DNA from: Diaphorobacter sp. HDW4B
GTDB lineage: Bacteria > Pseudomonadota > Gammaproteobacteria > Burkholderiales > Burkholderiaceae_C
Length of the DNA stretch: 64,000 nt
Assembly: GCF_011305535.1 (NCBI RefSeq)
Contig: NZ_CP049906.1
Coordinates: 1 to 64,000 of the forward strand
Direction of reading: 5' to 3'
Numbering within the stretch: position 1 is the first letter of the stretch; the number at the start of each line of letters is the position of its first letter. Both the position numbers and the translations under genes were made by a program. Positions 1 to 64,000 of the stretch are shown here, one piece after another. The notes below the pieces were generated by a model. That model did no database searches and had not been told where the DNA came from. It saw nothing but the letters and a program-made list of their open reading frames with translations.

Positions 1-975
1 TATCTGGCGATCCGTTGCGCCGTCCGCATTCGTGAGCGCAATCAAACCGCCATCCCACTCATTGACTTCATACCGTATGCCGCGCTCGCGCGGACGCAAT
101 ACACGAGCCGGTGCAAGCTCATCGCCCGCGGTGATCAAACGCACCTCACTGGTATCCGGCCCAAACAGGCTGAGTGCCACAAACCCGTCCGCCGCCGTGC
201 GGGCCACTCGCATGAACAGCGCGGGATCATGCTCTTCGTGCACCAGCACCGCATCGCTGCCCGCATCCACCGCGCTGCGGTACAGACGAGACGGACGGCT
301 GTGCGCATCGCGCCAGATCCAGAACAGGTTCTGTGAGGAAGGCGAGAAGGTCAGGCCACCATAACCAAACGCGTCTTCAGGCACGATCACCCGGCTCAGT
401 CCCGTCTGCGTGTCCAGCACGCAAATGCGATGTCGGTCGTTGCCGATGAGGTCTTCCGCCCAGGCGAAGTAACGGTCATCAGGGCTGTGCTGATGGTCGG
501 TGGCGCGGTAATACGCATGGCCCTGTGCGCGCTCCGCCTCATCGACGAGCGTCTGCACTCGCCCATCCGAATGCCTGCGCACAAACACCTTCTGGCCAGT
601 CCCTGCGGACTGTTCCACCGTGTAGGCCCAGCCACTCAAGGCCGCCGCTGGAGCACGCTCGGAATGAAGCGCATGCCCGAGCATGGAGCGGTAGAACACA
701 TCAGCAGCGGCATCCAAAGGCTCCAGCATGTGCTGCGCATAGCTGCGCTCCGCCTGCAGATGGTCCCGCAGACGCGGCGGCAGGTTCTCCAAGGTGCGCG
801 TCCCCGTTTCGGGCACGAACTTCATCCACGCATACGCGTCATTGCGCATGCGCCCAAGCTGTTCGATGAACTTGTCTTCGCGAGGAGCGACGGGTGCCGA
901 CACATCGGGCCAGATGGACTTTCGGGCAGTTTCCGGATCGGTTTGGGGAGCAGTCTTCGGGTCGGTATTTGGCAT
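1..975 (-). CDS. ptrB: Oligopeptidase B-like S9A serine peptidase, N-terminal part (cut by window edge)
   Basis: The reading frame opens at an ATG (complement of 973-975) and runs without a stop off the left edge, giving about 325 residues. They match the N-terminal propeller region of prolyl oligopeptidase family S9A: a DAYAWMKF segment near residue 45, then an ENLPPRLRDHLQAE segment and propeller strands such as SPDDRYFAWAED. Family members cleave small peptides after basic residues in the cytoplasm. The catalytic Ser-Asp-His domain lies outside the window, so activity cannot be judged. It starts 36 bases after the stop of the mini-Fur-like gene on the same strand, so the two may be co-transcribed. 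The family is clear; the choice of oligopeptidase B over another S9A member is less certain. Confidence 0.8.
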   Translation of the reverse strand, partial: MPNTDPKTAPQTDPETARKSIWPDVSAPVAPREDKFIEQLGRMRNDAYAWMKFVPETGTRTLENLPPRLRDHLQAERSYAQHMLEPLDAAADVFYRSMLGHALHSERAPAAALSGWAYTVEQSAGTGQKVFVRRHSDGRVQTLVDEAERAQGHAYYRATDHQHSPDDRYFAWAEDLIGNDRHRICVLDTQTGLSRVIVPEDAFGYGGLTFSPSSQNLFWIWRDAHSRPSRLYRSAVDAGSDAVLVHEEHDPALFMRVARTAADGFVALSLFGPDTSEVRLITAGDELAPARVLRPRERGIRYEVNEWDGGLIALTNADGATDRQI

Positions 976-1010
976 CTTCCAGAAAGTCTATCAGCCGACC
1001 CGCAAAGCCG

Positions 1011-1394
1011 TCATGCTTGAAAAACGCCATTGCCCATGTTGGCATTGGCATGGTTTGCACGCCCCGCGTGGGCACCCGCACGGCTGAAGTAGGAACGACC
1101 CTCCATCACCTGACGCCGCAGCAGACCACGAAGTTCGAGCTCGATGAGAACCCGCTGCACGGTGCTCAGACTGGCGTGGATTCCGAACGGCGGCAGACGT
1201 CGGCTGACTTCGTAGATGCACAGTGGCTCGGAACCGGCATGCTCCATGGTGAGCAACGTGGCGATGCGCGTCAGTGTGGGACGAAGACCCACACTGCGCA
1301 AAAGCTGCAGCTTGGTCATTCGGGCTTCGGGTTGACTCACCGTGATGGCACTTTCACAAAAATCAGGCGAACAAAAACGGGTTGCTGATGGCAT
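1011..1394 (-). CDS. Mini-Fur-like winged-helix regulator (DNA-binding domain only)
   Basis: This encodes 127 residues from the ATG at 1394. A shorter start at 1319 (MTKLQLLRSVGLRP) would still keep the whole DNA-binding fold. The core LRSVGLRPTLTRIATLL followed by IYEVSRRL and STVQRVLIELELRGLLRR resembles the Fur N-terminal winged helix, including the recognition helix. After the wing (EGRSYF) the protein stops within about 25 residues, so the Fur dimerization domain and its His-rich metal site are absent. A second gene of the same design sits at 32834-33250, again next to a TonB-dependent receptor. DNA binding is inferred; metal sensing in the usual Fur way looks impossible. The gene follows receptor 1 on the same strand but is separated from it by a terminator. 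Confidence 0.65.
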   Translation of the reverse strand: MPSATRFCSPDFCESAITVSQPEARMTKLQLLRSVGLRPTLTRIATLLTMEHAGSEPLCIYEVSRRLPPFGIHASLSTVQRVLIELELRGLLRRQVMEGRSYFSRAGAHAGRANHANANMGNGVFQA

Positions 1395-1497
1395 CACCCG
1401 ACAGAATAATCATGAGACCACCGCACTGAAAGGCGGGACAAAGACAAATCCTTGCCCTCCAGATGCAGCCGTCTCGATACTTGACACGCGAGATGAG

Positions 1498-1523
1498 AAA
1501 AAAGGCCAGAAAATTGTCTGGCC
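1498..1523 (-). terminator. Rho-independent terminator after receptor 1
   Basis: A perfect 7-bp stem (GGCCAGA / TCTGGCC, loop of 6) is followed on the minus strand by six T residues. It lies about 40 bases past the stop codon of the receptor gene at 1562. Confidence 0.85.
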
Positions 1524-1561
1524 GTGGTGTCCCGGATGCCCGCAATGGCTGGAGCCAAGGA

Positions 1562-4048
1562 TCAGAAACTGCCTCGCAAGCTCACCATGGCGTTGCGCGG
1601 TGCGCCGTACTGGTTGTTGCTGAAGGTGCCACTGAGCGTCTGGTAGTAGGTCTTGTCGAACAGGTTGTTGATGTTCAGTGCCACCGTCCAACGCGGGTCG
1701 ATGCGGTACTGCACCATCGCGTTCCAGATGGCGTAGCCGCCTTGCGTGAAGTCGAACGCCTGCGACGCTCCATTCGTGACGGCCGTGCCGCTCACGTAGT
1801 GGGTGCTCTGGATCTGTGCGCTGCCGCCGATGCGCCACTTCGAGAGTTCCCCCGGCAACGTGTAGGCGGTGGAGAGCTTGAACAGATGGCGCGGCGTGAT
1901 GCTGCTGTAGGTCTTCTGCGTGCTCTTGTCCTTGGTGTTGTTGAAGGTGTACCCCGCCGCCATCTGCCAGCCTGGGCGCAACTCACCACCCACTTCCGCG
2001 TCGAAGCCGCGGCTCACCACCTTGCCTTGGGCAAGGTAGCAGCAGTTGCCGCTCCAGCGGTTGTTGGAGGATTCGTAGTTCGGGTCGAGCGCGGCCGTGC
2101 CGGTGCGTTCGACATTGAAGATGCTGAAGGTCGAGTTCAGCTTCCCATCCATCAACTCACCCTTGAAACCGGCCTCGTAGCTATTGCCTTTCACGGGTGG
2201 TAGTGGTTTGCCCGGTGGCGGTCCCGACATGCTGAGCGCCTGCGGCTTGAAGATCGAGGAATAGCTGACATAAGCCGACCAGCGATCGCTGAAGTCATAG
2301 ATCACGCCACCATAGGGCGTGACCTTGGTGGGCTCCTTGAAAGGCGTGTTCGACCATGCCGTGCGATTGCCTGCGGCGTCCAGTGTCCAGATCGCTTGGT
2401 CGAAGTCATAGCGGCTCGCACGCGCGCCCAGTATCACATGCAGTCGGTCGGTGGGATGCAGGCGAAGCACCCCATAGGCGCCGACCTGTTTCTGTCCCCA
2501 GGGGCCGTAGAGCGAGTTGTAATGGGTGTCGAAGGACGGTGCCCAGACACTGGGATTGAAAGGATCATTGGCGACCGTGCCGCTTCCCGTGAAGTTGCCA
2601 CTGGTCCAGAAACTCTCCACGCGCTGCCAGTCTGCGCCAACCAGAAACTCATGCGTGCGGTCAAAGGCCTTGAAGTTACCGCTCAGGCTCAGGTCCACCA
2701 CATCCTGTTGGTTGCCGGATTTGATCTTTCCGCCGCGCCAGACAGAGCCGGAATGATTGGCTGGATTGATCGCACCGCCCGCGTAGACCCAGAAGCGATC
2801 GAGATCGGTCTCCACATGCGAGGCGTTGAACTTGAGCTTCCAGTCGTTTTCGAAGCGATGTTCGAGCTGCGCAAACAGTTCCTTGTTCTCGTAGTCGTAG
2901 TAGGCCCAGGGTTGTGTGAAATTGGTGTTGCGCGACAAGCCCAGATTGCCGCCATTGGCGAAACGAGGAAGACCCGCGTAGTCTCCGTTCTCGTGCACCT
3001 TGCCGTAGCTGCCGCCCAGTGTGAGCAAGGTGCTGCTGGTGAGATCTGCCTCGATCACGCCATAGAGTGCAGGCCGTTCGCGGCTGCGCATGTCGAGGTA
3101 GGAGTCGCCATTCTTGTAATCGAGCACGGCGCGTCCTCGCACGGTGGCGTCGGCATTCAGCGGCCCCGTCACATCGAGCTCCACGCCCCGCTGGTTCCAG
3201 CTCCCCGCCGAGAGTTGCGCCTGAATCTGCCTTTGTGCAAGCGGCTTCTTGCGCACCAGATTGATGATGCCCCCCGGATCACCGACGCCGCCCAGAAGTC
3301 CGGACGCGCCGCGCATCACTTCGACCCGGTCATAGAAGGCCATGTCCTGTTGCGGCGTGTAGGTGTAGGCCCCCAGCGCGAGCGGTGCACCACCGTCGAT
3401 CTGCATGCTGGTGATCTGAAATCCGCGCGAGTAGAAGTCGCCGACCGTGTTGGCCACAACGATGCCCGGTGTGAGCTTGAGCGCTTCGGTCACATCCGTC
3501 ACGCGTTGATCGTCCAACTGCTCGCGTGTGATGACGGACACTGACTGAGGAATCTCGCGAAACGACTGATCTGTCTTGGACGCGATGCTGGTCACACTGC
3601 TGGTATAGGAACCAGATCCTTCCGTTGTGCCATCGCCTGAGCGACGCGCGAGAACACGCGTTTCTGCAAGTGTTCGCTCGGTCTGGGCTCCGGGCTTGGG
3701 TTCCGGTTGAACAGTCAGCGTCCCTTCCTCAATGCGGCCTTGCAGCCCACTGCCCTTGAGCAACTGCTGCAATGCCTCGCTCGTCGAGTGCTCGCCCTTC
3801 AATGGGGGCGACTGGAGTTGAGCCGCAAGCGATGGCTTGAACGCGAGCTGCAAACCGGCTTGCTGCGCAAACTCGTTGAGCGCGCTGGCCAATGGCTGGG
3901 CGGCGATGTCGAAACGGGCGACTCGTGCAGCTTGCTGCTGCTGAGCAATGGCTGCCGTCATCGGCAACGCCAGACAGACACAGAACACCGCGTGTGCGAG
4001 TGTCGTGCGTCGAGGGTGGGAGGGGAAAGCGAAAGCAGGTGCGGGCAT
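1562..4048 (-). CDS. TonB-dependent siderophore receptor 1 with signalling domain (FpvA/FecA type)
   Basis: This 828-residue outer-membrane protein imports a ferric siderophore using TonB energy. It has a signal peptide ending near residue 36 (TAAIAQ). A secretin/TonB short N-terminal signalling domain follows at about residues 45-95 (FDIAAQPLASALNEFAQQAG). The plug spans about 155-270 and contains IPQSVSVITREQLDD and GVGDPGGIINLVRKKP. The rest is a 22-strand barrel ending in the aromatic sequence LRGSF. The signalling domain fits the sigma-FecR fusion gene directly upstream (4148-5482), which would receive its signal. It is closely similar to receptor 2 (5589-8174), with a nearly identical stretch just before the plug. 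The ligand cannot be deduced. A terminator follows at 1498-1523. Confidence 0.93.
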   Translation of the reverse strand: MPAPAFAFPSHPRRTTLAHAVFCVCLALPMTAAIAQQQQAARVARFDIAAQPLASALNEFAQQAGLQLAFKPSLAAQLQSPPLKGEHSTSEALQQLLKGSGLQGRIEEGTLTVQPEPKPGAQTERTLAETRVLARRSGDGTTEGSGSYTSSVTSIASKTDQSFREIPQSVSVITREQLDDQRVTDVTEALKLTPGIVVANTVGDFYSRGFQITSMQIDGGAPLALGAYTYTPQQDMAFYDRVEVMRGASGLLGGVGDPGGIINLVRKKPLAQRQIQAQLSAGSWNQRGVELDVTGPLNADATVRGRAVLDYKNGDSYLDMRSRERPALYGVIEADLTSSTLLTLGGSYGKVHENGDYAGLPRFANGGNLGLSRNTNFTQPWAYYDYENKELFAQLEHRFENDWKLKFNASHVETDLDRFWVYAGGAINPANHSGSVWRGGKIKSGNQQDVVDLSLSGNFKAFDRTHEFLVGADWQRVESFWTSGNFTGSGTVANDPFNPSVWAPSFDTHYNSLYGPWGQKQVGAYGVLRLHPTDRLHVILGARASRYDFDQAIWTLDAAGNRTAWSNTPFKEPTKVTPYGGVIYDFSDRWSAYVSYSSIFKPQALSMSGPPPGKPLPPVKGNSYEAGFKGELMDGKLNSTFSIFNVERTGTAALDPNYESSNNRWSGNCCYLAQGKVVSRGFDAEVGGELRPGWQMAAGYTFNNTKDKSTQKTYSSITPRHLFKLSTAYTLPGELSKWRIGGSAQIQSTHYVSGTAVTNGASQAFDFTQGGYAIWNAMVQYRIDPRWTVALNINNLFDKTYYQTLSGTFSNNQYGAPRNAMVSLRGSF

Positions 4049-4106
4049 GGAAAACGTCCTGATGATGAACTGTGGAATTCAAGGGTTCACACTCAAGACG
4101 AATGGC

Positions 4107-4118
4107 AAAAGAAATTCC
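4107..4118 (-). promoter_or_regulatory. Candidate ECF-sigma promoter element for receptor 1
   Basis: The minus strand reads GGAATTTCTTTT between the sigma-FecR fusion gene and receptor 1. A related GGAATTTTTTCAGT lies at 8299-8312 in the same position before receptor 2, and AGAATTTTTTCAGT at 12452-12465 before receptor 3. The position and sequence suggest the -35 part of a FecI-type promoter. Confidence 0.4.
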
Positions 4119-4147
4119 TGAAAAACAATGGGGTACCCGGCTGCTTC

Positions 4148-5482
4148 TCAACGCGTCATCGCGACCTGTACAGAACCATCCGGTTGGCGGCGCACCGTCA
4201 CCGGCAAGGCATGTGGCAGAGCCTTGAGCCAAGAATGGGCCTGCGCGATGTGTACCCTCCCGCTCATGGGAAGACGCGCCGCCTCGGGAGTCGCCTCCAT
4301 CATGAACGTGGTGTAGCGAGCCAGTCGCTCCAGCGCCTCACCGAGCGTTGCCCTGTCGAAGACCAGCTCACCATGTCGCCAGGCCGCTGCCTGCTCGGGC
4401 CTCCCATGCGTGCGCGAGATGCTGCTGCCATCGACAAGCAGCCCCTCACCCGCGCCGATTTCGAACGATTCACCTGCATGGTCCACCCGAACCAGACCGG
4501 ACTCGACCTGCACCACCACACGGTTCGGGGAAGATTTCGCTGGAAGGATTTCCACGCCAAAACGTGTCCCCAGCACCGTCACCTGCACGTCGCTGGCGTT
4601 CACCACGAAAGGGCGTTCCTCGTCGCGCATCACGTCGAAAAAGGCGGCACCGCTTGCCAGTTGCACCACCCGGCGCGTTGCGAAATACTGTGCGCTGGCC
4701 CGACTCAGCGCATCGAGCTGCAGCACCGAGCCATCGGGCAACGCCTGTCGCAACTGCTGACCGCGCGGGCTGCTCCAGTGGGCCTGCCACTGAACATGGG
4801 TGTGTCGAAAATCCTGCCATTGACGCCAACCCACCGTGCCTGCAACCCCCAAACCAGCCATGCCAAGCAGCGCACCCAGGCTGCGTCTGCGTCCAGGTTT
4901 GCGCACGTCTGCGCTCCCGGGAAGACTGCCGCGCCAGCGGTGCAGCGCATCCTCGATGCACCCTGCAGCAAGCATCAGATCACGCTCTACTGTGTTGAGC
5001 GAAACACCGATCCGTTCGGCGATTTCCGGCTGCTTTTCACCATGCACGCGGTGCGCCAGAAACACCTCTCGACTGCGCTCAGGCGACGATTGCAGCGCCG
5101 CTTCCAGCATGGCCAACGCTTGCCGGTACATCAATGAATCGGCCACATCCGGGGACTGGCTTGGAGCGAGCTGCTCCTGCAAGACGGCCCCACTCACATA
5201 GCGTGCGTGACGCTGTTGCCTGCGCTGTGCATCTATCGCCATGTGCTGGGCCATCACGGCAAGATAGGACGTCACCTCGCGTGGCGCTCCCTCCTCGTGC
5301 ATTGCAATGGATACAGACGATTGAGTCAGCGCGTGCTCCGCCAAGCGCAGCCATGTGTCATGCACCAGTTCGCGCGCCTCATCGCGGCTGGCGGTATTGC
5401 GCGCGGCAGCTCTCAGCAAGTCTCCATAGGCTTGGCCAAATCCTGAAAGCAGTGAACGAGTGAACGATGCGGACAAATCCAT
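4148..5482 (-). CDS. Hybrid FecI-FecR protein: ECF sigma factor fused to transmembrane FecR sensor
   Basis: This is one 444-residue protein joining two normally separate partners. Residues 12-95 form sigma-70 region 2 (EARELVHDTWLRLAEH, then YLAVMAQHMAIDAQRR). Residues 122-180 form region 4 (SPERSREVFLAHRVHGEKQP, then EIAERIGVSLNTVERDLMLA). A single transmembrane helix at 201-218 (SLGALLGMAGLGVAGTVG) follows. Residues 228-350 are the periplasmic FecR domain (LPDGSVLQLDALSRA, VTVLGTRFGVE), and 365-444 the C-terminal receptor-contacting domain. The FecR cytoplasmic anti-sigma domain (DUF4880, about 85 residues) is absent, so a simple frameshift joining fecI to fecR would not give this. Pseudomonas putida IutY is a known hybrid of this kind, where release of the sigma part requires proteolysis. 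Receptor 1 lies 100 bases downstream and a Fur box lies 26 bases upstream. Confidence 0.93.
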   Translation of the reverse strand: MDLSASFTRSLLSGFGQAYGDLLRAAARNTASRDEARELVHDTWLRLAEHALTQSSVSIAMHEEGAPREVTSYLAVMAQHMAIDAQRRQQRHARYVSGAVLQEQLAPSQSPDVADSLMYRQALAMLEAALQSSPERSREVFLAHRVHGEKQPEIAERIGVSLNTVERDLMLAAGCIEDALHRWRGSLPGSADVRKPGRRRSLGALLGMAGLGVAGTVGWRQWQDFRHTHVQWQAHWSSPRGQQLRQALPDGSVLQLDALSRASAQYFATRRVVQLASGAAFFDVMRDEERPFVVNASDVQVTVLGTRFGVEILPAKSSPNRVVVQVESGLVRVDHAGESFEIGAGEGLLVDGSSISRTHGRPEQAAAWRHGELVFDRATLGEALERLARYTTFMMEATPEAARLPMSGRVHIAQAHSWLKALPHALPVTVRRQPDGSVQVAMTR

Positions 5483-5507
5483 GGGTCCGCATCATATACA
5501 TCAAAAA

Positions 5508-5526
5508 GGAATCATTCTCAATAACA
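5508..5526 (-). promoter_or_regulatory. Fur-box-like site before the hybrid sigma-FecR gene
   Basis: The minus strand reads TGTTATTGAGAATGATTCC, with the TGAGAAT-GATTC core of a Fur site, 26 bases before the start codon. It implies iron repression of the hybrid regulator. Confidence 0.65.
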
Positions 5527-5544
5527 TTTTCTGAATTGGAATTT

Positions 5545-5573
5545 CTCCCGCGAGCGGACAAGGCTTGCGGGAG
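5545..5573 (-). other. Strong stem-loop after receptor 2
   Basis: CTCCCGC (5545-5551) pairs with GCGGGAG (5567-5573). The helix extends inward to about 11 bp around a 7-base loop. It lies just after the receptor 2 stop codon at 5589. No T-run follows on either strand, so it may be an mRNA 3' end structure rather than a standard terminator. Confidence 0.5.
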
Positions 5574-5588
5574 ACGATCCGCTGAAGC

Positions 5589-8174
5589 TCAGAAAGTACC
5601 GCGCAGTGTTGCAGTGAAGTTGCGCGGCGTTCCGTAGAAGTTGCTGCCGTCGAGGTATCCAAGCGTGGAGTAGTAGGTCTTGTCGAATAGATTGCCCACA
5701 TTGAGCGACAGCGTCCAACGCGGGTCGATGCGGTACTGCGCCATCGCATCCCAGACCGCATACCCGCCTTGCTTGATGGTGACTCGGCCCGCTTCATTCC
5801 AATCGGAGTCGTACAGAATTCCCTGGCGTGACTGCTTGGAGCGCACCGTGGCGCTTGCCCCGACCTTCCAGCGCGAGAGCTCGCCAGGCAACACATACGC
5901 CGTGGATAACTTGAGCATGTGCTTGGGAGTCACGTCACTGAACACATCACCAGTGCTCTTGTCCTTCGTGGTCGTGAACGTATAGCCCGCCGCGATTTGC
6001 CAGCCCGGGATCAGTTCGCCGCCGACTTCCGCATCGAAGCCCCGGCTTGTCACCTTGCCCAGAGGCAGATAGCAGCAGCTTCCAGCCCACAGTTCCGTGT
6101 TCGGCGGATAACGCGGATCGGCCACCGCCGTGCCCGTGCGCTCGACATTGAAGACGCTCAAAGTGGCGTTGAGCCTGCCATCCGCCAATTCCCCTTTGAA
6201 GCCCGCCTCATAGCTCTTGCCCTTGACTGGATCCAGTGAACTGCCAGGCAATGGCCCTGCTTTCATCAGCGCCTGCGGCTTGAGAATGGACGCGTAGCTG
6301 ACATAGGCCGACCATTGATGGTTCAGGTCATAAATGACACCACCATACGGCGTAAATTTGGCAGATTCGGAAAAGCGGCTGCCCGAAGCCAGTGCCCAGT
6401 TTCCAGACGCGCCAAGCGATTCATAGATCTGGTTGAATTCGTACTTGGCATAACGCCCGCCCAGAATCACATGCAGGTCGGAAGTGGGGTGCAGACGAAG
6501 CACGCCGTAGCCTCCGCGCTGCTCCTGACCCCATGGGTTGTAGCGACGTGACACCGGACCGGCGGGCTCGGGGCTCCAGGCTCCGGGGTTGTAGATGTCG
6601 ATCGGCGTCACGCCAGTCGGCGTGCTGGAGTAACCAACGTTCCAGAAGCTTTCCACCTTCTGCTGATCCACTCCCAACAGCAATTCATGCGTCTTGCCCA
6701 ACAGGCTGAAAGTGCCTGACAGACTTGCGTCCAGCACGGTTTGTTCGTTGGCATACAGATAGTGTCCGCCGCCGTACCAAGTCGCGCCCATGCCGGTTTC
6801 ACGATCCACCGTACCGTAACCGAAGGCGGATTTTCCGTCGTAATCGGACTTGGAATGGGTAGCGTTGAACTTGAGCTTCCAGTGATTGGCAAAGCGGTGT
6901 TCGAGTGCAGCAAACAGCTCTGTCGTGTCACGCTTGGCAGTTGCCCACGGCTGAGTGAAACTGGTGCTGCGGGGCAGCCCAATGTCCGTTCCATCCGAAT
7001 AGCGCGGCAAGTCCCCACCGCCCACGCCGCGCCGTTTGTTCTTTTGGAATGATGCACCTGCGGTCAGCAAGGTATCGGCAGTGAGATCGGCCTCGATCAC
7101 GCCATAGATCGACGGCGTGCGCAGGTGCACGGTGTCGATGGAGTAGTCCCGATCGAGATAGCTCAGCACGCCACGCGCGCGGATGGTGCGACTCTCGTTG
7201 AGCGGACCTGTTGCATCGATCATGGTCTTGTAGTTGTTCCAGCTCCCCACCGATTGTTCAACGATGAAACGCGGTTCGGCCAATGGCTTCTTGCGCACCA
7301 TGTTGATGATGCCGCCCGGATCGCCCACTCCTCCCAGCAAACCGGATGCCCCGCGCATGACTTCGACGCGGTCGTAAAAATCCAGCGCCTGATTCACGCT
7401 GTAGGTATAGCTGGCAATGTTGATGGGAGCGCCCCCATCGAACTGCATGCTGTCCATCTGGAAGCCACGCGAGTAAAAGTACGAAGTTTCGAAATTGAGC
7501 TGCTCGCTGGTGATTCCGGGAGTGGCGGCCATGGCATCCCGGATGTCCACCATGTTCCGGTCGTCGAGCTGCTCGCGCGTGATCACCGAAACCGACTGCG
7601 GAATCTCGCGAAAGGACTGATCGGTCTTGGAGGCGATGCTGGTCACGCGGCTGGTGTAGGAGCCACTGCCTTCCGTCGTGCCATCGGCGTCTCGACGTGC
7701 CTTCACGCGCACTTCCACAAGACTCACGGTACCGGGTGTCACCGCAGTGGAAGCAGCAGAAACCGAAGGTTGTTCGGCCCGTTTGCGCAACACATAGCCG
7801 CCTTGGGGCTGCGCCACAGCTTCCAGCCCCACACCCTGCAACACGGCCGTCAGCGCGCCGTTCACCGTGTATCGGCCCTGCAAACCATTGCTGCGCAGTC
7901 CTTGAACCTGGTCTTCGGTGAACGACAACAGCAAACCCGCGTCCCGGCCCAGGCGGTTGAGCACGTCCTGCAGCGAACCTGCCGGAATCTGGTAGCTGCG
8001 CGTGGCTTCTGCGGCTGCAGGTGATGCGCTGGGCGATTGAGCCCAGACGGTTGGCACTTGCACGGCACATGACAGGGCCAACACCAGGCAACGACTGGCC
8101 CAGGCTGTTGGCTGCAAGCGAAGTGCAAAGCGGGAAAGGTTGTGGCGCGGGCGATGCGCCGAGAATTTAGCCAT
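5589..8174 (-). CDS. TonB-dependent siderophore receptor 2 with signalling domain
   Basis: I chose the ATG at 8174 (MAKFSAHRPRHNLSRF), giving 861 residues. The frame opens earlier with a GTG at 8234, but that adds 20 residues ahead of the signal peptide. The signal peptide ends near TVWAQ. The signalling domain follows (YQIPAGSLQDVLNRLGRDAG), then the plug (EIPQSVSVITREQLDDRNM, MRGASGLLGGVGDPGG) and a barrel ending LRGTF. It is a close paralogue of receptor 1: the linker SKTDQSFREIPQSVSVITRE is identical in both. Its upstream partners are separate fecI- and fecR-like genes (8321-9858), whereas receptor 1 has the fused regulator. It imports a ferric siderophore across the outer membrane; the ligand is unknown. 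Confidence 0.93.
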   Translation of the reverse strand: MAKFSAHRPRHNLSRFALRLQPTAWASRCLVLALSCAVQVPTVWAQSPSASPAAAEATRSYQIPAGSLQDVLNRLGRDAGLLLSFTEDQVQGLRSNGLQGRYTVNGALTAVLQGVGLEAVAQPQGGYVLRKRAEQPSVSAASTAVTPGTVSLVEVRVKARRDADGTTEGSGSYTSRVTSIASKTDQSFREIPQSVSVITREQLDDRNMVDIRDAMAATPGITSEQLNFETSYFYSRGFQMDSMQFDGGAPINIASYTYSVNQALDFYDRVEVMRGASGLLGGVGDPGGIINMVRKKPLAEPRFIVEQSVGSWNNYKTMIDATGPLNESRTIRARGVLSYLDRDYSIDTVHLRTPSIYGVIEADLTADTLLTAGASFQKNKRRGVGGGDLPRYSDGTDIGLPRSTSFTQPWATAKRDTTELFAALEHRFANHWKLKFNATHSKSDYDGKSAFGYGTVDRETGMGATWYGGGHYLYANEQTVLDASLSGTFSLLGKTHELLLGVDQQKVESFWNVGYSSTPTGVTPIDIYNPGAWSPEPAGPVSRRYNPWGQEQRGGYGVLRLHPTSDLHVILGGRYAKYEFNQIYESLGASGNWALASGSRFSESAKFTPYGGVIYDLNHQWSAYVSYASILKPQALMKAGPLPGSSLDPVKGKSYEAGFKGELADGRLNATLSVFNVERTGTAVADPRYPPNTELWAGSCCYLPLGKVTSRGFDAEVGGELIPGWQIAAGYTFTTTKDKSTGDVFSDVTPKHMLKLSTAYVLPGELSRWKVGASATVRSKQSRQGILYDSDWNEAGRVTIKQGGYAVWDAMAQYRIDPRWTLSLNVGNLFDKTYYSTLGYLDGSNFYGTPRNFTATLRGTF

Positions 8175-8298
8175 GGTGCTGTAGAGCCAGAGGCCCGGGT
8201 TGGACAAAAAAGCCGCTGGCTGCTCGAAAGCCACGGAAGCGCAGTACGCACTGCACTCCTAGTCCATGTCCCGCAAGTTCATAAAACAGCTCACGATG

Positions 8299-8312
8299 AC
8301 TGAAAAAATTCC
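8299..8312 (-). promoter_or_regulatory. Candidate ECF-sigma promoter element for receptor 2
   Basis: The minus strand reads GGAATTTTTTCAGT between fecR-like gene 2 and receptor 2. Thirteen of its bases recur before receptor 3 (12452-12465). It is a plausible recognition element for a FecI-type sigma factor. Confidence 0.45.
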
Positions 8313-8320
8313 AGAATCTC

Positions 8321-9343
8321 TCAATCCGAGGTCTCCACCACGATCTCATGGCGGCCCCACCAGCGGGTGAGCGGGCGTACCCGCAATTGAGGCAAAGCGC
8401 CCAGCACGGCAAGCACGCGTGGCGCGTCCGCCAAGGGATAAGTACCAGAGATGCGCAAACTCGCAACCCGCGGCTCGCACACCAGACGGGCTTCGCTGTA
8501 TGGTTGGAGCGCTGCAAGCACATCGGAAAGCGGCATGGCCCGCGCAATCAGCATGCCGTCGACCCAGGCGGTGCTGTCCTCATGCACCGCACTGGCACTC
8601 GAAGTCCCTTGCGCATCAAAACTTGCCTGTTCGCCCGCCTGCAACACCAACGTACTGCCTGCAGTGCGAGGCGTCAGTTGCACTGCGCCTTCGAACACGC
8701 TGACCAAGGCGGACTCGCCCTCCTTAGCGCGCACAACGAAGCGCGTCCCCAGCGCTTCGGCCTCTCCTCCTCGGGTCATCACAACGAAGGGCCGCGCAGG
8801 TTGGCGTCCGTCTTTCGCCGTGGTGATCAGCACCTCCCCCTTGTGCAAGCGCAGCATGCGCCGTTGTGCGCTGAAGCCGATATCCAACGCACTCGCACCG
8901 TTGAGCACCATCTGCGTGCCATCGTCCAGCACCAGTGATCGGCGCTCGCCAGAGGCCGTTCGCACGTCGGCCACCCAATTGCGCCACGGCAAGTGCTGCT
9001 CCACCTGCCAGGCCACACCGCCCCCAAAGAACGCCACGCCCAGCGTCTTGACCGCACGCCGTCTGCTGGTGGCCCCAGCGCGGCCCAAAGTGACACGCGC
9101 GAGCGCTGCTTGCGAGGTATTTCCCGCCAGACCCGCCATTCGGGCATTCACCGTTTCAATATGCCGCCAAGCCCGCTCGTGCAACGGATCGGCGTTGCGC
9201 CATGCCATCCAGTTGCGGCGCCGGGAACGGCTCATCTCACCTTCACAAGAGAGCAGCCACCACTCCACCGCTCGCTGTGCCACCTCGGGCGGTACAACAA
9301 GCCCCGAGGAAATGTCCGCCCGTGAATCTGTACCTTCAGACAT
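8321..9343 (-). CDS. FecR-type anti-sigma factor/sensor 2
   Basis: This encodes 340 residues from the ATG at 9343; an in-frame GTG at 9352 overlaps the stop of the sigma gene. The N-terminal cytoplasmic anti-sigma domain (DUF4880) shows AVEWWLLSCEGE and WRNADPLHERAWRHIE near residues 20-65. One transmembrane stretch follows near residue 100 (TLGVAFFGGGVAW). The periplasmic FecR domain contains LDDGTQMVLNGASALDI and ALGTRFVVR. The C-terminal domain (LVCEPRVASLRISGTYPLAD) would contact the receptor signalling domain. It would hold sigma factor 2 inactive until receptor 2 is occupied. It is translationally close to the sigma gene and lies upstream of receptor 2. Confidence 0.92.
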   Translation of the reverse strand: MSEGTDSRADISSGLVVPPEVAQRAVEWWLLSCEGEMSRSRRRNWMAWRNADPLHERAWRHIETVNARMAGLAGNTSQAALARVTLGRAGATSRRRAVKTLGVAFFGGGVAWQVEQHLPWRNWVADVRTASGERRSLVLDDGTQMVLNGASALDIGFSAQRRMLRLHKGEVLITTAKDGRQPARPFVVMTRGGEAEALGTRFVVRAKEGESALVSVFEGAVQLTPRTAGSTLVLQAGEQASFDAQGTSSASAVHEDSTAWVDGMLIARAMPLSDVLAALQPYSEARLVCEPRVASLRISGTYPLADAPRVLAVLGALPQLRVRPLTRWWGRHEIVVETSD

Positions 9344-9348
9344 ATCGC

Positions 9349-9858
9349 TCACGATGCAGCCGCAAAAAAGCAGCGCATACCTGCCTGAGTCAAATAGCGC
9401 TTGACTGTGGAAAGCGAAACGCCCAACTCACGCGCGATGTCTGCCTGCTTCATGTCATCGAGCTGCGCCATGAGGAATGCGCGCCGCACTATGGCAGGCA
9501 GCCCATCCAGCATCTGGTCGATTTCATCGAGCGTCTCGAGAATCACCGCTCGCTCTTCAGGGGACATCACCAATTGCTGGGGAACCTGGGCCAAGGCCTC
9601 CCAATATGCCCGCTCCAGTTGCTGGCGCCGGTAGTGATTGGCCAGCACACGCTGAGCCACCGTCGTCAGCAGCGCCCGCGGCTCTCTCGCCTGAACGGGC
9701 TCTTCGCGTGCCAGCAGCCGGATGAAGACATCATGCGCAAGGTCGGCAGCCTGATGAACATCGCTCAACTTTTTGCGCAGCCACCCCTGCAGCCAACGGT
9801 GGTGGTCTGTATAGAGCGTGGAAACTTCCGAGTGAAGCAACGTGTTAGTTGAAGGCAT
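9349..9858 (-). CDS. FecI-type ECF sigma factor 2
   Basis: This encodes 169 residues from the ATG at 9858 (MPSTNTLLHSEVSTLY). That start places the region 2 helix 14 residues in, close to FecI and to sigma factor 4 in this window. Longer starts run into the Fur box. Region 2 contains WLRKKLSDVHQAADLAHDVF and region 4 contains KQADIARELGVSLSTVKRYL. The sigma factor would direct RNA polymerase to the receptor 2 promoter when FecR 2 releases it. It is followed with a few bases' overlap or gap by the FecR gene. A Fur-box-like site lies 43 bases upstream of this start. Confidence 0.92.
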   Translation of the reverse strand: MPSTNTLLHSEVSTLYTDHHRWLQGWLRKKLSDVHQAADLAHDVFIRLLAREEPVQAREPRALLTTVAQRVLANHYRRQQLERAYWEALAQVPQQLVMSPEERAVILETLDEIDQMLDGLPAIVRRAFLMAQLDDMKQADIARELGVSLSTVKRYLTQAGMRCFFAAAS

Positions 9859-9900
9859 GGCAAGTCGTGGCGGTCTGGCGAACGCCATCATCACAATCAA

Positions 9901-9919
9901 ACAAGAATCATTCTTATTA
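9901..9919 (-). promoter_or_regulatory. Fur-box-like site before sigma factor 2
   Basis: The plus strand reads ACAAGAATCATTCTTATTA, with the near-palindromic AAGAATCATTCTT core. It lies in the short region upstream of the sigma gene and implies repression by Fur when iron is plentiful. Confidence 0.7.
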
Positions 9920-10009
9920 AATTGTACCCATACACGGAGCCATGCCAAGCCACTGGATGGGCGAGAGGGCGCACACGCACTCACCCGCCCCCTCCACGCC
10001 CTGCCCGGC

Positions 10010-12361
10010 TTACCAGTTGACCCGTGCAGTCAACGTGAAATTGCGCTCATCACCAAACTGGCATACGCCTGTGCACGACGAGACATAGTTCTTGTCCGCC
10101 AGATTCTTCACATTGAGCGCCAACTGCCATTTGTCGAGTTGGTAGCGGATTGCAGCATCGAACAGCGTGTACGCGGGCATGCGCATCCGGTTGACCTCCT
10201 GCCAGCCCACATGGCGCACGCCCGCACCTACGCTGAGACCGGGCACGGCTGCGACCCGGTAGTCGGTCCACAACGAAGCCATACTGCGCGGTATCGATAC
10301 AGGGACCGTTCCCACATTTCCGTTGTTGCTCTGCGTGACGCGGGAAAGTGTGCTGGACAGCGCCGCCACCATGTCCCATTGGCGGTTCAGACTCGCGCGG
10401 CCTTCGATTTCAAGACCGCGTGACTTGACCTCGCCGGTCTGCATCAGAAAGCCGGTGTGGTCCGGGTCGGCAGTCAGCACATTGCGCTGCGTGATCTCGT
10501 AGGCCGCCACCGTGATCGAGGCATCCACACCCTTGGGCTCATACTTCACCCCCATCTCGTGCTGCTTGCCCGTGGTCGGCTTGAACGCCGTGCCGCTGAA
10601 GCCCCGTCCGGACGAAGGCTGAAATGAGCGGCTGTAGCTGTAGTACGGCGAAATCCCGTTGTCGAACAGATACATCAAGCCCACGCGCGGTGTGAATGCA
10701 TGCGCCTTCTCCACCTCACCGTCGGAGATCAGATCGGCGCGGGCCGAGTCGTAGCGCCCGCCCACCAATGCGATCCAGCGCTTGTCGAATTTGATCTGGT
10801 CCTGCACATAGAAGCCGGTCTGCCGAGCCGCGTCCTTCGAAAACACTGGTGTGCCGAACACAGGTTGCGCACCGTATACCGGGTTGTACATGTCGATCGA
10901 CGCGAGTGGACCGAACCCCTGATTCCGTGAAAAGCGGGCCTTGACCCAGTCCAACCCGAACAGCACCGTGTGCTCGAACCGCCCATGCTGCAGCTTGCCG
11001 ATCAACTGGTTGTCGATGACAAGTCCTCGATCATGGTCCAGGCGCGTCAGGCCATAACGAGTTGCCCGCGTGGGCGTGCCTGGATTCACGTTGGCATAAA
11101 GCCCTGCATAGGCACTGTCGGCTTCGTGATCGTAGACCAGCGTGTTTTGCTTGAAGCGCCAGTCGTCATTGAATCGGTGCTCCAACTGATACCCCAGCGA
11201 CGCACCCTTCACATTGAAATGGTCGAACTCCGGCTCTCCCAGGAATCGCGTACGCGCAATGCGCCCACCCGGATTGGGCAACAGCGATCCTTCCAGCGGC
11301 TTGCCCACATCGTAATGGCCCTTGGTGTTGCTGGCGTTTGCGAGCAAGGTCAACTGCGTCGCGTCTGTCAGTTGCCAATCAAGCGCCGCTGCCACCGAAA
11401 TCCTGTCGTTGCGGGTGTGGTCCAGCATGGTGTCCGCATCACGGGCCAGCGCTGTCACGCGATAGCGGACGCGTCCATCCTCTGTCAGTGAATCACTCAG
11501 ATCCGCCGCAACCTGCTTCCTGCCCCAACTGCCCAGTTGCACCTCCACTTCGCGCAGCGGCTCGGCCGTAGGTCGTTTGCTCACCAGATTGAAAATCCCG
11601 CCCGGTGCGGCTTGCCCATAAAGAATCGATGCTGGACCCTTGAGCACTTCGATGCGCTCGTAATGATACGGTTCGATGGCTCCGCTGAAAGAGTTGATGG
11701 GAAACTTGGAGCCGTTCAGGTACAGCGGTCCGGCACCGGTCACGTTGAATCCGCGCACCGTGAACCCGGTGCCTATGTTTCGCATCGTTCCGCCCGCCAA
11801 CGACATGATGCCTGCGGAATACTCCAGCGCCTGATCCAGCGAATCCGCAGCCTGCGCCACCATTTGTTCTCGCGGAACGACCGTCACTGATTGGGGCGTT
11901 TCGGAGAGCGGCGTGTCGGTCTTGGTGGCTGTCGCACTGCGCTTGGCCACAAAGCCGTGAACAGGCCCGAATGCACTCTCTTGCATTGCATGGGCCACCA
12001 CAGTGACCGGCGGCAGCGAGCTGTCGCCCCCTCGCTGCGGAGCCGCCTTCACGACCAATGCCTTGCCTTCCTGCACGGCCATCAACCCGCTGCCAGCCAG
12101 CAGTCGCTCCACCGCCTGACGCGGTGTGAGTGCGCCCGACACTGCAGGAGCCACCCTGCCCGCCACCAGTTCGGGAGGAAACAGAAGCTGCAGATGGGTC
12201 TGGCGCGCCAACTCGTTGAGCGCCTGCCCGAGTGGCTGCGCGTTGATCGACACGGGTGTCGGAGCCACCGGGTCCGTCTGAGCCAGAACATGGCCTGTGG
12301 CGCCGACCATCACAAGCATGGCCAAGGTCTGTGGAGCGAGAGCAAATCGCGATTGCCGCAT
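10010..12361 (-). CDS. TonB-dependent siderophore receptor 3 with signalling domain (ferrichrome/ferrioxamine-like)
   Basis: This encodes 783 residues from the ATG at 12361 (MRQSRFALAPQTLAMLVMVG). The frame extends 25 codons further upstream, but those lack a signal peptide. The signal peptide ends VLAQ. The signalling domain is near residues 35-90 (SINAQPLGQALNELARQTH). The plug contains TPLSETPQSVTVVPREQMVA and VLKGPASILYGQAAPGG. The barrel ends TARVNW. The plug and the EFDHFNVKGASLGYQLEHRF stretch recall hydroxamate-type receptors (FhuA/FoxA group), so a hydroxamate ligand is a guess. It is the third gene of the sigma-FecR-receptor set 10010-14175. Confidence 0.92.
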   Translation of the reverse strand: MRQSRFALAPQTLAMLVMVGATGHVLAQTDPVAPTPVSINAQPLGQALNELARQTHLQLLFPPELVAGRVAPAVSGALTPRQAVERLLAGSGLMAVQEGKALVVKAAPQRGGDSSLPPVTVVAHAMQESAFGPVHGFVAKRSATATKTDTPLSETPQSVTVVPREQMVAQAADSLDQALEYSAGIMSLAGGTMRNIGTGFTVRGFNVTGAGPLYLNGSKFPINSFSGAIEPYHYERIEVLKGPASILYGQAAPGGIFNLVSKRPTAEPLREVEVQLGSWGRKQVAADLSDSLTEDGRVRYRVTALARDADTMLDHTRNDRISVAAALDWQLTDATQLTLLANASNTKGHYDVGKPLEGSLLPNPGGRIARTRFLGEPEFDHFNVKGASLGYQLEHRFNDDWRFKQNTLVYDHEADSAYAGLYANVNPGTPTRATRYGLTRLDHDRGLVIDNQLIGKLQHGRFEHTVLFGLDWVKARFSRNQGFGPLASIDMYNPVYGAQPVFGTPVFSKDAARQTGFYVQDQIKFDKRWIALVGGRYDSARADLISDGEVEKAHAFTPRVGLMYLFDNGISPYYSYSRSFQPSSGRGFSGTAFKPTTGKQHEMGVKYEPKGVDASITVAAYEITQRNVLTADPDHTGFLMQTGEVKSRGLEIEGRASLNRQWDMVAALSSTLSRVTQSNNGNVGTVPVSIPRSMASLWTDYRVAAVPGLSVGAGVRHVGWQEVNRMRMPAYTLFDAAIRYQLDKWQLALNVKNLADKNYVSSCTGVCQFGDERNFTLTARVNW

Positions 12362-12451
12362 GAGAGAAATCTCCGAATCAATACTGTTGGTGAGAAGCAC
12401 TATTGATGGAGTCGCACGGCGCGACAGAACCCACACATGGGCCTGGAAAAA

Positions 12452-12465
12452 ACTGAAAAAATTCT
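12452..12465 (-). promoter_or_regulatory. Candidate ECF-sigma promoter element for receptor 3
   Basis: The minus strand reads AGAATTTTTTCAGT between fecR-like gene 3 and receptor 3. It matches the element before receptor 2 at 13 of 14 positions. Confidence 0.45.
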
Positions 12466-12497
12466 GGCGGCTCTGGTCACGATGCTGCCAACAGCGC

Positions 12498-13613
12498 TCA
12501 TCGGACCGGGACGATTTCGGTTGCAGCGTCGAGCTTTTTCAATTTGACTGGCAGCATCAATGGCAGCGCTTGCGCAAAGGTACCCACTTCGCGCAGATCG
12601 AAACTGCCACCCACGCGCATGGCAGCCACGGCGGGATCACGTACCATCAGACGCGTTTCGCCATAGCGTTCGAACTCGGCAAGTGCCTGCGACAAGGGTG
12701 TGTCGCTGAAGCTCACACGTCCCGCACGCCACGCCCCCACACTATTGGGAGCGACGCTGACCGTGCGCTCCAGACGACCCTGCTCATCGGCCGTCACCGC
12801 CATTCCCGGTCCCAGCTCCACGGCTGCAGACATGCTGCCCATCTGCGCGACGCGTACCCGCCCCGACTCGACCTGTACCACGGTCTTGCCTGCATCCACG
12901 CCGGTCTGCGCATGGCGCACGGAAAAGCGCGTACCCACCACCGTCACCCGCGTATGTCCAGCCAGCACATCGAACGGACGCTCGGCATCGCTGTGTACAT
13001 TGAACATGACCTGCCCATCCACGAGCCGCACCTCCCGGCGATCACGGTAGAGCAGTGCCTCCATTCGTGTGGCCGCATCCAGTTGCAACCTCGAGCCATC
13101 GGGCAGATCAACACTCATGCGCTGTCCGCGTTGGGTGACGTAGAGTTCATCATGAACCGGCTGGGCACGCCAATGCCCCCACCCCAACCAGCCGCCTCCG
13201 ACAGTTGCAAGCACTGCCATTGCCATGGCAGCCTGCGGCACAAGGCGACCCACACCAGACAGCCACCCGCGCCGCTCGGGCGATGCGACATTCGCAATCC
13301 GCTCGCGTGTTGATTTGCTGCCCGAATCACGCAACCCGGCCTTCAACAAGGCCACCGTCTCCCGAGGCATCCGCCGCACTTGACGAAAGCTGCGCTCCAT
13401 CTCGGCATAAGCCTCGGCATGGACAGGCCTGGCCATCATCCATGTTTGAAACAAGGCCTCGTCCGCCGCATTCAAGCCTGCGCTGCGCTGCGCTGCCCAT
13501 AGCGCCGCTTGCAGTTGAACCGCATCCTGCCCGCGCACGAACTCACTGAATGCAGCCTCGTCGGCAGCATCCTGGCGGGTGGGGTCAATGGGGGACGGGG
13601 CGTGCTGTTTCAT
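12498..13613 (-). CDS. FecR-type anti-sigma factor/sensor 3
   Basis: This encodes 371 residues from an ATG at 13613. The N-terminal anti-sigma domain is extended by about 50 residues relative to FecR 2 (AFSEFVRGQDAVQLQAALWA, then FQTWMMARPVHAEAYAEMER). A transmembrane helix lies near residue 130 (AAMAMAVLATVGGGWLGWG). The periplasmic FecR domain shows LPDGSRLQLDAATRMEALLY and VTVVGTRFSVRHA. The C-terminal domain contains AGRVSFSDTPLSQALAEFER. It would keep sigma factor 3 silent until receptor 3 binds its ferric ligand. It lies 31 bases downstream of the sigma gene and 136 bases upstream of receptor 3. Confidence 0.92.
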   Translation of the reverse strand: MKQHAPSPIDPTRQDAADEAAFSEFVRGQDAVQLQAALWAAQRSAGLNAADEALFQTWMMARPVHAEAYAEMERSFRQVRRMPRETVALLKAGLRDSGSKSTRERIANVASPERRGWLSGVGRLVPQAAMAMAVLATVGGGWLGWGHWRAQPVHDELYVTQRGQRMSVDLPDGSRLQLDAATRMEALLYRDRREVRLVDGQVMFNVHSDAERPFDVLAGHTRVTVVGTRFSVRHAQTGVDAGKTVVQVESGRVRVAQMGSMSAAVELGPGMAVTADEQGRLERTVSVAPNSVGAWRAGRVSFSDTPLSQALAEFERYGETRLMVRDPAVAAMRVGGSFDLREVGTFAQALPLMLPVKLKKLDAATEIVPVR

Positions 13614-13644
13614 TGCTGCTCAAACTTGTAGTCGCATGAGGTCA

Positions 13645-14175
13645 TCAAACCCTCACCCCTGCTTCTCCATGGCTGACAATTTGTGGAGGTTGAAGCGGTC
13701 GCTCGCAGGATCGGCAAGCCAGACGACCACGGGCAATATGCTTTTCCACCATGCTCACCGAGATGCCCATGCGCTGGGCGATCTCCGCGTAAGGCAGGTC
13801 GTCGAAGGCATGCAGCATAAACGCTTCCCTGCAGCGCACCGGCAAGGCCTCGATCGCTGCCGCGTAAGCACCGATGGCCTGCGCGGAAGCCAGCATGGCG
13901 TCGGGCTGTTCGTGTTCTGGCCCGGTCGGCTGATCCAGTTCAGACAGTGCATCCAGATCATCGTGATCACGCACCTGCCCGCGCCGATACGTATCGACCA
14001 TCACGTGGCGCGCTGTCTGATACAGCAGTGCACGCGGCTCGGAGATCGACGCCTTGGTCTGCTCCATCTCCAGCACGCGCGCGTAGCTCTCCTGCACGAT
14101 GTCCGCGGCCACATCACGGTCACGGACTTTGCGCAAACAGAAGTTCAGCAGTTCTCGGTAGTAGTGAACAAACAC
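13645..14175 (-). CDS. FecI-type ECF sigma factor 3 (GTG start)
   Basis: This encodes 176 residues. No ATG precedes region 2 in this frame, so translation probably begins at the GTG at 14175 (MFVHYYRELLNFCLRKV). Region 2 is followed by DRDVAADIVQESYARVLEME and ALLYQTARHVMVDTYRR. Region 4 contains DDLPYAEIAQRMGISVSMVE and a C-terminal CRSCERP pair of cysteines. It would transcribe the receptor 3 gene. It diverges from sigma factor 4 across a 194-base region carrying two Fur-box-like sites. Confidence 0.9.
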   Translation of the reverse strand: MFVHYYRELLNFCLRKVRDRDVAADIVQESYARVLEMEQTKASISEPRALLYQTARHVMVDTYRRGQVRDHDDLDALSELDQPTGPEHEQPDAMLASAQAIGAYAAAIEALPVRCREAFMLHAFDDLPYAEIAQRMGISVSMVEKHIARGRLACRSCERPLQPPQIVSHGEAGVRV

Positions 14176-14232
14176 GAAGAAAGAACGGGGACGAAAGCTC
14201 GGTCTTTTTCAAGCGCCCAACAACCCCATAAC

Positions 14233-14251
14233 AATGAGAATGAATCGCATT
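14233..14251. promoter_or_regulatory. Fur-box-like site before sigma factor 3
   Basis: AATGAGAATGAATCGCATT has the GAGAAT repeat and ATT end of a Fur site. It lies 58 bases upstream of the sigma factor 3 start. Confidence 0.65.
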
Positions 14252-14330
14252 ATCCATATTGAAATAGTCAATTTGGTTAACGCATTGCAATCAGCGGATG
14301 CACTGCACATATGTCCACAGAGACAATATA

Positions 14331-14349
14331 ATAAGAACAATTCTCATTA
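14331..14349. promoter_or_regulatory. Fur-box-like site before sigma factor 4
   Basis: ATAAGAACAATTCTCATTA is a near-palindromic Fur-type site ending 19 bases before the sigma factor 4 start at 14369. The two sites in this divergent region suggest that both signalling cassettes are iron-repressed. Confidence 0.7.
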
Positions 14350-14368
14350 CATACCTTCTTCCATCGCC

Positions 14369-14896
14369 ATGTCCACAGGACTCGGTCTCCCCCTGAATGC
14401 TTCCGCTGATCCAGTGCAGGCTCTGTACGAAAACCACCACGGTTGGCTGGTGGCACGTCTGCGGCGCAAGCTCGGCTGTTCGTGGGATGCGGCGGATCTG
14501 GCGCAGAGCACTTTTGTGCGTGTGCTCATGGCCAAGGGCCAGCCGCTGGAGGAAGTGATCGAGCCACGCGCCTATCTCACGACCATTGCGCAGCGACTGC
14601 TCTCGAATCATTTGCGGCGCAAGCAGATCGAGAGCGCATATCTGGAAGCCCTCGCCTCGCTGCTCGAACCTGTCGCTCCCGCGCCCGAGGTGCAGTTGAT
14701 GGTGTTGGAGACCTTGGTCACGATCGATCGCTTGCTCGGTGGACTGCCCGTGGTTGCACGCAAGGCCTTTTTGCTGTGGCGTCTGGAAGACCTGACTCAG
14801 GAAGAGATCGCAGCGCAATTGGGCATCTCTCGCACCAGCGTGCGCCGCCATCTGGCAAACGCTGCAGAGCGCTGCTACTTTGCCGAAAGCCGTTGA
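14369..14896 (+). CDS. FecI-type ECF sigma factor 4
   Basis: This encodes 175 residues from the ATG at 14369 (MSTGLGLPLNASADPVQALY). An earlier in-frame ATG at 14234 would overlap both Fur boxes and is rejected. Region 2 shows HHGWLVARLRRKLGCSWDAA and DLAQSTFVRVLMA. Region 4 shows LTQEEIAAQLGISRTSVRRH. It closely resembles sigma factor 2. It would activate receptor 4, two genes downstream. The FecR gene begins one base after its stop codon, so the two are translationally coupled. Confidence 0.92.
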   Translation: MSTGLGLPLNASADPVQALYENHHGWLVARLRRKLGCSWDAADLAQSTFVRVLMAKGQPLEEVIEPRAYLTTIAQRLLSNHLRRKQIESAYLEALASLLEPVAPAPEVQLMVLETLVTIDRLLGGLPVVARKAFLLWRLEDLTQEEIAAQLGISRTSVRRHLANAAERCYFAESR

Positions 14897-14897
14897 G

Positions 14898-15902
14898 ATG
14901 GCGTTCGCAGACTCCTCCGCTGGCATACCGCCACATGTCGCGCGCACCGCCGTGCATTGGTTGCTGGAACTGAGTTCGGGCGACGCCAGCAACGCCGAGT
15001 TCACACATCGGCAATGGCAACGCTGGCACGATGCCGACCCGCTGCACGCACAGGCCTGGCAACGCATCGCGCAAGTGGATGGGCAGCTTCGCGGTGTGCC
15101 CGCGCCAGTGGCCATGCAAACATTGGCTGCGCCTGGCCTTTCGCGCCGCCATGCTGTGCGCCTTGCGGTGCTGATCACAGCCGGAGCCGGAGGTCTGTTG
15201 GCCGTACGTGAAAGTGGAGTCGGCCTGCAGGCCTGGCAACAGGCGAGCGCAGATTGGGCCACCGCTGCGGGCGAGCAGCGCGAGGCCGTGCTCGCCGATG
15301 GCACACAGCTGCGGCTGAACACCGCGAGCGCCGTGGATTTGCAATACACCGCGAGCGAGCGCCTGATTGTGCTGCGCGCGGGAGAGATCCTGATCCAGAG
15401 TGCGCCCGATCCCACCCCGAATCCCGTCAGCGGCAAACCTCGTCCGCTGCGCGTGCGCACCAACGAAGGCATGACACGCGCCATCGGCACGCGCTTCACC
15501 GTACGCCAGCATGATGGATTCACCAGCGTCGCGGTGCTCGATGGCATAGTGGAGTTGCAACCACGCGCGGACGCATCCAGTGTTCAACGCCTGTCGGCGG
15601 GTCAGACGGGGCATTTCACCGATGCCGAAGCCCAACGCGACACTGCGCCACTCGATGCCGCTGCTGCCTGGACGGAAGGCATGCTGGTGGCCGACAACAT
15701 GCCTCTGGGCGAATTCATCGCGGAACTGGCCCGCTACCGCCCCGGACTCCTGCGATGCGCACCTGAAGCGTCGCAACTGCGCGTGTCCGGCAGCTACCCG
15801 TTGGCCGACACCGACCTGGTGCTGCATGCGCTCACCCGCTCGCTGCCAGTGCGCATCAGCAGCCGAACCCGTTGGTGGGTGACCGTCGTGCCGAGCCACT
15901 GA
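14898..15902 (+). CDS. FecR-type anti-sigma factor/sensor 4
   Basis: This encodes 334 residues from the ATG at 14898; a TTG six codons earlier is possible but overlaps the sigma gene. The anti-sigma domain includes AVHWLLELSSGDASNAEFTH and WHDADPLHAQAWQRIAQVDG. A transmembrane stretch lies near residue 90 (LAVLITAGAGGLLAV). The FecR domain has LADGTQLRLNTASAVDLQYT and AIGTRFTVRQHD. The C-terminal contact domain ends with YPLADTDLVLHALTRSLPVR. It would relay the signal of receptor 4, whose gene starts 138 bases downstream. Confidence 0.92.
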   Translation: MAFADSSAGIPPHVARTAVHWLLELSSGDASNAEFTHRQWQRWHDADPLHAQAWQRIAQVDGQLRGVPAPVAMQTLAAPGLSRRHAVRLAVLITAGAGGLLAVRESGVGLQAWQQASADWATAAGEQREAVLADGTQLRLNTASAVDLQYTASERLIVLRAGEILIQSAPDPTPNPVSGKPRPLRVRTNEGMTRAIGTRFTVRQHDGFTSVAVLDGIVELQPRADASSVQRLSAGQTGHFTDAEAQRDTAPLDAAAAWTEGMLVADNMPLGEFIAELARYRPGLLRCAPEASQLRVSGSYPLADTDLVLHALTRSLPVRISSRTRWWVTVVPSH

Positions 15903-16039
15903 TGTCGTCAGAAAACTTTCTTTCGTTCACCCCAAAAAAAGATGGCCATTCCGTGAACGCGGCGTGTCAAGTCTTCCACAAGCACCGCCATTCAAGCTGC
16001 GGTGCATTTTGCAAGACTCACTCCAACGGACACCACCGC

Positions 16040-18550
16040 ATGCACCGCAGTTCGACCTCCAGCACACCCGCCATCTCAGCCACTTCAGCCGCACCCTCCA
16101 AGCCATGCAGCACCGCATTTGCCGCTCGACTGTTCTGTGCGGGGATCACTGCCTGCGCCGCCATGGCGTCCGTGCCGCTTGCAGCACAGGCCCAAACCGC
16201 CACGGCAGTCGCCATTCGCAGTTACAGCATCCCGGCAGGGCCGCTTGGTGGTGCCCTCAACCGACTGGGACGTGAATCGGGCTCGCTCATCTCGTTTGCG
16301 CCTGAACTGGTCGCCAGCCTGCAATCGCCTGGCGCGCAAGGCCAACTGAGTGTCCCGCAAGCTCTGGCCGCCCTGCTCGCTGGCTCCGGACTGGAAGCGG
16401 TGCGTGATGCCGACGGCACTTACACTCTGCGCCGAGCACCCGAGGCTCCTTCCAATGCAGCCGGCACGAGCCCATCTGCATCGGCACCGAAAGCCGCGCT
16501 CACGAGCGCCACACTGTCCGAGGTCCGGGTGACTGCTCAGGCAGACCGCAGCCCAATCTCCGAGGGAACGGGCAGCTATGCCGCGCGCAACACGGCAGCC
16601 GCGACAGGCCTGATGCTGTCCCCGCGCGACACGCCGCAGTCCGTCAGCGTGCTCACGCGCCAGCAGATGGAAGACCAGAACATCACCTCGATCGGTGAAG
16701 CCGCAAAACACATTACCGGCATTTCAACCATCAGCTCGGACAGTGACCGCACGGATCTGAACGCACGCGGCTTCTACATCGACAACTACCAATACGACGG
16801 AGTACCGACATTTGTCGCCAATGACTTCTTTGGCGCATCCATGCTCGACCCTGTACTCTACGACCGCATCGAAGTGGTGCGCGGTGCCACCGGTTTGATG
16901 ACCGGCGCGGGCAATCCGGGCGCATCAGTCAACCTGGTACGCAAACGCGCCACCAGCAAAGAGTTCACGGGAACGATTTCAGTGAGCGCCGGTTCATGGA
17001 ACGAGCACCGAGGCACGCTCGACCTGTCCACGCCACTGACCGAAGATGGTCGCATCCGTGCGCGCATTGCCGGCATGGCCGATGAGCGCGACTCACATCT
17101 TGATCGCTATCACACTCGCAATCGGGCGTTGCTTGCGACAGTGGAAGCCGATCTGACGCCATCCACCACCCTGTGGGGCGGGATAGAACACCAAGCCAAG
17201 CGACCCACCAACGTGACCTGGGGCGGCCTGCCCATGGTCTACAAGGACGGCTCTCCCACACACTGGGCGCGCTCGTTCAGCATTGGTGCCGATTGGACGT
17301 TCTGGAACACCACCAGCAACACGGCCTATGCCGGACTTGAACACCGCCTTGACAATGGCTGGGCAATCAAAGCCAATGCCAGTCGCCTCGAAGCGGACTA
17401 CACATCCAAACTGTTCTATTTGCTGAGCCAGCCCCTGCGGGAAACTGGCGAGGGTCTGGGCCCGTATCCAAACTACTCGCGCCAGTCTTTCTCGCAAAAC
17501 AGCGCAAGCCTGCAAGCCACCGGCCCCTTCAAGCTGCTTGGCCGAAAGCATGAAGCGGTGATTGGACTCACAGGCAGCCAGTCCAACTACACCTACGGCA
17601 ACCATGCCTACACCACCGGCAGCATCGGCAATATTTTTGCGTGGGACGGCTCCTATGCCGAGCCCGTGTGGGGCGCTTTCCGCTCGTTGGGGGATGATCG
17701 CACCCGTCAAAGTGCCGTCTACGCAGCGGCTCGGCTGTCGCTCGCCGATGACCTGAAGCTCATCGTTGGGGGTCGCCAAAGCCGTTGGGAGACTCAAAGC
17801 CTTACCGCCACGCGCAAACACGATGTGTTCACCCCTTATGCGGGCTTGATCCATGACCTGAACACGACGTACTCGGTCTACGCAAGCTACACCGACATCT
17901 TCCAACCTCAAAACTACCAGAGCATCAACGGCGCATATCTGGACCCCGTCATGGGCAAGGCCTATGAAGCAGGCGTCAAGGCATCCTACCTCGATGGAAA
18001 GCTCAATGCATCGCTGGCCGTGTTCCGCATTCAGCAGGACAACGTTGCCATTCTGGATGGCGACGCATTGGTCTCCGGAACGACTTCGCCTGCATACCGC
18101 GGAGAAAAAGGCGTCACCAGCAAGGGCCTCGAAGCCGAGGTATCCGGCGAACTGGCAACCGGATGGCAGTTGATTGCCGGGTTCTCGCGCGCTCAGGCCC
18201 AGAATGCCGATGGCTCGCGCCTGCAACCCCAACGCCCCCAGAACCTGGCCCACGTGTTCACCACGTACCGACTGCCCGGCGCATTGAACAAACTGAAGGT
18301 TGGTGGTGGTCTGCAATGGCGTGATGCGACGTACTCCACCACGACCACATCACTGAGCGTTGATGCACGGCGCGATCAAGGTTCGATCACCGTCGCCAGC
18401 CTGATGGCCAACTACGATTTCTCGCGCCAATTTTCGGTGCAGTTGAATGTCAGCAACCTGTTCGACAAGAACTACTTCGACTTCGCCGGAAGCCAGATCT
18501 ACTACGGCGCTCCGCGCAAATTCGTGCTGACCGCGAAGTACGACTTCTGA
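16040..18550 (+). CDS. TonB-dependent siderophore receptor 4 with signalling domain
   Basis: This encodes 836 residues from the ATG at 16040 (MHRSSTSSTPAISATS). The frame is open for 56 more codons upstream, but those carry no signal-peptide features. The signal peptide ends near PLAAQAQ. The signalling domain follows (SYSIPAGPLGGALNRLGRES). The plug shows SPRDTPQSVSVLTRQQMEDQ and VVRGATGLMTGAGNPGASVN. The barrel ends TAKYDF. The plug wording recalls FpvA/FoxA-group receptors. It is preceded by its sigma and FecR genes and followed by a DUF3649-PepSY-DUF3325 set, which probably handles the imported ferric siderophore at the inner membrane. Confidence 0.92.
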   Translation: MHRSSTSSTPAISATSAAPSKPCSTAFAARLFCAGITACAAMASVPLAAQAQTATAVAIRSYSIPAGPLGGALNRLGRESGSLISFAPELVASLQSPGAQGQLSVPQALAALLAGSGLEAVRDADGTYTLRRAPEAPSNAAGTSPSASAPKAALTSATLSEVRVTAQADRSPISEGTGSYAARNTAAATGLMLSPRDTPQSVSVLTRQQMEDQNITSIGEAAKHITGISTISSDSDRTDLNARGFYIDNYQYDGVPTFVANDFFGASMLDPVLYDRIEVVRGATGLMTGAGNPGASVNLVRKRATSKEFTGTISVSAGSWNEHRGTLDLSTPLTEDGRIRARIAGMADERDSHLDRYHTRNRALLATVEADLTPSTTLWGGIEHQAKRPTNVTWGGLPMVYKDGSPTHWARSFSIGADWTFWNTTSNTAYAGLEHRLDNGWAIKANASRLEADYTSKLFYLLSQPLRETGEGLGPYPNYSRQSFSQNSASLQATGPFKLLGRKHEAVIGLTGSQSNYTYGNHAYTTGSIGNIFAWDGSYAEPVWGAFRSLGDDRTRQSAVYAAARLSLADDLKLIVGGRQSRWETQSLTATRKHDVFTPYAGLIHDLNTTYSVYASYTDIFQPQNYQSINGAYLDPVMGKAYEAGVKASYLDGKLNASLAVFRIQQDNVAILDGDALVSGTTSPAYRGEKGVTSKGLEAEVSGELATGWQLIAGFSRAQAQNADGSRLQPQRPQNLAHVFTTYRLPGALNKLKVGGGLQWRDATYSTTTTSLSVDARRDQGSITVASLMANYDFSRQFSVQLNVSNLFDKNYFDFAGSQIYYGAPRKFVLTAKYDF

Positions 18551-18584
18551 CCGACCCGACCTCAATGAAGGAAAGCATCCCGCA

Positions 18585-18893
18585 ATGAACACCACACTCA
18601 ACCGCTCCAGCCACCCGCGCATGGTGGTGGCCTTGCGCATCTTTGCCGCCGTGGTTCTTGGCTATGCCTTCACCTGGGGTTTCATCGCGGTGGGAACCGC
18701 TGGCATGTTCGCGTTCGGCATGGAGTTCCATGATGCCGAACATCTGAGCGCAATGCTGGGATTTCTGGTCTATCTGTGCGTGTTTCTCTGGGCGTTTTCT
18801 GCCCGGAGTCTGGCGCGTGTCTGCATCGTTCTCGCCGGAGGGGGTGCGCTCATGGCCATCGCCGCATCGTTGCTGCAACGTGCACTGCTCTGA
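18585..18893 (+). CDS. DUF3649 small inner-membrane iron-uptake protein
   Basis: This encodes 102 residues with three hydrophobic segments: about 14-40 (VALRIFAAVVLGYAFTWGF), 52-72 (LSAMLGFLVYLCVFLWAF) and 80-100 (VCIVLAGGGALMAIAASLL). Its small size and its place between a siderophore receptor and a PepSY protein fit the DUF3649 family, which is repeatedly found in iron-uptake loci. The biochemical role is not established. It begins 35 bases after receptor 4 and ends 22 bases before the PepSY gene, so it is probably part of the same transcript. Confidence 0.8.
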   Translation: MNTTLNRSSHPRMVVALRIFAAVVLGYAFTWGFIAVGTAGMFAFGMEFHDAEHLSAMLGFLVYLCVFLWAFSARSLARVCIVLAGGGALMAIAASLLQRALL

Positions 18894-18914
18894 AGAAAAA
18901 GAAGGAGAAATCAC

Positions 18915-20591
18915 ATGTTCCAAAGCTTTCGTCTGAGCATGACTTGGCTGCACACCTGGTTCGGACTGGCGCTTGGCTTTGTGCTGATGGCCTGCTTCTT
19001 CTTTGGCGCGCTGTCCGTTTTCGATCGCGAAATTGATCGCTGGGCGATTCCAGCCTCGCGCTTCGAACCACAACCCATGCCCTCTTTCGAGAAGGTGCTT
19101 CGGCCTGCGTTCGAGAAAATTCAGCCCACGAAGGAAAGCCTCGAATTCATGCGTGATCGTGTGAACGGCCCGCTTCCCGAGCGCTTCGATACCGTGCGCA
19201 CCTGGGGTGCCTACACCACCCATCGCGACCCGGTGTTGAGTGTGTTTGCCGGCTACGTCGTGCCCAATGCCAAGAACCCTGAAGAGGGCGTCTGGGGCAA
19301 TCGCACCATCGATCCACGCAGCGGCGTTGCCTTGCCGGATGACCAGTTGAAGATCGGCAGCCGCTTCTTCTATCCGCTGCACTACAGCCTGAATTTTCAG
19401 TGGAAGAGCATTGGCTACTGGATTGTCGGTTTGGCAGCGCTGGTGATGCTGGTCGCGCTGGTCAGCGGCGTTGTCATGCATCGCAAGATCTTCCGTGAGT
19501 TCTTCACCTTCCGGCCCAAGAAGGCCTCGCAGCGCAGCACGCTCGATCTGCACAACATGACGGGCGTGCTCGCCCTGCCCTTCCATTTCTTCTTCGCGTT
19601 CACCGGGCTGGTCATTTTTGCAGGCATCTACTTTCCGGTCACGCACACCCAGCTCGAACCTTTGCATGAGTTGCACGAGAAGATGGAGGCACAAGAGACG
19701 GGACTGCCGCATGATCGCGCGGGCGTCGCGGCACCTCTGGCGTCCGTCGACAACATGGTGAGCGAAGCACGCCGTCGCTGGGCGGCCAAGGGCATGGCGG
19801 GGGAAGTGGGTCTGCTCTCGCTGAACCATGTGGGCGATGAGAACGGCTACGTCAGCATCTACCGCGCAGGCACCGATCGCATTGCACTGGTGGGCGATGG
19901 CATTCACTTCAAGGCCAGCACTGGCGACGTGCTGCGCGAGGATCCACCGCGCACCACGGTCGACAGCATCAACACCTTTCTGACCGGCCTGCACCTGCAG
20001 CACTTCCGCCACTGGATGCTGCGTTGGCTGTATGTGCTGGGGGGGCTGATGGGTTGCGTGTGCATTGCCACCGGCTTCATCTTCTTCGTCGAAAAGCGCA
20101 AGAAGCAGCACGCGAAATCCGGCAGTCAAGGCGCCCGCATCGTGGACGCGCTGGCCGTCACCACCGTCACAGGCATGTTGCTTGCAGCTCTGGGCATCCT
20201 CATTGCCAATCGCCTGTTGCCAGAAACGCTTCCACCCACTTGGCCAGCACGTGGAGATCTGGAGCAGTACATCTTCTGGGCCACATGGGTCGCAGCCATG
20301 GCGCACGCCTTTGCACGCAGCGGTCCGGTCGCTCAGGGACAGCCCAACCCCGCCTGGCGAGAGCAAAGCTGGGCGGTGGCCGTCCTGGCTGTCGGGGCCG
20401 TGCTGCTGAACTGGATCACCACCGGCGATCATCTGATCAAGACGGTCTGGACCGATACCTATTGGCCCGTGGCTGGGGTGGATCTGTTCCTGCTCGCGGG
20501 GGCCTGGTTGTCCTTCAAGGCGGCGCGCAAGCTCGCTCACAAAGCGTCCGTGCACAAGCCCGTGCAACGCACGGAGGCGGCTCATGCGTGA
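18915..20591 (+). CDS. PepSY-associated transmembrane protein (PiuB-like)
   Basis: This encodes 558 residues. The first helix is at about 10-35 (MTWLHTWFGLALGFVLMACF). A large periplasmic PepSY region follows, then paired helices around 175-200 and 220-240 (GVLALPFHFFFAFTGLVIF), and several C-terminal helices after residue 365. The histidines flanking the helices (HTWFG, HNMTGVLALPFHFF) are typical of this family and may bind haem. PepSY-TM proteins of the PiuB group occur next to TonB-dependent receptors and are thought to help reduce or release iron from siderophores. The DUF3325 gene overlaps its 3' end by 8 bases. The function is inferred from context. Confidence 0.88.
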   Translation: MFQSFRLSMTWLHTWFGLALGFVLMACFFFGALSVFDREIDRWAIPASRFEPQPMPSFEKVLRPAFEKIQPTKESLEFMRDRVNGPLPERFDTVRTWGAYTTHRDPVLSVFAGYVVPNAKNPEEGVWGNRTIDPRSGVALPDDQLKIGSRFFYPLHYSLNFQWKSIGYWIVGLAALVMLVALVSGVVMHRKIFREFFTFRPKKASQRSTLDLHNMTGVLALPFHFFFAFTGLVIFAGIYFPVTHTQLEPLHELHEKMEAQETGLPHDRAGVAAPLASVDNMVSEARRRWAAKGMAGEVGLLSLNHVGDENGYVSIYRAGTDRIALVGDGIHFKASTGDVLREDPPRTTVDSINTFLTGLHLQHFRHWMLRWLYVLGGLMGCVCIATGFIFFVEKRKKQHAKSGSQGARIVDALAVTTVTGMLLAALGILIANRLLPETLPPTWPARGDLEQYIFWATWVAAMAHAFARSGPVAQGQPNPAWREQSWAVAVLAVGAVLLNWITTGDHLIKTVWTDTYWPVAGVDLFLLAGAWLSFKAARKLAHKASVHKPVQRTEAAHA

Positions 20592-20898
20592 AACGCTTTT
20601 TCTCGCAGCAGCCCAGGTCACCTGCATCATCGGCATGGGCTGGCTTGCACTGGCCATGCAATCGCATTGGGAGCGGGTTCGCAAGGATGCCCACTCGCGC
20701 AAGTCATCCATGGTTCTGCGCTGGCTGGGGGCTGGCATGCTGGTCGTCAGCCTCGGCCTGTGCCTTGCAGCAGACCATGCATCGATGGCGATCCTCGTCT
20801 GGGTGATGGTGCTGGCAGCATCCGCACTCGTCATTGCGTTCACGCTCACATGGCGGCCGCAATGGCTGCGTGTGTTGAGCTGGGGCAGGCACGGCTGA
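20584..20898 (+). CDS. DUF3325 small inner-membrane protein
   Basis: This encodes 104 residues with three predicted helices: about 3-24, 41-60 (WLGAGMLVVSLGLCLAADHA) and 62-85 (MAILVWVMVLAASALVIAFT). It overlaps the PepSY gene by 8 bases, so translation is coupled. DUF3649, PepSY and DUF3325 commonly form a conserved triplet behind siderophore receptors. It is the last gene of the receptor 4 transcript and faces the IclR gene with a 40-base gap. No enzymatic motif is visible. Confidence 0.78.
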   Translation: MRETLFLAAAQVTCIIGMGWLALAMQSHWERVRKDAHSRKSSMVLRWLGAGMLVVSLGLCLAADHASMAILVWVMVLAASALVIAFTLTWRPQWLRVLSWGRHG

Positions 20899-20937
20899 GC
20901 GCAGCGACGCTACCTCAGCAGCGCGCGACTTGATGCG

Positions 20938-21750
20938 TCAAGGATGCCAGGACGCCATGCGCGATTGCAGGGGCGTGCTGGTGCTTGCTGCCAGCAGGTA
21001 GGAAAGCTTGGTGGCAGCGGCCATCACCATCGGTGCCAACTCTTCCAGTCGGCTTTGCGGCAGGCGCGAGGCGGGGCCGGAAATGCAAAGGGCCCCGAGC
21101 AGTCGCCAATGCATGCCAAACACGGGCGCGGAGACGGTCGACACGCCTTGCTCGCGCTCGCCGATGGACCAATGAAAGCCGCGCTTGCGTATCTCTTCGT
21201 AGACCGGTCCCTGCTCTCCTGCAAACGCCAGTAGAACGCGACCCGGTGAGCCCTGATCGAGGGGCAGGCCCTCTCCCATTCGTGCGTGGTGGCGCAATGC
21301 CTGCGGCCCTTCCACACGAACGAGGCAGGTCCGCACATTGCCTTCGCGCACGTAGAAGGCAGCGCTTTCACCGCTTTGTTGCGTGAGTTCCCGCAGCGCC
21401 GGTTCCAGCTCGTTCTGCACATCGAACCCTGCTTGATAACGCGCGCCCAGCCAGCCCGAAGCGGGCCCCAGACGCCATTCGCCATCGTCTCGCTGGACCA
21501 TGTATCCAGACAGCGCCAGCGTGCGCGCAAGACGCAGCACCGTCGTCTTGTGCAGCCCACATCGGCGACTGAGTTCGGACAGGGACAAGTGGGATTCACC
21601 CAGCTCGAACGCTTCGAGCAGATGCAGTGCTCTGGTCACCGCGGTGACCCCGCCACTGGAGTCCGGACCCTGCTCGTTGTGGGGCTCCGGCGCTTTGGAG
21701 ACGGGCGGCTTTGGCTTCGTGGATGAGGGAGTGCGGGTGTTTCTCTGCAT
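20938..21750 (-). CDS. IclR-family transcriptional regulator
   Basis: This encodes 270 residues from the ATG at 21750 (MQRNTRTPSSTKPKPPVSKA). The longer open frame crosses the divergent promoter region and is not used. The N-terminal winged helix is at about 36-95 (AVTRALHLLEAFELGESHLS, RRCGLHKTTVLRLARTLALS). The C-terminal effector domain follows, with DQGSPGRVLLAFAG and SVSAPVFG-type strands near residues 175-225. IclR proteins usually sense organic acids. It diverges from the Bug-RraA-dehydrogenase operon and is its likely regulator. Confidence 0.88.
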   Translation of the reverse strand: MQRNTRTPSSTKPKPPVSKAPEPHNEQGPDSSGGVTAVTRALHLLEAFELGESHLSLSELSRRCGLHKTTVLRLARTLALSGYMVQRDDGEWRLGPASGWLGARYQAGFDVQNELEPALRELTQQSGESAAFYVREGNVRTCLVRVEGPQALRHHARMGEGLPLDQGSPGRVLLAFAGEQGPVYEEIRKRGFHWSIGEREQGVSTVSAPVFGMHWRLLGALCISGPASRLPQSRLEELAPMVMAAATKLSYLLAASTSTPLQSRMASWHP

Positions 21751-21763
21751 GCAATGTGTTTCG

Positions 21764-21794
21764 CTGTGTGCAACGGTATTGTACTGTGTGAAAC
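21764..21794. repeat. Direct repeat in IclR/Bug divergent region
   Basis: CTGTGTGCAAC (21764-21774) and CTGTGTGAAAC (21784-21794) differ at one base and start exactly 20 bases apart, about two DNA turns. The site is 14 bases upstream of the IclR start codon and 72 upstream of the binding-protein gene. It is a candidate IclR operator. Confidence 0.45.
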
Positions 21795-21866
21795 TCATCC
21801 GTAAAGTTCGCCTCATGGCCGGGAAGCTTCCATATCCCTCAACATCACGTATCTGGAGACAACACC

Positions 21867-22880
21867 ATGACAAATAAGCCGAACTCGCGCATTCAACGCG
21901 CACGCTTGCAGCTCATCAGTGGGATGGCCATCGGCGTCGCATTGCTCGCTGCGCCCTTCCAGGCGGCCCAGGCGCAGGCCGACTTTCCGGCCAAGCCGAT
22001 TCGACTGATCGTGCCCTTCCCTCCCGGAGGCGGCACCGACATGGTCGCTCGGGCGGTCGCCCAAAAAATGGGGACGATGAACAAATGGAACATCATCGTG
22101 GACAACCGTCCGGGCGCGGGCGGCAACCTCGGTGTGGACGCAGCGGCGAAGGCCAGCCCCGACGGATACACGCTGGTGGTGGGTCAGACAAGCAACATTG
22201 CGATCAATCCGTCTCTCTACGCCAAGCTGCCCTACGACCCGCTCAAGGATCTGGTGCCCGTTGCACTCGTGTCCTCCGCTCCGGTCGTGATGGCCACCGG
22301 CATGAACTCCAAGTACAAGAAGTTCGAGGATGTGGTCGCAGCCGCCAAAAGCAAGCCAGGAGAATTGACTCTGGGCTATTCGGGCAATGGCACCGTCTCC
22401 CATCTGGCGGGCGAATTGGCGCAGAAGGCGGCGGGCATCGAACTGCGCAACGTTCCGTACAAGGGGGCCGCTCAGGCCATGACGGACTTGATGGGCGGAA
22501 ACATCGATCTGTACATGTCGGCACTTCCGACCCTGCTCGGACATGTGCGCAGCGGCAAGCTGCGCCCTGTTGCCGTGACATCGCTGAAGCGCTCGCCCCA
22601 ACTGCCGGATACCCCCACGCTCGCCGAGCTGGGATACAAGGATTTCGAAGCCAGCACCTGGTATGGCGTGCTGGCGCCCAAGGGCACGCCCGACGCGGTG
22701 GTCGCCCGACTGAACAAGGCCGTCAACGATGCCTTGGCCCAACCAGACGTCGTCGAGAAGCTTCGCTCGGAAGGTGGCGATGTGCTGGGCGGCACCTCCC
22801 AGACCTTCGGGCAACTGCTGCGCACGGACTTGCCCCGCTGGGGAAAGATCGTCAAGGACTCGGGCGCGAGTCTGGACTGA
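21867..22880 (+). CDS. Bug/TctC-family tripartite tricarboxylate transporter binding protein
   Basis: This encodes 337 residues with an N-terminal signal peptide ending near AAQAQA (residue 33). The family signature follows (FPAKPIRLIVPFPPGGGTDM), then NRPGAGGNLGVDAAAKASPD and VPYKGAAQAMTDLMGG. These periplasmic proteins bind carboxylic acids and, with TctAB-type membrane proteins, feed them into the cell. No TctA or TctB gene is nearby, which is usual for the many orphan Bug proteins of Burkholderiales. It is the first gene of an operon with an RraA-like aldolase and a hydroxyacid dehydrogenase, so its ligand is probably a hydroxy- or keto-dicarboxylate. Confidence 0.92.
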   Translation: MTNKPNSRIQRARLQLISGMAIGVALLAAPFQAAQAQADFPAKPIRLIVPFPPGGGTDMVARAVAQKMGTMNKWNIIVDNRPGAGGNLGVDAAAKASPDGYTLVVGQTSNIAINPSLYAKLPYDPLKDLVPVALVSSAPVVMATGMNSKYKKFEDVVAAAKSKPGELTLGYSGNGTVSHLAGELAQKAAGIELRNVPYKGAAQAMTDLMGGNIDLYMSALPTLLGHVRSGKLRPVAVTSLKRSPQLPDTPTLAELGYKDFEASTWYGVLAPKGTPDAVVARLNKAVNDALAQPDVVEKLRSEGGDVLGGTSQTFGQLLRTDLPRWGKIVKDSGASLD

Positions 22881-22924
22881 GCCTCACGCTCCACGTTTCT
22901 CCTTTTTGAAATTTCTGGCGTTTT

Positions 22925-22942
22925 CCCCGCTTTCAGGCGGGG
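22925..22942 (+). other. Short GC-rich hairpin between binding-protein and aldolase genes
   Basis: CCCCGC pairs with GCGGGG around a 6-base loop. A pyrimidine-rich stretch containing TTTCTTT follows about 10 bases later. It could act as an attenuator that lowers expression of the downstream genes relative to the binding protein. Confidence 0.35.
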
Positions 22943-22978
22943 GACGGCTCTTTCTTTGTCCTTTATTCCTCACAAGCC

Positions 22979-23665
22979 ATGAACCAACTACCTGAAATCA
23001 TCCGCGACTTCGAGCGCGTGGATGCCAGCATCGTCCAGCAAGCGGCCGAGTTCCAAGCAGCGATTCTTGCGGATGTGGCCGGTCGACGCGGCACCATGCA
23101 CAGCCGTGTCGCTCCCGTGCATGAACGCATGAAACTCGCCGGCCCGGCCTTCACCGTGGAGGTTCGTCCCGGCGACAACCTGATGATTCACGCCGCGATC
23201 GCATTGGCCCAGCCCGGTGACATCATCGTCGTGGATGGCAAGGGCGATCAGACCGCCGCGCTCATGGGCACGCTGATGCTCAGTGCCTGCAAGAAACTGA
23301 AGCTTGGAGGCGTGATCATCGACGGCTCGATTCGCGACAAGCTGGAACTGCTGGATCTTGGCTTCCCCGTGTTCAGCGCAGGCTTCAATCCGGCAGGCCC
23401 CACCAAGTTCGTTCCCGGTCGCATCAACCACCCCATTTCTGCGGGCGGCGTGACGATCCACCCTGGCGATCTGGTCGTGGGGGATGCGGATGGAGTCGTC
23501 GTGATCGAGCGAGCCAAGGCCCCGGCCATGATGTCGCTGGCCACGAAAAAAGTCGCGGACGAAGCCGCCCGCATCGAGGCCATCGCACGCGGCGACACAG
23601 GCTCAAAGTGGTTGCCGGCAGCGCTTCGCGCGGCTGGCGTTCTCAAAGAAGGAGAAGAACTATGA
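22979..23665 (+). CDS. RraA-like / 4-hydroxy-4-methyl-2-oxoglutarate aldolase family protein
   Basis: This encodes 228 residues. The family core is present: GDIIVVDGKGDQTAALMGTL (80-99) and GGVIIDGSIRD (110-120), with the conserved Arg119-Asp120 pair used by HMG/CHA aldolases for metal and substrate binding. The residues after IRD (LELLDLGFPVFSAG) also fit. Such enzymes cleave 4-hydroxy-2-oxo diacids to pyruvate and often also decarboxylate oxaloacetate. True RraA (RNase E inhibitor) is shorter and seldom in catabolic operons, so a metabolic role is favoured. The start is 99 bases after the binding-protein gene, and the stop overlaps the next start (ATGA). Confidence 0.85.
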   Translation: MNQLPEIIRDFERVDASIVQQAAEFQAAILADVAGRRGTMHSRVAPVHERMKLAGPAFTVEVRPGDNLMIHAAIALAQPGDIIVVDGKGDQTAALMGTLMLSACKKLKLGGVIIDGSIRDKLELLDLGFPVFSAGFNPAGPTKFVPGRINHPISAGGVTIHPGDLVVGDADGVVVIERAKAPAMMSLATKKVADEAARIEAIARGDTGSKWLPAALRAAGVLKEGEEL

Positions 23666-24594
23666 GCCGCCAGAAAATACTGGTCACCGGAGCCGATCTC
23701 GCGGCACAGGCACTGGAAGTTCTCAAGAACTACGACATCGTCTACGCGGGCAAGACCCCGACCGAGGAAGACATCGTCGCGCTGTGCAAGGAACATGACC
23801 CGGTCGCCATCATTGTTCGCTACAGCAAAGTCGGCGCTGCCGCCATGGACGCGGCACCGTCGCTGAAGGTGATCTCCAAGCACGGCAGCGGCACGGACAC
23901 GATCGACAAGTCCGCCGCAAAGGAGCGCGGCATCGCCGTGGTCGCGGCACTGGGCGCCAATGCCTCGGCGGTTGCGGAGCAGGCCCTGACGCTGATGCTG
24001 GCCTGCGCCAAATCCGTGCCACAGCTCAATGAGCGCATGCACGCGGGGTTCTGGGACAAATCGACGCACAAGAGCCTGGAGCTTGCAGGGCGCACTCTGG
24101 GACTCATTGGACTGGGTGCCATCGGGCAGCGCTTCGCTCGCATGGCCTGCGCCATGGGAATGAATGTGATGGGCTTTGATCCCTACGCAACGACATGGCC
24201 TGAAGGCGTGCAGCGCGTGGATCTGGAAACCATCTGGCGCGACTCCGACGTGATCTCGCTGCATTGCCCGCTCACCGACGACAACCGGGGATTGATCAAT
24301 GCCGACACGCTCGCCCTGTGCCGCCCCGGCGTGGTGCTGGTGAACACCGCGCGCGGCGGACTCATTGATGAAGCGGCGCTGCTGGCCGCCGTGGAAAACG
24401 GTCATGTTCGTGCCGCTGGGCTGGACAGTTTCGCGGTCGAGCCCATGGCGGCAGGACACCCGTTTCAGAACCGCTCCGGCTTCATTCTGAGCCCCCACAT
24501 CGGAGGCGTGACGAGCGATGCCTATGTGAACATGGGACTGAGTGCGGCGCGCAACGCTCTGGCCGTGCTGGGTCAGACCGTGGAAGCGGCCTGA
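23662..24594 (+). CDS. D-isomer-specific 2-hydroxyacid dehydrogenase
   Basis: This encodes 310 residues from the ATG at 23662, which overlaps the aldolase stop as ATGA; a GTG 54 bases upstream is rejected for that reason. The Rossmann nucleotide-binding motif is near residue 148 (GLIGLGAIGQRFARM). The catalytic Arg lies in NTARGGLIDE, and the catalytic His in LSPHIGG near the C-terminus. It resembles 3-phosphoglycerate dehydrogenase or hydroxypyruvate reductase-like enzymes lacking the ACT domain. It interconverts a 2-keto acid and a D-2-hydroxy acid with NAD(P)H. Context suggests that it feeds or drains the keto acid handled by the neighbouring aldolase. Confidence 0.9.
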   Translation: MSRQKILVTGADLAAQALEVLKNYDIVYAGKTPTEEDIVALCKEHDPVAIIVRYSKVGAAAMDAAPSLKVISKHGSGTDTIDKSAAKERGIAVVAALGANASAVAEQALTLMLACAKSVPQLNERMHAGFWDKSTHKSLELAGRTLGLIGLGAIGQRFARMACAMGMNVMGFDPYATTWPEGVQRVDLETIWRDSDVISLHCPLTDDNRGLINADTLALCRPGVVLVNTARGGLIDEAALLAAVENGHVRAAGLDSFAVEPMAAGHPFQNRSGFILSPHIGGVTSDAYVNMGLSAARNALAVLGQTVEAA

Positions 24595-24613
24595 GCGTTC
24601 GTCTCTTCCCACT

Positions 24614-24672
24614 AGTGCTGCCCTCGCAACGCCTTGGTCGCCCGAACCAGGTTGGCGAGCGCAGGCAGCACT
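24614..24672. other. Large inverted repeat between convergent operons
   Basis: AGTGCTGCC (24614-24622) is the exact complement of GGCAGCACT (24664-24672). Inner segments CTCGC/GCGAG and AAC/GTT also pair, leaving a 4-base bulge. It lies between the dehydrogenase (+) and lyase (-) stop codons. It may act as a two-way transcript end, though no T-run is present. Confidence 0.5.
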
Positions 24673-24731
24673 TCCGCCCATTTTCAGTTCATGCAAGCGC
24701 TATTGAGCGACGACGTCTGCAGACGGCTCGA

Positions 24732-25592
24732 TCACGTATAGCGCTTCTCCAAAGCATCCCAGACTGGCTTTCCCACCAGCCGCTGCCGCTCCGCAAAGGT
24801 CGCCACCAATCCGCTGGACTCCTGCACTGCCTTTTCATCGCGCAGAACCGCAAGCGTCTTCTGCATGCCTGCGACCGCCCCCTGCAGTGCCGCATTCGCA
24901 TACAGCACGATGCCGTAACCCAGCTCTGCCAACTGGTCTGAATTGAAAATCGGAGTCTTGCCACCGATGACCATGTTCATGAGCTGCGGTGTCGCGAGCC
25001 GTTGGGGCAGCGCGCGGATTTCCTCGGCGGTGGTCACGGCCTCGACGAACAGAATGTCCGCACCGGCTTCAGCAAACCGCTGCGCACGCTCGACCGCTGC
25101 CTCGAAGCCGTGGGTTGCAGCGGCATCGGTGCGGGCCATGATGAGCAGATCGGGATCGCGCCTTGCGTCCACCGCCGCCTTGATCTTGCTGACGGCTTCT
25201 TCGGTGGAGATGACGTCCTTGCCGCTGAAGTGACCGCAGCGCTTGGGCGCGACCTGATCTTCGAGCTGAATGCAATCGGCACCCGCGCGCTCCAGAGTGC
25301 GCACCGTGTGATACACGTTGAGTGCATTGCCAAAGCCCGTGTCGGCATCGACGATCAAGGGAACGTTCACCACATCGCGGATTCGGGCCGTGTGATCGGC
25401 AATTTCCGACAGCCCCATGAAACCTTGGTCGGGCATGCCGAACCACATGTTGGTGACACCGGCACCCGTCACATAGATCGCCTCGAAACCCAGGTCTTCG
25501 ATGACCTTCGCCGACAACGCATTGAATGCACCAGGCACGAGAACCCCACGACGCTCCTGCGCCAATTGCTTCAGTTGTTTTCTTGTAGACAT
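24732..25592 (-). CDS. Isocitrate lyase/PEP mutase family lyase (probable 2-methylisocitrate lyase role)
   Basis: This encodes 286 residues of the ICL/PEPM superfamily. The catalytic loop KRCGH is at 117-121, with the metal-site sequence VDADTGFG at 81-88 and MARTDA near 157. It cleaves 2-alkyl malates or isocitrates, releasing succinate and pyruvate in the methylcitrate case. The sequence reads more like 2,3-dimethylmalate lyase/oxaloacetate hydrolase relatives than canonical PrpB, for example FSGKDVIS where PrpB has a different loop end. As the last gene of the prpC-acnD-prpF operon it probably supplies the missing PrpB step. The substrate is therefore inferred from context. Confidence 0.85.
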   Translation of the reverse strand: MSTRKQLKQLAQERRGVLVPGAFNALSAKVIEDLGFEAIYVTGAGVTNMWFGMPDQGFMGLSEIADHTARIRDVVNVPLIVDADTGFGNALNVYHTVRTLERAGADCIQLEDQVAPKRCGHFSGKDVISTEEAVSKIKAAVDARRDPDLLIMARTDAAATHGFEAAVERAQRFAEAGADILFVEAVTTAEEIRALPQRLATPQLMNMVIGGKTPIFNSDQLAELGYGIVLYANAALQGAVAGMQKTLAVLRDEKAVQESSGLVATFAERQRLVGKPVWDALEKRYT

Positions 25593-25608
25593 TGCTTGCC
25601 CTTGAATT

Positions 25609-26799
25609 TCAGAGACTGTCGGCTGGCACGCGCACCACGCCTTCCATGAGAATGCGTGCGCTGCGGCTCATCAGCGCCTTCGTCACCGCCCACTGTCCGT
25701 GCTGCAAGCGGGCTTGCGCACCGACCCGCAGCGTGCCCGATGGATGCCCAAAGCGCACGGCCGTGCGCTCGCCGCCGCCTGCGGCCAGATTGACCAACGT
25801 GCCCGGAACCGCAGCCGCCGTGCCGATGGCGACCGCCGCCGTGCCCATCATGGCGTGATGCAGTTGACCCATGGACAGAGCGCGCACCAGCAGGTCCATG
25901 TCCGATGCATTGACTTGTTTGCCACTCGACGCCGTGTAGCTCGAAGGTGGCGCGACGAACGCGATCTTGGGCGTGTGCTGACGCGTGGCGGCTTCGGAGA
26001 GGTCCTTGATCAAACCCATCTTGAGCGCGCCGTGTGCGCGAATGGCTTCGAAACGGGCGAGCCCTTCGGCATCTGCATTGATGTCCCCTTGCAACTCGCA
26101 GCCGGAGTAGCCAAGATCCCCGGCGTTGAGAAAGATGGTCGGAATGCCTGCGTTGATCAACGTGGACGCGAAGCTGCCGACGCCCGGAATCTCCAGTTGA
26201 TCCACGAGATTTCCGGTGGGAAACATGGCACCGCCCTCTTCCCCTTCATCGGCCGGATCGAGGAATTCGAGTGCCACCTCAGCGGCTGCGAACGTCACGC
26301 CGTCCAGTCCGAAATCGCCTGTCTCCTGAACCTGGCCATCGGTGATGGGCACATGCGCGACGATGGTCTTGCCGATGTTGGCTTGCCAGATGCGAACAAT
26401 GCACACGCCATTCTCTGGAATGCGCGCTGCATCGATCAGGCCCATGTGGATCGCGCAAGGGCCGACCGCAGCCGACAGATTCCCGCAGTTGCCGCTCCAG
26501 TCCACCAGCGGTTGGTCGATGGAGACCTGACCGAACAGGTAATCCACGTCGTGATCGGCTCGTTCGCTCCTGGCCAGAATCACCGCCTTGCTGGTGCTCG
26601 AAGAGGCATTGCCCATTCCATCGATCTGCTTGCCGTAGGGGTCGGGACTGCCCAGCGTGCGAAGCAAGATGGCGTCACGCGCTGCGCCGGGTTGTTGTGC
26701 GGACTGGGGCAGATCCTTCAGATGGAAGAACACGCCCTTGCTGGTTCCGCCACGCATGTAGGTGGCGGGAATCTTGATTTGAGGGAGATGCTTTGTCAT
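25609..26799 (-). CDS. prpF: 2-methylaconitate cis-trans isomerase PrpF
   Basis: This encodes 396 residues. The start IPATYMRGGTSKGVFFHLKD is the PrpF signature, followed by NCGNLSAAVGPCAI, which carries the active-site cysteine region. The C-terminal half contains AVAIGTAAAVPGTLVNLAAG and the FGHPSG motif. PrpF isomerizes the 2-methylaconitate made by AcnD so that the methylcitrate cycle can proceed. The gene sits directly between acnD (25 bases upstream) and the lyase (17 bases downstream) on the minus strand. The identification is strong. Confidence 0.95.
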   Translation of the reverse strand: MTKHLPQIKIPATYMRGGTSKGVFFHLKDLPQSAQQPGAARDAILLRTLGSPDPYGKQIDGMGNASSSTSKAVILARSERADHDVDYLFGQVSIDQPLVDWSGNCGNLSAAVGPCAIHMGLIDAARIPENGVCIVRIWQANIGKTIVAHVPITDGQVQETGDFGLDGVTFAAAEVALEFLDPADEGEEGGAMFPTGNLVDQLEIPGVGSFASTLINAGIPTIFLNAGDLGYSGCELQGDINADAEGLARFEAIRAHGALKMGLIKDLSEAATRQHTPKIAFVAPPSSYTASSGKQVNASDMDLLVRALSMGQLHHAMMGTAAVAIGTAAAVPGTLVNLAAGGGERTAVRFGHPSGTLRVGAQARLQHGQWAVTKALMSRSARILMEGVVRVPADSL

Positions 26800-26823
26800 G
26801 TCGCTACGAATGGCTTTCTGTGC

Positions 26824-29463
26824 TTATGCCTCAACGGTGTGCGCTGCGTTCGATGCCAGAAAATCCTGTGCAAAGCGCTGCAGCACGCCACCCGCTTCAT
26901 ACACCGAGACCTCTTCGGCAGTGTCGAGGCGGCAGGTCACGAGAGCGCGGTCGATGCTGCCGCTTCGGCGATGAATCACCAGCGTGAGCTCGGCTCGCGG
27001 TTTGCGTTCGCCTTCGACATCATAGGTTTCGGTCCCGTCGAGTTGCAATGTCTTGCGCGTGATACCCGGCTTGAATTCAAGCGGCAATACACCCATGCCG
27101 ATCAGGTTGGTGCGGTGGATGCGCTCGAAGCCTTCGGCCACGACGGTTTCCACACCGGCCAGTCGCACGCCCTTGGCCGCCCAGTCGCGGCTGGAGCCTT
27201 GGCCGTAGTCGGCCCCGGCGATGATGATGAGCGGCTGGCGCCGGTTCAGGTACGTCTCCATCGCCTCCCACATCCGCACTACCTTGCCTTCGGGTTCGAT
27301 GCGGGCGAGCGAGCCCTTTTTCACCTGACCGTCGATCACCGCCATTTCATTGACAAGCTGCGGATTGGCGAACGTAGCGCGCATGGCGGTCAGGTGGTCA
27401 CCGCGATGCGTGGCGTAAGAGTTGAAGTCTTCCTCCGGCAATCCCATCTTCGCCAGATATTCGCCTGCCGCCGAGCCCGCAAGAATGGCGTTGGACGGCG
27501 ACAGATGGTCGGTGGTGATGTTGTCCGGCAAGAGCGCCAGGGGACGCATTCCCTTGAGCGTTCGCGGGTTGGCTGCCAACGCACCGACCCCTTCCGTGTC
27601 CCAATAAGGCGGACGACGGATGTAGGTCGATTGCGCGCGCCATGCGTACTGCGGATCGGCCTTCTCACCGTCATCCACGCGAATGGCGAACATCGGGTCA
27701 TACACCGCGCGGTACTGCGAAGGCTTTACCGCTTGAGCGACCACCGCATCGATTTCTTCGTCGCTTGGCCAAAGATCCTGCAATCGGATGGGCTGGCCAT
27801 CGACGACTGCCAGAACATCCCGTTCGATATCGAAGCGCACCGTCCCCGCAATCGCATAGGCCACGACCAGCGGCGGCGACGCGAGAAACGCCTGCTTGGC
27901 ATACGGATGAATGCGGCCGTCAAAATTGCGATTGCCCGACAGCACCGCCGTGGCATACAGATCGCGATCAATGATCTCCTGCTGAATCTGCGGATCGAGC
28001 GCGCCGCTCATGCCGTTGCATGTGGTGCATGCAAAGGCGACGATGCCAAAACCCAGAGCCTCCAGGTCACCGAGCAAATCCGCCTCCTTCAAATACAGTT
28101 CCACCGCCTTCGATCCGGGCGCGAGCGAAGTCTTCACCCACGGCTTGCGCTTGAGGCCAAGCCGGTTGGCGTTGCGAGCCAGCAGCGCCGCCGCAATCAC
28201 ATTGCGCGGGTTGCTGGTGTTGGTGCAGCTGGTGATGGCTGCGATGATCACCGCACCATCGGGAAGCAGTCCGTCAGCTTCTTCGGCACGGGCCATCTCC
28301 AGCTTGACGGGTCCAGCGATGCCGCGACTGGCCAGCTCCGACACAGGCAGTCGGCGATGCGGGTTCGATGGCCCGGCCATGTTGCGAACGACGGTCGAAA
28401 GATCGAACTTCAGCACACGTTCGTACTGCACATCGCTCAGCGTGTCCGCCCAGAAGCCCGCTTGTTTTGCATAGGTCTCGACCAACTGCACTTGCGTTTC
28501 TTCTCGGCCCGTCAAACGCAGATAGGCGAGCGTCTGCTCATCGATGGAAAACAACGCCGCCGTTGCACCGAACTCCGGGCACATGTTCGCGATGGTGGCA
28601 CGGTCGCCAATCGACAGGCTGCGCGCACCCTCGCCGTAGAACTCCACATAGGCACCGACGACTTTTTCCTGGCGCAGGAATTCGGTCAATGCCAGCACGA
28701 TGTCGGTGGCTGTGATGCCGGGCTGGCGTCGCCCCGTCAACTCCACGCCAACGATGTCCGGCAACCGCATCCACGACGCACGGCCCAGCATCACGTTCTC
28801 GGCTTCGAGCCCGCCCACGCCGACCGCGATCACGCCCAGCGCATCGACATGTGGCGTGTGGCTGTCTGTCCCCACGCAGGTGTCGGGAAAAGCCACTCCA
28901 GCCTGCACGTAGACCACGGGCGACATCTTCTCCAGATTGATCTGGTGCATGATCCCGTTGCCCGCAGGAATCACCTCCATGTTGGCAAAGGCCTTCTTGG
29001 TCCACTCGATGAAGTGAAAGCGATCTTCGTTGCGGCGATCCTCGATCGCGCGGTTTTTCTCGAAGGCTTGCGGATCGTAGCCACCGCATTCCACGGCCAG
29101 CGAGTGGTCCACGATGAGCTGTACAGGCACCACCGGGTTCACGGCTGCCGGGTCTCCCCCCTCCTTGGCGATGGCATCGCGCAGGCCCGCCAGATCGACC
29201 AGCGCGGTCTGCCCCAGAATGTCGTGGCACACCACGCGCACGGGAAACCACGGAAAGTCGATCTCCCGCTTGCGCTCGATGAGCTGGCCAAGGTAGTCCT
29301 GCAGATGTGCGGGATCGGCGCGTCGCACGAGGTTCTCGGCGTGCACACGAGCGGTGTAGGGCAACCGCGCCCAGGCACCCGGCGCAATGGCATCCACGGC
29401 GGCGCGTGCGTCAAAGTAATCAAGGCCTGCACCTGCAAGCGGTTTTCGGTATTCGTTGTTCAT
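26824..29463 (-). CDS. acnD: Fe/S-dependent 2-methylisocitrate dehydratase AcnD
   Basis: This encodes 879 residues from the ATG at 29463 (MNNEYRKPLAGAGLDYFDAR). A TTG eight codons earlier is unlikely. It is an aconitase-family [4Fe-4S] enzyme; the cluster cysteines are in ITSCTNTSNP (about residue 411) and FACTTCNGMSG (about 475-480). The C-terminal swivel domain contains GADYGQGSSRDWAAKG. The N-terminus and the pairing with PrpF mark it as AcnD rather than housekeeping AcnA. It dehydrates 2-methylcitrate to 2-methylaconitate in propionate breakdown. It lies 20 bases after prpC. Confidence 0.95.
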   Translation of the reverse strand: MNNEYRKPLAGAGLDYFDARAAVDAIAPGAWARLPYTARVHAENLVRRADPAHLQDYLGQLIERKREIDFPWFPVRVVCHDILGQTALVDLAGLRDAIAKEGGDPAAVNPVVPVQLIVDHSLAVECGGYDPQAFEKNRAIEDRRNEDRFHFIEWTKKAFANMEVIPAGNGIMHQINLEKMSPVVYVQAGVAFPDTCVGTDSHTPHVDALGVIAVGVGGLEAENVMLGRASWMRLPDIVGVELTGRRQPGITATDIVLALTEFLRQEKVVGAYVEFYGEGARSLSIGDRATIANMCPEFGATAALFSIDEQTLAYLRLTGREETQVQLVETYAKQAGFWADTLSDVQYERVLKFDLSTVVRNMAGPSNPHRRLPVSELASRGIAGPVKLEMARAEEADGLLPDGAVIIAAITSCTNTSNPRNVIAAALLARNANRLGLKRKPWVKTSLAPGSKAVELYLKEADLLGDLEALGFGIVAFACTTCNGMSGALDPQIQQEIIDRDLYATAVLSGNRNFDGRIHPYAKQAFLASPPLVVAYAIAGTVRFDIERDVLAVVDGQPIRLQDLWPSDEEIDAVVAQAVKPSQYRAVYDPMFAIRVDDGEKADPQYAWRAQSTYIRRPPYWDTEGVGALAANPRTLKGMRPLALLPDNITTDHLSPSNAILAGSAAGEYLAKMGLPEEDFNSYATHRGDHLTAMRATFANPQLVNEMAVIDGQVKKGSLARIEPEGKVVRMWEAMETYLNRRQPLIIIAGADYGQGSSRDWAAKGVRLAGVETVVAEGFERIHRTNLIGMGVLPLEFKPGITRKTLQLDGTETYDVEGERKPRAELTLVIHRRSGSIDRALVTCRLDTAEEVSVYEAGGVLQRFAQDFLASNAAHTVEA

Positions 29464-29483
29464 GGGGCGATGCAAAGTCGAAT

Positions 29484-30653
29484 TCAAACGCGCGCGTCGA
29501 TCTGCACGAACTTCTGGTCTTCCGGACCGGTGTAGTTTGCGCTGGGACGAATGATCTTGTTGTCCACGCGTTGTTCAATGATGTGCGCCGCCCAGCCACT
29601 GGTGCGCGCAATCACGAACAGCGGTGTGAACATGGCGGTCGGTACACCCATCATGTGGTAGCTCACGGCGCTGAACCAATCGAGGTTGGGGAACATGTTT
29701 TTGACCTCCCACATCACCGATTCAAGACGTGCTGCGATGTCGAACATCTTGGTCGATCCCGCCTCATCCGAGAGCTGCTTGGCCACGCCCTTGATGACCA
29801 CGTTGCGTGGATCGCTCACGGTGTAGACCGGATGCCCAAAGCCGATCACGACTTCCTTGTTGTCCACGCGCTTGCGGATGTCGGCCTCCGCCTCGGCTGG
29901 ATTGTCGTAACGCTTCTGGATTTCGAATGCCACCTCGTTCGCACCGCCATGCTTGGGGCCGCGCAGCGCGCCAATCGCGCCGGTGACGGACGAGTACATG
30001 TCGCTGCCCGTACCCGCCACCACGCGCGCGGTGAAGGTGGATGCGTTGAACTCGTGCTCTGCGTACAGATTGAGCGAAGTGTGCATCGCCCGTTCCCACA
30101 GCGCGCTTGGCTTCTTGCCATGCAGCAGGTGCAGGAAATGCGCGCCGATGGAGTCGTCATCCGTCTCCACGTCGATGCGCTTGCCCGAGGTGCTGAAGTG
30201 ATACCAGTACAGCAGCATCGAGCCAAGCGATGCCATGAGGCGGTCCGCGATATCGCGCGCGCCGGGCAGGTTGTGGTCGTCCTTCTCGGGCAAGGTGCAG
30301 CCCAGCACCGACACGCCCGTGCGCATCACATCCATCGGATGGCTGGCTGCGGGCAGTTGCTCCAGCGCCTGTTTCACGCTGGCTGGCAGACCGCGCAACG
30401 CCTTGAGTTTGTCCTTGTAAGCTCGCAGCTCGGAACGCGTCGGCAATTTGCCATGCACCAGCAAATGCGCGACTTCCTCGAATTCGCAGACTTCGGCGAT
30501 GTCCAGAATATCGAAGCCGCGGTAGTGCAGATCGTTGCCGCTGCGGCCCACGGTGCACAGTGCCGTGTTGCCAGCGGTCACCCCGGAGAGCGCAACCGAT
30601 TTCTTGGGTTTGAAGGTCGACGCTGCTGGCGTTTCAGTCGTTGTCGTCGTCAT
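29484..30653 (-). CDS. prpC: 2-methylcitrate synthase PrpC
   Basis: This encodes 389 residues from the ATG at 30653, whose first bases overlap the thioesterase stop as ATGA. It is a short citrate-synthase-family enzyme. [20 protein letters not shown] at the N-terminus is typical of PrpC. The active-site region includes the histidine in NEHEFNAST-like form ([20 protein letters not shown]), HGGANEVAF, and GFGHPVYT. It condenses propionyl-CoA with oxaloacetate. Its place upstream of acnD and prpF confirms the methylcitrate cycle. Expression is probably controlled by the divergent ScfR-type regulator. Confidence 0.95.
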
Positions 30654-31048
30654 AGTGGGGTCTCCTGATTGATGTAAGAACAATGAATAGGTACAGCTCG
30701 GCCATTGGCATCGACCGCAACCATCTCAAACAAACCTTTGAGCGCTTCTTCGGCAGGTATGCCCGGAAGATCGGCCAAGCCGGTAACGCAGACCGTCATG
30801 GAACTGCGCCCTACGCGGCTCACCCAGGCACGCAAAGTGACTCGCTGTCCCACCGGAATCGGTGAGAGAAATTCAACGCTGGTGACGCCCGCCATCACCA
30901 CTTCGCGCTGCGCCAAACTGCGCGCCGCGAGAAATGCGGCCTTGGCCATCAGTTGCAAACCCTGCCCTGCAAACAGCGTTCCGTGGTGGTTGGCAAGCGC
31001 TGGTAATACCAGTTCCTGCAACTCGGCGAATCCAGTGGGTGTTGTCAT
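30650..31048 (-). CDS. Hotdog-fold acyl-CoA thioesterase (YciA-like)
   Basis: This encodes 132 residues from the ATG at 31048 ([20 protein letters not shown]). The longer frame crosses the operator region and is rejected. The motif [20 protein letters not shown] is the hotdog catalytic region, and [20 protein letters not shown] completes the fold. It would hydrolyse short acyl-CoAs. As the first gene of the prp operon, translationally coupled to prpC, it may relieve propionyl-CoA or methylcitryl-CoA build-up. That role is inferred. It lies 146 bases from the divergent regulator. Confidence 0.85.
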
Positions 31049-31050
31049 GG

Positions 31051-31140
31051 TTCGCAATTTACGCAAAATAACGGCTTGAGAACAGGACTGAAAAGGCGAA
31101 TTTTTGCGAATGAAATCCATCATTTTGCGAATCTTGCGAA
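31051..31140. promoter_or_regulatory. Cluster of TTGCGAA operator repeats (likely ScfR/RamB-type sites)
   Basis: TTGCGAA occurs at 31104-31110, 31125-31131 and 31134-31140. The complement TTCGCAA is at 31051-31057, and a near match ACGCAAAA at 31061-31068. The core resembles the known RamB consensus, whose centre is TTTGC(A/G)AA. It lies between the prp operon and the regulator gene and would allow control of both. Confidence 0.7.
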
Positions 31141-31194
31141 CTCAACTGATCCACCGACAACGAACATCGACCCGAACACCGGAAAGACCAAGCG

Positions 31195-32607
31195 ATGAAA
31201 AAAACCTTCATGGGCGTGAAGCTGCGCAAGTTGCGCGCAGAGCGCGACATGTCCCAGATCGCACTGGCCCACGCGCTCGGCCTGTCGCCCAGCTATCTCA
31301 ATCAGCTCGAACAGAATCAGCGTCCATTGACCGTGTCCGTGCTGCTCAAACTCCATCGGGCGCTGGGCGTCGACATCCAGCAGTTTTCGGAAGACGAAGA
31401 AGCGCGCCTTGTGGCCGGATTGCGCGAGGCACTCGCGGATGCGCCGGAGGCCATCGCCCTGCCCGAATTGCAGGAAGTCGCTGCGCAAATGCCTGCCCTC
31501 GGCCTGGCGGTGATTGCCCTGCACCGTCGGCATCTCGAGGCGATGGAACGCATGGAGACCCTGTCGCTGAAACTGGGCGACGATCGATCCGATGCAACCG
31601 CACCACGCGCCATGCCGTTTGAAGTCGTGCGCGACTTCTTCTTCGCGCACCAGAACTATTTCGACGACGTGGATCGCGCAGCAGAGCGGCTCGCAGATGA
31701 GGCCCTCGCGAGCGGCAGCCATCTTGCGGACTGGCTGATCCAGCGACTGGAACAACGCCACCAAGTGCGTGTGCAGTTTCTGGAGGACACCCTCGAAAGC
31801 CAGCGCCACTTCGATCCCGCGAGTCGCATTCTTCAACTGTCATCCGCGCTGGAGCCCGCCCAGCAAGCCTTTCAGTTGGGCACCCAATTGGCCCTGCTGG
31901 AGATCAGCGACACCATCGACCGACACATTCACACACCGCAGTTCAACGCCGATTCCGCCGCGCGCAAACTGGCGCGCGTGGGCTTGGCCAACTACTTCGC
32001 TGGCGCGCTTTTGCTGCCTTATGGCCGATTTCTTCAAACGGCAGAACATTTGCGATACGACATCGACCTGCTGGGCCAGCGCTTCGGCGTGGGTTTTGAA
32101 ACCGTGTGCCATCGACTCAGCACCTTGCAGCGACTGGATGCGCCGGGCGTGCCGTTCTTCTTCGTGCGCGTGGACCGGGCAGGCAACATCTCCAAGCGTC
32201 AGTCGGCCACACACTTTCACTTCAGCCGCACGGGCGGCACCTGCCCGCTGTGGAATGTCTATGAGGCGTTCGCCCAACCCGATCACGTGCTGCGCCAACT
32301 CGCCAGCATGCCCGACGGGCGTCGCTATCTCTGGATTGCGCGCTCGGTCTCGCGCGGGCAACGCGGCTATGGGTCGCCACGCAAGACGTTTTCCATCGGC
32401 CTCGGCTGCGACGTTCGCCACGCATCGCGCTTGGTCTACGCCAAGGGACTGGACCTCAACGACCCCGAGTCCGCCACCCCCATCGGCATGGGCTGCAAGG
32501 TCTGCGAACGCGAGCACTGCCCCCAACGTGCGTTTCCGTATGTGGGGAAAGGATTGAATGTGGACGAGAACTCGAGCCGATTTGCACCCTATGGATTCGG
32601 ATCCTGA
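31195..32607 (+). CDS. Short-chain fatty acyl transcriptional regulator (ScfR/PrpR-RamB type)
   Basis: This encodes 470 residues. An XRE-type helix-turn-helix is at about 8-62 (LRKLRAERDMSQIALAHALG, LSPSYLNQLEQNQRPLTVSV). An ImmA/IrrE-like middle domain is at about 240-330. The C-terminal short-chain-fatty-acyl domain (THFHFSRTGGTCPLWNVYEA, near residue 339) ends with a cysteine-rich stretch, PIGMGCKVCEREHCPQ. Relatives RamB and PrpR sense acyl-CoA and control propionate or acetate genes. The gene diverges from the prp operon over the TTGCGAA cluster, which fits direct and autogenous regulation. The conserved cysteines could bind a metal or Fe-S centre; that is not established here. Confidence 0.9.
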   Translation: MKKTFMGVKLRKLRAERDMSQIALAHALGLSPSYLNQLEQNQRPLTVSVLLKLHRALGVDIQQFSEDEEARLVAGLREALADAPEAIALPELQEVAAQMPALGLAVIALHRRHLEAMERMETLSLKLGDDRSDATAPRAMPFEVVRDFFFAHQNYFDDVDRAAERLADEALASGSHLADWLIQRLEQRHQVRVQFLEDTLESQRHFDPASRILQLSSALEPAQQAFQLGTQLALLEISDTIDRHIHTPQFNADSAARKLARVGLANYFAGALLLPYGRFLQTAEHLRYDIDLLGQRFGVGFETVCHRLSTLQRLDAPGVPFFFVRVDRAGNISKRQSATHFHFSRTGGTCPLWNVYEAFAQPDHVLRQLASMPDGRRYLWIARSVSRGQRGYGSPRKTFSIGLGCDVRHASRLVYAKGLDLNDPESATPIGMGCKVCEREHCPQRAFPYVGKGLNVDENSSRFAPYGFGS

Positions 32608-32833
32608 TGCGCACCGCTCACCATCTCTGGTTCGGGCTGCTCTGGTTGTGAACACACAGAGGCTCTTCCCGCATGCCCGCACCTTGGTGGATCCGGCAGC
32701 ACGTCCATGCTGCGGACATCGAAACCCGAATTCGGCGATGCCAATCGCTCATCGGCAGACAGGTGCAGCAACCGCTCAAGGAGCCTCTGCACGCACGGAT
32801 CAACAAGCGGCTGGAAGCGGATCGGAAGGGGAT

Positions 32834-33250
32834 TCAACGCGCAAGTCCACCCGAGGCGGTGCTGGTACACGTCGATCCGATTCGTGCAGCGCTTCCCTGA
32901 ATGCCTTGATAGAGCACCTTGCCTTCGTCATCCGTACAACGTTGCACCAGTCCATGTTTCGCCAACTCACGGATAGCGCGGTGGGCGGAGCCTATGCCCA
33001 CACGCACACCCAACTCGGCCATTCGGCGGATCACCTCGTTGATGCCGATGCCCTCTCCCTTTGAGCAGTCAAAGACCAGCAACGTGGCCATTCGCGCAAC
33101 CGTTGGGCGCAGACCTGCGTCACGCAGGCGGTTGATCTTGGGCGTGCCTGTGAAGCACTGAATCTGCGATTCCTCCAAGTGCCATGCGTCCAGCGTCGTC
33201 GCTTGCGTCGCACTGTGGCGTTGTGTCACAAAGTGGTGAATTTGCAACAA
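32834..33250 (-). CDS. Mini-Fur-like winged-helix regulator 2 (non-ATG start)
   Basis: This encodes up to 138 residues. No ATG precedes the DNA-binding fold in this frame, so the start is probably TTG (33250 or 33247) or GTG (about 33229). The core INRLRDAGLRPTVARMATLL, then GIGINEVIRRMAELGVRVGI and AHRAIRELAKHGLVQR, matches the Fur winged helix and the paralogue at 1011-1394. As there, the metal-binding dimerization domain is missing; the tail after VLYQGIQG is short and low in complexity. It diverges from the Fiu-type receptor gene over a region with a Fur box and an 8-bp inverted repeat. Regulation of that receptor is an inference. Confidence 0.6.
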   Translation of the reverse strand: MLQIHHFVTQRHSATQATTLDAWHLEESQIQCFTGTPKINRLRDAGLRPTVARMATLLVFDCSKGEGIGINEVIRRMAELGVRVGIGSAHRAIRELAKHGLVQRCTDDEGKVLYQGIQGSAARIGSTCTSTASGGLAR

Positions 33251-33260
33251 ATTAAATCCG

Positions 33261-33296
33261 ATTTGTATATATGCATTCGTCTATTTTAATACAAAT
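33261..33296. repeat. Inverted repeat in mini-Fur/receptor divergent region
   Basis: ATTTGTAT (33261-33268) and ATACAAAT (33289-33296) are exact complements separated by 20 bases. The right arm overlaps the Fur box. It could be an operator for the neighbouring mini-Fur-like protein. Confidence 0.4.
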
Positions 33297-33310
33297 CATT
33301 ATCATTTAAA
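33292..33310 (+). promoter_or_regulatory. Fur box before the Fiu-type receptor
   Basis: CAAATCATTATCATTTAAA contains the ATCATTATCATT core of the Fur consensus. It lies 116 bases upstream of the receptor start and also within reach of the divergent mini-Fur-like gene. Confidence 0.75.
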
Positions 33311-33425
33311 AAGAAGCAAAGCAATGCTTTCATGAAGCCAGTTGTCTCCCATGACGCACTCAGCCATTGAGGATGAGTCGTTTGAACGCAGCAAGCCAAC
33401 TTGTTCCATTTCTCCGCTCCGAATC

Positions 33426-35666
33426 ATGGCGAACTCCAACACTTACATCAAAAGCCGCAAACACACGGTTCTTGCCGCAACGGCCATTGCAGCGCTCAGC
33501 CTGCCAATACACGCACAGTCCCAGACCAAACCTGCTGCCACGCCCACACTGAAAGAAGTGACGGTGACCGACGTACAGGAATCGGCCTATACGCCTGCGC
33601 ACGGTCTGTCCTCTCCCAAGTTCACCCAGCCGCTGGTCAACACCACGCAGACCGTCACCGTCATCAAGGAACAGTTGATGAAGGAACAAGGCGCGACCAC
33701 GCTGACCGAAGCGCTGCGCAATGTGCCCGGTGCCGGCACGTTCTACGCGGGCGAGAACGGCAACACCAGCACGGGCGACGCGATCTACATGCGCGGCTTC
33801 GACACGTCCAGCAGCATCTTTGTCGATGGCGTTCGCGACCTTGGCTCGATCTCGCGCGACATGTTCAACATCGAGCAGATCGACGTGATCAAGGGCGCTG
33901 CGGGCACGGACTTCGGCCGCTCTGCGCCCACCGGCTCGATCAACCTCTCGACCAAGCAGCCCAAGCTGGAGGACAGCTTCGACGCATCGCTCAGCGCCGG
34001 CAGCGCAAGCTACAAGCGCTCGACCGTGGACTGGAACAAGTCGCTCGAAGGCATGGGAGGTGCGGCCTTTCGCCTGAACGCGATGGCGCAAGACGCTGGT
34101 GTGGCCGGACGTGATGAAGTGAAGAACGACCGCTGGGGCATCGCGCCATCGCTCGCCTTCGGCCTGAACACCGACACACGCACCTATCTGAATTTCCTGC
34201 ACGTCAAGCAGAGCAACGTGCCTGATGGCGGCGTGCTGACCATGGGCCTGCCCGGCTACTCTTCGCCTGATCCGACAAAGCGCCCTTACCTCTCGGGTGC
34301 CAGCCGTGTGAACTCTTCCAATTTCTACGGCACCTCGTCGGACCACGATGATGTGACCGCGGACATGGTGACACTGCGTGTCGAGCACGACTTTGCGCCT
34401 GGCGTCACGCTGCGCAACACTTCGCGTTGGGGCCAGACCAAGCAGGACTATCTGCTGTCGTCGTTCATGGCCGGCACGTCGCAACTGGTGACGCCGAGCA
34501 CCGATCCCTCCACATGGACGATCACCCGCAGCATCAACACCAAGGACCAGGTCAACCGCATTCTGACCAACCAGACCCACCTGAACGCGAGCTTCGAGAC
34601 CGGCTCCATCAAGCATGATCTGAGCACCGGCCTGGAACTCGCGCGCGAAGAGCAAAACGGCTACACGCTGGCCACCAGCGGCACCGTTCCCACTGTCAGC
34701 GTCTACCACCCGAATTCCAGCGTGTCCCTGCCCGCCTACGCCCGTACCGGCGCTGGCAACAAGGGGACGACCGACACCGTTGCGCTCTATGCCTTCGACA
34801 CCCTCAAGCTCAACGAGCAATGGCAGATCAACGGCGGCGTGCGCCTGGATCACTACAAGACCGACTACGACACCTGGGACGCCAAGGGCGCATCCACACT
34901 CGATCTGAAGAAGAGCGGCAATCTGTTCAACTGGAAGATCGGCGCACTCTACAAACCAGCTCCCAATGGCAGCATCTACGCGAACATGGCGTTGTCGCAG
35001 CAGCCTCCGGGCGGCGCGAACTTCGCGCTGTCTTCGGCGGCCAACAATGCCGCCAATCCCAACATGGATCCTCAAAAGGCCAAGACGGCCGAGCTGGGCA
35101 CCAAGTGGGAACTGTTCGACAAGCACATGCTGGTGTCGGGTGCGCTCTTCCGCACTGAAGTCACCAACGAAATCGTCACCAATCCCGATGGCACCGTCGG
35201 CCAGACCGGCAAGAAGGTCGTCCAAGGCATCGAACTGGGCGTGACCGGCCAGATCACCCCGGCATGGGGCGTGAGCGGCGGCTACACCATCCAGAAAACC
35301 AAGGTGGACACCGGCACCAAGGTGGCCGCAGACGGAACGAACGGCTTGACCTACACACCCAAGGACGCGTTCTCGCTGTGGACCCACTACCAGTTGCCCT
35401 TCGGTCTGAGCATCGGTGGCGGCGCACGCTACGCAGGCGGCCTCAAGCGCGGCACCGATGGTGCCGTGGGTACACCGAACCGCACCGATTCATATTGGGT
35501 GTTTGACGCGGTGGCAAGCTACAAGGTCAACAAGAACTTCGACGTGCAGTTGAACGTGTTCAACCTGTTCGACAAGGACTATGTCTCTGCCATCAACAAG
35601 AGCGGCTACCGCTACTTCCCAGGCATCGCACGCTCGGTGCGTCTGACCGCGAACGTGCATTTCTAA
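33426..35666 (+). CDS. fiu: Catecholate siderophore receptor, Fiu type
   Basis: This encodes 746 residues from the ATG at 33426 ([20 protein letters not shown]). The frame's first ATG at 33342 lacks signal-peptide properties. The signal peptide ends near LPIHAQ. There is no signalling domain, so no sigma/FecR pair is needed. The plug shows [20 protein letters not shown] and [20 protein letters not shown], both characteristic of Fiu-like receptors, and [20 protein letters not shown]. The barrel ends TANVHF. Fiu imports monomeric catecholates and dihydroxybenzoate-type ferric complexes. A PiuC/YbiX hydroxylase gene follows, the usual partner of Fiu. A Fur box lies upstream and a strong terminator directly after the stop. 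Confidence 0.92.
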
Positions 35667-35700
35667 GACGACGCACACAAAAAAGCACGTCACAACCTGC

Positions 35701-35729
35701 GCCCGGCCAGCTGTCATGGCCGGGCTTTT
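35701..35729 (+). terminator. Rho-independent terminator after the Fiu-type receptor
   Basis: A perfect 9-bp stem (GCCCGGCCA / TGGCCGGGC, loop of 7) is followed by TTTT. It lies 21 bases before piuC, so read-through into piuC is probably partial. Confidence 0.85.
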
Positions 35730-35749
35730 CCGTTCAAGGACTGCCCCGC

Positions 35750-36430
35750 ATGATGCTGCATATCCCCAACGTCCTCACCCACGAACAAGTCGCGCAGATG
35801 CGTGCCGCCATCGATGCTGCCGAATGGGTCGACGGGCGCACCACCGCAGGCGTGCAAGGCGCGCATGTCAAACGCAATCGCCAGTTGCCCGAAACCTCGC
35901 CCGTCGCCGTCGAGCAAGGGCGCATCATCGAGCAGGCACTCGCGCGATGCGATCTGTATTTCAGCGCCGCGCTGCCCGCCCGCACCATGCTGCCGCTGTT
36001 CAACCGCTACAGCGATCAGGAGACCTACGGCCTGCACGTCGATGGCGCGGCACGCCGCGTGCCAGGCTCGGTCTTGTGGATGCGCACGGATGTCTCATGC
36101 ACATTGTTCCTGAGCGGCCCTGACGAATACGAAGGCGGCGAGCTGACCGTGGTCGACACCTACGGAACGCACGAAGTCAAACTGCCTGCGGGTGACATGA
36201 TTCTCTATCCCTCCACCAGCCTGCACCGCGTCAATCCCGTCACCCGCGGCGAGCGCGTGGGTGCGTTCTTCTGGACGCAAAGTCTGGTTCGCGACCCTGC
36301 TCGGCGCGCCATGCTGTTCGAAATGGATCAGGCTCTGCGAGGTCTGCGCGCCCGCATCGGCGAGACCGAAGAAACGGTCGCCTTGACCGGCCACTATCAC
36401 AACCTTTTGCGGATGTGGTCGGATACCTGA
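35750..36430 (+). CDS. piuC: Fe(II)/2-oxoglutarate PKHD-type hydroxylase PiuC/YbiX
   Basis: This encodes 226 residues. The iron triad His96, Asp98 (GLHVDGAA) and His159 ([10 protein letters not shown]) is present, with Arg169 placed to bind 2-oxoglutarate. The N-terminus ([20 protein letters not shown]) matches YbiX/PiuC. The enzyme is thought to modify or help release iron from catecholate siderophores; its exact substrate is unresolved. The gene follows the Fiu-type receptor, as in many proteobacteria, but a terminator lies between them. Confidence 0.93.
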
Positions 36431-36601
36431 ACCACCGTTCCATCACCAGCGCGCCACGCAAGCTGCTGCCACTGGGCTGCGTCAGTCTGGGCGCTGGCTT
36501 GCGGGCAATCGTCGCACTGAATGTCTCGCGGATGTAGCTAGTTCCCTTACGAAAGCTCTCCAATCACCGTTGTGCAAAAAATGCTTCCGCAACGATCAAA
36601 G

Positions 36602-36620
36602 TATTGAGAATCATTCACAC
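36602..36620 (+). promoter_or_regulatory. Fur-box-like site before candidate small RNA
   Basis: The core TGAGAATCATTCACA matches 12 of 15 positions of the palindromic Fur unit TGATAATCATTATCA. It overlaps a possible -35 element (TTGAGA, 36604-36609) and ends 8 bases before a perfect TATAAT. Confidence 0.65.
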
Positions 36621-36646
36621 ACCAGTGATATAATCCATCACTGGTG
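36620..36646. repeat. Perfect 10-bp inverted repeat centred on a -10 box
   Basis: CACCAGTGAT (36620-36629) is the exact complement of ATCACTGGTG (36637-36646), with a 7-base spacer. The extended -10 element TGATATAAT (36626-36634) lies inside it, so a protein bound here would block transcription start. Confidence 0.7.
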
Positions 36647-36727
36647 CCACCCCAACAACAGGTGCTCCAAGGTTCTTTTCATCGTGGGTAGCCAGCGGAT
36701 TCTGCAAAGAGTCTGCTGGCTTTTTTT
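36640..36727 (+). ncRNA. Candidate Fur-regulated small RNA (about 88 nt)
   Basis: An extended -10 promoter (TGATATAAT, -10 at 36629-36634) predicts a start near 36640. A rho-independent terminator ends the transcript: a 10-bp stem with one G-U pair (36690-36699 with 36711-36720 or one base off) and a seven-T run. No open reading frame with a start codon fills the interval. The middle is C-rich and poorly structured (CCACCCCAACAACAGG), as in base-pairing RNAs. A Fur site over the promoter suggests iron repression, the logic of RyhB, PrrF and NrrF; there is no visible sequence match to them. The terminator alone could instead end read-through from piuC, 260 bases upstream. Confidence 0.55.
36690..36727 (+). 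terminator. Rho-independent terminator of the candidate small RNA
   Basis: AGCCAGCGGA pairs with TCTGCTGGCT (one G-U pair) around a 12-base loop, followed by a T-run at 36721-36727. The T-run is on the plus strand only, so it does not serve the convergent porin gene. Confidence 0.85.
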
Positions 36728-36738
36728 GTTTTGAAGAC

Positions 36739-38103
36739 TCAGAACACCGTGATTGGCATCTCAGCCACCCACCTTATCTGGTTCATGTTGGATTCGCCCT
36801 GCGCCTTGTTGGTGCGGTGCACGCCATAACGCAGTTGCATGCTCAGGCCCTTGGCACTGCCGCCCTGCACCACGTAGCGCACAACGGCATCACGCTCCCA
36901 GTGCTTTCCGTTCGATCCGCTGTAGCCAAGATAGTTGGCATAAACGCGGTTGAGGCGGCTGTTGTCTACGCCGGAACCTCGCGTGTAGGCAATGCCCGCG
37001 CTCAAGCCAGGAGTGACGATCGATGCCAGGTCCACGTCGTACTTCAACTGCCAGGACGCTTCACGCGGGCCATTGAAGTCGGAGAGCTGCATGGCGTTTT
37101 CGAGCCAGATAGAGCCACGGTTCACATAGTCGAAAGGACTGTTTCCGTTCACCTTCTGGTAGCCGATCCCCAGCTTGTGCGGACCTGCGGCATAGGTGCT
37201 CATCAGGCTCCATGTGGTGTTGCTGACCTCCCCCGATTTCGCCAGGCCCGTGTCCGTGTTGCGATAGAGATTCAGGCTGAACGACAGAGAGCGCTTTTGC
37301 TCAAGCGGCAGTTTGTAGAAGCTTCCCAGATACCACGTGTTCCAATTGTCTTCATACTGGCCGACGTAGCTTGTGAGCGAAAGGTTCTGTACTGGCGTGC
37401 TCCACATGCCACCCAAAAAGCGGAATGCATCGCCCGTGACGCCGGAGTAGTTGGCAAGCAGTGCGTTGTTGCTCTTTCGGGCATTTCGATCGGACCAGCC
37501 GGTAAAGCGTCCCGCCTGAAGCGCAAGCGTCGGGATATCGCTGCTGCTGATCATCCAGCCGCGATGGGTCTCTGGCAGAAGTCGGGTGTCCGACGAATGG
37601 AAGATGGGATTTTTGGTGCGCATCTCGCCTACCCGCAATTCGGTGGACGACATCCGCAACTTGAGTGCAGCACCCGCACGACCAAAGCTGTCCGGAATGT
37701 CCAGTCCATCCTTGGCCATGTAGCGCGGCGTCGAGCGCGCACTGTCGGCATCGGTTCCCAGATTCACAGCACCGTACAGATGCGCGTCCAGTCCCAGACC
37801 CACCACGCCACCGGTATAACCCGACTGGTAGTTCATCATCAGTCCGTAAGCCGATTCCACTGCTTTGGTCTTGCCACGTTCGCCGTTGGTCGCCCGAAAT
37901 GTGCTGCCGTTCTGGTAGTCCAACTGTTCGTAGACATAACGGTTGTGCATCTGCAGGCTGCTACCTTCGACAAACCCTTTGGCGTCATCCTGAGCGCCCG
38001 CGTGGGCAACGCCCGTGGATGCCAGGCCAAGCGCTGCCAGAACATGAAGCGCCTGGTGTGTTCCATTCTTGGAGTTCATCTTCTTCAAAATCATCTTCAT
38101 CAT
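36739..38103 (-). CDS. OprD-family outer-membrane porin in a cobalamin-riboswitch operon
   Basis: This encodes 454 residues. The signal peptide ends near GVAHAG (start ATG at 38103, or the later MNSKNGTHQ at 38079). OprD-like features include DDAKGFVEGSSLQMHNRYVY at the mature N-terminus, ELRVGEMRTKNPIFHSSDTR LLP-type strands in the middle, and a terminal phenylalanine. OprD porins are 18-strand channels for small solutes such as amino acids or organic acids. The start overlaps the pseudoazurin stop (ATGA), placing it last in an ABC-transporter operon. A porin here, where a BtuB-type gated receptor might be expected, is unusual. Confidence 0.85.
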   Translation of the reverse strand: MMKMILKKMNSKNGTHQALHVLAALGLASTGVAHAGAQDDAKGFVEGSSLQMHNRYVYEQLDYQNGSTFRATNGERGKTKAVESAYGLMMNYQSGYTGGVVGLGLDAHLYGAVNLGTDADSARSTPRYMAKDGLDIPDSFGRAGAALKLRMSSTELRVGEMRTKNPIFHSSDTRLLPETHRGWMISSSDIPTLALQAGRFTGWSDRNARKSNNALLANYSGVTGDAFRFLGGMWSTPVQNLSLTSYVGQYEDNWNTWYLGSFYKLPLEQKRSLSFSLNLYRNTDTGLAKSGEVSNTTWSLMSTYAAGPHKLGIGYQKVNGNSPFDYVNRGSIWLENAMQLSDFNGPREASWQLKYDVDLASIVTPGLSAGIAYTRGSGVDNSRLNRVYANYLGYSGSNGKHWERDAVVRYVVQGGSAKGLSMQLRYGVHRTNKAQGESNMNQIRWVAEMPITVF

Positions 38104-38543
38104 TTGGCCGCACGCGTAGCGATCTCAAGAAAGCGTTGTTTGGCACGCTCGGGCACGTCGGCAGGGACATTCATTCCCGACAACGGCACTTCTCCCACCT
38201 GAATCAGCATGACCATGCCCATCGCGTAATGCGGCAGGCATTTGATTCCGTAGATGCCCGGCTCGGTCAGGGTCACTTCGATTTCTTCGTTGATCTTTCC
38301 TTTGAATGGCTGCGCGCCAGCAGGCGCCATGCCAGCGATGGAGACGGCGTCATGACCATTGCTGCTCGCCAGAAACTTCACTTTGTCGCCAGGCGACAGC
38401 TTGAGGAGTTCCGGTTCATAGGCCATCGCACCATGCGGTCCGCGATTGAGCATCTTGACTTCAAAGGTCTCTGCTTGCGTGAGATGTGCATGCGAGATGC
38501 CCAGCAGCAAGGGCATGGCTCGCACCAAGGTCTTGAATTTCAT
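38100..38543 (-). CDS. Pseudoazurin-type blue copper protein
   Basis: This encodes 147 residues with a signal peptide ending near LTQAE (residue 24). The mature part matches pseudoazurin: MLNRGPHGAMAYEPELLKLS, then copper ligands His64 (SNGHDAVS), Cys102, His105 and Met110 (KCLPHYAMGM). The Cys-His-Met spacing (3 and 5) and the His64-Cys102 distance (38) equal those of known pseudoazurins. The protein shuttles electrons in the periplasm, usually to nitrite or nitrous oxide reductase, but no denitrification gene is near. Both ends overlap neighbouring genes by ATGA, so it is built into the transporter operon. Its role there is unknown. Confidence 0.9.
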   Translation of the reverse strand: MKFKTLVRAMPLLLGISHAHLTQAETFEVKMLNRGPHGAMAYEPELLKLSPGDKVKFLASSNGHDAVSIAGMAPAGAQPFKGKINEEIEVTLTEPGIYGIKCLPHYAMGMVMLIQVGEVPLSGMNVPADVPERAKQRFLEIATRAAK

Positions 38544-39352
38544 GAATGAAGCTTTGAGTTGTACGGTTGAGAGTCGAGCGGCTGAAATCGCAGCACGCGA
38601 GAGCCATCCTGCGGATCGATCAATTCACGAACACGCACTTTGAAAATTTCCTGAAGCAACTGCGGCACAAGGACTTCCTGTGGCAGGCCAACGCATACCA
38701 ACTGCCCCCGACTCATCACCGCCAGGCGATCACAGGTCAGTGCCTGATTCAGATCGTGCAGCGCCACCACCTTGGCAATGGGAAGTTCGTGCACCAACTG
38801 CATCAGCGAGAGTTGTTGATGGATGTCGAGGTGATTGGTGGGTTCGTCCAGCAACAGCACACGCGGCTGCTGTGCGAGTGCGCGCGCAATGTGCACCCGC
38901 TGTCTTTCGCCACCCGACAGGGTGTTCCACGCGCTGCGCTCCTTGTCCAGCAAGCCGACTGCGTTGAGTGCATCACGCACAATGCGTCGGTCTTCTTCCG
39001 ACAACGGCTGCAGCGCCGACAGCCAGGGCGTGCGCCCCAACTCCACCGCGTCCCATACGTTGATCGCGTCCAGCGTTTCGGCCATCTGCGCGACAAAGGC
39101 CAACTGCTGGGCTGTCTTGCGCCGGGCCGTTTTTCGAAGGCTGTTTTCGCCGAGCAGCACCTCGCCTTCATGCGGATGGATGACGCCGGACAGCAATCGC
39201 AGCAACGTGGATTTTCCTGAACCGTTGGGGCCGACCAGTCCCAAGGTTTCACCGGCGCGCACGTCCAGGGAGATGTCATGAACGATGGCGTTGCCCTTGG
39301 CTTTCCAGCTGATGCCACAGGCTTGCAATACGATGGGTGAGGACGCCGTCAT
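38540..39352 (-). CDS. ABC transporter ATP-binding protein, BtuD/FecE/HmuV type
   Basis: This encodes 270 residues from the ATG at 39352, overlapping the permease stop by ATGA. The longer open frame upstream is an antisense-like extension. Walker A GPNGSGKST is at 41-49, the signature LSGGE at 145-149 and Walker B VLLLDEP at 165-171. It is the ATPase of a FecCD-type importer for iron chelates, haem or cobalamin. The cobalamin riboswitch upstream of the operon points to cobalamin, a corrinoid or cobalt chelate. It is coupled to the downstream pseudoazurin gene. Confidence 0.92.
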   Translation of the reverse strand: MTASSPIVLQACGISWKAKGNAIVHDISLDVRAGETLGLVGPNGSGKSTLLRLLSGVIHPHEGEVLLGENSLRKTARRKTAQQLAFVAQMAETLDAINVWDAVELGRTPWLSALQPLSEEDRRIVRDALNAVGLLDKERSAWNTLSGGERQRVHIARALAQQPRVLLLDEPTNHLDIHQQLSLMQLVHELPIAKVVALHDLNQALTCDRLAVMSRGQLVCVGLPQEVLVPQLLQEIFKVRVRELIDPQDGSRVLRFQPLDSQPYNSKLHS

Positions 39353-40398
39353 CGACGAGCCCCCTTCCCCTTGAGCAAAATGCCCGCGAACACAGGCGCC
39401 CCCACCAAGGCCGTGATCACGCCGATGGGCAAGACCTGACCAGGAATCAGGGTGCGCGACACCACATCGGCAGCGATGAGGAAAATGGCACCGATGAGTG
39501 CACTCGCTGGGATCAACCGACTGTGCCGCACACCCACCAACAATCGCGCCGCATGCGGAATGACCAAGCCTACGAATCCGATCGCACCGACGATGGATAC
39601 CATGACCGCCGTGATCAACGCGGCCACCAGCAACAGCGTCAACTGCACGCGTCGCACCGGTACACCCAAGGATGCGGCCGATTCGCTGCCGAATGTGAAG
39701 GCATCCAAAGCACGCGCGTGCAACACGCAGATCACCATGCCGACCAGCGCAACCGCAACCGTCAAGAATGTGTCCGACCATCGCACGCCGCTCAGATTTC
39801 CAAGCAACCAGAACATGATGCCGCGTGCCTGTTCCGCGCTGCCTGATTTGGTGATGATGAGCGAAGTCAGTGCATTGAAGAGCTGCGATCCGGCGATGCC
39901 TGCCAGCACGATCTGGCCACTGTTTCGCAGGCCGCCGCTGCCAGCGGCGTGCGCCAGCAATGCGACCATGGAGAATGCGCAAACTGCACCGAAGAATGCG
40001 CCGGTTGTCATCGAAATGGCACCCGCGCCCAAGCCAGCCACCGAAACCAGAACGGCCCCCGTGGATGCGCCAGCAGAAATGCCGAGAAGGTAGGGCTCAG
40101 CCAACGCGTTGCGAAGCAACGATTGAAGCATCACGCCAGAAATGGCCAGCCCCGCGCCGCACGCTGCCGCCACCAAGGCACGTGTGAGCCGGTAGTTCCA
40201 GACGATGCCTTGGTCGATGGGATCAACCGCGTAGTTTCCTCCGGCCAGTTTGTTGCTCAGCACTTCGAACACCACGCGAACAGGAATCCGCGTCTCGCCA
40301 ATCGCAATGCCGAGCACCACGGCCACCAGCAGCAAAAGCAGTGCTGCAACACTCCAATGCAGCACACGCGCAAGCCGCTTGGCTAGCGTTCCAGACAT
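39349..40398 (-). CDS. FecCD/BtuC-family ABC transporter permease
   Basis: This encodes 349 residues with about nine to ten transmembrane helices, typical of the FecCD family. Signatures are AACGAGLAISGVMLQSLLRN (near 90) and AIGFVGLVIPHAARLLVGVR (near 275), the latter being the coupling region. The ending IGVITALVGAPVFAGILLKG is also standard. It would carry a chelated metal or corrinoid across the inner membrane as a homodimer. It starts 31 bases after the binding-protein gene. Confidence 0.93.
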   Translation of the reverse strand: MSGTLAKRLARVLHWSVAALLLLLVAVVLGIAIGETRIPVRVVFEVLSNKLAGGNYAVDPIDQGIVWNYRLTRALVAAACGAGLAISGVMLQSLLRNALAEPYLLGISAGASTGAVLVSVAGLGAGAISMTTGAFFGAVCAFSMVALLAHAAGSGGLRNSGQIVLAGIAGSQLFNALTSLIITKSGSAEQARGIMFWLLGNLSGVRWSDTFLTVAVALVGMVICVLHARALDAFTFGSESAASLGVPVRRVQLTLLLVAALITAVMVSIVGAIGFVGLVIPHAARLLVGVRHSRLIPASALIGAIFLIAADVVSRTLIPGQVLPIGVITALVGAPVFAGILLKGKGARR

Positions 40399-40428
40399 GA
40401 CTCGACCCGGTCGTCCTGATCGACCCGC

Positions 40429-41451
40429 TTACTTGGCGGTGGTTTGAAGCTTGAGCACCGCGTCGGAGATCTGCTCCATGCCCGTGACCATGCGAATCGA
40501 TCCCTGCAGCGCATCTGCATCCACGATCACGATGCGGTTATTCTTCACGGCGTCCATATGCTGAGTCACCGGATCGCTTTTCAGAAATTCAAGTTTCTTC
40601 TGGTAATCATCCGCTGGAAAGCGACGGCGGTCCATGCGCGCGATGACCAGAATCGACGGGTTCGCCTTGGCGATGGTTTCCCAACCCACGGTGGGCCACT
40701 CTTCCGCAGAAGTGACGATGTTGCGCAGTCCGAGCGTCTGCATCATGTAGCCCGCCACACCCTTCTGTCCCGCCATGTAGGGATCGATGGCGAGGTCGGC
40801 ACTCGAGAACCACAGTGCAGCCGACAGGTTGTGCATGTTCGATGCCTTCACCTTCGCAACTGCCTTGGCTTGGCGATCCATCAAATCCTTGACCAGCGCT
40901 TCGCCGCGCGTTTGCACATCAAAGATCTGTGCCAACTGGCGCACGCTTTTGTACAGCGCATTGACGTCGTAAGCGGCCGTTCGCGTGCCATCAGCGCCGC
41001 TCAAGTTGTTCTTGCCTTCACAGTCGGAAGGCATGGCATAGGTGGCGATACGCAGATCGTGGAACTGCTCGCGCGTTCCGACGACGCCGTCCTTGCCGAC
41101 CATCCATTCAAACTGCGAGACCACCAGTCCGGGTCGCTTGCCGATCACCGATTCAAAGCTCGGATCGTTGTCGGCCAGACGCGGCACCTTGTCATTGATG
41201 GCTTTGAACTGCGGCTGCACGGCATTGAACCAAAGGGATGTGCCAACCACCTTGTCTCCCAATCCCAATGCGTAGAGCATCTCGGTTCCTGCCTGCCCGA
41301 TGGTCACCGCCGAAGCGGGTGCCTTGTCATACGAAACCGTGTAACCGCAGTTCTGAACCTGCAACGGGTAGGTCGTCGCACCAGCCACCATGGGCAGCAC
41401 GGAGATAGCGGCTGCAAGCAGCGTTTGGGAGATGGTGCGCGGAATCTGCAT
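40429..41451 (-). CDS. Periplasmic metal-chelate/corrinoid binding protein (BtuF/FecB type)
   Basis: This encodes 340 residues from the ATG at 41451 (MQIPRTISQTLLAAAISVLP). The signal peptide ends near VAGA. The fold shows SAVTIGQAGTEMLYALGLGD and RPGLVVSQFEWMVGKDGVVG, as in class III binding proteins with two lobes and a rigid helix. The distinctive middle segment PSDCEGKNNLSGADGTRTAA suggests a substrate different from ordinary ferric siderophores. It is the first gene of the operon behind a cobalamin riboswitch, with a leader of about 150 bases between the riboswitch and the start codon. Confidence 0.9.
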   Translation of the reverse strand: MQIPRTISQTLLAAAISVLPMVAGATTYPLQVQNCGYTVSYDKAPASAVTIGQAGTEMLYALGLGDKVVGTSLWFNAVQPQFKAINDKVPRLADNDPSFESVIGKRPGLVVSQFEWMVGKDGVVGTREQFHDLRIATYAMPSDCEGKNNLSGADGTRTAAYDVNALYKSVRQLAQIFDVQTRGEALVKDLMDRQAKAVAKVKASNMHNLSAALWFSSADLAIDPYMAGQKGVAGYMMQTLGLRNIVTSAEEWPTVGWETIAKANPSILVIARMDRRRFPADDYQKKLEFLKSDPVTQHMDAVKNNRIVIVDADALQGSIRMVTGMEQISDAVLKLQTTAK

Positions 41452-41599
41452 CGAACGGGTCTTTCCAAAATGGCAGGAAAGCCCTTGGAAGAAACAGCCA
41501 GCACGAGCCGCGATGTCCGTTGCACGCAAACGCACAGGACGACGCAGATATCCGGGAACTGTTCACTTCCCGGACACCCCGCCGGCAATGAATATGTGG

Positions 41600-41757
41600 T
41601 GCTCTGGCAGGTCTCCTGACTGGTAAATCATCGCCTGCTCTGCGCCTTCCCGGACCATGTGTCCAGTGACATATCGAGAGCCAGCTCATTACCTACAGTT
41701 GCGGGGGCAGTTCCATTTCACGGGCCCTCACCAAAAGGCGAAGACCACTGGATTCCC
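41600..41757 (-). ncRNA. Cobalamin (B12) riboswitch
   Basis: Read on the minus strand, the conserved elements appear in order. They are GTGAAATGGAACTG leading into CCCCCGCAACTGT, a variable stem region, then the B12-box-like GTCACTGGACACATGG and CCGGGAAGGC, and finally CCAGTCAGGAGACCTGCC. These are the hallmarks of the cobalamin riboswitch family. It lies about 150 bases upstream of the binding-protein start. Binding of adenosylcobalamin would lower expression of the five-gene operon 36739-41451. The exact 5' end is uncertain by about 20 bases. Confidence 0.92.
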
Positions 41758-41866
41758 TGCTGTGCCGCGCGATGCGCAACACAACTCCTTGCGGAACCGA
41801 AGCGGTCGTTAATGTACCGCACTTTCCAAACCTTGGTTGCTTGGTTTTCGCTGATAAAGTTCCTCG

Positions 41867-42382
41867 ATGCCTGATTCCGCAACCGTCACCATCCATCGCA
41901 TCCACGATTCGCAGATCGTTCTGGACTTTCTGCTTCATGCAAGAAAAGAGATGTTCGGTGAACGCATCAATCCGCTGGAAGTACCCGAAGACCTGGCGAA
42001 CTACGAGTTGGTCTACGCCCCGCCAAACGGCTGCATGCTGGCCGCCGTAGATTCAGACGACAAGGTGCAGGCAACCATCGCTTATCGCGCCTACGACGGC
42101 CGATTTCCACAATTGCATTTTCACGACAATGCGAAAATTGTGGAGGTTGTACGGCTGTATGTGGCCCCTTGCATGCGTCGATCAGGGCTTGCGACGCAAC
42201 TTTTCCATGCGCTCGAACAGGAAGCCAGAGCTGATGGCTGCGACGTGCTTTACTTGCACACGCACCCGTTTTTGGAAGGCGCTCTGGAGTTCTGGCAGAA
42301 ATGCGGATTCCAGATCATGGATCGCGAAGAGGATCCGGTTTGGCAGACCATTCACATGCAACTCAGTGACTGGAACACCTGA
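41867..42382 (+). CDS. GNAT-family N-acetyltransferase
   Basis: This encodes 171 residues with the GNAT fold. The acetyl-CoA-binding motif A lies in EVVRLYVAPCMRRSGLATQL (about 92-111), and the C-terminal motif B in WQKCGFQIMDREEDPVW. It transfers an acetyl group to an unknown amine. It diverges from the riboswitch operon and converges on the receptor gene at 42516. Siderophore or polyamine acetylation would be a guess from the surroundings; nothing in the sequence proves it. Confidence 0.82.
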   Translation: MPDSATVTIHRIHDSQIVLDFLLHARKEMFGERINPLEVPEDLANYELVYAPPNGCMLAAVDSDDKVQATIAYRAYDGRFPQLHFHDNAKIVEVVRLYVAPCMRRSGLATQLFHALEQEARADGCDVLYLHTHPFLEGALEFWQKCGFQIMDREEDPVWQTIHMQLSDWNT

Positions 42383-42446
42383 GTTTTGTCGCTCAAGAAT
42401 GACCATTGACTGACTGGTTTCAACAAGCTGTTCCCGGGCGACTGCC

Positions 42447-42486
42447 ATCTGCACAGAACGGCGACACCCTGCCATTCTGCGCAGAT
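42447..42486 (-). other. Sixteen-bp RNA stem after receptor 6 (minus-strand transcript)
   Basis: Arms 42447-42462 and 42471-42486 pair around an 8-base loop. The two mismatches are A-C in plus-strand RNA but G-U wobbles in minus-strand RNA, so the hairpin is complete only in the receptor operon transcript. It starts about 30 bases past the receptor stop. No T-run follows. Confidence 0.6.
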
Positions 42487-42515
42487 GCTCAGGCGGCGCT
42501 CATCCCCAAAAGGCT

Positions 42516-44765
42516 TCAGAAGTCGACGCTTGCGGACACAAGGACCGTGCGAGGCGCACCCAGTGCCAGGCTGGAGAGCAGCGGCATGCCCCAGTACGAC
42601 TTGTTGGTGACGTTGTTCACCGTCGCCCGCAATGTGACCGGGTGCTCTGCAAGTTTGGTGGCGTAGCGTGCTCCGATGTCATAGATCGTGCGGCCAGGAA
42701 CCCAGAGCGTGTTGTCTGCGCTGATGTATTGCTTGGAAGCCGCTGTCGCGTTGGCGGTGAGCGTCAGCCCTTGCACGGCGGACACATCCCACTCGGCACC
42801 CAGTTTTCCTTGCAGCTTGGGTACGCCCGTGGCCGTCTTGCCCTGGTTGACGCCTGCGGCAGTCTGGGTGAGCTTGGGCGCGGTATAGGCAATGCCGCCC
42901 ATCAGGCGCACGCCGTTGAGTGGCGCACCGAAAAAGCCCCACTCCACACCGCGATTGCGCTGCTCTCCACCGAACGAGAAGATATTGGTGACCGGGTCCG
43001 TGTAGCTGCTGGGACGAGTGATCTCGAACAGACTGAAGGTATTGGCAAAACCGCCGAAGTCCAGTTTGACGCCGAGTTCCTTTTGCTTGCTCTTGAAAGG
43101 CGCAAAGACCTCGCCCGCGTTCGCCGCCGTCAGTGGTGCCGTCGATCCCTGACTCAGGCCTTCGATGTAATTGGCATAGGCCGACACATGATCAGTGGCC
43201 TTGACCAGCAAGGCTGCAGCCGGCGACGTGGCGCTCTTGTCGTAGCGCGCGGTGCGTGCGCCGCTGGTGACGCTGAACGTGTCGCTCACCACCTGCTGAC
43301 GGCGCACACCCAGCGTGAGTTGCACGCGATCATCCAGGAACGACATGGTGTCCGCCAGACCGTAGCTCGCCAATCGCACTTCCGTGTGCGAGATGTGCGG
43401 AGCGATGAACTCCGCTGCCGCTCCCCAGACCGGGTTGTAGATGTTGGTGGTCCAGTCCGCACCGGGCACGCTGCGGCGACCGAAATCGTTTTGCTTGTGC
43501 GAGTAATGTGTGGCGTTCATGGACCACTGGTGCTTGACGGGACCGGTCTGCAGTTTGCCCTTCAGACCCAGTTCACCGGAATGCTTTTTCTGCTCGAAGG
43601 CCAGTTGCCCGATGGTGGTACGGAAGTCGCCCTTGGCATTGAGCACCTGCGCGGATATGGCGCCGTTGTATTTGTAGTCCGTCTCACTCACACCAAAGGC
43701 CGCGTAAGCCATGACTTGATCGCTCAGGTCGAACTCACCGCGAACCATTACGGCCTTGTCCTTGTTGTGCACCTTGGACCAATCGGGGTTCAACAAGGTG
43801 TCGGCCTTTGGAGGCGAGGGAATCGCCACGCCTGGGGCCAGATTGATGCCTCGGGTCACGCCGTGCACACGATCATCACTGCCGTAGATGTCGGCGGAAA
43901 TGCGCACGCGCTCGCCGCGCCAATCCAGTCCCACGGATGCCAGCGTCACCTTCTTTTCCTGATCGTTGACCGCGCCATCCCCGTTGCGATAAGCGCCATT
44001 GAAGCGAATGCCGAACTGCTGCCTCTCGCCGAATCGGCGGCCCACGTCGATGTGCCCACCGAACTGCGAGTCGGACATATAGGTTGCCGTGAACCGCGTC
44101 AGAGGCACATCGCCGGCGCGTTTCGGAACCAGATTCACCGATCCACCCACCGAGCCTCCGGGGGGCATTCCGTTGAGCAGGGCCGACGGGCCTTTCAGCA
44201 CCTCGATGCGCCCGAACATTTCCGGCGTCGTGCGGTAGTACGGTGCCATGCCGTAGAGCCCTCCGAACGTCATGTCGTAGGTGTTCGATGCAAATCCACG
44301 GATCGAATAGGCCTCGCTCCAGGCCCCCGACACGCCGTTGCTGAACACGGTTGGATCGGTCGCGGCGATCACGTCGGTGATGGTCTGCGCTTGCCGGTCT
44401 TCCACGAACTTGTCGGTATAGCTGATGGTGTTGAAGGGTGTCTCCATGAAGTCCTTGTCACCCAGAAAGCCCACTCGCCCACCCGAAGTCACCTGACCGC
44501 CCGCATAGGGAGCAGCGGGTGACGTCACCTTGTCTTGAACAGTCACCTGCGGCAGGCTGGCCGGTGTGTGCGCACCTTGCTCGGAAGTGGACTGTGCGAT
44601 CGCACTCGGCGCGGCAACGACCATGCCGCCCATGGCCATGCTCAGCAGCAGCGCGCGACGAGCGGTGGTGCTGCGCTTGAGCGCAAACGGTGCGGACAGT
44701 GGATGGGTGCCAGTGGCGTCTTGCGCGTTCTGGGCATTGCGGGAAGGCGTGCGATGTGTAGTCAT
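42516..44765 (-). CDS. TonB-dependent siderophore receptor 6 (FcuA/ferrichrome-like)
   Basis: This encodes 749 residues. A good ribosome site (AGAGGAA) precedes the ATG. The N-terminus is long and Tat-like in length, and the signal peptide ends SAIAQ near residue 58. There is no signalling domain. The plug has GDKDFMETPFNTISYTDKFV and VLKGPSALLNGMPPGGSVGG. The barrel ends SASVDF. The GMPPGGSVGGSVNLVPKRA stretch is typical of FcuA-like receptors for hydroxamates. It is the last gene of the operon 42516-52030, so receptor, periplasmic protein and inner-membrane transporters are made together. Confidence 0.92.
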   Translation of the reverse strand: MTTHRTPSRNAQNAQDATGTHPLSAPFALKRSTTARRALLLSMAMGGMVVAAPSAIAQSTSEQGAHTPASLPQVTVQDKVTSPAAPYAGGQVTSGGRVGFLGDKDFMETPFNTISYTDKFVEDRQAQTITDVIAATDPTVFSNGVSGAWSEAYSIRGFASNTYDMTFGGLYGMAPYYRTTPEMFGRIEVLKGPSALLNGMPPGGSVGGSVNLVPKRAGDVPLTRFTATYMSDSQFGGHIDVGRRFGERQQFGIRFNGAYRNGDGAVNDQEKKVTLASVGLDWRGERVRISADIYGSDDRVHGVTRGINLAPGVAIPSPPKADTLLNPDWSKVHNKDKAVMVRGEFDLSDQVMAYAAFGVSETDYKYNGAISAQVLNAKGDFRTTIGQLAFEQKKHSGELGLKGKLQTGPVKHQWSMNATHYSHKQNDFGRRSVPGADWTTNIYNPVWGAAAEFIAPHISHTEVRLASYGLADTMSFLDDRVQLTLGVRRQQVVSDTFSVTSGARTARYDKSATSPAAALLVKATDHVSAYANYIEGLSQGSTAPLTAANAGEVFAPFKSKQKELGVKLDFGGFANTFSLFEITRPSSYTDPVTNIFSFGGEQRNRGVEWGFFGAPLNGVRLMGGIAYTAPKLTQTAAGVNQGKTATGVPKLQGKLGAEWDVSAVQGLTLTANATAASKQYISADNTLWVPGRTIYDIGARYATKLAEHPVTLRATVNNVTNKSYWGMPLLSSLALGAPRTVLVSASVDF

Positions 44766-44883
44766 GCCAAGTTCCTCTTTTGAATGAAACGGGAAATCGA
44801 ATCGTTGAATGGAGTGCTTGTGGCTTGGCTTGGTAAAGCCTGGCTACCGAGTGATGAAGGGATCGAAGCTGGGAGAATTGGGT

Positions 44884-45825
44884 TCAGCGCTGATAACCTT
44901 TGACGACGTCGTCGATCAACAGGCTCAGCGAGGTGGGACTTGCGCCGGTGATGTACCAGGCATCGGCATCGACAAAGACGACGCGGTTGTTCTTCCAGGC
45001 CTTGGTCTGGCGCAACAAAGGGTTGGCGATGCTCTCGGCGTTCATGACGGGACGACGCTCCATGACGGCCGTGCGATCCACCACATACAGAATGTCGGGA
45101 TTGGCCTGTTGAATGAATTCGCTGGAAATCGGCTGACCATGCAGGCTTGTCTCAACCGCCGCATTGGCAGGCTTGACGCCCAGTGCACTGAACACGAAAC
45201 CGTAGCGGGACTGCCTACCGAACGAGCTGAAGGCACCGTGGTTGTGAAGCACGATCAAGGCTTTTTCGGGACGGCCTTCTGTCTCACGCCTGGCTTGCTG
45301 CACCTTGGCGTCCAGCGCTGCAGCTTTGTCCTTGGCGAGACTTTCCTTCTCGAAGATGCGACCCAGCATCTGCAGGTGGGTTTTGACGACGTCGATGTGT
45401 CCCTTCTCGCTGTTCTTGAAATCCACGTCGTAGTGCAGCGTGGGAGCGATTTCGGTGAGTTCCTGATAGTGATTGGCCTGAATCGGCGTCATCAGAATCA
45501 GGTCAGGCCGCAGCGCATGCACGCGTTCGAGGTTGGGCTGCACGATGGCGCCGAGATCCTGGACCTTGGCATCGGCCTTGTACTTGGCAAGAAAATGCGG
45601 CACATAGTCCTTGACCATGCCCGCCACCGGCACGCCGAGTTGATCGAGAAAATCCACCTCGTTCATCTCCAGCGCCGCCACACGTTGCGGCAGCCGTTTG
45701 ACGATGGTGGTGCCCATCCTGTGCTGGATGGTGATCGGTTCGTAGGCGCCTGCGGCGCTGGGCAGGCTGCAAAGCGCAGCGCCACCCACTGTCGAGAGCA
45801 CGAATTGTCTGCGGGCCAGTTTCAT
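44884..45825 (-). CDS. Siderophore ABC transporter binding protein (CeuE/FatB/YclQ type)
   Basis: This encodes 313 residues. The N-terminus LARRQFVLSTVGGAALCSLP has twin arginines, so Tat export is possible. The body resembles CeuE/FatB: RVAALEMNEVDFLDQLGVPV, ALRPDLILMTPIQANHYQEL and LIVLHNHGAFSSFGRQSRYG. Such proteins bind ferric catecholates or mixed-type siderophores in the periplasm. It overlaps the ATPase gene by ATGA and precedes the receptor gene by 119 bases. Confidence 0.9.
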   Translation of the reverse strand: MKLARRQFVLSTVGGAALCSLPSAAGAYEPITIQHRMGTTIVKRLPQRVAALEMNEVDFLDQLGVPVAGMVKDYVPHFLAKYKADAKVQDLGAIVQPNLERVHALRPDLILMTPIQANHYQELTEIAPTLHYDVDFKNSEKGHIDVVKTHLQMLGRIFEKESLAKDKAAALDAKVQQARRETEGRPEKALIVLHNHGAFSSFGRQSRYGFVFSALGVKPANAAVETSLHGQPISSEFIQQANPDILYVVDRTAVMERRPVMNAESIANPLLRQTKAWKNNRVVFVDADAWYITGASPTSLSLLIDDVVKGYQR

Positions 45826-46607
45826 GATCGATTTCCCTTGGGTCCTGTGGAGTTGAAGTAGTTGCAGACGCAGCCGCGCGCGTTTCGGGTGATCTCGAAA
45901 TCGAGTTCGTACAGACCGGACAGACGCGCCTCGGTCACGACCTCATCTGTCCGTCCGCTGAAATGCAGAGCACCGTCCTTGAGCGCGACGATGTGGTCCG
46001 AATAGTTGGCCGCGAAATTGATGTCGTGAATCACCAGAATCACGGTGCGGCCCTGCTCGTCGCACAAACGACGCAGCGCTTGCATGATTTGCACCGCGTG
46101 CTTCATGTCGAGGTTGTTGAGCGGCTCGTCGAGCAGCAGCACATCGGTCTGCTGCGCGATGGTCATGGCAAGAAAAGCCATCTGGCGCTGACCACCGCTG
46201 ATCTCATCGATGTAGGCATGGCGCAGGGAGTCGAGCGACAGAAATTCAATGGCGTCATCTCGCGCGCGCAAATCCTCGGCTGTCAGTGCGCCCCGGCTGT
46301 GCGGAAAGCGACCGAACTCCACCAGTTCCTGCACCGTCAGCCGCATGTTGAAACCCGGCGATTGGCGCAACGTGGCGACACGCTTGGCGTAGTCGGCCGT
46401 CCGGATGTCCGCGACGCTGCGCCCCTGCAGCTCGATCACGCCACCGCTTGGCTCCAGCAAACGGGCCATCAGCATCAGCAAGGTGGATTTGCCAGCGCCG
46501 TTCGGGCCGATCAGCGAGGTGACGCGTTGCGCGGGAAACTCCGCGTTCACGGAGGAAAGAACGGTCTTGTCACCGTATGATTTTTGAAGATGGCGGACAG
46601 TGATCAT
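45822..46607 (-). CDS. Siderophore ABC transporter ATPase (CeuD/FatE/YclP type)
   Basis: This encodes 261 residues from the ATG at 46607, overlapping the permease stop by ATGA; the much longer open frame upstream lies within the permease in another frame. Walker A GPNGAGKST is at 34-42. The signature ISGGQRQMAFLAMTIAQQTD and Walker B VLLLDEPLNNLDM follow. It powers the importer formed with the two upstream permeases. Gene order (permease, permease, ATPase, binding protein) equals ceuBCDE and yclNOPQ. Confidence 0.93.
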   Translation of the reverse strand: MITVRHLQKSYGDKTVLSSVNAEFPAQRVTSLIGPNGAGKSTLLMLMARLLEPSGGVIELQGRSVADIRTADYAKRVATLRQSPGFNMRLTVQELVEFGRFPHSRGALTAEDLRARDDAIEFLSLDSLRHAYIDEISGGQRQMAFLAMTIAQQTDVLLLDEPLNNLDMKHAVQIMQALRRLCDEQGRTVILVIHDINFAANYSDHIVALKDGALHFSGRTDEVVTEARLSGLYELDFEITRNARGCVCNYFNSTGPKGNRS

Positions 46608-47557
46608 GGATTGCCTCGCGCACGCAGGATCAGCGCGAGAAAGTACACGCCGCACACCAGATTGACGAGAATGCTGACGGTGGTCTTGTAGTTGAAGACA
46701 TGCTCGACGAGCAGTTGAGCGATGAGAAAAATTCCGATGGCCACGGCACTGCCAAGCGGCAGTGACTGCCGGTGCCGGGCGCCGGGGGCCAGCGCGAAGA
46801 CGATGTTGGCGACGAAGATGCCCATGAATGCCGTCGGGCCGATGAGACTGGTGGAGACCGCAACCAGCACGGCAATCGAAGCGAGATGGATCCGCAGATA
46901 GGCGGGCTGCGGCACACCCAGCGAGATCGCCTGATCTCGGCCCAGCGCAAGCACATCGAGCACCGGCAACGTGCGGCAGAGCACCACGCTGACAGCCACC
47001 ACCGCCAGCGTTGCGTACATCAGCGTCTCCGGTCGGGCGCGGTTGAACGAGGCATAGCTCAGTCCCTGAAACACGGCAAACTCGCCGGGGCTGATGCGCA
47101 ATTGCACAAACTGGGTGAACGTGCCGATCACCATGGTCAGCACCAACCCAAGCAACAGCAGGACATAGACATCGCCCCTGCCCCGACGCAGCAACCACCG
47201 GTTCAGCAGCCATGAGTAGCCCAGCATCAACGCTATGGAGACAAAGAAATTGCCTTGCACCCCGAGCATGGCCAGGCCGTGCGTTCCGAGCAGCAAAAGC
47301 TGCATGGACTGCCACAGCAGGTAGATGGCCTCGTAGCCCATGATGGCGGGAGTCAGAATGCGGTTGCCCACCAACGTCTGGAAAATGATGGCCGACACGG
47401 CCACGCAGATGCCGCCAACGACCATCGCCGCAAGTCGGACCAATCGCTTGGGAATCACATAGTCGAGGTCCAGGCCCGAGCCCCACAACACAAAAGTGGC
47501 CGCCAAAACGATGAGCGACAGCCCCATGGCCACGCTCCAACGGGTGCTGGCACGCAT
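46604..47557 (-). CDS. Siderophore ABC transporter permease 2 (CeuC/FatC type)
   Basis: This encodes 317 residues from the ATG at 47557, which shares one base with the stop of permease 1. It has about nine helices. FecCD-family signatures are VAVSAIIFQTLVGNRILTPA (near 60) and LIGPTAFMGIFVANIVFALA (near 240). It forms a heterodimeric channel with permease 1. The substrate is presumably the ferric siderophore taken up by receptor 6. Confidence 0.92.
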   Translation of the reverse strand: MRASTRWSVAMGLSLIVLAATFVLWGSGLDLDYVIPKRLVRLAAMVVGGICVAVSAIIFQTLVGNRILTPAIMGYEAIYLLWQSMQLLLLGTHGLAMLGVQGNFFVSIALMLGYSWLLNRWLLRRGRGDVYVLLLLGLVLTMVIGTFTQFVQLRISPGEFAVFQGLSYASFNRARPETLMYATLAVVAVSVVLCRTLPVLDVLALGRDQAISLGVPQPAYLRIHLASIAVLVAVSTSLIGPTAFMGIFVANIVFALAPGARHRQSLPLGSAVAIGIFLIAQLLVEHVFNYKTTVSILVNLVCGVYFLALILRARGNP

Positions 47558-48498
47558 CACCGAATGCCCCGCAGTATCAGCACGAGGAACAGCATGCCGC
47601 CCACGGCCCCAGCCGTGAGCCCGATGGGCACTTCGAATGGGTGGATCAGCAAACGCCCGACGATGTCGCAAGCCAGCAGCAGCGAAGCGCCGCCCAGCGC
47701 CACCAAAGGCAATGTGCGCTGGAGGTTGTCACCGCGCCGCATCGCAACCCACTGGGGAATGACGAGCCCGATGAACGGAATCGCCCCCACGGCGATGACG
47801 GTGGCAGAGACCGTCACGGCCACCAGAATCAGCCCCACCATGGCGGTTGCGGCGTATCCCAGGCCCAGACTTGCGGCCATGTCTTCGCCCATGCCCAGCA
47901 CCGTGAAACGGTGGGCGTAGACATAGGCGAGAACGACGACCGGCAGGATGATGTAGAGGATTTCGTAGTGCCCTTGCACGATGCGCGAGAAGTCGCCCAG
48001 CAACCAGCCCTGCATGCTTTGCAGGATGTTGTGGTGATATGCGTAGAACTCGGCCATCGCACTGAGCACGCTGCCGTACATGAGGCCGACGACGGGGACG
48101 AGCACCGTATTGCGAAACCGGATGCGTCGAATGATGGCAACGTATAGCAGACTCGCGGCCAGACAGAAAACCAGCGCGAACAGCATCCGGCTGGTGGTGC
48201 TGGCGGCTGGCACCACGGTCAACGAAACCAGAATGCCCAGCTTGGCCGCATCCAGCCCGCCGGTCGTTCCTGGTTCGACGAATTTGTTGCGCACGATGTG
48301 CTGCAGGATCACGCCGCACACGGCCAGCCCGACGCCCGTCAGAATCAGCGCGGCGAGTCGCGGCAGGCGACTGGCGGTGAGCGTCAGCCAGGCGTCGCCC
48401 GAGAACGTCCACAGCTGCGACCACGCCATCTGCCGCGCCCCCAGCAGCAACGACGCAAGGCAAAGCACCGCGAAAAGTATCCCCCCGCGCGCACGCAT
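47557..48498 (-). CDS. Siderophore ABC transporter permease 1 (CeuB/FatD type)
   Basis: This encodes 313 residues from the ATG at 48498, which shares one base with the stop of the exporter-fold gene; a TTG one codon earlier is also open. FecCD signatures are GVGLAVCGVILQHIVRNKFV and AVGAIPFIGLVIPQWVAMRR. It has about nine helices and a conserved C-terminus AGAVGGMLFLVLILRG. It is the partner of permease 2. The tight overlaps on both sides show that it is translated within one long mRNA. Confidence 0.92.
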   Translation of the reverse strand: MRARGGILFAVLCLASLLLGARQMAWSQLWTFSGDAWLTLTASRLPRLAALILTGVGLAVCGVILQHIVRNKFVEPGTTGGLDAAKLGILVSLTVVPAASTTSRMLFALVFCLAASLLYVAIIRRIRFRNTVLVPVVGLMYGSVLSAMAEFYAYHHNILQSMQGWLLGDFSRIVQGHYEILYIILPVVVLAYVYAHRFTVLGMGEDMAASLGLGYAATAMVGLILVAVTVSATVIAVGAIPFIGLVIPQWVAMRRGDNLQRTLPLVALGGASLLLACDIVGRLLIHPFEVPIGLTAGAVGGMLFLVLILRGIR

Positions 48499-50258
48499 CA
48501 ACCGGGCTCCCCATCCTTGAGCACCGACGCAATGCGCCAGCCTTTCGAGGCTTTTCGCTGGTTCAGGAACTGCGCATAGCGGCCGCCTTGTTGCAGCAAC
48601 TGCGCGGGCGATCCGTGCTCCACGACGTGGCCCTCTTCGAGCACCACGATCTGATCGGCCATGGCCACGGTGGAGAGTTGGTGCGCGATCACGATCAGCG
48701 TGCGCCGACCGCGCAAGCGTTCAAGTGCCAGCGCGATCGCCGCCTGATTCTCGGCATCGAGCGCCGCCGTGGCTTCGTCCACCAGCAGAATCGGAGCGTT
48801 CTTGATCAAGGCTCGTGCAATGGCAATGCGCTGGCGCTCGCCACCGGAAAGCCGCGCCCCACCCTCGCCCACCTGCGTGTCCAGCCCTTCGGGCAGAAGC
48901 CTGATGATTTCAGCGACACCCGCTTGCTGCGCGGCCTGCAGGACCTCTTGATCGGTGGCTCCCGGCTTGCCCATGCGGATGTTGTCGGCAATGCTGCCGC
49001 CGAGCAGATAACTGTCCTGAAAGATCTGACTGATCTGAGCGGCCAATTGTTCGTCGGTCATGTGACGCACGTCGACACCGCCCATCCGCACGCTGCCATG
49101 GCCCGCATCGAAGAAACGCGCAATCAGGCGCATGACCGTGGACTTGCCCGACCCCGACGAGCCGATCAGCGCCGTCATGCTGCCAGCGGGCACGTGAAGG
49201 TTCACGCCTTGCAGCACATCCTCCTCTTCGGGCGCATATCGAAAGTGCACAGCCTGCAGATCCACCGAGGCATCTCGAGGGGTTTGCGGCGTGTCGGGCT
49301 GCGGCAAAGTCGGCGCATCGACAATCGCCTGCACCGCATCGAGTTGCCCGCGCGCACTGCGCAGCACTTCGGCGTATCCGGCCACCTCCAGCAAGGGCTC
49401 GATGAAGCGAACGATGAGCAGCATGGAGACGACGACCGCAACAGCCTCACCTGCACCGAGTGCCCCGTTCATCAGCCACCACACCGCTGCCATCAGCAGC
49501 GTTGCAAACACCGCCTGCACAGCCCAGACGTTGAGCACGGCGGACAGGGCCGACAGCACAATCAGTCGCAGACCCGATTGCCGCTGCTGCTCCACGGCCT
49601 GTTCCAGAAACCGGGTGCTTGCGCCCTCGCCATTGAACGCGCGCAGCACTGATTGGGCCTGCGCGAACTCCACCATGCGCTGGCTCGATTGGGCAAAGTC
49701 TTTCTGGAACGCGGCGTCGGCGCGACGCGCCATGTGCGATGTCAGTGCGAACACGCCTGCGAGCAAGGGCAACGCCACCAGTGCGACGATGCCAAGCATG
49801 GGCTTGAGCGTCCACAGCACCACAACCATCACCAGCGGCATCACCACACTGCAGATCAGGGGCGTGAACACATGAGCGGGAAGTTGCGCCACGCTCATCA
49901 TTCCCTGCGTGACGACATGCCCGATGCGCGCGGTGTTCTGCGGCGTGAACCAACCCACCGGCAGCCGCGCCGCATGCGCGCCCAGACGATGCCGACCACT
50001 TTGAAGCACGGCCACACCGACTCCCACACCCGCCTGTTCGACATGGCGGCGGGCGATCCACGACACGAGCACACCCGCCATCAAAGCACCCAGCCACGGC
50101 AACGCTGCATCGACATCACCATGCAGCAGGCCGGTGAGCAGCGGCACCAGAGCGGCAACCGTCAGCCCGCAGAGTACCCCGTAGGCCAGCGCCATCCGGA
50201 CATATCGACGCAGAAGCCGCGTGTCGTCCCCGAGCAAACGCACCAAGGTACTCAGCAT
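48498..50258 (-). CDS. Exporter-fold ABC protein, second half (YbtQ/IrtB-like)
   Basis: This encodes 586 residues from the ATG at 50258. Six transmembrane helices occupy about 20-300. A nucleotide-binding domain follows with Walker A IGSSGSGKST, signature LSGGERQRIAIARAL and Walker B ILLVDEATAALD. It is the half-transporter partner of the upstream gene, whose 3' end it overlaps by 7 bases. YbtPQ and IrtAB are known pairs of this fold that import siderophores instead of exporting. Location inside a siderophore uptake operon supports import, but export of a deferrated siderophore cannot be excluded. Confidence 0.88.
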   Translation of the reverse strand: MLSTLVRLLGDDTRLLRRYVRMALAYGVLCGLTVAALVPLLTGLLHGDVDAALPWLGALMAGVLVSWIARRHVEQAGVGVGVAVLQSGRHRLGAHAARLPVGWFTPQNTARIGHVVTQGMMSVAQLPAHVFTPLICSVVMPLVMVVVLWTLKPMLGIVALVALPLLAGVFALTSHMARRADAAFQKDFAQSSQRMVEFAQAQSVLRAFNGEGASTRFLEQAVEQQRQSGLRLIVLSALSAVLNVWAVQAVFATLLMAAVWWLMNGALGAGEAVAVVVSMLLIVRFIEPLLEVAGYAEVLRSARGQLDAVQAIVDAPTLPQPDTPQTPRDASVDLQAVHFRYAPEEEDVLQGVNLHVPAGSMTALIGSSGSGKSTVMRLIARFFDAGHGSVRMGGVDVRHMTDEQLAAQISQIFQDSYLLGGSIADNIRMGKPGATDQEVLQAAQQAGVAEIIRLLPEGLDTQVGEGGARLSGGERQRIAIARALIKNAPILLVDEATAALDAENQAAIALALERLRGRRTLIVIAHQLSTVAMADQIVVLEEGHVVEHGSPAQLLQQGGRYAQFLNQRKASKGWRIASVLKDGEPG

Positions 50259-52030
50259 GGGGAGCCCACCTTCTGCGAAGACATTGCGTATCCGCCCATC
50301 CGCCAAAGCCGTGCATAGAGGCCGCCTTGGGCCATCAGTTCGGCATGGTTTCCCTGCTCGCTGATCGCTCCGTTTTCCAACACCAGAATCCTGTCCGCAT
50401 GCATGACGGTGTCGAGTCGATGGGCAATCACCAGCAAGGTGCGGCCCCGTGCAAAGCGCGACAGCGCTTCCTGAATCGCCACTTCGTTCTCCGAGTCGGC
50501 CGATGCGGTTGCTTCATCCAGCACCAGAACGGGGGGATCTAGCAGCACGGCGCGCGCGATGCTCACGCGCTGGCGTTCCCCACCAGAGAGTTGCGCATCC
50601 TCTCCCACCACCGAGTCATAGCCGCGCGGCAGGGCCAGAATGCGCTCATGGATGTGGGCCGCGCGTGCTGCGGCTTCGATGTCCTGCTGACTGGCATTCT
50701 TGCGTCCCAGTGCGATGTTCTCGCGCACGCTGGCGTGAATCAGCCGCACCTCCTGAAGGACGAAACCAACGCGTTGATAGAGCGCTGCGCTGTCCATGTT
50801 CCGAAGATCAACGCCACCAAGCGTGATGCGCCCCTGCGTGGGATCGAAGAAGCGCAACAGCAGGCGCGCCAGCGTCGATTTACCAGCGCCCGATGGACCC
50901 ACGACGGCAGTGACCGTTCCAGGTTGAAGGTCCACGCTGATGTCGCGAATCACCGCATGCCCTTGCGCGTAGCCGTAGCTCACTTGCTCGAAGCGCACCT
51001 CGTGGCCCTGAGGCACTTGCCGCTGATCGGGTGCGGGCTGCGGCAGAGCCGGAGTGTCCAGCAAGGCAATCACGCGCTGGGCAGCGCCCGCAGCGCTTTG
51101 CAGATCGTGCAGCAAGGTATGCAGCAACAACAGCGGTGCACAGATCCCCGGAGCCACCAAAGCAAACGGCAACACCTGCGCGGCAGTCATCCATCCCATG
51201 CCGACAAACAATGTGCCGCTGGCCAGCACCACACCCAACACCGTCACAGGTGCGATCAAGGCATGGGCATGGGCCATCGCGATCACGAGCGGCCGCGTGA
51301 AATCGGTGAAGGCCTGTGCAAAGGCATCGACGGCATCGCGAAAGCCCGCATGCGCCTGCCCGCCATCACCAAACGCTTTGACCACCGGCATGGCCCCCGC
51401 GAACTCGACCGTTGCAGTGTTGATGCGCCCGAGCCGGGCAATGAACTCCTGCATGTTCGCGCCACCGGCCTTCATGGCTCTCTTGAGGAACAGAAAAAAG
51501 CCGGGAAATGGCAGAAGCGCAATCAGCGCCATGCGCCAATCGAGCACCAACATGTACATGGCCGAAATTGCGATGGCGCCCACCGCACGGCCGACCGCTG
51601 TGTAGAAATGCGCGGTCAGGCTGTGCAGCGTGGCGATGTCGTCCTGCATGGCCTGCTTGACTTCGCCCGAGGACCGATTGACGAACCAGCCCAGCGGCAC
51701 CCGAGACAGCCGACGGGCCACGGCCATGCGCAGATCGCTGGTGAGGCTGTTGTCCGCCAGATGCGCGAGCAGCTCGCCCGCGAAGACCAACACCATGCCC
51801 GTAAACATGGCCCCGATGCTGATACCCAGAACGCGCCAGACATCACTTTCCGTACCCGCAAGCGCATCGCTGGCGATGTGCGCAATGGCCCCCAGCGGCA
51901 CCAACGTGAGCATGGTGCCCAACGCTGCCAACGCTGCGGCAGCCATCAACCGACCACGAATGGGCCGCAATATCCGCGTGATCGGGCCGGGTTCTTTGGT
52001 TGCTCCTGCAACCGCGTCTTGGGTACTCAT
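50252..52030 (-). CDS. Exporter-fold ABC protein, first half (YbtP/IrtA-like)
   Basis: This encodes 592 residues from the ATG at 52030 (MSTQDAVAGATKEPGPITRI). Upstream ATGs at 52057 and 52102 are possible, but the latter lies inside the TetR-type operator. It has six transmembrane helices (for example AALAALGTMLTLVPLGAIAH), then an ATPase domain with Walker A VGPSGAGKST, signature LSGGERQRVSIARAV and Walker B VLVLDEATASAD. It is the first gene of the seven-gene uptake operon and diverges from a TetR gene. No siderophore-interacting reductase domain, as in IrtA, is attached. Confidence 0.88.
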   Translation of the reverse strand: MSTQDAVAGATKEPGPITRILRPIRGRLMAAAALAALGTMLTLVPLGAIAHIASDALAGTESDVWRVLGISIGAMFTGMVLVFAGELLAHLADNSLTSDLRMAVARRLSRVPLGWFVNRSSGEVKQAMQDDIATLHSLTAHFYTAVGRAVGAIAISAMYMLVLDWRMALIALLPFPGFFLFLKRAMKAGGANMQEFIARLGRINTATVEFAGAMPVVKAFGDGGQAHAGFRDAVDAFAQAFTDFTRPLVIAMAHAHALIAPVTVLGVVLASGTLFVGMGWMTAAQVLPFALVAPGICAPLLLLHTLLHDLQSAAGAAQRVIALLDTPALPQPAPDQRQVPQGHEVRFEQVSYGYAQGHAVIRDISVDLQPGTVTAVVGPSGAGKSTLARLLLRFFDPTQGRITLGGVDLRNMDSAALYQRVGFVLQEVRLIHASVRENIALGRKNASQQDIEAAARAAHIHERILALPRGYDSVVGEDAQLSGGERQRVSIARAVLLDPPVLVLDEATASADSENEVAIQEALSRFARGRTLLVIAHRLDTVMHADRILVLENGAISEQGNHAELMAQGGLYARLWRMGGYAMSSQKVGSPC

Positions 52031-52089
52031 GCGAGGCAAAAAGGGGATGGTCAGCATCGATCCGTCAGGACAGATCGAAATGGAAACAC

Positions 52090-52118
52090 GAATTAGTTGC
52101 ATGATACTAAACTAATTC
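52090..52118. promoter_or_regulatory. TetR-type operator
   Basis: GAATTAGTT (52090-52098) is the exact complement of AACTAATTC (52110-52118), with an 11-base spacer. A second ACTAA half-site at 52106-52110 gives an overlapping inner repeat. It lies between the ABC operon and the divergent TetR gene. Confidence 0.75.
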
Positions 52119-52190
52119 AAGCGCGCAAACCGTTTGGCCTCAGCCAGTCCACGTGAATGCACGACAATCAACATCCCCAACGGAATTCAC

Positions 52191-52796
52191 ATGCCCGCAA
52201 GCAAGCAGCCATCCACACGCGGTCGACCGCGCACCATCACCCGAGAAAAGATTGCGGACGCCGGTATCGACATCGGTCTGCCGCAGATCACCTTCGTGGG
52301 AGTGGCTGCGGCTCTGGGGGTGAGCCACATGGCGCTCTACAAGCATGTGCCGAGCCTCGAAGCGCTCAAGCACCTGGTCGCCGAAGAAATCTTCAGCCGC
52401 TGGAAACTGCCGCAGGCCACCAACCCCCAGCGGGTGAGCCTGCAGGAATACATGCACGTGTTCACCACATCCGTGAGGGAGTTCGTCAAGGCCCATCCCG
52501 GCGTGACGCCCTACGTGATCCGCAGATTGGCCGCCACCCCCGCCATGCTGGAGAAGATCGACGCGCACCAGGAACACATCGCCCAGGCCTACGGAATCAG
52601 CAAGGAGCAGTCACGTTGGCTGCTCGCGACCGTGACGTTCTTCTGCATCTCGGCCGCCGACACCGTCTACTCGGCGGCGCGACTGGAGCCCGTCATCGCA
52701 TCCGATCTGACCGCTGAAGAGGCCGAGATGGAAGCGGAGTTTCTGGAAGGCGTGGATTCGCTGATCGTGGGTTCGCTTGCCAAGTTGAAGTTTTGA
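52191..52796 (+). CDS. TetR-family transcriptional regulator
   Basis: This encodes 201 residues from the ATG at 52191 (MPASKQPSTRGRPRTITREK). The frame begins 57 bases earlier, but that start has no better support. The helix-turn-helix is at about 17-62 (GIDIGLPQITFVGVAAALGV, SHMALYKHVPSLEALKHLV). The ligand-binding domain is unlike named members. It diverges from the siderophore uptake operon with a perfect inverted repeat between the two genes, so it probably represses that operon and itself. The inducer is unknown; a siderophore is plausible. Confidence 0.88.
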   Translation: MPASKQPSTRGRPRTITREKIADAGIDIGLPQITFVGVAAALGVSHMALYKHVPSLEALKHLVAEEIFSRWKLPQATNPQRVSLQEYMHVFTTSVREFVKAHPGVTPYVIRRLAATPAMLEKIDAHQEHIAQAYGISKEQSRWLLATVTFFCISAADTVYSAARLEPVIASDLTAEEAEMEAEFLEGVDSLIVGSLAKLKF

Positions 52797-52904
52797 CTGC
52801 ATCGAAAGCCAGTCCACACTTTCTTGCAACAAACATCGGATTGCCGACAGTCATTCCTCGTTGTTTGTCCGCGACATTTGACGTATTTTCACAAAGACGC
52901 TCTA

Positions 52905-52944
52905 TAGCGACTTAATTGAAAAATGGATTTTCAATAGATCGCTA
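52905..52944. repeat. Forty-base inverted repeat upstream of the FecA-like receptor
   Basis: TAGCGA (52905-52910) pairs with TCGCTA (52939-52944), and ATTGAAAA (52915-52922) with TTTTCAAT (52928-52935). The linkers are 4 and 3 bases and the centre 5 bases. It lies 12 bases upstream of a Fur-box-like site in an AT-rich promoter region. Confidence 0.6.
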
Positions 52945-52955
52945 CTATTTTTAAG

Positions 52956-52974
52956 AATAAAATCGATTCTCATT
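52956..52974 (+). promoter_or_regulatory. Fur-box-like site before the FecA-like receptor
   Basis: AATAAAATCGATTCTCATT carries the GATTCTCATT half shared with the Fur-type sites at 5508-5526 and 14331-14349. It lies 67 bases upstream of the receptor start. Confidence 0.6.
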
Positions 52975-53041
52975 CAAATAATGCGAATGCCGTACAACGT
53001 GCCGCTACAGGCATCTGCGACTGCATGTCAGGTGAGAATTC

Positions 53042-55246
53042 ATGCCCTCCTTCCAAAGCTCCCTCCAACGCTCGGTTTCCGTCGCTCCCAGATCGGCTCG
53101 GACGTCGCCTCATCCCACCTCTCTTACCCCCACTCAACTGGCCGTTGCGGCATTGACCGGCCTGTTGTCGTTCACGCAAGCGTCGGCGCAGACAGCGCCG
53201 CAAGCACCGGCTCCAGCCAGCGAGAGCACGCCAGCACCTGAAGCGCAGGCCGCAACGGCCGACAACACACTGGAGACCATCCAGGTCTCCAGCGACTGGC
53301 TCGGCACCGGTCTGCAGAATGGTCTCAAGACTTTCCCAGGTGCACGCACCGTCATGGACAAGCAGGTGATCCAGAGCACCGGAGCGAGCAGCATCGGCGA
53401 TGCCATGCGCCGCATTCCGGGCGTGCAATCGACGGACAATTCCGGCACCGCTGGCAGTGCGGTGTCGCTCAACATTGGCGTGCGCGGGCTCACGGGCCGC
53501 TACTCGCCTCGTTCGACCGTGCTGCTCGATGGCGTTCCTCTGGCCGTCGCGCCCTATGGTCAGCCGCAACTCTCGTTTGCGCCCATCAGCCTTGCCAACA
53601 TGGAGTCCATCGACGTTGTGCGCAGTGGCGGCGCGGTGCGCTATGGTCCGCAGAACGTGGGCGGCATCATCAACTTCAAGACACGGGCCATCCCCAGCAG
53701 CCAAGAGTTGACCGGCGATGTGACCGTGAGACACAACCACTTCGGCAAAGGCGGTGAGAGCAACACGCTCTACAGCACCTTCCTTGGCTCGCAACTCGAC
53801 AACGGCTTTGGCTGGGCGCTGATGTACTCCGGCATGGCAGGGTCGGAGTGGCGCAAAAACAGCGACGAGCGTCTGAACGACGTGGCTCTCAAGTTCCACT
53901 ACGAACTCACGCCCAGCTCCGAAATCTACGGCAAGGTCTCCTACTACGACGTGCGCTCGAAGACCCCAGGTGGTCTGACCGTGGCGCAGTACAAGGCCAA
54001 CCCGTTCCAGAACACCCGTCCCACCGATCAGTGGGATGGCGAGCGCAAGGGCATGGATTTCGGCTACGTCAACACGATTTCGGACACGCAGGAGTTCGAG
54101 GTCCGCGCGTACTACAACGACAGCACGCGTTCGAGCCGCCTGATCAATGCCGCGCAGACGCAATTGACCTACCAGCCGCGCAACTACCAGACGCTTGGCA
54201 TCGAGCCACGCTACACACAGCGTTTCCAGCTCGGCGCAGTCACCAACGACGTGACGGTCGGCTACCGCTACATTCGCGAGCGCGGGGACGACAACAGCTT
54301 CATCCAGACACTCTCGACCCGTGCCTTTGGCCCAACCACCTCGTTCGACAACGCCACTGATGCGCACGCGTTCTACATCGATGACCGCATCGCAATCGGC
54401 CCATGGCGCATCACACCGGGCGTGCGCTTCGAGCACATCGACACCCATCGCGACGATCGCTCGGGCGCTCAAAGCTTCGACACCGGCAACAACAAGTGGC
54501 TACCATCGATCAACGTGTCGTATCTGGTAAATCCTGCCGTGACGGTGTTTGCCAACTACACGACGTCGTTCGGGCCGGTGCAGAACATTCAGCTCAACTC
54601 GCAGACCGCAGCCAACCCGCTGCGCCCTGAAGTCGCCAAGACCAAGGAAATCGGAGCACGCTGGCAGGACAGCCAATGGCGCGCCGAAGCCACGGTGTTC
54701 GACATGCGCTTTGACAACCAGATTCTGCAAGTGCCAGGCGTCACGCCAGCCGTGTTTGCGAACATTGGTGCCACCAAGCACGAGGGCATCGAGCTCGCGC
54801 TGGAATATGCCTTCGACAAGAGCGGTCCTCTGGCCGGTGCGAGCGTGTATGGCAACTACACCTACACCAAGGCGATCCAGAAGTCCGGCACCACCGCGGG
54901 TCTGGACGTGCCGTTCTATTCGCGCAATACCGACACCATCGGTGCACGCTACGAGCGCGATGCATGGAGCTTCAATCTCTCCAGCACCCATCAAAGCAGC
55001 CAGTTCTCCGACACCGCCAACACAGTGACCGAGTCCGCCAGCGCCAATGTCGGCCGCATCCCCGGCTTCCGTCTCTGGAACACCCAAGTGGGCTGGAAGG
55101 TTCCCGGCCAAAAGGGCACGGAAATTCTGGTGGGCGTGAACAACCTCGCCGACAAGCGCTACTACACACGCAATGTGGACGGCAACCCGGGCCGCATGGT
55201 GGGTGCGCCGCGCACCTTCTACGTGCAAGGTCGCTACGCGTTCTGA
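53042..55246 (+). CDS. TonB-dependent receptor 7, FecA-like without signalling domain
   Basis: This encodes 734 residues. The signal peptide ends near SASAQ (residue 50) after a basic N-region of unusual length. The plug begins TIQVSSDWLGTGLQNGLKTF, then GDAMRRIPGVQSTDNSGTAG and VRSGGAVRYGPQNVGGIINF, which is FecA-group wording. The barrel contains EFEVRAYYNDSTRSSRLINA and ends VQGRYAF. Because the N-terminal signalling domain is missing and no sigma/FecR genes adjoin, it is probably regulated by Fur alone. Ferric dicarboxylate (citrate, rhizoferrin-like) or a similar ligand is possible but unproved. A terminator follows. Confidence 0.9.
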   Translation: MPSFQSSLQRSVSVAPRSARTSPHPTSLTPTQLAVAALTGLLSFTQASAQTAPQAPAPASESTPAPEAQAATADNTLETIQVSSDWLGTGLQNGLKTFPGARTVMDKQVIQSTGASSIGDAMRRIPGVQSTDNSGTAGSAVSLNIGVRGLTGRYSPRSTVLLDGVPLAVAPYGQPQLSFAPISLANMESIDVVRSGGAVRYGPQNVGGIINFKTRAIPSSQELTGDVTVRHNHFGKGGESNTLYSTFLGSQLDNGFGWALMYSGMAGSEWRKNSDERLNDVALKFHYELTPSSEIYGKVSYYDVRSKTPGGLTVAQYKANPFQNTRPTDQWDGERKGMDFGYVNTISDTQEFEVRAYYNDSTRSSRLINAAQTQLTYQPRNYQTLGIEPRYTQRFQLGAVTNDVTVGYRYIRERGDDNSFIQTLSTRAFGPTTSFDNATDAHAFYIDDRIAIGPWRITPGVRFEHIDTHRDDRSGAQSFDTGNNKWLPSINVSYLVNPAVTVFANYTTSFGPVQNIQLNSQTAANPLRPEVAKTKEIGARWQDSQWRAEATVFDMRFDNQILQVPGVTPAVFANIGATKHEGIELALEYAFDKSGPLAGASVYGNYTYTKAIQKSGTTAGLDVPFYSRNTDTIGARYERDAWSFNLSSTHQSSQFSDTANTVTESASANVGRIPGFRLWNTQVGWKVPGQKGTEILVGVNNLADKRYYTRNVDGNPGRMVGAPRTFYVQGRYAF

Positions 55247-55271
55247 GGTCGCAAAACACAGTCGAACGAAC

Positions 55272-55303
55272 AAGGCCTGCACTTTTGAGCGTGCGGGCCT
55301 TTT
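55272..55303 (+). terminator. Rho-independent terminator after receptor 7
   Basis: AAGGCCTGCAC pairs with GTGCGGGCCTT (one wobble pair) around an 8-base loop. The stem runs into TTTT. It lies 26 bases past the receptor 7 stop. Confidence 0.85.
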
Positions 55304-55373
55304 GCGTTGATCGGGTTTTCTGCTTGCTTCTTTTCAGCTTACCAAGGGCCATCCAACAGATGGCAATCACATC

Positions 55374-57497
55374 ATGCGCAGACTCGCCACTTCCGTTTTT
55401 TCCTTGTCCAGCATGGCGCTTGCCATTCTTGCACTGCCCGTGCAAGCCCAGAACACCACGACAGATGCACCTGCGGAAGCGGTCCTGCCGCAAGTGATCG
55501 TGCAGGAGAAGGCGCAGGAAGACGGGTACCAGCCCAAAAGCGCCACCACCGCCACGCGTACGGATGCACCTCTGCGCGACGTGCCGCAAGCCATTGCCGT
55601 CGTCCCGGCGCAGGTGCTGCAGGACCAGATGGTGCGCTCCATCGACGACGCCTTGTTCAACGTGAGCGGCATCACCCAGGCCAACACGCTGGGCGGAACG
55701 CAGGACGCGGTGATCAAGCGCGGCTTTGGCTTCAACCGTGATGGTTCGATCCTGCGTGATGGCATCCGCACGGTGCTCGCTCGCAATCTGACCTTCACCA
55801 CCGAGCGCGTGGAAGTGCTCAAGGGCCCCTCCTCCGTGCTCTACGGCACGATGGATCCAGGCGGCGTGATCAACATGGTGACCAAGAAGCCGCAGCTCAG
55901 CTTTGCAGGTCAGGTGGGGGCATCGGTGTCCAGCTACGGCGGCGGTGGTGCTTCCATGGATTTGACGGGGCCGTTGGGCGACAACGGGCTCGCCTATCGT
56001 CTGATTGCGGACACCAGCCATGTGGACTACTGGCGCAATTTCGGGAAGAACAAGCAGACTGTCATTGCGCCCTCGCTGGCCTGGTATGGCCGCGACACCT
56101 ATGTGCGTGTGTCGTACGAGCATACCGAGTATGAACAGCCCTTTGATCGCGGCACCGTGATCGACTCGCGCACCGGCAAGCCTGTGAACACCAACCGCCG
56201 TGAGCGCTTTGATGAAGCCTACAACCGCACGATCGGCGACTCGGACTTCTTCACCGTGCAGGCGCAGCACGCACTCAACCCGCAATGGAAGCTGAACACG
56301 GCCTACAGCTACAACCGCAATCGCTACGACGACTACCAAGCGCGTCCCGTGTCGCTGAACCCGACAACCGGCGTGCTTACGCGCCGCCCGGATGGCACGC
56401 GCGGTGCGCTGAGCCAGCAGCACGTGGCCCAGTTCAACCTGCAGGGCAATGTCCAGACCGGCAGCATCCGGCATGACATCCTGGCTGGCTTCGATGCCGA
56501 GGACAGCAACATCTACCGCCGCGATCTCATCCGTGGCAGCAACGCCGGTGGCTTCAATGTGCATGACCCGGTCTACGGTCTCATGCCCAACTCCACCAAC
56601 GTGGACGCGGCGCAAAGTGACCAGCGCGACAAGATTCGCCAGCAGGCGCTGTTCGCTCAGGACTCGATGCGGCTGTCCGAGCAATGGATTGTGCAGCTCG
56701 CCGGACGCTGGCAGCGCTACGATCAGATCGCAGGCAAGGGGCGTCCATTTGTGGTGGGCAGCGAGTCCGATGGCACCCAGTTCGTGCCGCGCGCGGGCTT
56801 GGTCTGGCAGCCCGGCAAGCACTGGTCGATCTACGGCAGCTACAGCGAATCGTTCAAGCCGCAAAGCAGCATCGGCAACGTGATCGGCACCCTGCCGCCC
56901 GAAACAGCCAAGGCCTGGGAGCTGGGCACCAAATGGGAAACGCCCGCAGGCATAACGGCCACCGCCGCCCTCTACGACATCAAGAAGCGCAACGTGGTGG
57001 TGACCGAAACCATTGCCGGCCAAAACTACGCACGCGCCGTCGGCGGTGCCCGCTCGCGCGGTTTGGAGCTCGATGCTGCCGGTCGTCTGGGCAAGCAGTG
57101 GCAACTCATCGGCACCTATGCGTACACCGACGCGTCGGTCACCGATGACCCGCAATACCAAGGCAATCGCCTGGCCAATGTGGCACGTCATACAGCGTCG
57201 CTGTTTGCGGCCTATGATCTGCCCGCCTCATCGGCAGGCCGTTGGCGCACGGGCGCAGGTCTGCGCCATGTGGGAAAGCGCGCAGGCGATGCCGCCAACA
57301 CCTTCGAGAACAGCGGCTACAGCGTGGCGGATGCCTTCGTGAGCTGGGAGCGCCCATGGTCCGGGCGCATGGTCAAGCTCCAGCTCAATGTGAAGAACCT
57401 CTTCGACAAGAACTACGTGTCCTCATCGGGCAGTCCGATCTATGTGTCGCTGGGCGAGCGTCGCCAGGCCGTGCTGCGCGCTGTCGTCGATTTTTGA
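55374..57497 (+). CDS. TonB-dependent siderophore receptor 8 (FhuE/FoxA-like)
   Basis: This encodes 707 residues. The signal peptide ends PVQAQ near residue 25. There is no signalling domain. The plug shows TDAPLRDVPQAIAVVPAQVL, FGFNRDGSILRDGIRTVLAR and VLKGPSSVLYGTMDPGGVIN. The barrel ends LRAVVDF. The TMDPGGVINMVTKKP wording is common in hydroxamate or coprogen-type receptors. The next gene, 36 bases downstream, is a membrane flavoprotein reductase. Uptake of a ferric siderophore followed by iron reduction is therefore the likely pathway. Confidence 0.92.
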   Translation: MRRLATSVFSLSSMALAILALPVQAQNTTTDAPAEAVLPQVIVQEKAQEDGYQPKSATTATRTDAPLRDVPQAIAVVPAQVLQDQMVRSIDDALFNVSGITQANTLGGTQDAVIKRGFGFNRDGSILRDGIRTVLARNLTFTTERVEVLKGPSSVLYGTMDPGGVINMVTKKPQLSFAGQVGASVSSYGGGGASMDLTGPLGDNGLAYRLIADTSHVDYWRNFGKNKQTVIAPSLAWYGRDTYVRVSYEHTEYEQPFDRGTVIDSRTGKPVNTNRRERFDEAYNRTIGDSDFFTVQAQHALNPQWKLNTAYSYNRNRYDDYQARPVSLNPTTGVLTRRPDGTRGALSQQHVAQFNLQGNVQTGSIRHDILAGFDAEDSNIYRRDLIRGSNAGGFNVHDPVYGLMPNSTNVDAAQSDQRDKIRQQALFAQDSMRLSEQWIVQLAGRWQRYDQIAGKGRPFVVGSESDGTQFVPRAGLVWQPGKHWSIYGSYSESFKPQSSIGNVIGTLPPETAKAWELGTKWETPAGITATAALYDIKKRNVVVTETIAGQNYARAVGGARSRGLELDAAGRLGKQWQLIGTYAYTDASVTDDPQYQGNRLANVARHTASLFAAYDLPASSAGRWRTGAGLRHVGKRAGDAANTFENSGYSVADAFVSWERPWSGRMVKLQLNVKNLFDKNYVSSSGSPIYVSLGERRQAVLRAVVDF

Positions 57498-57533
57498 ATG
57501 GTGTGGGCAAGTGCGTAGATACGGGACAGCGAT

Positions 57534-59996
57534 ATGTGGAGTTTGAAGAGAATCTGGTTTCAGTTGCACTGGTTCGTCGGTATCACCGCTGGCACGGTGG
57601 TGGTGTTGATCGGCCTGTCGGGAGCGGTGTATTCGTTTCATGAAGAAGTGCTGGACTGGCTCAATCCGGGCACGGCCAGCGTGCCGCATCGGGATGCGCC
57701 CGTGCTCTCTCCACCCGCCTTGATGCAGGCGGTACAGGCCACTGGCGAGCGGCGCCGGATCGACCGCATCACCGTGCACGCCGAGCCAGGACGCAGCGCT
57801 CAACTGAGCTTCGCACCCGAGCCGGGACAACGACGCGGCGAAGTCGTCTTTGTGGATCCGTACAGCGGCAAGGTGTTGCCGGAGCAGCATGGCGAAGCGT
57901 TCTTCGAATGGGTGGAACGCCTGCATCGCTGGCTTTTGCTGCCGCGTGACGACGGCAAGTCCGTCACAGGCAGCTTGGCGTTCTGTCTGCTTTTTCTGTC
58001 GCTCTCTGGCCTGTACCTTCGCTGGCCTGCGAAACCATTTTCATGGCGCACATGGCTCACGTTCAACGTGAACCGCAAAGGCCGTCCGTTTCTGTGGGGG
58101 CTGCATTCCGTGGCCGGGACCTGGGCGCTCGTGGTCTATGTGATGCTCACGCTCACCGGCGTGTACTGGGCATTTGATGCAGTACGCGCCCCCGTGGACA
58201 AAATGATGGGAGCGCCCTCGCGCTCCGCCGCCAGAGCCGAGACACAGGCCGCGCAGGAAGCCGCTCGAAAGACTCCCCAAACGCCGATCGAAGGAGCGGC
58301 GCTTGAACCCGCTTGGAACGCCTTCACGCAACTGGCTGGCACCTGGCAGTTCGCGCAAGTGCGTGTGCCCATGCGCTCCGGGCAAGCCGTTCAGATTCAA
58401 TGGTTTGACACCACCGCCCCGCACAACCGCGCGCGCAATCAATTGGGTGTGAAGCTCGACGGCACCGTGCAGCGCGATGAGCGATTCGCCGATCTGCCAG
58501 CAGGTCGCCGCGCCCTGCTCGCGCTGTATCCACTGCATACCGGCACCTATTTTGGTATCACAGGACGCATCATCGTCACGCTCGCGGCCTTTATGCTTCC
58601 GCTGTTTGCGATCACCGGCTGGATGCTGTATCTGGACCGCCGCAAGAAAGCCCGTGCGGCTCGAGAAGAGCAAGCAACATTGGCTGGAGATGCCGGAGTG
58701 GCAGAAGACGGGACGGTCCAAGCCATTGTCGTGATTCACGCAAGCCAGGCCGGACACGCACAACAGCTTGCAGCACGAACCGTTGCCCGGCTTCGCAACG
58801 CAGGCAAGGCAGCGCAACTGCTGCCCATCGCCGCGTTGGATCTGCAGACGCTGCAACGGTTCTCGCAAGTGCTCTGGATCGCCAGCACCTTCGGCGATGG
58901 CCAGCCGCCAGATGTGGCCAAGCGATTCGCGCGTCATCTGCAGCAGACCTCGGGCAATCCCCTTTCGCACCAGCGCTTCGGTCTACTCGCATTGGGCGAT
59001 CGGCAATACGCGGCGTTCTGCGGATTCGGGATGTCGCTCGCGGAGCAGTTGCAGCGCCTCGGCGCTCAACCCCTGTTTCCCCCCATCACCATGGACGGCG
59101 AAGAGGATCAGGCCTGGCAGGACTGGAGCACGAACATTTCCAGTCAATGGGGTGCGGCCACGGAAAACGAAAGCGCTTCGGAAGAGGTCGCATTTGACTC
59201 CTGGACATTGGCAAAGCGCACGCATTGCAATCCGGGCAGCCTCGGAAATCCGCTTTTCAGGATCGAGCTGGAACCCAGTCATGGCTCGGCTGCGAGCTGG
59301 CAGCCCGGTGCACTGGTGGACATCTTGCCTCCACCGCCTGCAGACAGCTTATTGCCGCCACCTGCGCCACGCAGCTATTCCGTGGCCTCACTTCCTGAGG
59401 ACGGACGCATCCAGCTCTGGGTGCGCCAGACTGTTCTGAACGCTCCAGCCAACGAAGAACCCACGCTCGGATTGGCTTCCGGCTGGCTCACCCGACATGC
59501 CAAGTTGGGCAGCAAGATTCAACTCCGGCTGGTCGAAAACCCGTCCTTCGCGCCTCACGACCACCCTGCACGGCCCGCCATTTTCATGGGCAACGGATCC
59601 GGTTATGCGGGCCTGCGCGCGCATCTGCTGCATCGCATGCGCAATGGACATTTCAACAACTGGGTCGTGTTCGGTGAGCGGCAGCATGCGTACGATGCTT
59701 GTGCACATGACGAGGTCAGTGCGTGGCAGTCGCGTGGTCACATCGAACGCGCCGACTTTGTCTACTCCCGCGACCCACACCCGAACCCGGAACTTCCTCG
59801 CCGCTATGTGCAGGACGCGCTGCGCGAGGCATCCGGCGCGCTGCAAGAGTGGCTGCAGTGCGGCGCCGTCATCTACGTCTGCGGGAGTTACGACGGAATG
59901 GCTACTGGCGTGGACACGGTACTGAGGGAACTGCTCGGTGAAACCGGCGTGGAGCAACTGATCGCTGAGGGTCGCTACCGCCGCGACGTCTATTGA
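57534..59996 (+). CDS. PepSY-flavodoxin-NADPH reductase fusion, probable ferric-siderophore reductase
   Basis: This 820-residue protein has three parts. Residues 1-390 are a PepSY transmembrane region (WFQLHWFVGITAGTVVVLIG at the start, with helices near 145, 195 and 345). Residues about 400-545 are flavodoxin-like (AIVVIHASQAGHAQQLAART, WIASTFGDGQPP). Residues 600-820 are an FNR-like reductase, with the FAD motif RSYSVAS, PAIFMGNGSGYAGLRAHLLH and the NADPH-side CGSYDGMATGVD. Electrons could pass from NADPH through FAD and FMN to a periplasmic ferric siderophore. It follows receptor 8 and resembles bacterial PepSY/sulfite-reductase-like proteins found in iron loci. The function is inferred. 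Confidence 0.88.
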   Translation: MWSLKRIWFQLHWFVGITAGTVVVLIGLSGAVYSFHEEVLDWLNPGTASVPHRDAPVLSPPALMQAVQATGERRRIDRITVHAEPGRSAQLSFAPEPGQRRGEVVFVDPYSGKVLPEQHGEAFFEWVERLHRWLLLPRDDGKSVTGSLAFCLLFLSLSGLYLRWPAKPFSWRTWLTFNVNRKGRPFLWGLHSVAGTWALVVYVMLTLTGVYWAFDAVRAPVDKMMGAPSRSAARAETQAAQEAARKTPQTPIEGAALEPAWNAFTQLAGTWQFAQVRVPMRSGQAVQIQWFDTTAPHNRARNQLGVKLDGTVQRDERFADLPAGRRALLALYPLHTGTYFGITGRIIVTLAAFMLPLFAITGWMLYLDRRKKARAAREEQATLAGDAGVAEDGTVQAIVVIHASQAGHAQQLAARTVARLRNAGKAAQLLPIAALDLQTLQRFSQVLWIASTFGDGQPPDVAKRFARHLQQTSGNPLSHQRFGLLALGDRQYAAFCGFGMSLAEQLQRLGAQPLFPPITMDGEEDQAWQDWSTNISSQWGAATENESASEEVAFDSWTLAKRTHCNPGSLGNPLFRIELEPSHGSAASWQPGALVDILPPPPADSLLPPPAPRSYSVASLPEDGRIQLWVRQTVLNAPANEEPTLGLASGWLTRHAKLGSKIQLRLVENPSFAPHDHPARPAIFMGNGSGYAGLRAHLLHRMRNGHFNNWVVFGERQHAYDACAHDEVSAWQSRGHIERADFVYSRDPHPNPELPRRYVQDALREASGALQEWLQCGAVIYVCGSYDGMATGVDTVLRELLGETGVEQLIAEGRYRRDVY

Positions 59997-60059
59997 GCCG
60001 TCGCCTGACAGCATTGCGTGGCACCATTGGAAACTTTCGAACGCCCCAAGAGGATCCCG

Positions 60060-61034
60060 ATGCTGATCAACTGTGTTGTCTACGAAAACGGCTCCAAGCT
60101 GGCGGATATTCCTGTCGCTGAGATCAGCGAGTACGTTGCGCGCCCCGGCTGTTTTGCATGGGTGGCTCTGACGGATGCGACGCCGGATGAGCTCGACGAG
60201 ATGCGCGAAGAATTTGGCCTGCACGAACTGGCCGTGGAAGATGCTCGTCACGGACATCAGCGGCCCAAGATCGAGGAGTATGGTCAGTCGCTGTTTGCGG
60301 TGATGCACTTGCTGGAGCCCGACTCCGATCACCCCGGCCAATTCAATCTGGGCGAGGTGGATGTCTTCGTCGGCCCGAACTACGTGCTGTCGGTGCGCAA
60401 CCGCAGCAAGCAGGGCTTTCTGGGAGTTCGCGACCGTTGCGAGCGCGAGCCCGAGCTGCTTCGACACGGCGCAGGCTTCGTGCTCTACGCATTGATGGAC
60501 GCCGTGGTGGATCGCTACTTTCCCATCATCGAGGCACTCGAATCGGAGCTCGAAGATGTCGAGCAGCAGATATTCACGCAACGTGCGGCCCGCGAAAGCA
60601 TCAAGCATCTTTATGACCTGAAGCAGCGCGCGGTGGTCCTCAAGCATGCCGTCGCTCCGCTTCTGGAGGCGGTGAGCAAGCTCCACGGTGGACGTGTACC
60701 GCAAATCTGCGCCGAGTCCCAGGACTATTTCCGCGATGTCGCCGACCACCTGGTCCGCATCAACGGGCTCATTGACGGGATGCGCGACACCATCTCGACG
60801 GCCATGCAGGTCAATCTGGCCTTGGTGACCATCGACGAAAACGATGTCACCAAGAAACTGGCCGCGTGGGCCAGTATCTTTGCGATCAGCACCGCCTTTG
60901 TCGGCATATGGGGCATGAACTTCGAGCAGATGCCGGAGCTGAAGTGGCAATACGGTTACCCCGCCGCACTCCTGCTCATCATCGGCGTGTGCAGCTACGT
61001 CTACTACCGCTTCCGTCGCGCGGGCTGGCTGTAG
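60060..61034 (+). CDS. corA: CorA-family magnesium/cobalt transporter
   Basis: This encodes 324 residues from the ATG at 60060 (MLINCVVYENGSKLADIPVA). An N-terminal cytoplasmic domain is followed by two C-terminal helices. The pore signature GMN lies in FVGIWGMNFEQMPELKW. The second helix ends in a basic tail (YYRFRRAGWL). It forms a pentameric channel for Mg2+, Co2+ or Ni2+. It stands alone, 63 bases after the reductase gene. Confidence 0.93.
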   Translation: MLINCVVYENGSKLADIPVAEISEYVARPGCFAWVALTDATPDELDEMREEFGLHELAVEDARHGHQRPKIEEYGQSLFAVMHLLEPDSDHPGQFNLGEVDVFVGPNYVLSVRNRSKQGFLGVRDRCEREPELLRHGAGFVLYALMDAVVDRYFPIIEALESELEDVEQQIFTQRAARESIKHLYDLKQRAVVLKHAVAPLLEAVSKLHGGRVPQICAESQDYFRDVADHLVRINGLIDGMRDTISTAMQVNLALVTIDENDVTKKLAAWASIFAISTAFVGIWGMNFEQMPELKWQYGYPAALLLIIGVCSYVYYRFRRAGWL

Positions 61035-61315
61035 CTCGGGTGGCCGATGTGGCTTGATACCGGAGAGGGCCATGCAATCCAGCTTGCCAGAATGAGCGAA
61101 GACGCAAGCGCAAAAAGCCGGTATCAAAAACTCGCCATGCAGTCGATGCCATGGGGCAGATCGCCGAAGCATTGGGTGGACAACAATTTCTGTCGGGTAC
61201 GGCGTCTCCAGATGGCTTTGGGGGCCTGGCCCAACGCTTACACTTTGCCGGACTCCCCATAGCGATCCAAGGCTTTGCCCAACCCTGCGGCAGACGCCTG
61301 CGTTGACAACCAGAC

Positions 61316-62020
61316 ATGAAAACTCAAATGAACGCGCCGACGACCATCGCGCACCAAACCCTCAGTCGTGAGGACCTACGGGCACTTGCCCAGACGGGCA
61401 AAGGACAGGCCAACACCTTCGAAGGATGCTGCTTCGATGACTGCGACCTTCGAGAACTGGACTTGGCGGGAAGCATCTTTGTGGACTGCACATTCGCACG
61501 AGCACGGTTCGAGAAGGCGCTCATGTCGGGGACTCGGTGGGCGAGTTGCAGTGCACCGCAGGCACGTTTTGACATGGCCGATCTCACCGAGGCCAGCTTC
61601 GAGGGCGGCGACTACAACAACTCCTCCTGGGTGCGTGCACGGCTGTCGGCAACTTCTTTCCGCGATGTCAAATTGACGGGTGCCACGTTTCTGAACGCAC
61701 AGACTCTGGGCCTGAATTTCAAGAGCTCGATCCTTGTGCACACGGACCTTCGCGGAGTCTCGTTCCGCAAGCAGCGTGTCGAAGGGCTCAACATGACGGG
61801 TGCCGATCTGGGCGGATGCAACTTCTCGTCAGCCGTGGTCGCTGGTGGGTCCTTGCAGGATGCCAACCTCAAAGGAGCGAATTTCAAAGGCGCCGATCTC
61901 TGCGCAACGGAACTGGGGCAGGTGACCGTTGGCGATCTGCAGCAGCACTTCAAAGGGTGCACCCTATCCACCGAACAAGCCGCAGCCATCATCAGTTCGC
62001 TGGGCGTGCAGGTGGTTTGA
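61316..62020 (+). CDS. Pentapeptide-repeat protein
   Basis: This encodes 234 residues consisting largely of A(D/N)LXX-type pentapeptide repeats (FDDCDLRELDLAGSIFVDCT, ANLKGANFKGADLCATEL). These form a right-handed quadrilateral helix. Its size and overall layout recall Qnr/MfpA DNA mimics that protect gyrase. Whether it acts on gyrase cannot be told from sequence. No partner gene is obvious; CorA is upstream and SoxR downstream on the same strand. The 281 bases between CorA and this gene show no other feature. Confidence 0.85.
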   Translation: MKTQMNAPTTIAHQTLSREDLRALAQTGKGQANTFEGCCFDDCDLRELDLAGSIFVDCTFARARFEKALMSGTRWASCSAPQARFDMADLTEASFEGGDYNNSSWVRARLSATSFRDVKLTGATFLNAQTLGLNFKSSILVHTDLRGVSFRKQRVEGLNMTGADLGGCNFSSAVVAGGSLQDANLKGANFKGADLCATELGQVTVGDLQQHFKGCTLSTEQAAAIISSLGVQVV

Positions 62021-62191
62021 TTTGCTGGACTCGTGTTTGGCCCGCGCTGCGTTGCGCTGAACCCGCCTGCCGAAAGGGCACGGCGCGCACGCATTGCTCC
62101 AGAATATCAGGACCTTGACGAGGGTATTGCACACTCGGCCCCTCTGTTTTCGACACTCTGATTCTTGCGATCGAACGATCCAAGCTTTAAG

Positions 62192-62207
62192 TTGAAGTGA
62201 GCTTCAA
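62192..62207. promoter_or_regulatory. Inverted repeat upstream of soxR
   Basis: TTGAAG and CTTCAA are exact complements separated by 4 bases, ending 25 bases before the soxR start. The 6-4-6 layout is like a SoxR site, but the sequence differs from the enteric SoxR box, so autoregulation is only suggested. Confidence 0.4.
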
Positions 62208-62232
62208 GTCAAGCAATGAACAGGAAATCACC

Positions 62233-62709
62233 ATGAGCTTTGGGGATGATGAGCTGCTGCCCATTGGCACCATCGCGCAGCGCAGCGGCGTCAACGCGTC
62301 GGCGCTGCGTTACTACGAATCGCTGGGCTTGATCGAGTCCGTGCGCAGCCAGGCGGGGCATCGCCGCTATCGCCGCTCTGCTCTGCGCCGTGTGGCCTAC
62401 ATCGTGTTTGCGCAGCGGCTGGGGTTTCAACTGGAGGAAATCGCCGCGCAACTCGAAGGCCTGCCCAAGCACCATGCGCCCACGGGTGACGAGTGGAACA
62501 GCCTGTCGCAGACCTGGATCGACCGCGTCGACGAGCGCATCGCGGAGCTCACGCATCTGCGCCGAAGTCTGGAGAACTGCATTGGCTGCGGTTGCCTGTC
62601 GATGAAGGTGTGCAACGTATTCAACCGTGCGGACTTCATCGCCGAGAAAGGCGCCGGCCCACGCGTGTGGCTGGGGGACAGGCTGAAGCCCGTCGAGGAC
62701 GGTGGATGA
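62233..62709 (+). CDS. soxR: Redox-sensitive MerR-family activator SoxR
   Basis: This encodes 158 residues from the ATG at 62233. The MerR-type helix-turn-helix is at about 9-75 (PIGTIAQRSGVNASALRYYE). The [2Fe-2S] cluster motif is complete, with cysteines 116, 119, 121 and 127 (CIGCGCLSMKVC). Oxidation of the cluster by redox-cycling compounds activates transcription. No soxS is present; outside enterics SoxR usually controls efflux or detoxification genes directly. The convergent MFS transporter starts too far away to be controlled from the site seen here. Confidence 0.95.
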   Translation: MSFGDDELLPIGTIAQRSGVNASALRYYESLGLIESVRSQAGHRRYRRSALRRVAYIVFAQRLGFQLEEIAAQLEGLPKHHAPTGDEWNSLSQTWIDRVDERIAELTHLRRSLENCIGCGCLSMKVCNVFNRADFIAEKGAGPRVWLGDRLKPVEDGG

Positions 62710-62742
62710 CGCGACCGGAAACCTCGCCGGGCGCACGGCGGT

Positions 62743-63927
62743 TCAAAGCTTGCGCGCCAACAGCGCCCCGCCCACGGCCATGGGCAACAGCATCCACGCC
62801 ACCAGCGACCAGCCACCCGCCTGGGCCAACGCGCCAGCGGAAAGGGGGCCCACCAACTGCCCCACATAGCTGCCCTGCATCATGAGGCCAATCGTCGGCG
62901 CGATCAATGCGGGGCTCGGGGCCACCCTCGGCGCAATGGCGGTCATGGCACCCGGGGCACCGCCCATCCCGCCGATCAGCGCCACCGCAAAACCGATGGC
63001 AACGCCCGGCGGCAGGTTCAGCCAGAACAGGCACGGAATGCAGATGACTGCAATGCTGAAGCAGCCAGAAATAATCCGGCGCGGCGGCATACCATGGCGC
63101 ATCAACGTGCCAGAACAGAGGTTGCCCAGCACGTTCGCAGCCACGATGCCCGCGCTCACAAAGCCCGCCTGAATGGGCGACAGTCCCAGCAGATCCCGCA
63201 GCAGCAGCGGCAGAAATCCGGAAAAGGCAAAGTAGACAATCGCATAGAGCCCAAAGCAGATCGCGATGAGTTGCGCGCCGCGTGATCTGCCTACGCTGCG
63301 GATGGCGTCCCAGATGCTGTGCTGCTGCGTGCTTGCCGAGGCGACGGGAGGCAACGGCGGCAATGCCAGCAGCACCACCACCGCACATGCCATGGCCAAC
63401 CCGGCATTGACATGCCAGATCGCCTGCCAGGACAGCGGTATGCCGAGCGAAGACACCAGCGTCGCCACAAACAGGACCAAGGCGATGCCGCTCGGAACCG
63501 CCGTGCTGGAAAACGCCATCGCCAGGTCTCGGTCCGCAGGCGACGCGAGACGCCCGACCACACTGGACGCACAGATCAGCAGCGTCACCACGGCAATGCC
63601 TTCAAGCACCCGCGATGCAAGCAACAGACCGACGCTGGGGGCGCTACCACCCACCCCGCTGGTCAATGCGATCACCACCAATCCCGCGACGAGGACCCTG
63701 CGTGCATCGACCCGCGCAATGAGCACGCCAAGCGGCATCGCCAGCACGGCGCCGACGATGGCGAGCGCCGAGATCACCTGCCCTGTCTGTCGCAGGTTCA
63801 AATGCAAAGGCGCGTCCTGCAGCAACGGCAAGGCGATGATGGCCTTGCCGATCTGAAACGCGGCGATCACCGCAACGAAAATCGCCAAAGCGATGTAGCG
63901 CCAAGGAGTTGGGGAGGGTGGTGTCAT
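62743..63927 (-). CDS. Major facilitator superfamily transporter
   Basis: This encodes 394 residues from the ATG at 63927 (MTPPSPTPWRYIALAIFVAV). It has twelve hydrophobic segments. The helix 2-3 loop reads VLAMPLGVLIARVDARRVLV, the MFS motif A region. It resembles Bcr/CynX-like or drug-efflux MFS proteins; the substrate is unknown. It converges on soxR with a 33-base gap. The remaining 73 bases to the window end hold nothing recognisable. Confidence 0.88.
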   Translation of the reverse strand: MTPPSPTPWRYIALAIFVAVIAAFQIGKAIIALPLLQDAPLHLNLRQTGQVISALAIVGAVLAMPLGVLIARVDARRVLVAGLVVIALTSGVGGSAPSVGLLLASRVLEGIAVVTLLICASSVVGRLASPADRDLAMAFSSTAVPSGIALVLFVATLVSSLGIPLSWQAIWHVNAGLAMACAVVVLLALPPLPPVASASTQQHSIWDAIRSVGRSRGAQLIAICFGLYAIVYFAFSGFLPLLLRDLLGLSPIQAGFVSAGIVAANVLGNLCSGTLMRHGMPPRRIISGCFSIAVICIPCLFWLNLPPGVAIGFAVALIGGMGGAPGAMTAIAPRVAPSPALIAPTIGLMMQGSYVGQLVGPLSAGALAQAGGWSLVAWMLLPMAVGGALLARKL

Positions 63928-64000
63928 GCGAGCCAATCACGAAGTCATGAGCCAGTGCTCGGCGCTCGATACTGTTTCAGCCTGTTCTGAACAGCGCCGT

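Follow-up and report, generated by a model that had tools for sequence, protein, structure and literature searches.

RyhB of Enterobacteria and PrrF of Pseudomonas have a Fur-like site directly upstream, are terminated, and are aimed at sodB and sdh mRNA, features that are also proposed here for an RNA of Diaphorobacter sp. HDW4B. PrrF1 and PrrF2 amount to two copies per genome, a likeness to the RNA described below, although the two copies of the latter are dispersed and not in tandem. Its core, UCAUCGUGG, is presumably unlike those of RyhB and PrrF. Neisseria, a betaproteobacterium, has the Fur-regulated RNA NrrF, whose targets include sdh.

In Burkholderia cenocepacia, BrrF (ncS63) is described as iron-responsive, with predicted targets that include sodB and sdhC (PMC7377471, PMC5688073), and ncS63 as strongly induced by low iron (PMC5688073). 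According to the BrrF paper, brrF is derived from hemP, is 126 nt long, and has no Fur box directly upstream (PMC7377471 / PMC5688073). By context and published description, our RNA resembles BrrF as an iron RNA of Burkholderiales with sodB and sdhC as predicted targets, and its relatives in Variovorax and in one further genome (G072) match the position in the hemP 3'UTR; it differs in having its own box and -10, in the lack of hemP, and in its length of ~87 nt. The original prediction for this locus had cited BrrF as a model, and the hemP-3'UTR context was found in the Variovorax and G072 relatives. It is absent at the locus itself, which lies between a piuC-like gene and a porin gene.

RyhB, PrrF, and NrrF had been named as models too; membership in these families is unsupported, as none was listed by Rfam scans of the interval at E <= 10 or of the whole stretch of DNA analyzed (64 kb, hereafter the window) at gathering score. 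Seven loci with homologues gave no Rfam match at E <= 0.5. The Betaproteobacteria toxic small RNA (RF02278) is likewise short with two hairpins, but membership was rejected at 13.3 bits against a gathering score of 50; a genuine member occurs elsewhere in the genome (C1:1490341-1490403, 58.2 bits), and our locus was not among the 7 matches at E <= 1. No iron-responsive RNA of Comamonadaceae was named among the matches listed for a few terms in the open-access literature. Judging from its sequence and relatives, the locus is very probably the gene of a small regulatory RNA that would be produced in iron starvation, of a family not listed in Rfam.

Anatomy of the Locus

Within 126 bases, the locus carries, 5' to 3', a Fur-like box, an extended -10, a predicted 87-nt RNA, and an intrinsic terminator. 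The features are as follows.

33342-35666: TonB-dependent receptor gene, upstream of the piuC-like gene
35750-36430, + strand: gene for a PKHD-type 2OG-Fe(II) oxygenase, piuC-like; upstream neighbor, outside the conserved unit
36603-36621, + strand: Fur-like box ATTGAGAATCATTCACACA, from matrix scans; a counterpart precedes the -10 in the other six copies
36620-36646, no strand: exact 10-bp inverted repeat over the -10 (arms 36620-36629 and 36637-36646), probably incidental
36626-36634, + strand: extended -10 TGATATAAT, from the sequence; the other copies have a -10-like hexamer in the corresponding position
36641-36727, + strand: predicted small RNA of ~87 nt, its start estimated from the -10 and its end from the T-run
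36643-36668, + strand: 5' hairpin; in helix 1, 95.9% of cells are paired and 2 of 7 pairs changed on both sides
36668-36689, + strand: unpaired core CAAGGTTCTTTTCATCGTGGGT, from predicted folds and an alignment of 10 sequences
36679-36687, + strand: invariant nine-letter TCATCGTGG, identical in the 10 sequences
36690-36727, + strand: intrinsic terminator, a 14-pair stem (36690-36721) plus T7, supported by covariation
36739-38103, - strand: OprD-family porin gene; downstream and convergent, outside the conserved unit

The Fur-like site was scored with two matrices built from other loci. With the first (11 boxes, window excluded, 8 of them from relatives of the RNA), the box reached 19.2 bits and was the seventh of seven clear sites in the 64 kb (19.2-27.3 bits), the next position scoring 10.1. 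The second matrix was made from three boxes unrelated to the RNA, namely those of the sodA operons in G001, G003, and G083; it gave 17.7 bits and again rank seven, with 12.4 for the next position not overlapping a better site. The Fur-like site of the original prediction was thus recovered, and the RNA is very probably under Fur control, as far as its promoter sequence and those of its relatives tell. Counterparts of the -10 read TATACT in three of the other copies and TATGAT or TAAGAT in the rest. TTGAGA (36604-36609) lies 19 nt upstream of the -10, a long spacing, and a sigma-70 consensus scan of 36000-37400 returned 0 promoters.

Folding of 36640-36730 gave z = -2.75, and the stretch between the hairpins was unpaired in four predicted folds. 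The strong rho-independent terminator claimed for the locus was found, with 14 pairs and T7, and so was the lack of a coding frame: just three frames of at least 10 codons occur in 36635-36740, of 10 to 17 codons including the stop, all with GTG starts and none convincing. A Fur-like box next to the promoter, a terminator of its own, and no reading frame are features of a Fur-repressed, trans-acting small RNA.

Six more strong Fur-like sites lie in the window (5504, 9900, 14233, 14330, 33288, and 52956; 20.4-27.3 bits), the one at 33288 just upstream of the receptor gene that begins at 33342. The window has the look of an iron-uptake region on the 761-kb replicon. It also contains a cobalamin riboswitch (41589-41816, - strand, 92.8 bits) ahead of genes whose ORF translations read as a cobalamin-type ABC uptake set.

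Copies in the Genus and the Family

Searching six genomes of the genus by blastn with 36590-36735 returned the window locus itself, another copy elsewhere in its genome, and one each in G002 and G004, with no match in G001, G003, and G005. The second copy (C1:4378141-4378259) is situated between uvrC and a tctC-like gene, as read from translations. A covariance model of these four copies (R1) was searched over 299 genomes of the family and matched in 12 at E <= 0.01. A further model of seven copies (R2), searched over 399 genomes with 11-15 candidates scored per genome, matched in 13, and the 6 genomes above 80 bits (G000 twice, G002, G004, G140, G216, and G285) are its own training set, such that these bits show merely that no other close copy was found. 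Weak R1 matches (L016, L018, L019, L021, L022, and L023) and weak R2 matches (L032-L036 and L022 again) lacked CATCGTGG followed by T5 within 100 nt and were not counted, while L020 was retained among the weak matches as a carrier of the core. A pattern scan yielded 77 stretches, of which 4 from Comamonadaceae were scored with the model; three are homologues (L040, L087, and L108; 81.6-94.6 bits) and L099 is not (13.8 bits). No homologue was found within 20 kb of sodA or DUF2325-like genes in G001, G003, G008, G009, G083, and G109, and no match to the window RNA was found in the plasmid collection.

Seven copies were found in all, two in the window genome and one each in G002, G004, G140, G285, and G216. 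Every one of them has a Fur-like box directly before the -10, two covarying hairpins, and the unpaired core. Of the hairpin cells, 96.2% are paired (22.6-44.4% for slid partners), and changes on both sides were counted in 18 cells vs a mean of 6.6 in shuffles. A covariance search across Comamonadaceae had been suggested as a check; blastn and the covariance models found the RNA conserved in five other genomes and as a paralogue, and the piuC/porin neighborhood not conserved. This comparison, in which paralogue and orthologues keep box, -10, 5' hairpin, core, and terminator, is the strongest support for a Fur-controlled, terminated, non-coding RNA. We also observed CAACGATCAA upstream of the window RNA (36590-36599) and the reverse complement, TTGATCGTTG, downstream of the C1 copy (L004, L027), a pair that may be due to chance or be a trace of duplication.

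Genomic Context and the sodA Operon

As the original prediction stated, the locus lies between the piuC-like oxygenase and porin genes; a cupredoxin gene nearby is on the same strand as the porin, opposite to the RNA. The other genomes differ in their neighborhoods, and in four of the five (G002, G004, G140, and G285) the RNA heads a sodA operon. In G002, G004, and G285 the genes immediately downstream are a DUF2325-like gene, an unknown gene, and sodA; in G140 they are the DUF2325-like gene and sodA, with no room seen for the middle gene. In G216, a DUF2325-like gene follows the RNA, and the only superoxide dismutase (SOD) found in the genome lies elsewhere. The DUF2325 match is above the Pfam cut-off in G285 (39.6 bits) and below it in the window genome (25.8 bits). 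The SODs of G002, G004, G140, G285, and the window genome carry GGHANH, which we take to indicate the manganese type.

The sodA operon of the window genome (C1:5350392 onwards, L026) has its own Fur-like box of 22.6 bits and no RNA, and the same arrangement was seen in G001, G003, and G083. A DUF2325-like gene and sodA behind a Fur-like box, with no RNA in front, were observed in several Comamonadaceae (L026, L115, L117, and L234), and in L026 a gene read as a ZIP-type transporter follows sodA.

Predicted Targets

We picked sodB and sdhC beforehand as classical targets. CCACGA, the complement of UCGUGG in the core, occurs in the sodB leaders and in the sdhC leaders of all six RNA-bearing genomes, vs 4 of 313 background starts (positions -40 to -1) sampled from 20 genome stretches and called by a simple script, some of them doubtful. 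The duplex of the window RNA with sodB spans the ribosome site and start codon and has a predicted energy of -19.5 kcal/mol, with 5 of the 313 starts as low or lower; for the second copy the value is -19.1 (11/313). Elsewhere, where no background was computed, it is -18.5 in G002, -20.8 in G004, -22.2 in G140, and a weak -14.2 in G285 and G216. Pairing with sdhC is ordinary, at -13.0 (177 of 313 as low or lower) and at -11.4 for the second copy (214/313). Target prediction, suggested at the outset as a check, hence placed sodB among the best 5 of 313 and found sdhC unremarkable. CCACGA is also present in 6 sodB and 6 sdhC leaders of 12 relatives without a detected RNA, for two of which (G005 and G053) no FeSOD start could be assigned. 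Unless the searches overlooked homologues in these relatives, the site has another function, which weakens the target evidence. The putative role of the window RNA in iron-sparing regulation of sodB is likely.

Wider Family in hemP 3'UTRs and next to fur

A scan for CATCGTGG followed by T5 within 100 nt covered loci totaling 2.04 million bases with both strands counted (some loci overlapping, the 77 pattern-scan loci excluded) and returned the known copies, L020, L125, and nothing else. L125 (G092) has a Fur-like box, a -10-like hexamer, the core, and a terminator directly before a FUR-family gene (PF01475); no hemP was visible in the stretch from box to core, and the box adjoins the RNA. L020 (G072) carries hemP (PF10636), with the start of the core 4 nt past its stop codon and a FUR-family gene downstream. 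Given this position, hemP 3'UTRs were examined. Among the two plasmid-collection records with hemP, that of Variovorax paradoxus VAI-C has the core in its 3'UTR, before a FUR-family gene, and that of Phyllobacterium lacks it; within this collection, the Variovorax 3'UTR matches itself only.

Across 10 sequences, the nine letters of the core are invariant, and 11 of 13 predicted terminator pairs changed on both sides in at least one sequence. R2 scores were low for L020 (26.3 bits), L125 (18.1 bits), and the Variovorax locus (14.9 bits), and members of this kind can therefore escape a genome-wide R2 search. Past the first T-run, L014, L015, L017, L020, L125, and L239 have a further segment (GCCAGCC.. 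or GCTAGCC..) that carries another T-run and is absent from Diaphorobacter-type copies; it could represent tandem terminators or a longer form of the RNA.

Alternative Explanations

The perfect extended -10 had been placed inside the exact 10-bp inverted repeat, and a second regulator had been suggested from it. Both elements are present and the repeat is exact, but TATAAT starts on the last base of the left arm and lies mostly within the 7-nt spacer. While an exact palindrome that spans the -10 would suit an operator, the left arm is missing from the other six copies in the alignments, no second site within 3 mismatches occurs elsewhere in the genome, and the number of exact 10-bp repeats with a spacer of at most 10 (1 in the window) is that expected by chance (0-2, mean 0.9, in 10 first-order Markov shuffles). 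Most of the right arm coincides with the conserved 5' end of the RNA, and the arm runs into the 5' hairpin. The palindrome is probably accidental and an operator of a second regulator very unlikely, so this part of the original prediction was not upheld. That the RNA instead encodes a short peptide, such as VPPQQQVLQGSFHRG, is barely credible: a related reading, LQGS(F)HRG, recurs in 5 of the 7 copies (window, G004, G140, G285, and G216), but the C1 copy and G002 carry a frameshift in it, the copies have no start codon in common, no ribosome site was seen, and sequence changes follow the hairpins, grounds on which coding was ruled out.

Two further explanations concern the setting of the copies. 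A cis-acting leader, whose terminator attenuates the downstream operon and of which the free copies are relics, would fit the four genomes with the RNA directly before the DUF2325-like and sodA genes. No second Fur-like box was seen between terminator and genes (by eye for G140 and G285), which would allow the RNA promoter to serve the operon by read-through. We nevertheless consider such a leader unlikely, as nothing on the same strand follows the window RNA, whose next gene is convergent, the sodA operon of the window genome has its own box in place of the RNA, and invariance is found in the unpaired core instead of in an alternative hairpin. Action in trans is favored by the position of both copies of the window genome, which are free-standing and apart from the sodA operon. 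The window locus might also be a duplicate of the C1 copy in decay, silent or seldom used: among the four copies in the genus it has the lowest model score (82.5 vs 93.9-100.7 bits), the right half of its Fur-like box is weaker, and its context is found for no other copy. The locus nevertheless keeps the 14-pair stem and T7, a 5' hairpin that can fold, and an undamaged core, and its -10 moved to a perfect TATAAT, making decay quite unlikely.

Discussion

This analysis draws on sequence anatomy, conservation, covariation, genomic contexts, and complementarity. We favor, with a probability of roughly 0.72, the reading of 36641-36727 as a Fur-repressed, terminator-ended small RNA acting in trans, whose core would pair with CCACGA leaders. 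When iron is plentiful, Fur on 36603-36621 would block the promoter, and in iron starvation the RNA would be transcribed. Its open core, presumably with the aid of Hfq, may then pair with CCACGA leaders, with the best support for sodB (iron superoxide dismutase) and weaker support for sdhC, and repression of these targets would mean less iron enzyme and spare iron. The window RNA would be one of two free-standing copies of a family that elsewhere heads a sodA operon or sits in a hemP 3'UTR.

The contexts can be arranged in a series. In Variovorax and G072, the core would form the tail of a transcript of hemP that has a Fur-like box, ahead of fur. In Acidovorax and Diaphorobacter, the RNA heads a sodA operon, and one Fur promoter could switch the manganese SOD on and the iron SOD off. 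The window genome would hold two stand-alone genes with differing cores, where GUGGUU appears to fit sodB AACCACGA and GUGGGU to fit sdhC AUCCACGA, perhaps the onset of target specialization. The history from hemP 3'UTR to independent gene is attractive, with a direction of evolutionary change that we infer from the series; as a whole, the account of an iron RNA that left the hemP 3'UTR to become a gene of its own, and whose two cores in the window genome are perhaps specializing, is tentative and, in our estimate, falls somewhat short of even odds.

The sodA-operon form would be a compact circuit swapping iron SOD for manganese SOD. With its hemP 3'UTR, box-RNA-fur, sodA-operon head, and two free genes, the series would make the transition from 3'UTR regulator to gene testable. 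Should it prove real, the family would take the place of RyhB in these environmental bacteria, the Comamonadaceae.
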